DNA from: a virus | IMG/VR virus record: IMGVR_UViG_3300008738_000029 | Coordinates: 1 to 21,109 of that record | Length of the DNA stretch: 21,109 bases | Reading direction: 5' to 3' (one strand) | Part shown: positions 1 through 21,109 of the stretch, in pieces | Layout of the letters: the number at the start of each line of letters is the position of its first letter | Numbering within the stretch: the stretch's first letter is position 1 | The notes under the pieces: model-generated | What the model saw: the letters and a program-made list of their open reading frames with translations, nothing else | What the model was told of the DNA's origin: nothing | Databases searched by the model: none | Translations under genes and position numbers: made by a program

Positions 1-1991
1 GAAAAAGCTCCATTGGCTCCATCTATATCACCAGTTACATTACCTGTAAGATCACCAGTTACATCTCCTGTTAAAGCTCCATCAAAAGCTGCAGATACTA
101 TTCCTGTAAAAGTACCAGATGTTCCTGAAACTATACCACTTAATGTTAAACCAGCACCTGATACTTGTCCTGTAAAGGTAGCTGTAGCTGCATCTATATC
201 AGTCGCTGATATTCCAGTAGAAAAAGCTCCATTAGCTCCATCTATATCACCTGTAACATTACCTGTTACATCACCAGTAAGATTTCCATCAAAAGCTGCT
301 GAAACTATTCCACTAAAATGAGCTGCTGTTCCTGAAACAGTATCTCCTAAATAAGCTACAGATACTACAGTTAAATCATTAATAGTAAATTCATCTACAG
401 AAGTTGGAGCAGTTGGTAAATTTGTTAAATTAGAACCATCACCATCAAAGTAAGCTGCTGAAACAGTTCCTGTAAAAGTACCAGATGTTCCTGAGACTAT
501 ACCACTTAAGGTTAGTCCAGCACCTGAGACTTGTCCTGTAAAGGTAGCTGTTGCAGCATCTATATCAGTAGCAGAAATACCAGTTGAAAAAGCTCCATTA
601 GCTCCATCTATATCACCTGTTACATTCCCTGTAAGATCTCCAGTAACATCACCAGTTACATCACCAGTAACATCACCAGTTACATCTCCAGTAACATTAC
701 CTGTAACATTACCTGTTACATTACCTGTTACATTACCTGTAAGGTTACCATCAAATGTAGTAGCAGATACTATTCCTGAAAACTGAGCTGCTGTTCCTGA
801 TACCATATCTCCCAAATAAGCAACAGATACAACAGTTAAATCATTAACAGTAAATTCATCTACAGAAGTACCTACTGGAATATTCGTTAAATTAGAACCA
901 TCACCATCAAAATAAGCTGCTGAAACAGTTCCACTAAATGTAGCTCCAGTTCCACTTACTTGTCCAGCAAGTACCAGACCTGTGGAAACAGATACAGTTG
1001 CAAAGTTTTGATTAGGATCTACAAGAACAGTTCCACTAACAGGGATAGAAGCAGAAGATGCTCCATCTACTGTTATATTAATTCCTGTACCAGCCTGAAC
1101 TCTTTTTACTGTACCACCTTCAGCTGAAGGAACATTGGTAAGATTTGATCCATCTCCATAATAATATGCTGCTGAAACATTTCCACTTGCTGTAAATCCT
1201 GTTCCAGATACTTGTCCAGTAAATGTTGCAGTTGCTGCGTCTATATCAGTGGAAGAAATTCCTGTGGAAAAAGATCCACTAGCACCATCAATATCACCTG
1301 TTACATTACCTGTAACATCACCAGTTACATCACCAGTAACATTTCCTGTTAAAGCTCCATCAAATGTAGTAGCAGATACTATTCCAGAAAAAACAGCAGA
1401 AGTTCCTGATACAGGTCCTGTAAATGTAGCACCAGCTCCAAGGACTTTAGTAGCAGAAACTGCTATGGAAAAAGATCCATTAGCACCATCTATATCACCT
1501 GTTACATCACCTGTAAGATCACCTTCAAATGTAGTAGCAGATATTTTTGTAGTTGTCTCAGCATCAACAACAATTCCATACTGACTAATATTTAATTTAG
1601 AAGAAGGTCCATATGTGGCTGAAGTAATACCAGATTCTTTTAAAGAAATTGTAGGATTACCTTCAGTACCATTATTATTTGAAATAGAAACTGGAGCAGT
1701 TCCACTTAATGTTCTTCCATAAGCATTTCCACCTGATACAGCAACAATACCAGTAATACCTGAAAGATCTGTAATATTATTTAATGCTGATGCACTAGCT
1801 GTAAGTGCTGTACCATTTAATTGAAAAGTTCCATTTATATTTACTATAGACTCGGAAAGTTGTAAAGGAGAAGTTGTTCCTTCTCCATCTGATACAGTAC
1901 GTTTTGTTGTATCTATTCCTGAATTACTATTACTGACCTGAAGAAGATCTTTATAACTATTCGATATTTTTTGTCCTGTTAGTGTTGCCAT
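1..1991 (-). CDS. Repetitive tail fibre / structural protein, C-terminus beyond window
   Basis: An open frame runs from ATG at 1991 to the left edge without a stop, giving at least 663 residues. After a roughly 150-residue N-terminal part it becomes strongly repetitive and rich in Gly, Thr, Ala, Ser, Asp and Asn. It contains five arrays of the 4-residue unit [N/D]-[V/L]-T-G, each closed by DIDGA, and three copies of the module DGSNLTN. Between the arrays lie TFTGQVSGAG- and SGTSGTFTG-like strands. Such Gly/Thr/Asn repeats are typical of trimeric beta-structured phage fibres, so a host-contact fibre is inferred. The tip or receptor domain would lie outside the window. A Shine-Dalgarno GGAG sits just upstream of the start. 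It is the last gene seen in the virion block, following the zinc-ribbon gene. No enzymatic domain is visible; a head-surface fibre is an alternative. Confidence 0.8.
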   Translation of the reverse strand, partial: MATLTGQKISNSYKDLLQVSNSNSGIDTTKRTVSDGEGTTSPLQLSESIVNINGTFQLNGTALTASASALNNITDLSGITGIVAVSGGNAYGRTLSGTAPVSISNNNGTEGNPTISLKESGITSATYGPSSKLNISQYGIVVDAETTTKISATTFEGDLTGDVTGDIDGANGSFSIAVSATKVLGAGATFTGPVSGTSAVFSGIVSATTFDGALTGNVTGDVTGDVTGNVTGDIDGASGSFSTGISSTDIDAATATFTGQVSGTGFTASGNVSAAYYYGDGSNLTNVPSAEGGTVKRVQAGTGINITVDGASSASIPVSGTVLVDPNQNFATVSVSTGLVLAGQVSGTGATFSGTVSAAYFDGDGSNLTNIPVGTSVDEFTVNDLTVVSVAYLGDMVSGTAAQFSGIVSATTFDGNLTGNVTGNVTGNVTGNVTGDVTGDVTGDVTGDVTGDLTGNVTGDIDGANGAFSTGISATDIDAATATFTGQVSGAGLTLSGIVSGTSGTFTGTVSAAYFDGDGSNLTNLPTAPTSVDEFTINDLTVVSVAYLGDTVSGTAAHFSGIVSAAFDGNLTGDVTGNVTGDIDGANGAFSTGISATDIDAATATFTGQVSGAGLTLSGIVSGTSGTFTGIVSAAFDGALTGDVTGDLTGNVTGDIDGANGAF
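322..470 (-). repeat. Copy 1 of about 149-bp duplicated module in the fibre gene
   Basis: This block closely matches 787-932. Both encode a segment with DGSNLTN, then a linker, then SVDEFT[IV]NDLTVVSVAYL and SGTAA. The two differ by scattered substitutions and a one-codon length change in the linker. It shows that the fibre grew by duplication of whole modules as well as of 12-bp units. Confidence 0.8.
603..746 (-). repeat. 12-bp tandem repeat array in the fibre gene (12 units)
   Basis: Twelve consecutive 12-bp units encode NLTG, four NVTG, four DVTG, DLTG, NVTG and DIDG. The plus-strand units read acattacctgta or acatcaccagta. It is the longest of five such arrays in this gene. The other arrays, in order of translation, have 3, 6, 4 and 5 units, with this one third. 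Confidence 0.9.
787..932 (-). repeat. Copy 2 of about 146-bp duplicated module in the fibre gene
   Basis: Partner of 322-470; copy starts are 465 bp apart. A more distant third DGSNLTN segment lies near 1130-1170 but lacks the SVDEFT part. Confidence 0.8.
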
Positions 1992-2045
1992 TATTTACTC
2001 CAAATCTTTTATCTATCTTATCATATTCTTCTTTAAATTCCAACG

Positions 2046-2336
2046 TCAACTGCTTGTTGTTGCTAAGTTCCAGTAATCATCATCATCTTCCCATTTTATA
2101 CCAGCAGCTTCCCAAGCAACATTTCTATCTGTATTAGCAGGAGGTCGAGGATCTTTAAGCATAGGATCTTCTGGAATATAAGCAGGTTTATTAAGAGGAC
2201 TATTAACTTTATCAAATCTACCATCCCAACAATAAGGACAGACTCTTGTATTATAACTTGTAAATCGTAACTGAATTAATTTATATTGAAATCCACAATT
2301 ATCACAAATACCGGGTGCTCTATTTGATACAGCCAT
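2046..2336 (-). CDS. Small zinc-ribbon structural-region protein (96 aa)
   Basis: The protein has two CxxC knuckles, C11-D-N-C14 and C33-P-Y-C36, 18 residues apart, which is the pattern of a zinc ribbon. The C-terminal half is rich in Pro, Asp and Trp and ends in an acidic stretch with four consecutive Asp. Small zinc-ribbon proteins opening in this way are common beside tail genes of marine phages, where their role is not known. AGGAG lies seven bases before the ATG. The gene follows the 230-aa tail gene with an 8-nt gap and precedes the fibre gene, so a role in tail or fibre assembly is inferred from context only. Confidence 0.8.
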   Translation of the reverse strand: MAVSNRAPGICDNCGFQYKLIQLRFTSYNTRVCPYCWDGRFDKVNSPLNKPAYIPEDPMLKDPRPPANTDRNVAWEAAGIKWEDDDDYWNLATTSS

Positions 2337-2344
2337 TTTAACTC

Positions 2345-3037
2345 CTAAGTAATATAGTGTAATCGAGGAACAATTTTCATATCAGCTCTTTGTTTATCTG
2401 CGTCAAATGCATTCTTAAATGTTTCTTCATAATTTACTTTTAACATTGCAATACGATCAGCAGGAGTATTAGGTCTTTTCATTGAAAGATAATATGCTAA
2501 ACCATTTACCAGACAAGGTAAAAATCTAAAAGGTATATCTGCATTTTGTATCGCACTTTTTGTAATATCATATAATCTACGAACTCTATAATATCTAAAA
2601 GTATAAGTTGCATTACCATCTGGTACGGGCCATACATATACAGTTTCTGTAGTCTCTCCACGTAACGTAGCAAATTGTGTAGGTCTTCCTGATGTAGTCT
2701 TATCAGCTATCTGCTCATATTCTTCATAGGAAATTCTATTCATTTGTAAATCATTATCATCAATAGAACTACGCATATATCCATCTAAAATATCAACAGT
2801 AGAGGCATCTAAAGTATATGAGGCAGTATCAGTTGATAATGTTTCAGTTTGAAGATCTGTAGCCCAGAGAAGAACTCCACGATTTTGCCAATCGGTTAAA
2901 AGAAAATTTAAACTCCGTCTAGCACTCCTACCATCATATCCTGATTGGGGTTGTCCACCAGCAAGTTCATATGCTTCTTCTATAATATCATCAATATAGA
3001 AAGTGGTCTCAAATGTATTTGTACCAGACGTAGCCAT
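2345..3037 (-). CDS. Tail adaptor / nozzle-like structural protein (230 aa)
   Basis: The N-terminal region has a helical pattern DDIIEEAYELAGG, then GYDGRSARRSLNFLLTDWQNRG, followed by beta-rich segments and a repeated F/Y-R-Y-Y core. This resembles head-to-tail adaptor or tail-nozzle proteins of short-tailed phages (P22 gp4-like or SU10 nozzle-like), which sit below the portal ring. The assignment rests on the general pattern and on its place among tail genes between the adaptor-like 217-aa gene and the fibre. AGGAA precedes the start with a 6-nt spacer. No catalytic residues are seen. A tail-tubular protein of another family is possible. Confidence 0.6.
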   Translation of the reverse strand: MATSGTNTFETTFYIDDIIEEAYELAGGQPQSGYDGRSARRSLNFLLTDWQNRGVLLWATDLQTETLSTDTASYTLDASTVDILDGYMRSSIDDNDLQMNRISYEEYEQIADKTTSGRPTQFATLRGETTETVYVWPVPDGNATYTFRYYRVRRLYDITKSAIQNADIPFRFLPCLVNGLAYYLSMKRPNTPADRIAMLKVNYEETFKNAFDADKQRADMKIVPRLHYIT

Positions 3038-3046
3038 AATTTATTC

Positions 3047-3319
3047 CTACGCTTTTCTTCTTCTGTTAATCTTACCAGACTTTTTAGCTTTAGAACCCCA
3101 TTTGCCATAAGATTCATTTGCTGAAGCTTTTAATTGTTTTTTAGTTCTTTTCTTTTTAATTCGCATTGCAATAGATTCATCTTTGCGAGCACCATAACCT
3201 TGAGCACCTACTCTACTTGGAGCTCCTACTTTCTTTCCTTTTTTCATTTTCTTGACAGCCATTTTATTTTTCTCCTTGTTAGTTAATTGTTTATTAATAT
3301 TAGCTCTACTTATAGCCAC
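3047..3319 (-). CDS. Very basic small protein, GTG start or internal ATG (up to 90 aa)
   Basis: The frame starts at a GTG whose G is the last base of the preceding stop (TAGTG). Its first residues, MAISRANINKQL, resemble the start of the major capsid protein, MAINRASIAKQL. A second in-frame ATG at residue 20 has a strong AAGGAG nine bases upstream, so a 71-aa product starting MAVKKMKKGKK is equally plausible and both may be made. The body is about one third Lys and Arg and contains QGYGARKDES, matching QGYGAAR in the 61-aa gene two places upstream. Function is unknown. A small nucleic-acid-associated or virion-internal protein is a guess from charge and location. Confidence 0.65.
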   Translation of the reverse strand: MAISRANINKQLTNKEKNKMAVKKMKKGKKVGAPSRVGAQGYGARKDESIAMRIKKKRTKKQLKASANESYGKWGSKAKKSGKINRRRKA

Positions 3320-3543
3320 TATCTATTTTTCCCTTTTTTCCAAAGACGACTCATCATGCCACCACCTTTAGCTGTGATATTATCCACCACATCTCTTACC
3401 TTATTCTTAGCCATATCAAGTTCAGATAATTTATGTTTAACAGCCTCTGCTCTAACTTCTGGAGCTTCTTCTGCAGACTTAAATGTATTTCTAAGCATTG
3501 GTTCTTTTCCTTTTCTTATCTTTGCTTCAGCTGAATCTGCCAT
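3319..3543 (-). CDS. Small Lys-rich protein of unknown function (74 aa)
   Basis: A charged, probably helical protein with PMLRNTFKSAEEA near residues 15-27 and a C-terminal AKGGGMMSRLWKKGKNR. The first motif is closely matched by MLKNTWKSSKEA at the N-terminus of the 61-aa gene just upstream. The GG-then-hydrophobic pattern recurs in several neighbours. The start shares one base with the stop of the 61-aa gene (TAATG), and its own stop shares one base with the next start, so its translation is probably coupled. No known domain is recognised. Confidence 0.65.
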   Translation of the reverse strand: MADSAEAKIRKGKEPMLRNTFKSAEEAPEVRAEAVKHKLSELDMAKNKVRDVVDNITAKGGGMMSRLWKKGKNR

Positions 3544-3728
3544 TAGTAAGGTATCTTATTCTTGGCAGGTCCACCACGATTAAGTTTTACAACAGAAGGT
3601 CCTGTACGAGCTGCACCATATCCTTGTCCAGTTGGTCTTCCTGTTGCATCAGGAAAGGTATCAAGTTTAAGTTTTTCACCTTTACCTGTTCTAGCTTCTT
3701 TAGATGATTTCCAAGTATTCTTTAACAT
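3543..3728 (-). CDS. Small basic GYGAAR-motif protein (61 aa)
   Basis: Begins MLKNTWKSSKEA and contains GQGYGAARTGPSVVKLNRGG. The GYGAAR...GG pattern is one I recognise from many short proteins in marine phage structural clusters, none with a known role. Both ends are 1-nt overlaps with neighbours. The protein is highly basic with little hydrophobic core, so an extended or partner-bound peptide is likely. Function is not assigned. Confidence 0.65.
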   Translation of the reverse strand: MLKNTWKSSKEARTGKGEKLKLDTFPDATGRPTGQGYGAARTGPSVVKLNRGGPAKNKIPY

Positions 3729-4189
3729 TATTCTTCTCCCATTATTGTATATTGAGCAGCAACAATTTGTCCACCTTCACTGAATCCTCTTCCCGGATTA
3801 ACCATTTTCTTTTTAGGTCCTTTATAATCTGGATTCCTATATTGAATAGTAGAACTTTTTTCCATTTTATCATATTCTGCATCACTCATTGCACCTATTT
3901 CTTTATCAGTATAATCATCATAGTTTTTTACCTTCTCATACTTTGGTGCACGATCTGTACCACCAACTCTTTTCATACGTCCTACAGCTCTACCTTTTCC
4001 AGTAACCTTTTCATAAATAGGAGCACGATCAGTACCACCTACTCGTTTACTTTTCCTTCTTAATATTTTAGTTGGACTCCATGTATCTTTACCAGCTGTT
4101 ACTTCAATTTCACCTAAGCTTTCAATTTTCTTTTCTTTTTTCTTATTCTTATCTCTTGCTAACCAAGCTTTTACTTCTTCAGCATCCAT
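3728..4189 (-). CDS. Basic protein with internal KRVGGTDRAP repeat (153 aa)
   Basis: Residues 48-62 and 73-87 are near-identical 15-residue repeats, KRVGGTDRAP[I/K]YEKV, with a period of 25 residues. Upstream is a Lys-rich helix, then SLGEIEV and KDTWSPTK, which parallels KLGDIEM and QNTFTEPM in the preceding 137-aa protein at almost the same spacing. The C-terminus has RGFSEGGQIVAAQY. It lies in the 1-nt-overlap chain between the two tail adaptor genes. No known domain is recognised. A tail or ejection-associated accessory protein is an inference from position alone. Confidence 0.65.
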   Translation of the reverse strand: MDAEEVKAWLARDKNKKKEKKIESLGEIEVTAGKDTWSPTKILRRKSKRVGGTDRAPIYEKVTGKGRAVGRMKRVGGTDRAPKYEKVKNYDDYTDKEIGAMSDAEYDKMEKSSTIQYRNPDYKGPKKKMVNPGRGFSEGGQIVAAQYTIMGEE

Positions 4190-4602
4190 TATACTTTTCC
4201 TCCTTTACTATAAAGTTTTTGTACAATTTTTTGACCAGCGTTGTCAATGCCTAACTTGCCACCTCCAGCTTTTTTAAATCTTTCATTATATTTTCTTGTT
4301 AGTCTCTTAGCTACTCCTTCTTCTGGTCTTATAGAGTAAGGAGATTTATTTTGTTTAACATTTAATTCATCCAGAGAACTAGCTCTTTTAGCTAGCTTAT
4401 CTACAATTTTTTTACCTTCTTTTCTATTTTTAGCTTTTTTCATAGGTTCAGTAAATGTATTTTGAATTTCAAAATCCATCTCTATATCACCTAATTTTAT
4501 AGCTGCTTGTTTTCTTTTCTTTTCTTGTTCTCTTCTCTTTTTTTCTTTTTTTGCTACGGAATCCATAGCTTTATTCATATTTTTATCTACTTGACTTGGC
4601 AT
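4189..4602 (-). CDS. Lys-rich coiled small protein of unknown function (137 aa)
   Basis: The first 35 residues are a run of Lys, Arg and Glu compatible with a helix. They are followed by KLGDIEM (36-42) and QNTFTEPMKKA (47-57). The C-terminus is FKKAGGGKLGIDNAGQKIVQKL then SKGGKV. The start codon shares a base with the stop of the adaptor gene (TAATG), and an upstream GGAGGAG inside that gene can serve as ribosome site. It is the first of five small basic genes. Function is unknown. Confidence 0.65.
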   Translation of the reverse strand: MPSQVDKNMNKAMDSVAKKEKKRREQEKKRKQAAIKLGDIEMDFEIQNTFTEPMKKAKNRKEGKKIVDKLAKRASSLDELNVKQNKSPYSIRPEEGVAKRLTRKYNERFKKAGGGKLGIDNAGQKIVQKLYSKGGKV

Positions 4603-5255
4603 TAGTCTCCTCCCTTTATAATGGTATTTGGAGTTCCAGCAGGACTCCAGTTAGTTTGCATATCGTCCTGTCTGGAACGTCTTGAACGATTTCTCACACG
4701 TCCAACAGCCAGATTATATTCACCCTGCCAAAATTGTATGGTACTATAGTCTTTCATATAATATGCAGACTCCAGCATACAGGCATTGAATATTGCTTCT
4801 GGACAATGTTCGGTAAGATAGTTAGTTGGTGTAGCAGATGTAAGTGTTGTTAATCTGGCTACATAAGAAATCTCACCATCTACAGTGGATACTGGTGTTG
4901 GTGCGATTTGTATCTGTGTATTTGTTTTTAATCCATAATACTTTGGATCACCTGTACTAGCCGATACGGGCCAGTAATCAGTAAGGTATAAATATTCTCT
5001 CGGTAATAAATTAGTTTTAGTTCCATTATTTGTAACAGTAAAACTTTTAATTAATTCACCATTAGAAGGAACACTTACATGAGCATTAGCAGCACTTACT
5101 GCAACACTTGTATAAGTACTTAATCCTAAATCATCAATGTCAGAGATTAATCTTCCCTGACCTCTACCTACAATATCAGGTAAACTACCTGTAAATTCAG
5201 TACCATCATTTTCTGTTGCTGCTTGTACTGCACTGACTAATGAAGTGTAATCCAT
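4602..5255 (-). CDS. Head-to-tail adaptor-like protein (217 aa)
   Basis: The N-terminus MDYTSLVSAVQAATEN followed by DIVGRGQGRLISDIDDL matches the helical pattern of phage adaptor proteins of the SU10 type (xYTxLxxAIxxxTEN...IPxFIxxAExRI). The middle is beta-rich, and the C-terminal helix region CPEAIFNACMLESAYYMKD is typical of the same family. Adaptors form the ring that joins portal to tail in short-tailed phages. A GGATAA sits near the ATG, a weak ribosome site, which fits coupling to the gene ending at 5261 only five bases away. The family call is by remembered pattern and is moderately sure. Confidence 0.65.
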   Translation of the reverse strand: MDYTSLVSAVQAATENDGTEFTGSLPDIVGRGQGRLISDIDDLGLSTYTSVAVSAANAHVSVPSNGELIKSFTVTNNGTKTNLLPREYLYLTDYWPVSASTGDPKYYGLKTNTQIQIAPTPVSTVDGEISYVARLTTLTSATPTNYLTEHCPEAIFNACMLESAYYMKDYSTIQFWQGEYNLAVGRVRNRSRRSRQDDMQTNWSPAGTPNTIIKGGD

Positions 5256-5260
5256 ATCTA

Positions 5261-5560
5261 TTATCCATAATACAGATAAATTTTACCAGCACTGGCAGTT
5301 CCAGAAACAGAAACATTTCCTCTTACTTTTATTCCCATATCAATCATGTATATTGTATCTACAGTATTTGCTGCAAGAACTGGTTGTTTTATTTGAGGAC
5401 CATCTTGATCCCCAACTACTATTGAACATACAGCACTACATGCATAGCCATAAGCTCTAATACGTGTATCTGAAAGTGTAGCACTTGTCTTCATATCTAC
5501 AAAAAGACCATCGCCTCCTGCTCCACCTTCTACCTGAGCTACTTTAATGGTTGTTGACAT
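5261..5560 (-). CDS. Small beta-rich structural protein (99 aa)
   Basis: A Gly-, Ala- and Val-rich protein with alternating hydrophobic residues (YACSAVCSIVVGDQDGP, NTVDTIYMIDMGIKVRGNVSVSG), consistent with a small beta sandwich. AGGAG lies eight bases before the ATG. It follows a strong hairpin at 5576-5599 and sits between capsid-region and adaptor genes, so a head or neck decoration role is plausible. I do not recognise the family. Confidence 0.65.
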   Translation of the reverse strand: MSTTIKVAQVEGGAGGDGLFVDMKTSATLSDTRIRAYGYACSAVCSIVVGDQDGPQIKQPVLAANTVDTIYMIDMGIKVRGNVSVSGTASAGKIYLYYG

Positions 5561-5575
5561 TTTAATCTCCTATTA

Positions 5576-5599
5576 TGAGGGAGCTTTTACCCTCCCTCA
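5576..5599 (-). other. RNA hairpin between two structural genes
   Basis: TGAGGGAG (5576-5583) and CTCCCTCA (5592-5599) form a perfect 8-bp stem with an 8-nt loop, in the gap between the 193-aa and 99-aa genes. No T run follows in the minus-strand direction, so it is probably an mRNA processing, stability or partial-termination element rather than a full intrinsic terminator. Confidence 0.6.
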
Positions 5600-5630
5600 A
5601 TTATAAACTAAGCTCACTACTTATAAAAGT

Positions 5631-6212
5631 CTAAGCAATAGTTGCTATTGGTGTGGATACTGTTTCAGCTTTCCATTTGGAATTAGTACCATCATCTTGT
5701 ATACAAGTAAGTTTAACTCTTGCATTAACTGCTACAGTTGCAGGTAAAGTTAAAGTATCCCCTGCGACATCACTAGCAGGATTAGCTGCAGTACCACCCA
5801 TAAGTTGTATTGCTCCCATAAAATCAGAAACTCCTGATCCCGGTAATACAAATGTTACTGTTTTACCACTTGCTACAGCTGTAGTAACAACAAATTCATA
5901 CCATAATCCTACATTACCTGTACTCAGTGCTGGCATGTTAATTACGATGTCATCAGTACCATTTATATTAAAGATAGTTCCACTTTGTGCTGCAGTTAAA
6001 GTATCTGTAACAGCACTTCCAGTATTAAAAGTAGAATTATCTACTGCTATACGAATATTTGCTTGACCAGTAAGTTTTAAAGTACCAGTACCAGATACAT
6101 TACCACTAGAATCTACAGTGAAATTATCAGTTGCAGCTCCAGCTGCATCCAAGGTGATTTGTTTAAATCCATTTTCAGATCTAACTGCACCATTAAAAGT
6201 TGTATTAGCCAT
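5631..6212 (-). CDS. Capsid-associated beta-rich protein (193 aa)
   Basis: Starts MANTTFNGAVRSENGF, an opening I recognise from structural proteins next to capsid genes in marine phages. The rest is Gly, Thr and Val rich with regular beta patterns (FNINGTDDIVINMPAL, TVTFVLPGSG, VNARVKLTCIQDDG). AGGAGG lies six bases upstream of the ATG, a strong ribosome site. It follows the major capsid gene after an 87-nt gap holding a hairpin. A head-fibre or surface protein is inferred; no enzymatic residues are visible. Confidence 0.7.
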   Translation of the reverse strand: MANTTFNGAVRSENGFKQITLDAAGAATDNFTVDSSGNVSGTGTLKLTGQANIRIAVDNSTFNTGSAVTDTLTAAQSGTIFNINGTDDIVINMPALSTGNVGLWYEFVVTTAVASGKTVTFVLPGSGVSDFMGAIQLMGGTAANPASDVAGDTLTLPATVAVNARVKLTCIQDDGTNSKWKAETVSTPIATIA

Positions 6213-6258
6213 GTTTTCCTCCTGTCTTGGCTACTGTCAGCTTACGCTGTCAGGATTC

Positions 6259-6286
6259 AGGGGAGTAATCCTGAAACTACTCCCCT
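6259..6286 (-). other. Hairpin after the major capsid gene, with an alternative fold
   Basis: AGGGGAGTA (6259-6267) pairs perfectly with TACTCCCCT (6278-6286) over a 10-nt loop. An overlapping alternative stem, CAGGATT (6251-6257) with AATCCTG (6267-6273), cannot form at the same time. A 7-bp direct repeat CTGTCAG lies at 6234 and 6247. No T run follows on the minus strand. It sits 14 bases after the capsid stop and may protect or partly terminate the capsid message. Confidence 0.6.
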
Positions 6287-6299
6287 AAGTTATTAGTTA

Positions 6300-7214
6300 T
6301 TAAGCTCCTGTGGAACCAAAATAGCCACGCCAATCAGACCAGCCGAAAGAATATCTTTCTCTAGCTTTATAGCGTAGGTTACCTGTATCGAAATCAGGCT
6401 CCATTTTAGTTGACAAAGGTGCTCTCACAAAATGCTTTGCTCCGTTTGGAACATCTGTTTTTAAGAACCAACGATCTGCATCGGAGAATCTCTTATTTAC
6501 AAAATAACCATTAGGAACTAATCCTTGATGATTAACAGCATTTATATCGTTATCAGCAGTACCCACTCTGTATGGACTGTTCAAAATACGATCAGCAGCA
6601 AATTGTTCTCCGGGTGCAATGTGTAATGAAACAGCATTGGAACCGATCAAAATGTTTCTGTCGTCTTTACATGTTTGTACTGAAACAAGCCCTGATTCCA
6701 GAGAAGCTTCAGACAAATCAACAGTACCACCAGAACCTATAAGGTTACTTTGTGTACCACCACCAACGATTGGGTGGGCTGCACTACAGAGTTCTACACC
6801 ATCACCACCAGCATAAGAGCTGTTGAATGAATTATTAAATACATCAGCACCTTTTACCTGTTTAGTGTTACCCATTGCACGTGCTAAACCTTTTGCACGA
6901 AGTTTAGAGAATGTATCATAAAGATTATCCTCCATAGCTTCTTCAGTAACACTGAATGCTAGTGCAATAGTTTCAGCTGTGTAACGAGCTGTGTATGACT
7001 CCTGTGCGTTGTCATATGTTACGGCAGCACCTTCATATTTTACAGGTGCTGATCCAAAACCTGTGAAGAGAACTTCTTCTTCAAAGGCACGATCTGAGTT
7101 TTCAGTCTCAAAAAGAGGTGTCAACTCATCAGCAACTTCTCCATACTCCATACCAAAAATAGCATTAAGTCCGGGAACAAGTTGCTTAGCAATACTAGCT
7201 CTATTTATAGCCAT
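6300..7214 (-). CDS. Major capsid protein (304 aa)
   Basis: The sequence has the order of motifs seen in a large group of HK97-fold capsid proteins related to Mu gpT: an N-terminal QLVPGLNAIFGMEY, then SDRAFEEEVLFTGFGSAPVKYEGAAVTYD, RYTAETIALAFSVTEEAMEDNLYD, KGADVFNNSFNSSYAGGDG, CSAAHPI and SPYRVGTADNDINA. Length fits the group (about 300 residues). AAGGAA lies six bases before the ATG. It follows the decoration-like gene and scaffold and is followed by a strong hairpin, consistent with a highly expressed message. No separate N-terminal scaffold domain is present, in keeping with the separate scaffold gene. Confidence 0.93.
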   Translation of the reverse strand: MAINRASIAKQLVPGLNAIFGMEYGEVADELTPLFETENSDRAFEEEVLFTGFGSAPVKYEGAAVTYDNAQESYTARYTAETIALAFSVTEEAMEDNLYDTFSKLRAKGLARAMGNTKQVKGADVFNNSFNSSYAGGDGVELCSAAHPIVGGGTQSNLIGSGGTVDLSEASLESGLVSVQTCKDDRNILIGSNAVSLHIAPGEQFAADRILNSPYRVGTADNDINAVNHQGLVPNGYFVNKRFSDADRWFLKTDVPNGAKHFVRAPLSTKMEPDFDTGNLRYKARERYSFGWSDWRGYFGSTGA

Positions 7215-7232
7215 TGTTATTCCTTTCCTATA

Positions 7233-7802
7233 CTAAGTTGTAGTTGTTATACGGAGCTGATGATGGATTAATTCCACCTCAACAATCGGATAAGCACTTG
7301 TTATAGAGTTACCCGGTTCTTTTTTAAGTCCGAGAGGACGCACTAAAGCTGCTGCAGTTTGCACAGCACTAGCTGCATCCAATCCCATATCAGATCTTTT
7401 AGTAAAGGTATTACCCCCAGTGTTTGTCACTTCAAAGTTATATTGCATAATTTCGCCTTGAGTAACAGAACCATCAGCTTGTAGATAGAATGTAGCAAAC
7501 GGATCATCTACGACATATGCTCTTGCATTTGTTGCAGAAGTTCCAGTGGGCCAGTAACCTGACCACTTTGGTTCGCCATCAGCTTCATAACGACAGCCCA
7601 TGAATACACCCATAGGAGGAACGCTACCATCAAATGCTGGCAATAAGCTCACGTATCCATCTTGAACATGAACTAAATCCCCAGTAAAAATGCTAGGAGC
7701 ACAACCAGTTTTAATATCATACTGATTAGTACCAGTAGAATTAGAACCACTTCCCCATTTACGAGCAGGAGTAAAACCATTTAACGATTTAGTATCAGAC
7801 AT
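7233..7802 (-). CDS. Probable capsid decoration protein (189 aa)
   Basis: Opens SLNGFTPARKWGSGSNSTGTNQYDI, continues IFTGDLVHVQDGY, PPMGVFMGCRYEADGEPKWSGYWPTGTSATNARAYVVDDPFATFYLQ, a pattern I recognise from the protein encoded directly before the capsid gene in many marine phages. It is beta-rich and lacks Cys-based or catalytic motifs. The upstream GGGAGA is a good ribosome site. Its place immediately before the major capsid gene, with only an 18-nt gap, supports a head-surface or head-stabilising role, which remains inferred. Confidence 0.75.
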   Translation of the reverse strand: MSDTKSLNGFTPARKWGSGSNSTGTNQYDIKTGCAPSIFTGDLVHVQDGYVSLLPAFDGSVPPMGVFMGCRYEADGEPKWSGYWPTGTSATNARAYVVDDPFATFYLQADGSVTQGEIMQYNFEVTNTGGNTFTKRSDMGLDAASAVQTAAALVRPLGLKKEPGNSITSAYPIVEVELIHHQLRITTTT

Positions 7803-7841
7803 ACCAAAATCTCCCTTTATGGTTTAGTTATAAAAATGTGA

Positions 7842-8327
7842 CTAAGATTGGAACTTAGGTTGCCTACCTTTTGTCACGCTACTTTTGCTTTGATTTGAAA
7901 TAGGCATTCGAGAATCATTTTGAGACATTAACTGCTGATTTACAGCATCTATCATGCCTTTACTCTTATTCGCATAATACGCATTTCTGGAATCTGCTTG
8001 TCCTTGAGGCATCTTGGCAAGGGCGACATCCCCTCTGACAACACAATTTTCATAGCGTCCATTGTCCATCACGACAGACGATGCTAACATTTCAGGAACT
8101 TCACTAGGTTCTATGAATACCCATCCTTGTTGTTGTTTAGCTCCCACATTCTTATAGTCATCTTCACCCTTTAAAGAGATTCGTATCCAACGTAAAGCCA
8201 TTCCTTGGCTCTTAAAGCGTTCAACGACTGAATCTGGAATATCTAACCAATTAGGTTCTGTATATTCAAAGTCTTTAGTCTGTTCTTCTCGTGTTTCTGC
8301 ACTACGTGATTTTAGTTTAGTTTTCAT
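7842..8327 (-). CDS. Conserved head-region protein of unknown function (161 aa)
   Basis: The core reads MALRWIRISLKGEDDYKNVGAKQQQGWVFIEPSEVPEM then RGDVALAKMPQGQADSRNAYYANK, a combination seen between scaffold and capsid genes in related phages. The C-terminal 40 residues are polar and low in complexity. AGGAGG precedes the ATG. With scaffold 9 nt upstream and decoration protein 39 nt downstream, it belongs to the head assembly set, but its specific role is not known. Confidence 0.7.
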   Translation of the reverse strand: MKTKLKSRSAETREEQTKDFEYTEPNWLDIPDSVVERFKSQGMALRWIRISLKGEDDYKNVGAKQQQGWVFIEPSEVPEMLASSVVMDNGRYENCVVRGDVALAKMPQGQADSRNAYYANKSKGMIDAVNQQLMSQNDSRMPISNQSKSSVTKGRQPKFQS

Positions 8328-8336
8328 AACACCCTC

Positions 8337-9317
8337 CTACCCACGATCTATTGTTGTGTATTCGCTAGAAGATTCTGCTTTGACCTTCTCAGCTGCATAC
8401 TTCTCAAGTGGTATATTCCATTTCTTGGCTAACTTAACATCATCTTGAGTTAATTTAACTTTTGATTTGGACTTGGGCTGGCTTCGTGATTGTCCTGCCA
8501 CAACTTGAGGAGTCTTCTTTTTCGGCTGACTCTCTCCGAACTTATGAGGAAAACTGTCTCGCATACGCTTGTCAACTTCTTCATAAAACTCATTTGAGCT
8601 TGGATCATATCCTTCTTGCTTCAGTTGCATATCAATAGCTAATGCTGAAGCAGTCATTACTTGATCAGATCCAAACCATGTATTCTCTTTTTTTCTACTC
8701 CACTCTACAGCTCTTGGATCAAATTCCTGTGTTGGCTGTGTTTGTTCCTGTGTAGTAGGTTGCTTTGGAGCAGCATCAATTTCTTTTTTAACTTTTTCCA
8801 AAGCACTTTTATTATCACTTACTTTACTCAAATCAACTTGTGCTTTTGACATAACTTCTTGAGCTTTCAGCATCTGTTCTTTATTACCACTATCATAGGC
8901 ATCTAAATAACTTTGCTTTGCCATTTCAAGTTGTTGAGTTAAAATCTTTTCATTAGTATTTATAGAACCTTCACGTAATTCTATATTACCTTTTGTAAAC
9001 TCATTTAGTCTTTGTTCAAGTTTAGCAGTTTCTGCATTTTTTATTGCCAAAGCTTCTTCAGCTTCTTTACGTCTACGAGTTAATTCGTTAATACGTCTTT
9101 GTGCTTCTTTGCCTAACTCTTCTAATCGTATTTCTTTTTCTTCTTTAGTTTCTTTTGGAGCAGGTTCAGTTTCAGATTCAGATTCTTGTACTTCTTCTGT
9201 AGCTTTAACTTCTTCTTCTACTTCATAATCAACTTTATCTTTTTTTTCTTTACTTGCTTTTTTAGAAGTATCTATTTCTACTTCTTCAAAAGCTGCTTCG
9301 GTTTCTTCTTCTGCCAT
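8337..9317 (-). CDS. Scaffolding protein (326 aa)
   Basis: The first 85 residues are very acidic and disordered-looking. They are followed by a long Glu/Lys/Arg helix (about 85-170) of coiled-coil type, a Gln/Pro linker, and a C-terminal segment with basic clusters (QPKKKTPQVVAGQSRSQPKSKSKVKL). Acidic, helical proteins with a basic C-terminus directly upstream of the capsid gene are typical phage scaffolds, which guide procapsid assembly and are lost on maturation. The chosen ATG at 9317 has GGAGG five bases before it. An upstream in-frame TTG at 9341 has no such site. Confidence 0.85.
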   Translation of the reverse strand: MAEEETEAAFEEVEIDTSKKASKEKKDKVDYEVEEEVKATEEVQESESETEPAPKETKEEKEIRLEELGKEAQRRINELTRRRKEAEEALAIKNAETAKLEQRLNEFTKGNIELREGSINTNEKILTQQLEMAKQSYLDAYDSGNKEQMLKAQEVMSKAQVDLSKVSDNKSALEKVKKEIDAAPKQPTTQEQTQPTQEFDPRAVEWSRKKENTWFGSDQVMTASALAIDMQLKQEGYDPSSNEFYEEVDKRMRDSFPHKFGESQPKKKTPQVVAGQSRSQPKSKSKVKLTQDDVKLAKKWNIPLEKYAAEKVKAESSSEYTTIDRG

Positions 9318-9363
9318 TTCTACCTCCATAGTTTGCGACAACTAAGATTTAACGCTTGTTATA

Positions 9364-9380
9364 ATTTATATCATATAAAT
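9364..9380. promoter_or_regulatory. 17-bp perfect palindrome upstream of the scaffold gene
   Basis: ATTTATAT and ATATAAAT flank a single central base, in the gap between the co-chaperonin stop (9386) and the scaffold start (9317). It is entirely AT. It could be an operator or part of a promoter for the head genes, or simply an AT-rich chance palindrome. Confidence 0.35.
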
Positions 9381-9385
9381 ACTAC

Positions 9386-9802
9386 TTAAGCAACTAAGTT
9401 TGCTGTAGTATCTAATAATGCAGGATTATCAACTGTCATTAATACTTGATCATCAAAAATTAAAAGCATCTTTACACCTTGATAAACAAATTTAGTTCCA
9501 GTTAATTTACCATAACATACAAAATCTCCTACTTTACACCAAGCTCCATTTGGAAATTTTTCAGTATCAGCATATGCTAAATCACCTACTTTAATAACAC
9601 GTCCTACAGTAGTAAGATAAGCTATATCATCTTTAAGTTTATCAGGAATTATTATTCCTCCTTTAGATTTTTCTTTAGCTGAAACTGGTCTTATTAGTAA
9701 ATGAAATCCGGGAATATGTGGTAACTCTTTAGGATCAGAAGTATTATTATCTGTTATCCATGAATCATTTGTTATTCCTTTTCCCAAGTTAGGGTGTTGC
9801 AT
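9386..9802 (-). CDS. GroES-like co-chaperonin (138 aa)
   Basis: From residue 31 the sequence follows the Cpn10 fold: PGFHLLIRPV, then a mobile loop EKSKGGIIIPDK (about 44-55) with the hydrophobic III tripeptide that binds GroEL, then VGRVIKVGD, CKVGDFVCYG and LLIFDDQVLMTV. GroES normally has about 95 residues. Here there is a polar N-terminal extension of about 30 residues and an insertion around 75-88. Phage co-chaperonins such as T4 gp31 replace host GroES in folding the capsid protein. The location next to scaffold and capsid genes fits that use. The start shares one base with the stop of the 112-aa gene. GAGAG acts as ribosome site. Confidence 0.9.
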   Translation of the reverse strand: MQHPNLGKGITNDSWITDNNTSDPKELPHIPGFHLLIRPVSAKEKSKGGIIIPDKLKDDIAYLTTVGRVIKVGDLAYADTEKFPNGAWCKVGDFVCYGKLTGTKFVYQGVKMLLIFDDQVLMTVDNPALLDTTANLVA

Positions 9803-10140
9803 TATATCTCTCTACCTTTCTGTTGTTGCCATTCAATATCATTTTGATCTGGTATTAACTTTTTATCAATGTCAGGAGAAATATTCCAATCTGAACCATC
9901 TTCAGGGGTTCTATCAGTTACATCACATCCTGCATATTGAATTGTAAGATCTTCTGGTATTGATTGTTCAAAATCAATAATATCATCAAAGTATGGACCC
10001 ACTTGAGTTTGAAACATATGGGTTAACATTTTTTGACAAAAATCTGCACTTATATCTTTTTTATAAGGGGTACTTTCAAATTTTGTACAATCACCTTGAA
10101 AGCAGACAACCATAATTGCTGCATAAAAGATAGTGGGCAT
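9802..10140 (-). CDS. Cys-containing protein with hydrophobic N-terminus (112 aa)
   Basis: Starts MPTIFYAAIMVVCFQGDCTKFE, a short hydrophobic start followed by Cys13, Cys18, Cys34 and a later Cys in YAGCDVTD. Small proteins with a YAAIMVVC-like start and paired cysteines occur in marine phages; their role is unknown. The N-terminus is too short and uncharged to be a confident signal peptide. It is linked by 1-nt overlaps to the lipoprotein gene upstream and to the co-chaperonin gene downstream. Confidence 0.65.
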   Translation of the reverse strand: MPTIFYAAIMVVCFQGDCTKFESTPYKKDISADFCQKMLTHMFQTQVGPYFDDIIDFEQSIPEDLTIQYAGCDVTDRTPEDGSDWNISPDIDKKLIPDQNDIEWQQQKGREI

Positions 10141-10286
10141 TACTTACATGTGCCTTGTTCTGAACATGCACTTGTAGTTTTCACTATCGGTTTTTGTACT
10201 TCTTTTGTAGTTTCAATCGGTAATTCGTGTTGAGTACTACAAGCTGCTATAAAAGACATAGCAAATATTAATATAAGTATTTTCAT
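10140..10286 (-). CDS. Very short lipoprotein (48 aa)
   Basis: The frame encodes MKILILIFAMSFIAACSTQ at its start: Lys2, a hydrophobic stretch and the lipobox I-A-A-C with Cys16 as the lipidated residue, leaving a mature peptide of 33 residues with two more Cys near its end. The start ATG shares one base with the stop of the 109-aa TM gene, and its own stop shares one base with the next ATG, which strongly supports it as a real gene. Pairing with the membrane protein upstream invites comparison with two-part spanins (Rz1-like outer-membrane part), but the peptide is short and not Pro-rich. A superinfection-exclusion lipoprotein is another option. Confidence 0.8.
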   Translation of the reverse strand: MKILILIFAMSFIAACSTQHELPIETTKEVQKPIVKTTSACSEQGTCK

Positions 10287-10615
10287 TAGAATTTAAACTC
10301 CTGTTCAAAGAAGATAACACCATCATCATCAGGGTTCATTTCAAATTGATTTAAATCTTTACCAACTTGTCTATCCCATCCAACTCTAAAAGTATCGCCA
10401 CTTCTTTGTTTATATTTTCCAAACAATCTTAGTTTAGATTTTTCATCTTCATCCATATCAAAGTAATATCTATATCCAGCTGACCAACCGGGTAAAGTAC
10501 TATACCCTGTATCATTAGCTTCAGCCTCTGTAGAAGGCTTCATAAAAATAGATCCACCAATTATTATTCCAGCAATTATTATAATTGCTATCCAAAACAT
10601 TTTACTCATCAGCAT
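10286..10615 (-). CDS. Membrane-anchored protein with periplasmic domain (109 aa)
   Basis: Residues about 7-25 (FWIAIIIIAGIIIGGSIFM) form one membrane span. The remaining 80 residues are polar with alternating patterns (YRYYFDMDE, LRLFGKYK, DTFRVGWDRQ, GVIFFEQEFKF) suggesting beta structure rather than a coiled coil. The start overlaps the 62-aa gene by 14 nt. In-frame ATG codons at 10609 and 10600 are alternatives. Together with the adjacent lipoprotein gene it could form an envelope-disruption pair, but the absence of a coiled coil argues against a standard Rz protein. I do not recognise the family. Confidence 0.65.
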   Translation of the reverse strand: MLMSKMFWIAIIIIAGIIIGGSIFMKPSTEAEANDTGYSTLPGWSAGYRYYFDMDEDEKSKLRLFGKYKQRSGDTFRVGWDRQVGKDLNQFEMNPDDDGVIFFEQEFKF

Positions 10616-10790
10616 CCATCCTTTTGTTATAAGTACTAATCAATTTTTCTTGACACCAATCAATTCCACTAATAGAACCAACTAACTGCCTATAATGGTT
10701 ATAGTCCTCTATTGATCCTGATGCAAGCATTTCTTTTAGGCGTTCTTTCTCTTCCTTGAAAGAATCCTTAATTTCTGTCATAAAATCCAT
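10602..10790 (-). CDS. Small helical protein of unknown function (62 aa)
   Basis: A charged helical protein (IKDSFKEEKERLKEMLASGSIEDYNHYRQLVGSISGIDWCQEKL). Short proteins of this pattern, with LxxGSxxxYxxYxxLVGxIxGLD, are frequent next to portal genes in related phages but have no known role. The ATG follows directly on the stop of the 45-aa gene with no gap. The ribosome site is weak, so coupled translation is likely. Confidence 0.65.
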   Translation of the reverse strand: MDFMTEIKDSFKEEKERLKEMLASGSIEDYNHYRQLVGSISGIDWCQEKLISTYNKRMDADE

Positions 10791-10928
10791 TTAAACCTTT
10801 TTCCTTCTGCTCCGTCTGGCGTTATCCAATGCAATGGCAATAGCTTGTTTCTTTTTATAACCTGCACCTTTTAACTCTTTAATGTTGCTGGAAATTACTT
10901 TTTTACTTTTTCCTTTTTTTAGTGGCAT
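10791..10928 (-). CDS. Tiny basic protein MPLKKG... (45 aa)
   Basis: A 45-codon frame starts at 10928 inside the last 26 bases of the portal gene, with GGAG eight bases upstream. It encodes a very basic peptide whose core YKKKQAIAIALDNARRS matches the KQAIAIAL core of small phage and bacterial proteins of the DUF6496 kind. The stop abuts the next ATG. Its role is not known; charge and location suggest nucleic-acid binding or virion packing. Confidence 0.75.
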   Translation of the reverse strand: MPLKKGKSKKVISSNIKELKGAGYKKKQAIAIALDNARRSRRKKV

Positions 10929-13344
10929 TTTTATTTTCTCCTTCTGCTACCTTAAGGAATGTATCAATCGCTTTATTAGCTTGACGTTCATCAATACTCG
11001 AATCAAGTTTCTCTGCATCAAGAGCTATACGAGCTGCAAGTTCCATACTCTTCGCTGCTCCCTCTTTATCTTTCAGAGCAAGCTTACCAGCTTCAGTCAT
11101 AGCTTTAACAGCAAGTTCATCTTCTTTAAGATCAACTTCACGATTTCTAATAGCAAGTTCTGATACATCTTTCACTGCTTCAACATTTGCTTTTTGTTCG
11201 TCAAGTTCTATTCTTTGTTGTTCATTCATTAACATCTGTTGTTCAGGTGACATTGCTGCTGCTTGATTAGCATTAGCTTGTGCAATTTCTTCAGCTGCTT
11301 CTGCCATAACAAGTTCCATTGTTTGTGGATCATTTGCTACACCACTTGCTTCAACTACTCCACCTAACTGTTCTTGATAACGTAATAAAATATGTTCACG
11401 TATATTAGCTTCTAAAATAGGTACACCCATTTTCATTAAAGGATTTTTCCCAACTAAAGGATCTTGTAAAAATGCAGTCTTGAAGCGAATATGAGCAGTA
11501 TGATCTTGACCGGGATATGCTTTAATTGGCAATCCTTGAGAGATAGCTAATATATCATCCATTGGATTTCTAGGTTCTGGTTTAGGTTCTGGAGGTAATA
11601 CTTGTTCCAGATTTGGAAAGTTCGCTGCTGAAAGAACTTCATGATACAATGCTCTCATGTTAAACATTCCCGGAGGAGTTTGCTGTGCCAAAGACAAAGC
11701 CATTTGACTTAGTGCTGCTCTATGTGCACTACTTGGAATATTAGGATCAGAGACAGGTGATACATCAACACGTCCATCAAAATCCATTTTCATAATTGAT
11801 TGTTGTCCACCTATAACTTCATATGGATAATTTTCTGGTAAGAAGTCATAATTAATTTGTGCTAATAATTGGAACTCATCTTTTTGTGATTTATGTAATC
11901 GTTTATGAATAGCTGTGAAAAATCTGGATGATGCTTCCAAGAGAGCCATTGTTGTTCCAACAGGTCCATAATTAGTAGATTCAGATAAAACTTGTTCAGT
12001 AGAATCAGCAAATTTTTGTCCAGCACCTACTACAAAATTTAACATTTCCATTAGAGTTCTGGATGGTTCTTTATAAGGTAATGGAATAATAGCTTTTGAA
12101 AGATCTATACCTGTAGCTTCAACTTCTTTAAATTCACCCGGAGCTATAGGAGCATTATCACCAACCATACGTACTCCTCTGGCTTTAAATCCACCGGGTA
12201 GATTAGCAAATTGTCCAGCATCCACTAATGATCTCATTGCAGTTGTTGCTGTCATAGTAAGATTACCAAGGAAGTGGATAAGTCCTAATCCATAAAAACC
12301 AAATCCGGGTACATATTTATAGTGGGTAAAGTGTAATTTCTTTTGGAACTTAGGATCATTCTCATCATAATTTCTACGAATACATAAGACTGTTCTTGAT
12401 TCCTGTTCCACAGTTACTACATATGGTAAGGCTACTGAATCTTCTTCATCATCAAGATTTAAATAGCAATGTTGTTCTAGTAAAGTATATTGAGGATCAG
12501 TTGAATCTACTTGAGTAAATCCCATGATCTCATCTATCTTTGAACCCATAGTTGTTTGTTCAGGAGTTCCTGCTTCTGGTAACTCTACATCAGCATACAT
12601 TCCACTATCTATATCTCTACGCATATCATTAGGTGATCTATAGATAAGATGTGTATAACGATCAGCTCTTCTAAGATCTGTTGCATAATATGAGACATAG
12701 AATTGATCTACTGGTATAAATTCTGATACAGGACGTTCCAGAGCCATATCATAATATATCTTTTTAAATGATGATCCTACCAGAGGTAGATGAAAAAGCA
12801 TTCTTTCAAATTCATCAAAGTATTCAGGCATTTGATCAGTCAACTGGTAATTCATATATTGTTTTACACGCTGTGCTTGTAGCTCACGTTCTGGTGTAAC
12901 TTTACCTAAGATGGCTGTTTTAACTGGACCTCCTGAAGGAAAGAGTTCTTGTGATGCCTTGGATTGAAACTTAACAGCTGACTCAATCAAGAGGGGGTGA
13001 ACTGCAGTACATGCTCCTTCAAAAGGTTCATTCGTTTCTTGGAGTTTTAAACCAAGAAGATCAAAACCTCGTTCAAATGTTTCTTCCCATTCTTCTCTGG
13101 AATCTTTATCTGTTTTAAATCCTTCTATAACTTCATTGGCAATCTCTTTTAATTTCTCATCATCACATTCTGAAACAAGATTAGCATAATGTTCACTTTC
13201 CATTGGTGCTATTGTTATTTCTTCTTCACCTTCGATTTCTATTTCAATCCCATCTGGAGCAGTAACAGCTTCTACTTTTTCTTCAAACTCATCTAACTCT
13301 ACTGCTTCTTTGCTACCTTCAAAGGGATTTCTTTCTACAGCCAT
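10903..13344 (-). CDS. Portal protein (813 aa)
   Basis: A large protein whose first half has the portal pattern: an acidic N-terminus, FEGACTAVHPLLIESAVKFQSKASQELFP, QLTDQMPEYFDEFERMLFHLPLVGSSFKKIYYD, and RRADRYTHLIYRS. A long helical C-terminal part (about 690-813, rich in Glu, Ala, Lys) resembles the barrel or crown helices of P22-type portals. The dodecameric portal is the DNA entry vertex and binds the terminase. Length is somewhat above the P22 portal (about 725). The start shares one base with the stop of the lysozyme-like gene. Its end overlaps the 45-aa gene. Placement after the large terminase is classical. Confidence 0.9.
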   Translation of the reverse strand: MAVERNPFEGSKEAVELDEFEEKVEAVTAPDGIEIEIEGEEEITIAPMESEHYANLVSECDDEKLKEIANEVIEGFKTDKDSREEWEETFERGFDLLGLKLQETNEPFEGACTAVHPLLIESAVKFQSKASQELFPSGGPVKTAILGKVTPERELQAQRVKQYMNYQLTDQMPEYFDEFERMLFHLPLVGSSFKKIYYDMALERPVSEFIPVDQFYVSYYATDLRRADRYTHLIYRSPNDMRRDIDSGMYADVELPEAGTPEQTTMGSKIDEIMGFTQVDSTDPQYTLLEQHCYLNLDDEEDSVALPYVVTVEQESRTVLCIRRNYDENDPKFQKKLHFTHYKYVPGFGFYGLGLIHFLGNLTMTATTAMRSLVDAGQFANLPGGFKARGVRMVGDNAPIAPGEFKEVEATGIDLSKAIIPLPYKEPSRTLMEMLNFVVGAGQKFADSTEQVLSESTNYGPVGTTMALLEASSRFFTAIHKRLHKSQKDEFQLLAQINYDFLPENYPYEVIGGQQSIMKMDFDGRVDVSPVSDPNIPSSAHRAALSQMALSLAQQTPPGMFNMRALYHEVLSAANFPNLEQVLPPEPKPEPRNPMDDILAISQGLPIKAYPGQDHTAHIRFKTAFLQDPLVGKNPLMKMGVPILEANIREHILLRYQEQLGGVVEASGVANDPQTMELVMAEAAEEIAQANANQAAAMSPEQQMLMNEQQRIELDEQKANVEAVKDVSELAIRNREVDLKEDELAVKAMTEAGKLALKDKEGAAKSMELAARIALDAEKLDSSIDERQANKAIDTFLKVAEGENKNATKKRKK

Positions 13345-14042
13345 TATATTATCCTCTGTTTATTATAATTATTATATGGGTTACGCATAACCATACCACC
13401 AGCTGCGTTACCACTTAAAATTCTATTTACTCTATCAATAGTAGCTTCATCAGGATTAGTATGCCACTTATTTAAGTAGAGTTCTTTAAAAGCATCTATA
13501 TCTCTACTCTCTATAATTCTTTTAATTAATGCATCAGATCCTTCTCTTTCAAAAATATCAGCAAAAAATATTTCTCTTTGTTGATCTCTATCTAATTCTG
13601 TAGGATTACCATGTTTCTTTGCTTCATATAACCAAGCAGGAGGTTCATATCCTGAATCCTCATAATTATTTATAGCTCTGTTTATTGCTGTTATAAAAGC
13701 TGGTTGTCCTTCTTTAGGATTAGTCAACCACTGATATTCTCCTTTAGCAGAAGATTCTGGACCTTGATACTCAGCGTCAGGATTATTACCACTTTCTATT
13801 TTTCCTATAGTATCAGCCATCCAGTTTAAATTAGCAAGTGAATCTTCTCCTTGTGTATCTAGACCTCTTCCTTGTGCACGAGAAAATACTGTATCAGTTA
13901 TAGAAGGAGTATAATCTTCTTCTACTGCAATTTTTTCAACTACACTATCAGGAGTTATTATAGCTTCTTCTTCTTCTATTACTGTTTCTTGAGGACCAAA
14001 ACCCAATCTATTCCATAAACCTACTAATCCAGAAAAATCCAT
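13344..14042 (-). CDS. Lysozyme/transglycosylase-like protein (232 aa)
   Basis: Residues 79-105 read IGKIESGNNPDAE...SSAKGEYQW: a Glu (E83) in an IESGN context followed by S-x-A-x-G-x-Y-Q is the signature of lysozyme-like muralytic folds (SLT and goose-lysozyme type). The N-terminal 70 residues are acidic and lack a signal peptide. The C-terminus AAGGMVMRNPYNNY carries the GG-hydrophobic pattern also seen in small proteins of this phage. Its place between terminase and portal, and 1-nt overlaps at both ends, suggest a virion-associated enzyme acting on peptidoglycan during entry rather than a lysis endolysin, but either is possible. Confidence 0.7.
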   Translation of the reverse strand: MDFSGLVGLWNRLGFGPQETVIEEEEAIITPDSVVEKIAVEEDYTPSITDTVFSRAQGRGLDTQGEDSLANLNWMADTIGKIESGNNPDAEYQGPESSAKGEYQWLTNPKEGQPAFITAINRAINNYEDSGYEPPAWLYEAKKHGNPTELDRDQQREIFFADIFEREGSDALIKRIIESRDIDAFKELYLNKWHTNPDEATIDRVNRILSGNAAGGMVMRNPYNNYNKQRII

Positions 14043-15559
14043 TAGTTAAAACTCCAATATCTTTTTGTTTCGATTGGCTTGGATTCATATTCAGGATCTT
14101 CAGGATGCGTAAGATGCCATGAATCCTTCAGATAATGTATAGCCATAGCCATTGCATCCACTTGGTCATCATTTTTCCCATATGGAAACTGTATGGCTTC
14201 TGCGTACAAATCTTCTGCCCAATCTTTAAAACGTGGTATCCACAATCGTCCTGCTTCCATTACTGGTGTAGCAGCATGTACTCTAGAGAGTTTATCACGA
14301 TCTGGCAAGTAATCCAACACTGGAAGTCCAGCTCTACGCATATCTTGGATCAGAGACTGTCCTGAAGCTTTCTTTTCTACGATACAGACTTCTGGTTTCC
14401 ATTCATCATATAACTCTTGAGCTATCCTTCTGAGTTCAGGATATTCAAATCTATCTCTGGTATTTCCTAATAATATGAGAGAAGGTGCATAATATTCTCT
14501 TCCTTGATGATCTTCCACAGGACAATCAAAGATACCCCATGTTTGTATGACACTATAGTCTGCTGTACTCTTGGTGGAGAATGCTGTATCATATGTCTGT
14601 ATAATCATATGACATGTTGGAGCATCCTCTTCATCCCATGTTTTAAACCATGTGGATTTTATAGCACCACCTTCATCAGGTGTAGGATTCTGCATGTACA
14701 AAGCATTCCAATACTTTGCACCATTATTAGCTCTTATCTCTGCTTCATCCATGTTTAAAATTTTTTCAGGTTTCCATTCAGGAAAATAACTGGAACCCAC
14801 TGGTAAGTTTAAAAGTTTAGAAGATGACTCATCTAACCATGCTGGTATGGAGATAACTTCCCAAGGTGTTGTTTCTTCTGTTTGATTATTCAGAAGCCAT
14901 CCACAAAGATCATCTTCATGATAACGTGTGTTGATAATAACAATGGAACCATTGGGCATGAGACGAGTTCTGAGACCAGCAGGATACCAGTCCTTTATAT
15001 ACTTACGTCCTGTTTCTGAGAAAGCATCTTCTTCTGACATGGCATCATCTATAAGAGCTATATGAGCACCACGTCCAGCAACCTGTGATCGAACACCTGC
15101 TGCATAGTATGTTCCATTCTGTTTAGTTTTCCATTTACCAGCTGCTCTTACATCTTGTCTTAGAGCTACACCGGGGAAAATTTCCTGATATAAATCTTGT
15201 TTAAGAATATCTCTGACTGTTCTACCAAAGTCACTGGCAAGCTGGTCACTATGCGAGATAGACATGATCTGATGATTAGGGTTACGTCCTATATACCATG
15301 AAGGGAATAATTGAGAACATAATAATGATTTACTTGATCTGGGTGGTAGGAATACCATAAGTCGTTTAGGTTCTTCGGAATCAACTATCTCTTGTAATTT
15401 ATCAGAGATTACTTTAATATGTCTACCAACTTTAAAATCATCCACTAAAGTTGGAGCCATGAACTGTACATAAGAAAAAAAACTACCACGAGATGCTCTT
15501 ACAGCTTTATTATATAATTCTTTTATAGCATCTTTTTTATTAATGGAGTGTTGTAACAT
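14042..15559 (-). CDS. terL: Terminase large subunit (505 aa)
   Basis: The N-terminal ATPase has the Walker A region LPPRSSKS (71-78) and Walker B HIALIDDA (166-173), with the adaptor RLMPNGSIVIINTRYHEDDLCGWL. The C-terminal RNase-H-type nuclease shows the acid residues in TYDTAF (D324), VEKKASG (E395) and DDQVDAMAMA (D468). Length and layout match the terminases that cut and pump DNA into procapsids. The usual Gly of the GKS triplet is Ser here (SSKS). The start overlaps the 65-aa gene by 20 nt, and the stop shares one base with the lysozyme-like gene. Confidence 0.95.
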   Translation of the reverse strand: MLQHSINKKDAIKELYNKAVRASRGSFFSYVQFMAPTLVDDFKVGRHIKVISDKLQEIVDSEEPKRLMVFLPPRSSKSLLCSQLFPSWYIGRNPNHQIMSISHSDQLASDFGRTVRDILKQDLYQEIFPGVALRQDVRAAGKWKTKQNGTYYAAGVRSQVAGRGAHIALIDDAMSEEDAFSETGRKYIKDWYPAGLRTRLMPNGSIVIINTRYHEDDLCGWLLNNQTEETTPWEVISIPAWLDESSSKLLNLPVGSSYFPEWKPEKILNMDEAEIRANNGAKYWNALYMQNPTPDEGGAIKSTWFKTWDEEDAPTCHMIIQTYDTAFSTKSTADYSVIQTWGIFDCPVEDHQGREYYAPSLILLGNTRDRFEYPELRRIAQELYDEWKPEVCIVEKKASGQSLIQDMRRAGLPVLDYLPDRDKLSRVHAATPVMEAGRLWIPRFKDWAEDLYAEAIQFPYGKNDDQVDAMAMAIHYLKDSWHLTHPEDPEYESKPIETKRYWSFN

Positions 15560-15737
15560 GAGTACTATTTACCATATTTTTATAAAGTTGACTGATGTGT
15601 TCAAATGCTATAAGAAGATTAGTTCTATATAGATCTTCCTCATCATTCTTAATTAAATCTGATTTAGCCAAATGCTCCATAGAAGCTAACAGATCTGCTA
15701 GAATATAACTATTAGTTAGCTCTGCCTTGTCCACCAT
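15540..15737 (-). CDS. Small helical protein between terminase genes (65 aa)
   Basis: An amphipathic helical protein (NSYILADLLASMEHLAKSDLIKNDEEDLYRTNLLIAFEHI) with no known motif. It overlaps the small terminase by 26 nt and the large terminase by 20 nt, so it is embedded in the packaging operon. A terminase accessory role is only an inference from position. Confidence 0.6.
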   Translation of the reverse strand: MVDKAELTNSYILADLLASMEHLAKSDLIKNDEEDLYRTNLLIAFEHISQLYKNMVNSTHVTTLH

Positions 15738-16206
15738 TCTTTACAACCTTTAATCCTATTACTTCTGCAAGTCTTTGTATATCATGTTCATCCTCTTCAT
15801 TGATCCCAGAAATTTCTTGTTTAATTTCTTTTTTATCTATAAACATTCCTAGATGTTTTGCAATAAGTTCCATTGATCTATTAGCATTAGTATAATCCTC
15901 TGCATCAGTAGCTCTCATATATGTTTGATATACCTTGTCCATTACTTTTTGTGCATCCCAAGAAACTTTCTCTACTACTTCTTCCCTGAGAGTTTCTATA
16001 TAGGCTCGTATTTTAGGATTTGATAAGTATTGATGAGCTCGCTTCACAGTCTTGGAAGCATCCATCTCTCCAGTATCAGTACGATTAACAGGAGCATAAC
16101 CAGCATTAAGAAGAGCTTGTTTGGCATCATTGGTTGCTACATATGCCTCAGCAAACTTCTGTTGCTTGATAGTTAATCCATAATCATTTACAGGTTCTCT
16201 AGCCAT
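15712..16206 (-). CDS. terS: Terminase small subunit (164 aa)
   Basis: The N-terminal LTIKQQKFAEAYVATNDAKQALLNAGYAP is the helix-turn-helix opening of the Terminase_2 family, followed by SNPKIRAYIETLREEVVEKVSWDAQKVMDKV and an acidic C-terminal part. The small subunit recognises the packaging site and regulates the large one. I chose ATG 16206 because MAREPVNDYGLTIKQQKF fits the family start. An in-frame ATG at 16272 would add 22 hydrophobic residues unlike the family, although it has a slightly better AAGAG upstream. It is the first gene of the minus-strand block, so the promoter should lie in 16280-16500. Confidence 0.85.
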   Translation of the reverse strand: MAREPVNDYGLTIKQQKFAEAYVATNDAKQALLNAGYAPVNRTDTGEMDASKTVKRAHQYLSNPKIRAYIETLREEVVEKVSWDAQKVMDKVYQTYMRATDAEDYTNANRSMELIAKHLGMFIDKKEIKQEISGINEEDEHDIQRLAEVIGLKVVKNGGQGRAN

Positions 16207-16448
16207 GTTTAGATAATAACAGATATTCTCTGAGAAGACAAGTAAAAGTATTTGCATAATTGTAGAATCCATGTTATTTTAACTCTTGAAGAGAGGGTAA
16301 AGACTATAATTAATTATTATTCTTTTTAATCCTTTAAAGACCTTTAATAAGATAGCTCGGATAAACTTTCAATGTTTCCTTATAATGATGATGAATGGGA
16401 TTTTATTTCTAATAATAAATCCTAATTTCATAATTTTGCTCTTTACGT

Positions 16449-16498
16449 GGGGGTGGGGTATATATAGGAGGGACCCTAGAAAATTTTTCCCCTCCCCC
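16449..16498. repeat. G-run/C-run inverted repeat upstream of the small terminase
   Basis: GGGGGTGGGG (16449-16458) and CCCCTCCCCC (16489-16498) are mirror partners with only the central T opposed to T. The 30-base interval contains TATATATA, AGGGACCCT and AAAATTTT. In DNA this AT-rich the island is conspicuous. It lies about 240 bp upstream of the small terminase start, where packaging sites often occur. The function is not known. Confidence 0.6.
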
Positions 16499-16526
16499 TA
16501 AGACTTTTTCTTCAGCTAAAACTCAT

Positions 16527-16552
16527 TTGAGAATAATTCTCAATCTCAATTA
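16527..16552. promoter_or_regulatory. Fur-box-like palindrome TTGAGAATAATTCTCAA
   Basis: A perfect 17-bp palindrome with 7-1-7 core TGAGAAT-A-ATTCTCA. This is close to the Fur consensus TGATAAT-N-ATTATCA and to the GAGAAT variants found in many Proteobacteria. It is the most symmetric member of a motif repeated at 16589, 17693, 17748, 17770 and 17792. Whether a Fur-type or a phage regulator binds is unknown. Confidence 0.45.
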
Positions 16553-16637
16553 GGATATGCTAAAATTTCCCAAACCTTATTCAGCTGCGAATGAGTCGCA
16601 TTTGCAATTTACCTATTTCCCTAAATAAAAAAAATAA

Positions 16638-16681
16638 ATCTACATAAAATCTACATAACTTTTCTATTTTATATTTATAAT
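16638..16681 (+). promoter_or_regulatory. Candidate promoter P1 with tandem 11-bp units
   Basis: Units ATCTACATAAA (16638-16648) and ATCTACATAAC (16649-16659) are followed by TATAAT at 16676-16681. The 17 bases between 16658 and the TATAAT put the repeats at the -35 position, which itself has no TTGACA. The same unit pair occurs at P2 and P3 upstream of other transcription units. It would drive the 63-aa gene at 16767. Confidence 0.5.
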
Positions 16682-16766
16682 TCTGTGCGACTATTAATTA
16701 TAAGAAAAAATTATAGGATATACCCTATAGAGATTGATAGCCAGAATCAGAAGGGAAAAAAAGAAA

Positions 16767-16958
16767 ATGTTTAACAATTTCTTTAGTTGGTCTAACTTTT
16801 TTAAAGCTGAGTACTACTCACCTAGTCGTACTTGCTTTCAAAGAAAGACTAATCGCTATGGCAAAGCTGGAACATGGTCTAACCATAAACAATATCTTTT
16901 AGTTAATAGAGATATTTCTACTGGTAGATTTATACCAAAAATACGCCAAGTCCACTAG
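16767..16958 (+). CDS. Small Tyr/Phe-rich basic protein (63 aa)
   Basis: Starts MFNNFFSWSNFFKAEYYSPS and continues NRYGKAGTWSNHKQYLLVNRDISTGRFIP. Aromatic-rich first half, basic second half; no known domain. AAGGGA lies upstream of the ATG. An in-frame TTG at 16734 would add 11 residues but overlaps that ribosome site. It is transcribed rightward from P1 and ends just before a strong terminator, so it appears to be a single-gene transcript in the control region, perhaps expressed early. Function is unknown. Confidence 0.6.
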   Translation: MFNNFFSWSNFFKAEYYSPSRTCFQRKTNRYGKAGTWSNHKQYLLVNRDISTGRFIPKIRQVH

Positions 16959-16988
16959 AAATTCAGCTGAGTTTCTAGCCTAGAAACT
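16955..16988 (+). other. Two mutually exclusive hairpins after the 63-aa gene
   Basis: CTAGAAA (16955-16961), TTTCTAG (16972-16978) and a third CTAGAAA (16980-16986) can pair in two alternative ways. The second option is a 19-bp perfect palindrome AGTTTCTAG-C-CTAGAAACT (16970-16988). The element begins within the stop codon and ends two bases before the terminator. Confidence 0.5.
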
Positions 16989-16989
16989 A

Positions 16990-17027
16990 AAATCCCTTCT
17001 TAGAGAAATTCGAGAAGGGATTTTTTT
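16990..17027 (+). terminator. Intrinsic terminator of the 63-aa gene
   Basis: AAATCCCTTCT (16990-17000) pairs with AGAAGGGATTT (17013-17023), loop 12 nt, and the T run continues to 17027 (seven T). On the minus strand the stem is followed by only TTTTAG, so it works best rightwards. Confidence 0.9.
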
Positions 17028-17065
17028 ATGTGGTAATTGCTGCCCCTGGAAAATTTTAAATAAAA

Positions 17066-17099
17066 AAAAGACTCTTGGAATATCTCTCAAGAGTCTTTT
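17066..17099 (-). terminator. Intrinsic terminator of the 86-aa gene, probably bidirectional
   Basis: AAAAGACTCTTG (17066-17077) pairs perfectly with CAAGAGTCTTTT (17088-17099) over a 10-nt loop. On the minus strand the stem runs into eight T (complement of 17062-17069). On the plus strand there are four T. It lies 25 bases after the stop of the leftward 86-aa gene. Confidence 0.9.
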
Positions 17100-17123
17100 A
17101 ATTATTTTAAATATAAATTAGTC

Positions 17124-17384
17124 TTATACTAGTTTTGAAGAATTATCCACAATAGTCGTAGCATAATTGTCTATACTATCTTGGCTAACTTTTTTATATT
17201 CAAGACTTTGCATAAATCTATTAATATGTCTGCTTGTAGTTACTGAATGGAATTGTTCAGTTATAAAGTTGTAGCCATTAGCTGAAATAATAGCGACAGG
17301 TGTTTCATAACTAAATAGTATTTGTGAACCATTCGGAACAGTTATAACATTTTGATTATGCTTTATTGGTTTAAGTTTAATCAT
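17124..17384 (-). CDS. Conserved small phage protein, SYETPVA...HIN type (86 aa)
   Basis: Key segments are VITVPNGSQILFSYETPVAIIS, GYNFITEQFHSVTTSRHINRFM and a C-terminal Ser/Asp-rich tail. The pattern of LFSYxTPVA followed by TTSxHIN is familiar from short proteins widespread in phages (DUF8033-like). Their role is not established. AAGG is positioned nine bases before the ATG. It is read leftwards, converging with the 63-aa gene, and has its own strong terminator. A 31-codon frame lies just upstream. The last codons include TTATCCACA on the plus strand, a DnaA-box sequence, possibly by chance. Confidence 0.75.
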   Translation of the reverse strand: MIKLKPIKHNQNVITVPNGSQILFSYETPVAIISANGYNFITEQFHSVTTSRHINRFMQSLEYKKVSQDSIDNYATTIVDNSSKLV

Positions 17385-17388
17385 GTCA

Positions 17389-17484
17389 TTACCTTCTACT
17401 AGTTTTATATTTAAAACTTTTATCAGTTCCTATCACATACTTAACAATATATCTGATTCGGTCACCTGTTAAAGTTTTTCTCAT
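17389..17484 (-). CDS. Possible 31-aa basic peptide upstream of the 86-aa gene
   Basis: ATG at 17484 opens a frame for MRKTLTGDRIRYIVKYVIG and twelve further residues, ending five bases before the next ATG. It is basic and looks protein-like, and it lies exactly between P2 and the 86-aa gene. There is no clear ribosome site, and the candidate -10 of P2 would place transcription start at about the ATG itself. It may be a leaderless gene or just a leader. Confidence 0.35.
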   Translation of the reverse strand: MRKTLTGDRIRYIVKYVIGTDKSFKYKTSRR

Positions 17485-17490
17485 AGTTTT

Positions 17491-17547
17491 AATATACTAT
17501 CTCATTATGTAGATTTTATATAGATGTTATAGAGATTTTATAAAGAG
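17491..17547 (-). promoter_or_regulatory. Candidate promoter P2 with four tandem 11-bp units
   Basis: On the minus strand four contiguous 11-bp units read CTCTTTATAAA, ATCTCTATAAC, ATCTATATAAA and ATCTACATAAT (17547 down to 17504), followed by TATATT (17496-17491). The last two units differ by one base from the pair in P1. It faces the 86-aa gene, opposite to P1. Confidence 0.5.
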
Positions 17548-17618
17548 AACAAACCATGAACAGGACCAGAAGTATATCACACTTTTATGAATATTTTATG
17601 GAGATTTAATTTAGATTT

Positions 17619-17730
17619 CGTGGACATTGTAAAAGTTATATCGTGGACATTGTAAAAGTTATGAACGTGGACATTGTAAAAGTTACACTTGCGAATGATT
17701 ATCAGTCTCAATCGTGGACATTGTAAAAGT
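17619..17730 (+). repeat. Four direct 18-bp iterons CGTGGACATTGTAAAAGT
   Basis: Identical 18-bp copies begin at 17619, 17642, 17666 and 17713; the first three extend to 20 bp with TA. Start spacings are 23, 24 and 47 bp, so the last gap is two units long and one position is occupied by the Fur-like motif instead. Spacing near two helical turns suits cooperative protein binding, as in plasmid-type origins or repressor arrays. Confidence 0.85.
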
Positions 17731-17813
17731 CCTGCATAAGGGCCTGTGATTAAGTCTCACTTGCATTGCGACTAACTCTCATCTGCATTGCGAATGGTTC
17801 TCATTCCCAAGTC
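17693..17813 (+). repeat. Fur-like 22-bp motif: one dispersed and three tandem copies
   Basis: GAATGATTATCAGTCTCAAT starts at 17693, between iterons 3 and 4. Three tandem 22-bp copies follow at 17748, 17770 and 17792, starting GATTAAGTCTCA, GACTAACTCTCA and GAATGGTTCTCA. All fit GAnTnAnTCTCAnnYnCA. Two more copies are at 16531 and 16589. Flanking TTGC/GCGA bases recur. Confidence 0.65.
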
Positions 17814-17892
17814 TTGTATGTTACTCTTAAAAAACTTTGCAAAGTACATTACATAATTCTTATATGAGACAATAGGTTACCTCTTAAATGTA

Positions 17893-17936
17893 ATGCATAA
17901 GAAATTTAAAAAGTTACTTTAAATGTACTTATGCAT
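17893..17936. repeat. Inverted repeat ATGCATAAG / CTTATGCAT
   Basis: Perfect 9-bp arms at 17893-17901 and 17928-17936 separated by 26 bases. The sequence TTAAATGTA precedes both arms. Possibly an operator; no further evidence. Confidence 0.45.
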
Positions 17937-18035
17937 GGAACAAAGCAAGAACATTGTGACATATATGCAACACTTTAACTATATTTTAAAATAAAATGCA
18001 TTAATCTTAAATAAAATGTTTACATCTATACTTAA

Positions 18036-18064
18036 TTGTAGTACTTCTTATATAACTTTAAAAT
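18036..18064 (+). promoter_or_regulatory. Possible sigma70-type promoter for the 74-aa gene
   Basis: TTGTAG (18036-18041) and TAAAAT (18059-18064) are separated by 17 bases and lie 20 bases before the ATG at 18085. The -35 is imperfect and the surroundings are AT-rich, so chance is possible. Confidence 0.35.
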
Positions 18065-18084
18065 AATATGATTGGAATATAATT

Positions 18085-18309
18085 ATGAATACATTTACAG
18101 GCAAGTTAACAGGCATTAAAAGATTAAATAATTCTATTAATGGTAATCCAAAATTTCAATTACATTTTGGTAATGAAGTGGTAACAACACCAAGCGATAG
18201 TATGATTGCTTATAAAATAGGTGATTTTTTATTAGGTAAAACATTAAATCTTAAATATCATTACACTAAAAAACATAAAGCGATATTAGATAACTTCACT
18301 GAGGTGTAA
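18085..18309 (+). CDS. Small beta-rich, possibly OB-like protein (74 aa)
   Basis: The segments FTGKLTGIKRLNNS, NPKFQLHFGNEVVTTPSD, GKTLNLKYHY and AILDNFTEV alternate hydrophobic and polar residues and suggest a five-strand barrel of OB type. Short proteins with GN-P-[KR]-[FY] at this position occur in other phages. DNA or RNA binding would be typical of the fold but no binding residues can be identified. It is the first gene of the rightward array, and its last codons contain GAGGTG, the ribosome site of the next gene one base further on. Confidence 0.65.
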   Translation: MNTFTGKLTGIKRLNNSINGNPKFQLHFGNEVVTTPSDSMIAYKIGDFLLGKTLNLKYHYTKKHKAILDNFTEV

Positions 18310-18310
18310 A

Positions 18311-19009
18311 ATGAGATTAAAAGAAACACACAAAGCAATAGTAAATGCTACTAGTTTATATGCTGATAGCCAATTTACAATAAGAGATGTTACTAATTAT
18401 TCACCTCGAGTATTGAAGTTAAGTACTAATGTTAAACTTGGCAAGATAGTTAAGAGAGGTAAACATAAAGGTAAACGTATACTTACATTAACACTTATTG
18501 AGAGAGAAACATGCACCAATGAATGTGAGCATTACACCACCTGCTATGGAAATAACATGCCATTTGCTCATAGATTTGAAGTGAATGAAGTATTCATGAT
18601 GAGACTTGAAAGTGATATAGAATATTATGTAAAGAAATATCCCAAAGGTATACTAATAAGATTGCATGTACTAGGTGATTTCAATTCTATACAATATGTA
18701 GAGTTTTGGAATAGAATGTTACATACCTATAGTAGCATAGCTATTTATGGATATACTCGTAATCATATTACAAGTAAGTATGAATATATACGAGCAATAG
18801 GATATAAGATTATTGCAATAAGAAACATACATAAAGATAGATTTGCAATAAGATTTAGTAATAAATTAGATGATGAGTTTAGTGCCAATAGTAGAGATAT
18901 AACAAGCAAAGGTATAACATGCCTTGCTCAAGTTAAAGCAAGTGTATCTTGCTCTGATTGTACTCTATGCTGGGCAAGTAAAAAACCTATAGGTTTTATA
19001 ACACACTAA
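18311..19009 (+). CDS. Gp88-family Cys-rich phage protein (232 aa)
   Basis: Core motifs: TLTLIERETC (59-68), C68-x3-C72-x5-C78 in CTNECEHYTTCYGNNMPFA, RLHVLGDF (117-124), and IYGYTR (145-150). A second Cys cluster is C204, C214-x2-C217-x2-C220. This is the pattern of the mycobacteriophage Gene 88 family, found in many phages and of unknown function. The paired Cys clusters suggest a metal site, perhaps an Fe-S cluster. A distant relation to radical-SAM-like Gp37/Gp68 proteins is a speculation. Length is usual for the family and nothing is missing. GAGGTG supplies the ribosome site within the upstream gene. Confidence 0.8.
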   Translation: MRLKETHKAIVNATSLYADSQFTIRDVTNYSPRVLKLSTNVKLGKIVKRGKHKGKRILTLTLIERETCTNECEHYTTCYGNNMPFAHRFEVNEVFMMRLESDIEYYVKKYPKGILIRLHVLGDFNSIQYVEFWNRMLHTYSSIAIYGYTRNHITSKYEYIRAIGYKIIAIRNIHKDRFAIRFSNKLDDEFSANSRDITSKGITCLAQVKASVSCSDCTLCWASKKPIGFITH

Positions 19010-19064
19010 TAATACATAACATCTACATAAAATATACATAATTGTATGCTACTACTAACATAAT
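19010..19064 (+). promoter_or_regulatory. Candidate promoter P3 with tandem 11-bp units
   Basis: Units TAATACATAAC, ATCTACATAAA and ATATACATAAT (19010-19042) are followed by CATAAT at 19059-19064. The distance from 19041 to CATAAT is 17 bases, the same as in P1. It begins directly after the Gp88-family stop codon and would start transcription near 19071, ahead of the ATG at 19087. Confidence 0.5.
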
Positions 19065-19086
19065 GAAACAAATAAAGGATATAAAA

Positions 19087-19368
19087 ATGAAAAATAAATT
19101 TGGTAAATCTAAAGACATTGACAATGCATATGCTACATACCTTACTATCAATGAAGAAAATGGTATGTACTTTGAATGGAAAATTTTAAAGACATATCAG
19201 CATAAAGATAATGAGGACAAGAATGGATATGCTAGATGGTTTACTGCATGTAAATCACCTATGACACATGACAGATGGGAGTATGGAGATGCTTACATTA
19301 GAGATATAATGGACACAAAACCTATGCGAACATCAGCAACTAAAGAATGGAGAGAAACCTATGCTTAA
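19087..19368 (+). CDS. Hypothetical protein (93 aa)
   Basis: A polar protein containing NAYATYLTINEENGMYFEWKILKTYQ, GYARWFTACKSPMTHDRWEYGDAYIRDIM and a Thr/Glu C-terminus. Trp and Tyr content is high. AAAGGA is seven bases before ATG 19087. An in-frame TTG at 19042 lies inside P3 and is not a credible start. It is the first gene after P3 in a run of small genes. No domain is recognised. Confidence 0.7.
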   Translation: MKNKFGKSKDIDNAYATYLTINEENGMYFEWKILKTYQHKDNEDKNGYARWFTACKSPMTHDRWEYGDAYIRDIMDTKPMRTSATKEWRETYA

Positions 19369-19450
19369 ATTTATTTTATGGGTTGCCATAGCTGTTTGGA
19401 TGATGGCATTTACTGTCGTAGTAATAGGTTATTTATTAACAATTACATAA
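19361..19450 (+). CDS. 29-aa single-span membrane peptide
   Basis: The frame encodes MLKFILWVAIAVWMMAFTVV followed by VIGYLLTIT, an almost entirely hydrophobic peptide with one Lys, long enough to span the membrane once. GGAGAG lies seven bases before the ATG. It overlaps the end of the 93-aa gene by eight bases (ATGCTTAA), the same style of overlap used by two later genes. A small regulator of host envelope, a holin-like or superinfection factor are all possible; none can be chosen. Confidence 0.65.
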   Translation: MLKFILWVAIAVWMMAFTVVVIGYLLTIT

Positions 19451-19464
19451 GTGGAGAATGTATA

Positions 19465-19662
19465 ATGACAAAACTATATGAAACTGATTATGTTTTAGTA
19501 GATGATAACAACGAGCCAACAGAAGCTCTATGGTTAATCTATGGAGATGAAGAAGAAGTTAAACAAGATGCTTATGTTACAGGATATAAGTATATTCCTA
19601 TGACAAAGTTAAGTAAACATTGGCAAGATAAATATATAAAATATTTAAAGGAGAATGTATAA
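19465..19662 (+). CDS. Small acidic hypothetical protein (65 aa)
   Basis: MTKLYETDYVLVDDNNEPTE followed by ALWLIYGDEEEVKQDAYVTGYKYIPM and a basic end. ATG 19465 has GGAG eight bases upstream; an earlier in-frame ATG at 19378 would run through the membrane peptide in another frame and is unlikely. The 15-bp sequence around this start is repeated exactly at the start of the next gene. Function is unknown. Confidence 0.65.
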   Translation: MTKLYETDYVLVDDNNEPTEALWLIYGDEEEVKQDAYVTGYKYIPMTKLSKHWQDKYIKYLKENV

Positions 19663-19841
19663 TGGACGATATACTAGATGAAAACTTTGATAAGTTAAAT
19701 GATAAAGAACAAGAACATTTTACTAAAGAATATAAAATAAAAACTGTTTCTTCAGTAGCCGATTGGTTGGAAGATGAAGAAGAAGGATTAAAATTATTTG
19801 ATGAGATGCAAAGATATTATAAAAGTTTAGGAGATATTTAA
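19662..19841 (+). CDS. Small acidic helical protein (59 aa)
   Basis: A Glu/Asp-rich peptide (DKLNDKEQEHFTKEYKIK, SSVADWLEDEEEGLKLFDEM) with likely helices. Its ATG shares one base with the stop of the 65-aa gene and its stop shares one base with the next ATG, with GGAGAATG as ribosome site. Strong acidity is common in early phage inhibitors of host enzymes, but that is a general remark and no target can be named. Confidence 0.7.
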   Translation: MDDILDENFDKLNDKEQEHFTKEYKIKTVSSVADWLEDEEEGLKLFDEMQRYYKSLGDI

Positions 19842-20065
19842 TGAGTTTACCATCAGAGATACAGAGCATGGAAGAAGACAGACATGAAGAAAATATTATA
19901 ACAAGAGCAATAGATATTTACAGAGACTACCAAGCTCTGATGGCAGGACAGAGTATAGAAACAGAAGAACAAAATAAAAAAAGATTTTTAGATTTATGTT
20001 TGGAAACAGAACAAGATGCTCAAGAGTTATGGCAAGAGTGTGAAAATTTAGGAGAAATGAAATGA
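19841..20065 (+). CDS. Small acidic hypothetical protein (74 aa)
   Basis: Helical, Glu-rich protein (IQSMEEDRHEENIITRAIDIYRDYQALM, RFLDLCLETEQDAQELWQE). TAGGAG lies in the end of the preceding gene. Its stop overlaps the next start as ATGA. No recognised domain. Confidence 0.65.
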   Translation: MSLPSEIQSMEEDRHEENIITRAIDIYRDYQALMAGQSIETEEQNKKRFLDLCLETEQDAQELWQECENLGEMK

Positions 20066-20268
20066 TAACACAGATAAGAAAAGCAAATGGTGAAACATAT
20101 AAAGAATATTATTGTGATGTAACTGTGTGTTGGTCTGGTAATAATTATGAAGCAAAGAACAAAGAAGAATATGTGCAGTCTGTAAAGGAATGTTTTCTTG
20201 AGGAGTATGGCATAGTATTAACTGATAAGGAAATAAGTAATATAAAAGAGGGGAATTATTATGACTAA
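20062..20268 (+). CDS. Small hypothetical protein (68 aa)
   Basis: MITQIRKANGETYKEYYCDVTVCWSGNNYEAKNKEEYVQ shows an alternating beta pattern followed by a helix. The start overlaps the previous stop by four bases (ATGA) and uses GGAG upstream. Two Cys are close to each other in the putative strand. Not recognised. Confidence 0.65.
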   Translation: MITQIRKANGETYKEYYCDVTVCWSGNNYEAKNKEEYVQSVKECFLEEYGIVLTDKEISNIKEGNYYD

Positions 20269-20437
20269 AGAACAAATACTAGATAAACTATATCAAGCAA
20301 GAGACTATGCGTCAGATGCTATGAATGTTGCCAATCAAGCAAGTGAGTTGGCATCAGAAGCAGAAACACAAGCGATAGAAACATATGATAATGTATGTGA
20401 TGCTATTAGCATGGTAGAGGAATTAAAAGATGACTAA
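20261..20437 (+). CDS. Small Ala/Glu-rich helical protein (58 aa)
   Basis: MTKEQILDKLYQARDYASDAMNVANQASELASEAETQAIETY has hydrophobic residues and Ala at heptad-like spacing and is likely a helical coiled coil. GAGGGG lies eight bases before the ATG. It overlaps the upstream gene by eight bases (ATGACTAA), and its own end overlaps the next gene in the same way. Function is unknown. Confidence 0.7.
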   Translation: MTKEQILDKLYQARDYASDAMNVANQASELASEAETQAIETYDNVCDAISMVEELKDD

Positions 20438-20633
20438 TAAAGAAAGAGCAGAAAGAATTAAGAAAGCATTATCTCTTGGAGAGCAAGAAGATAAAGGTAA
20501 TAAATATTATAGAGTAGCAGATGTGTTAAGTGATTTAAGACATTACTGTGATGAAAATAATATTGATTGGTTTGATGAAGTTAATACAGCAGATTTATAT
20601 TATGATGAGGAGAATGAAGATGAAAACATATAA
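20430..20633 (+). CDS. Small acidic hypothetical protein (67 aa)
   Basis: MTNKERAERIKKALSLGEQE then KYYRVADVLSDLRHYCDENNIDWFDEVNTADLYYDEENEDENI. The N-terminal half is basic and helical, the C-terminal half strongly acidic. The 8-nt overlap ATGACTAA links it to the 58-aa gene. No family is recognised. Confidence 0.65.
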   Translation: MTNKERAERIKKALSLGEQEDKGNKYYRVADVLSDLRHYCDENNIDWFDEVNTADLYYDEENEDENI

Positions 20634-20835
20634 AGTAGATGACATAATTGAAAATGTAGATACTAAAGATTACAATGGTGATTATACAGCTATTAATGTA
20701 AATGATATTCAGGGTAAAATATCTTTATGTGGTATTGGTGGCTCTGATGATGATTTTATTGAAGATGGATTTTTACCCAAAGGAAAATATATTTTATTTA
20801 GAGCAATTAAAGTTATTGAAATAGAGGGGGATTAA
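20620..20835 (+). CDS. Small hypothetical protein (71 aa)
   Basis: MKTYKVDDIIENVDTKDYNGDYTAINVNDIQGKISLCGIGGSDDDFIEDGFLPKGKYILFRAIKVIEIEGD. The pattern is beta-rich with an acidic surface. The start at 20620 has GGAG eight bases upstream, and the 14-bp sequence GGAGAATGAAGATG here recurs at the last gene of the window. It overlaps the previous gene by 14 bases. An earlier in-frame ATG would only translate another gene out of frame. Confidence 0.65.
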   Translation: MKTYKVDDIIENVDTKDYNGDYTAINVNDIQGKISLCGIGGSDDDFIEDGFLPKGKYILFRAIKVIEIEGD

Positions 20836-20838
20836 AAG

Positions 20839-20979
20839 ATGAATGAAGATTTATACGAAATGAGTAATAAGTTATTAGCTTTTTGTGAGAAGTATAAAGA
20901 TGAAATTCCTTATGATGACTTAAATAATTTCCATGAGTTATGGAGTAGAATTTATAATAATTTACAAACAGGAGAATGA
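20839..20979 (+). CDS. Small helical hypothetical protein (46 aa)
   Basis: MNEDLYEMSNKLLAFCEKYK followed by DEIPYDDLNNFHELWSRIYNNLQTGE, an amphipathic acidic helix pair. AGGGGG lies upstream, three bases after the previous stop. It is followed immediately by the last gene. Not recognised. Confidence 0.65.
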   Translation: MNEDLYEMSNKLLAFCEKYKDEIPYDDLNNFHELWSRIYNNLQTGE

Positions 20980-20981
20980 AG

Positions 20982-21109
20982 ATGTTCCTAGTAACATATA
21001 AAATCCAAGATGGAGAGCATGAATACCATGAGTACTCTTGGTTCTCTATGGGTACTCAATCTGATTATGATGTGGGAGTTATTAAAGATAAGGTACTGAT
21101 AGAGGAAGT
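20982..21109 (+). CDS. Partial gene, MFLVTYKIQDGEHEY type (42+ aa, cut by the window edge)
   Basis: The frame starts with GGAG eight bases upstream and runs off the right edge. MFLVTYKIQDGEHEYHEYSW resembles the opening of short proteins frequent in phage early regions. Their role is unknown. The C-terminus cannot be judged. Confidence 0.6.
   Translation, partial: MFLVTYKIQDGEHEYHEYSWFSMGTQSDYDVGVIKDKVLIEE

Follow-up and report, generated by a model that had tools for sequence, protein, structure and literature searches.

Tandem 11-bp repeats at candidate promoters of a marine phage lineage match the consensus site of a BaeR-type response regulator

The window analysed here is the whole stretch of 21,109 nucleotides of the virus record IMGVR_UViG_3300008738_000029. 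It contains four arrays of two to four tandem 11-bp units each, with the consensus ATCTNCATAAA; all four are intergenic and each reads toward the next gene, and the chance expectation for unit pairs was 0 (100 dinucleotide shuffles). The array lengths are those reached when the 11-bp register was followed outward from each array. The arrays, the genes behind arrays b and c and the candidate −10 elements are as follows.

16638..16659, plus strand: array a, two units ATCTACATAAA-ATCTACATAAC, 5' of a 63-codon gene (ATG at about 16767)
16670..16675, plus strand: TATATT, invariant in five phages and 13 nt downstream of the 18-nt box; the conserved −10 candidate of site a
16676-16681, plus strand: TATAAT, the −10 chosen for site a in the earlier note; the corresponding hexamer is variable among relatives
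17124..17384, minus strand: gene of an 86-aa phage protein of unknown function (PHROG 5643), the second to follow arrays b and c
17389..17484, minus strand: 31-codon ORF MRKTLTGDRIRYIVKYVIGTDKSFKYKTSRR, the first of the genes that follow arrays b and c; conserved in L060 and L007
17491..17496, minus strand: TATATT, −10 candidate of site b, exactly 10 nt downstream of the 18-nt box
17504..17547, minus strand: array b, four units CTCTTTATAAA-ATCTCTATAAC-ATCTATATAAA-ATCTACATAAT
17571..17576, minus strand: TATACT, extended −10 candidate of site c (TG one base before it), exactly 10 nt downstream of the 18-nt box; TATAAT in L060
17584..17616, minus strand: array c, three units ATCTAAATTAA-ATCTCCATAAA-ATATTCATAAA
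19010..19042, plus strand: array d, three units TAATACATAAC-ATCTACATAAA-ATATACATAAT, between a gene ending at 19009 and a gene starting at 19087
19059..19064, plus strand: CATAAT, the −10 proposed for site d in the earlier note; GACAAT in L060

The earlier note had reported three unit pairs, and all of them were recovered, at 16638 (plus strand, 0 mismatches in 21 bases), 17525-17505 (minus strand, 1 mismatch) and 19021 (plus strand, 1 mismatch). However, the second pair is part of a four-unit array (17547-17504, minus strand), the third is part of a three-unit array (19010-19042, plus strand), and the three-unit array at 17616-17584 (minus strand) had been missed. Arrays b and c form two candidate tandem promoters facing the 31-codon ORF and the PHROG 5643 gene, and array d faces the gene starting at 19087. 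The ATG of the 31-codon ORF begins 6 nt after the −10 candidate of site b, as it also does in L060, which predicts a leaderless mRNA. The locus 5' of the PHROG 5643 gene is a hypervariable gene slot, occupied in the window by the 31-codon ORF and in L012 (3248-3712), L011 (1447-1944) and L077 (1916-2362) by diverged proteins with a common GGRP..VNxN-like region; the L012 protein is weakly HTH/MerR-like in Pfam.

Several other repeats were found in the window. Directly beside array c lie four iterons CGTGGACATTGTAAAAGTT (17615-17735; spacing 23, 24 and 47), with the variants ACAACGTCCACGA in L012 and CAACGTCCATATATC in L077, which are possibly a replication origin or an operator. It is extremely unlikely that the 11-bp arrays are themselves replication-origin iterons rather than promoter elements: arrays b and c do adjoin the four iterons, but arrays a and d and those of L012 and L011 are located at separate gene starts in a consistent orientation. 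Repeats of 22-23 bp like TGCGAATGATTATCAGTCTCAAT were found six times at 16528-16608 and 17690-17811, including three in tandem at 22 bp, and many times on both strands of L060. Their best match to the Fur box was 15/19, and the 7 matches were barely above those in shuffles (mean 1.7, maximum 6). An element around ACGTGGGGGTGGGGTATATATA 5' of terS (16414-16480) is kept in the relatives L007, L011, L012, L060 and L077, which diverge in other places, and may possibly be a late promoter or packaging site. In addition, a repetitive open frame at 600-1600 carries 12-bp tandem coding repeats CACCAGTTACAT, a repeat type shared with the tail-region gene of the 59-kb relative (L096, 17749).

For comparison with relatives, 80 related marine viral loci from a TerL-based retrieval were scanned with a matrix of the unit pair, which detected arrays in L006, L007, L008/L060, L009, L011 and L012. 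Sites in the window and its close relatives scored 16-33 bits, compared with at most 12 bits in Markov sequence of twice the size; a lone 13.4-bit match in L040 is probably due to chance. Including a weak extra site of L007, the alignment comprised 14 arrays with 38 units from seven phage contigs, and every array was directed toward the next gene, so that the orientation described in the earlier note was borne out throughout. Orthologues of array a were present in L006, L007, L060 and L009, and that of array d in L060 (225-246, minus strand). The array b orthologue in L060, read by eye, continues as AACTATAGACA-GTCTACATATT and thus also has four units, followed 10 nt on by the −10-like TACAGT and, 6 nt after that, by an ATG. 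At site c, the three units of the window correspond to two in L060, and the distance to the −10 element (TATACT and TATAAT, respectively, both extended by TG) is the same; unit number in orthologous arrays therefore shifts by whole 11-bp steps while the −10 distance is kept. No arrays were detected in L014 and L077 (59 kb), which have homologous genes, nor in the known phages HTVC027P, HTVC023P, DSL-LC04 and half of 023Pt_psg01, and a DNA search of the intergenic region against known phages gave no match. A strict de novo search for period-11 repeats in the relatives returned nothing and missed the known arrays too, hence it was uninformative. Among viral contigs, the motif was confined to this phage clade.

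Within the 38 units, T4, A7 and A10 are invariant, C3 and C6 are kept in 31 and 30 units, respectively, position 5 is free, and G is absent from every position. The arrays are AT-rich, with AAAA every 11 bp 5' of −10 elements, as would be expected of phased A-tracts, that is, curved or UP-element DNA aiding RNA polymerase without a specific protein. The conservation of C3, T4 and C6, the strand asymmetry seen in the lack of G and the orientation of the box are unexpected from mere curvature, and make this explanation very improbable.

We then considered the promoter elements downstream of the arrays. According to the earlier note, a −10 hexamer lies exactly 17 bases after the unit pair at two sites, and TATAAT (16676) and CATAAT (19059) do follow the 21-bp pairs at this distance, but neither hexamer nor spacing is conserved. 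In the aligned site a orthologues of five phages, the box and the downstream TATATT at another spacing are kept, and the next hexamer reads CATAAT, CATGAT, CATCTG or CATATT; the CATAAT of site d is not conserved either, because L060 has GACAAT. An offset of 10 nt between the box and the −10 candidate was present at sites b and c, but not at site a, where it is 13 or 19 nt, nor at site d. The spacing is larger in L011 and L012, where 32-33 nt separate the array from the −10 candidate, which places the array roughly two helix turns farther upstream. A consensus scan for sigma-70-type pairs (TTGACA-like and TATAAT-like, −35 at 16-18 nt from −10) found none across the arrays; the exception to the missing −35 is the left array of L011/L012, which is followed by TTGACA. 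The lack of TTGACA described earlier thus holds at most sites, whereas the alternative sigma factor offered with it is not needed, because several sites have TATAAT, TATACT or TATATT as −10 elements. In the lambda CII and T4 MotA promoters, the activator site replaces the −35 element. The phage arrays are similar in having a predicted activator site in place of the −35, although CII and MotA are phage-encoded and recognize other sites (TTGC-N6-TTGC and the MotA box).

The same box was found in bacterial genomes. Scanning 84,980 bacterial and archaeal genomes with ATCTNCATAAHATCTNCATAA yielded 92 stretches, and 80 of these loci (L100-L179) were examined. While 27 of the 80 exact copies lay within open frames of at least 100 codons, 52 were intergenic with enough flank, and 22 of these 52 had a hexamer matching TATAAT in at least five of six positions exactly 10 nt past the 18-nt box, compared with a mean of 1.6 and a maximum of 7 in shuffled flanks. 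Phage sites b and c share this offset with the bacterial copies, and the E. coli phoA Pho box likewise lies 10 nt from its −10. Among the 30 loci with a −10-like hexamer (at least 4/6) at that offset, six encode an OmpR/PhoB-family response regulator (Response_reg plus Trans_reg_C) within the next three genes. Other genes after the bacterial copies resemble, by eye, heavy-metal ATPases, Spy/ZraP-type proteins and an ABC transporter, and one type is FtrD-like by Pfam; boxes with a −10 at 10 nt also precede CcdA-like and CwlO-like genes, mainly in Clostridia and Campylobacterota. Judged from gene content, the bacterial box set looks like a broad stress regulon, and the downstream genes would suit regulation by envelope or metal stress.

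These bacterial regulators pointed to a particular recognition helix. Alignment of the six operon regulators revealed an invariant Asn in the helix HI[KR]N[IL]R, at a position where RegX3 and MtrA have Arg. PhoB also has Arg at this position. When all OmpR-family regulators within the fetched bacterial loci were considered, 10 of 11 carried HI[KR]N[IL]R, compared with Asn in 0 of 17 members of an alphaproteobacterial set chosen for similarity to the six (Fisher p about 8e-7, which is only a guide because the counts include some orthologues). E. coli BaeR (PDB 4b09) has the helix DRTIDSHIKNLRRKLE, containing HIKNLR with the same Asn. The published BaeR consensus, compared only after the helix had been seen, is TCTNCANAA with the conserved core CTNCA (Yamamoto 2008 and Nishino 2005, as quoted in PMC3799227). 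It occurs letter for letter within the phage unit ATCTNCATAAA, and the phage boxes repeat the unit TCTNCANAA, with its core CTNCA, at least twice in direct orientation, 11 bp centre to centre. In the spy upstream region of E. coli K-12, where the best single unit was TTCTCCATAAT, the phage matrix ranked TTCTTCATAATCTCTGCAAAAT, two copies of TCTNCANAA 11 bp apart, first among the pairs, at a score of 16.4 bits that is yet below the highest of 500 shuffles (21.0; mean 0.7). The BaeSR system (spy, mdtABC and acrD in E. coli) is thus similar to the phage sites in its unit, in the tandem spy copies 11 bp apart and in the HIKN-LR helix encoded beside the bacterial copies, but differs in that the phage arrays are AT-rich, have up to four units and stand at several promoters, and the mdtA and acrD sites score poorly with the phage matrix. 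Since bacterial promoters beside OmpR/PhoB-family regulators carry this box too, at a fixed distance from the −10, and the unit equals the published BaeR consensus, the earlier description of the motif as phage-specific is not supported.

The geometry of the arrays supports the same family. The sites of OmpR/PhoB-family regulators are 18-bp boxes in which a direct repeat occurs twice with an 11-bp period, and they often have 3-5 repeats; ArcA arrays have 2-5 (PMC3798270). The phage arrays fit in period, number and stepwise growth, and share with ArcA/OmpR sites the two-repeat 18-bp box and the extended arrays; the sequence differs, and ArcA sites have no fixed promoter position, whereas the phage arrays at sites b and c do. 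On these grounds the arrays are probably real, conserved promoter boxes of the OmpR/PhoB-family kind. The ArcA example is relevant also to the idea that the boxes are operators, at which the regulator represses or both represses and activates, since this OmpR-family member mostly represses from arrays of 2-5 repeats (PMC3798270). The phage arrays overlap or abut the promoter, and the extended −10 of site c might do without an activator; against this stand the 10-nt box-to-−10 spacing, fixed at sites b and c as in bacteria, the lack of a −35 at most sites and the uniform orientation, which leave repression decidedly unlikely. An activator binding the tandem repeats is the best explanation, because the direct-repeat box is promoter-linked and directional and most sites have no −35. 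The earlier note's proposal of a promoter class whose activator recognizes direct repeats spaced by one helix turn is accordingly supported as a prediction.

Regulation of phage promoters by a host regulator has a precedent in the cyanophages S-PM2 and P-SSM2, whose Pho boxes are controlled by host PhoB according to gel shift and transcriptomics (PMC10976474). The present phage would be alike in that a host regulator from the OmpR/PhoB family acts on its promoters; it is unlike them in the regulator and in the box, which is PyTTAAPyPyT/A in marine cyanobacteria, and the evidence from it is that of sequence. Control by host PhoB itself, for which this precedent (PMC10976474) and the common geometry (7+4, 11-bp period, 10 nt to the −10) could be cited, is highly improbable. 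The TGTCA/TGTAA core is missing, the units read CTNCAT without G, the SAR11 pstS Pho boxes read TTGTAAC-AAAA-CTTTAAC, unlike the phage unit, and the regulators beside the bacterial copies have Asn instead of the PhoB Arg.

For the packaging and capsid genes, the closest relatives were in SAR11 and roseobacter phages and in one 'Gammaproteobacteria' phage (33-56% identity), and the capsid protein shared 55.8% identity with the phage assigned to Gammaproteobacteria and 53-54% with pelagiphages. As the capsid is about equally close to both, a non-SAR11 host is possible. A SAR11 host regulon was considered and rejected, as 297 genomes held no exact copies of the box, and a search with up to two mismatches gave many control matches; the BaeR helix was absent from the non-PhoB OmpR-family regulators of SAR11 that were examined. 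In other alphaproteobacteria, 15 of 385 genomes matched at one mismatch, with few control matches and no clear regulon, and a further order of 32 genomes gave one match. Matches were present in 10 of 257 gammaproteobacterial genomes, mostly within genes.

A DNA-binding regulator conserved with the motif, which the earlier note had proposed to look for, was not found: no Trans_reg_C (OmpR-type C-terminal) domain was detected in the 21-kb window or in 12 related contigs, including the array-less 59-kb one, and the HTH-type genes differ between L011 and L012. This result bears on the alternative that a phage-encoded DNA-binding protein, OmpR-like or of an unrelated fold, activates the phage's own promoter class. 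Such a gene could sit in the remainder of the genome, of which the window covers 21 kb, and the restriction of the motif to one clade among viral contigs would suit it. However, L011 and L012 both have arrays despite their different HTH-type genes, window-type phages lack these genes at that locus, and the box is identical to a known host-regulator site, so that we regard a phage-encoded activator as unlikely, though the strongest of these alternatives.

The reading that we favour, with a confidence just above even, is that the arrays are bound by a response regulator of BaeR type within the OmpR/PhoB family, and that this is most likely the envelope-stress regulator of the host. From the arrays and their bacterial counterparts we infer binding of the regulator in the phage, its host origin, activation and the trigger along the following lines. 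Each 11-bp unit would take up one phosphorylated monomer of the regulator, in head-to-tail arrangement. At sites b and c, the final pair of units would stand in for the −35, directly upstream of the −10 element (class II activation, as at Pho boxes), whereas in L011 and L012, with the array about two helix turns farther up and the left array having its own TTGACA, activation would take place from upstream. Envelope damage sensed by the host cell, perhaps caused by the infection itself, would then turn on one early phage operon and a handful of small phage genes located between the early and the structural cluster. It is a more tentative suggestion, held at somewhat less than even confidence, that an uncultured marine phage lineage has in this way wired several promoters to a host BaeR-type regulator and that its genes respond to envelope damage.

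In the papers searched, no phage promoter under BaeR-type control was described, and the known cases of host regulators acting on phage promoters mainly concern PhoB in cyanophages. The present comparison suggests a mechanism known in kind and new in form, with a BaeR-type box at phage promoters. If true, BaeR-type control would couple phage transcription to envelope stress, with superinfection, lysis or membrane damage as possible signals. It would also offer a clue to the hosts of uncultured phages, as phages with promoter boxes for a given regulator should have hosts that possess that regulator, and a rule linking box to helix, TCTNCAT going with HIKN-LR, that can be tested in a widespread group of response regulators in bacteria.
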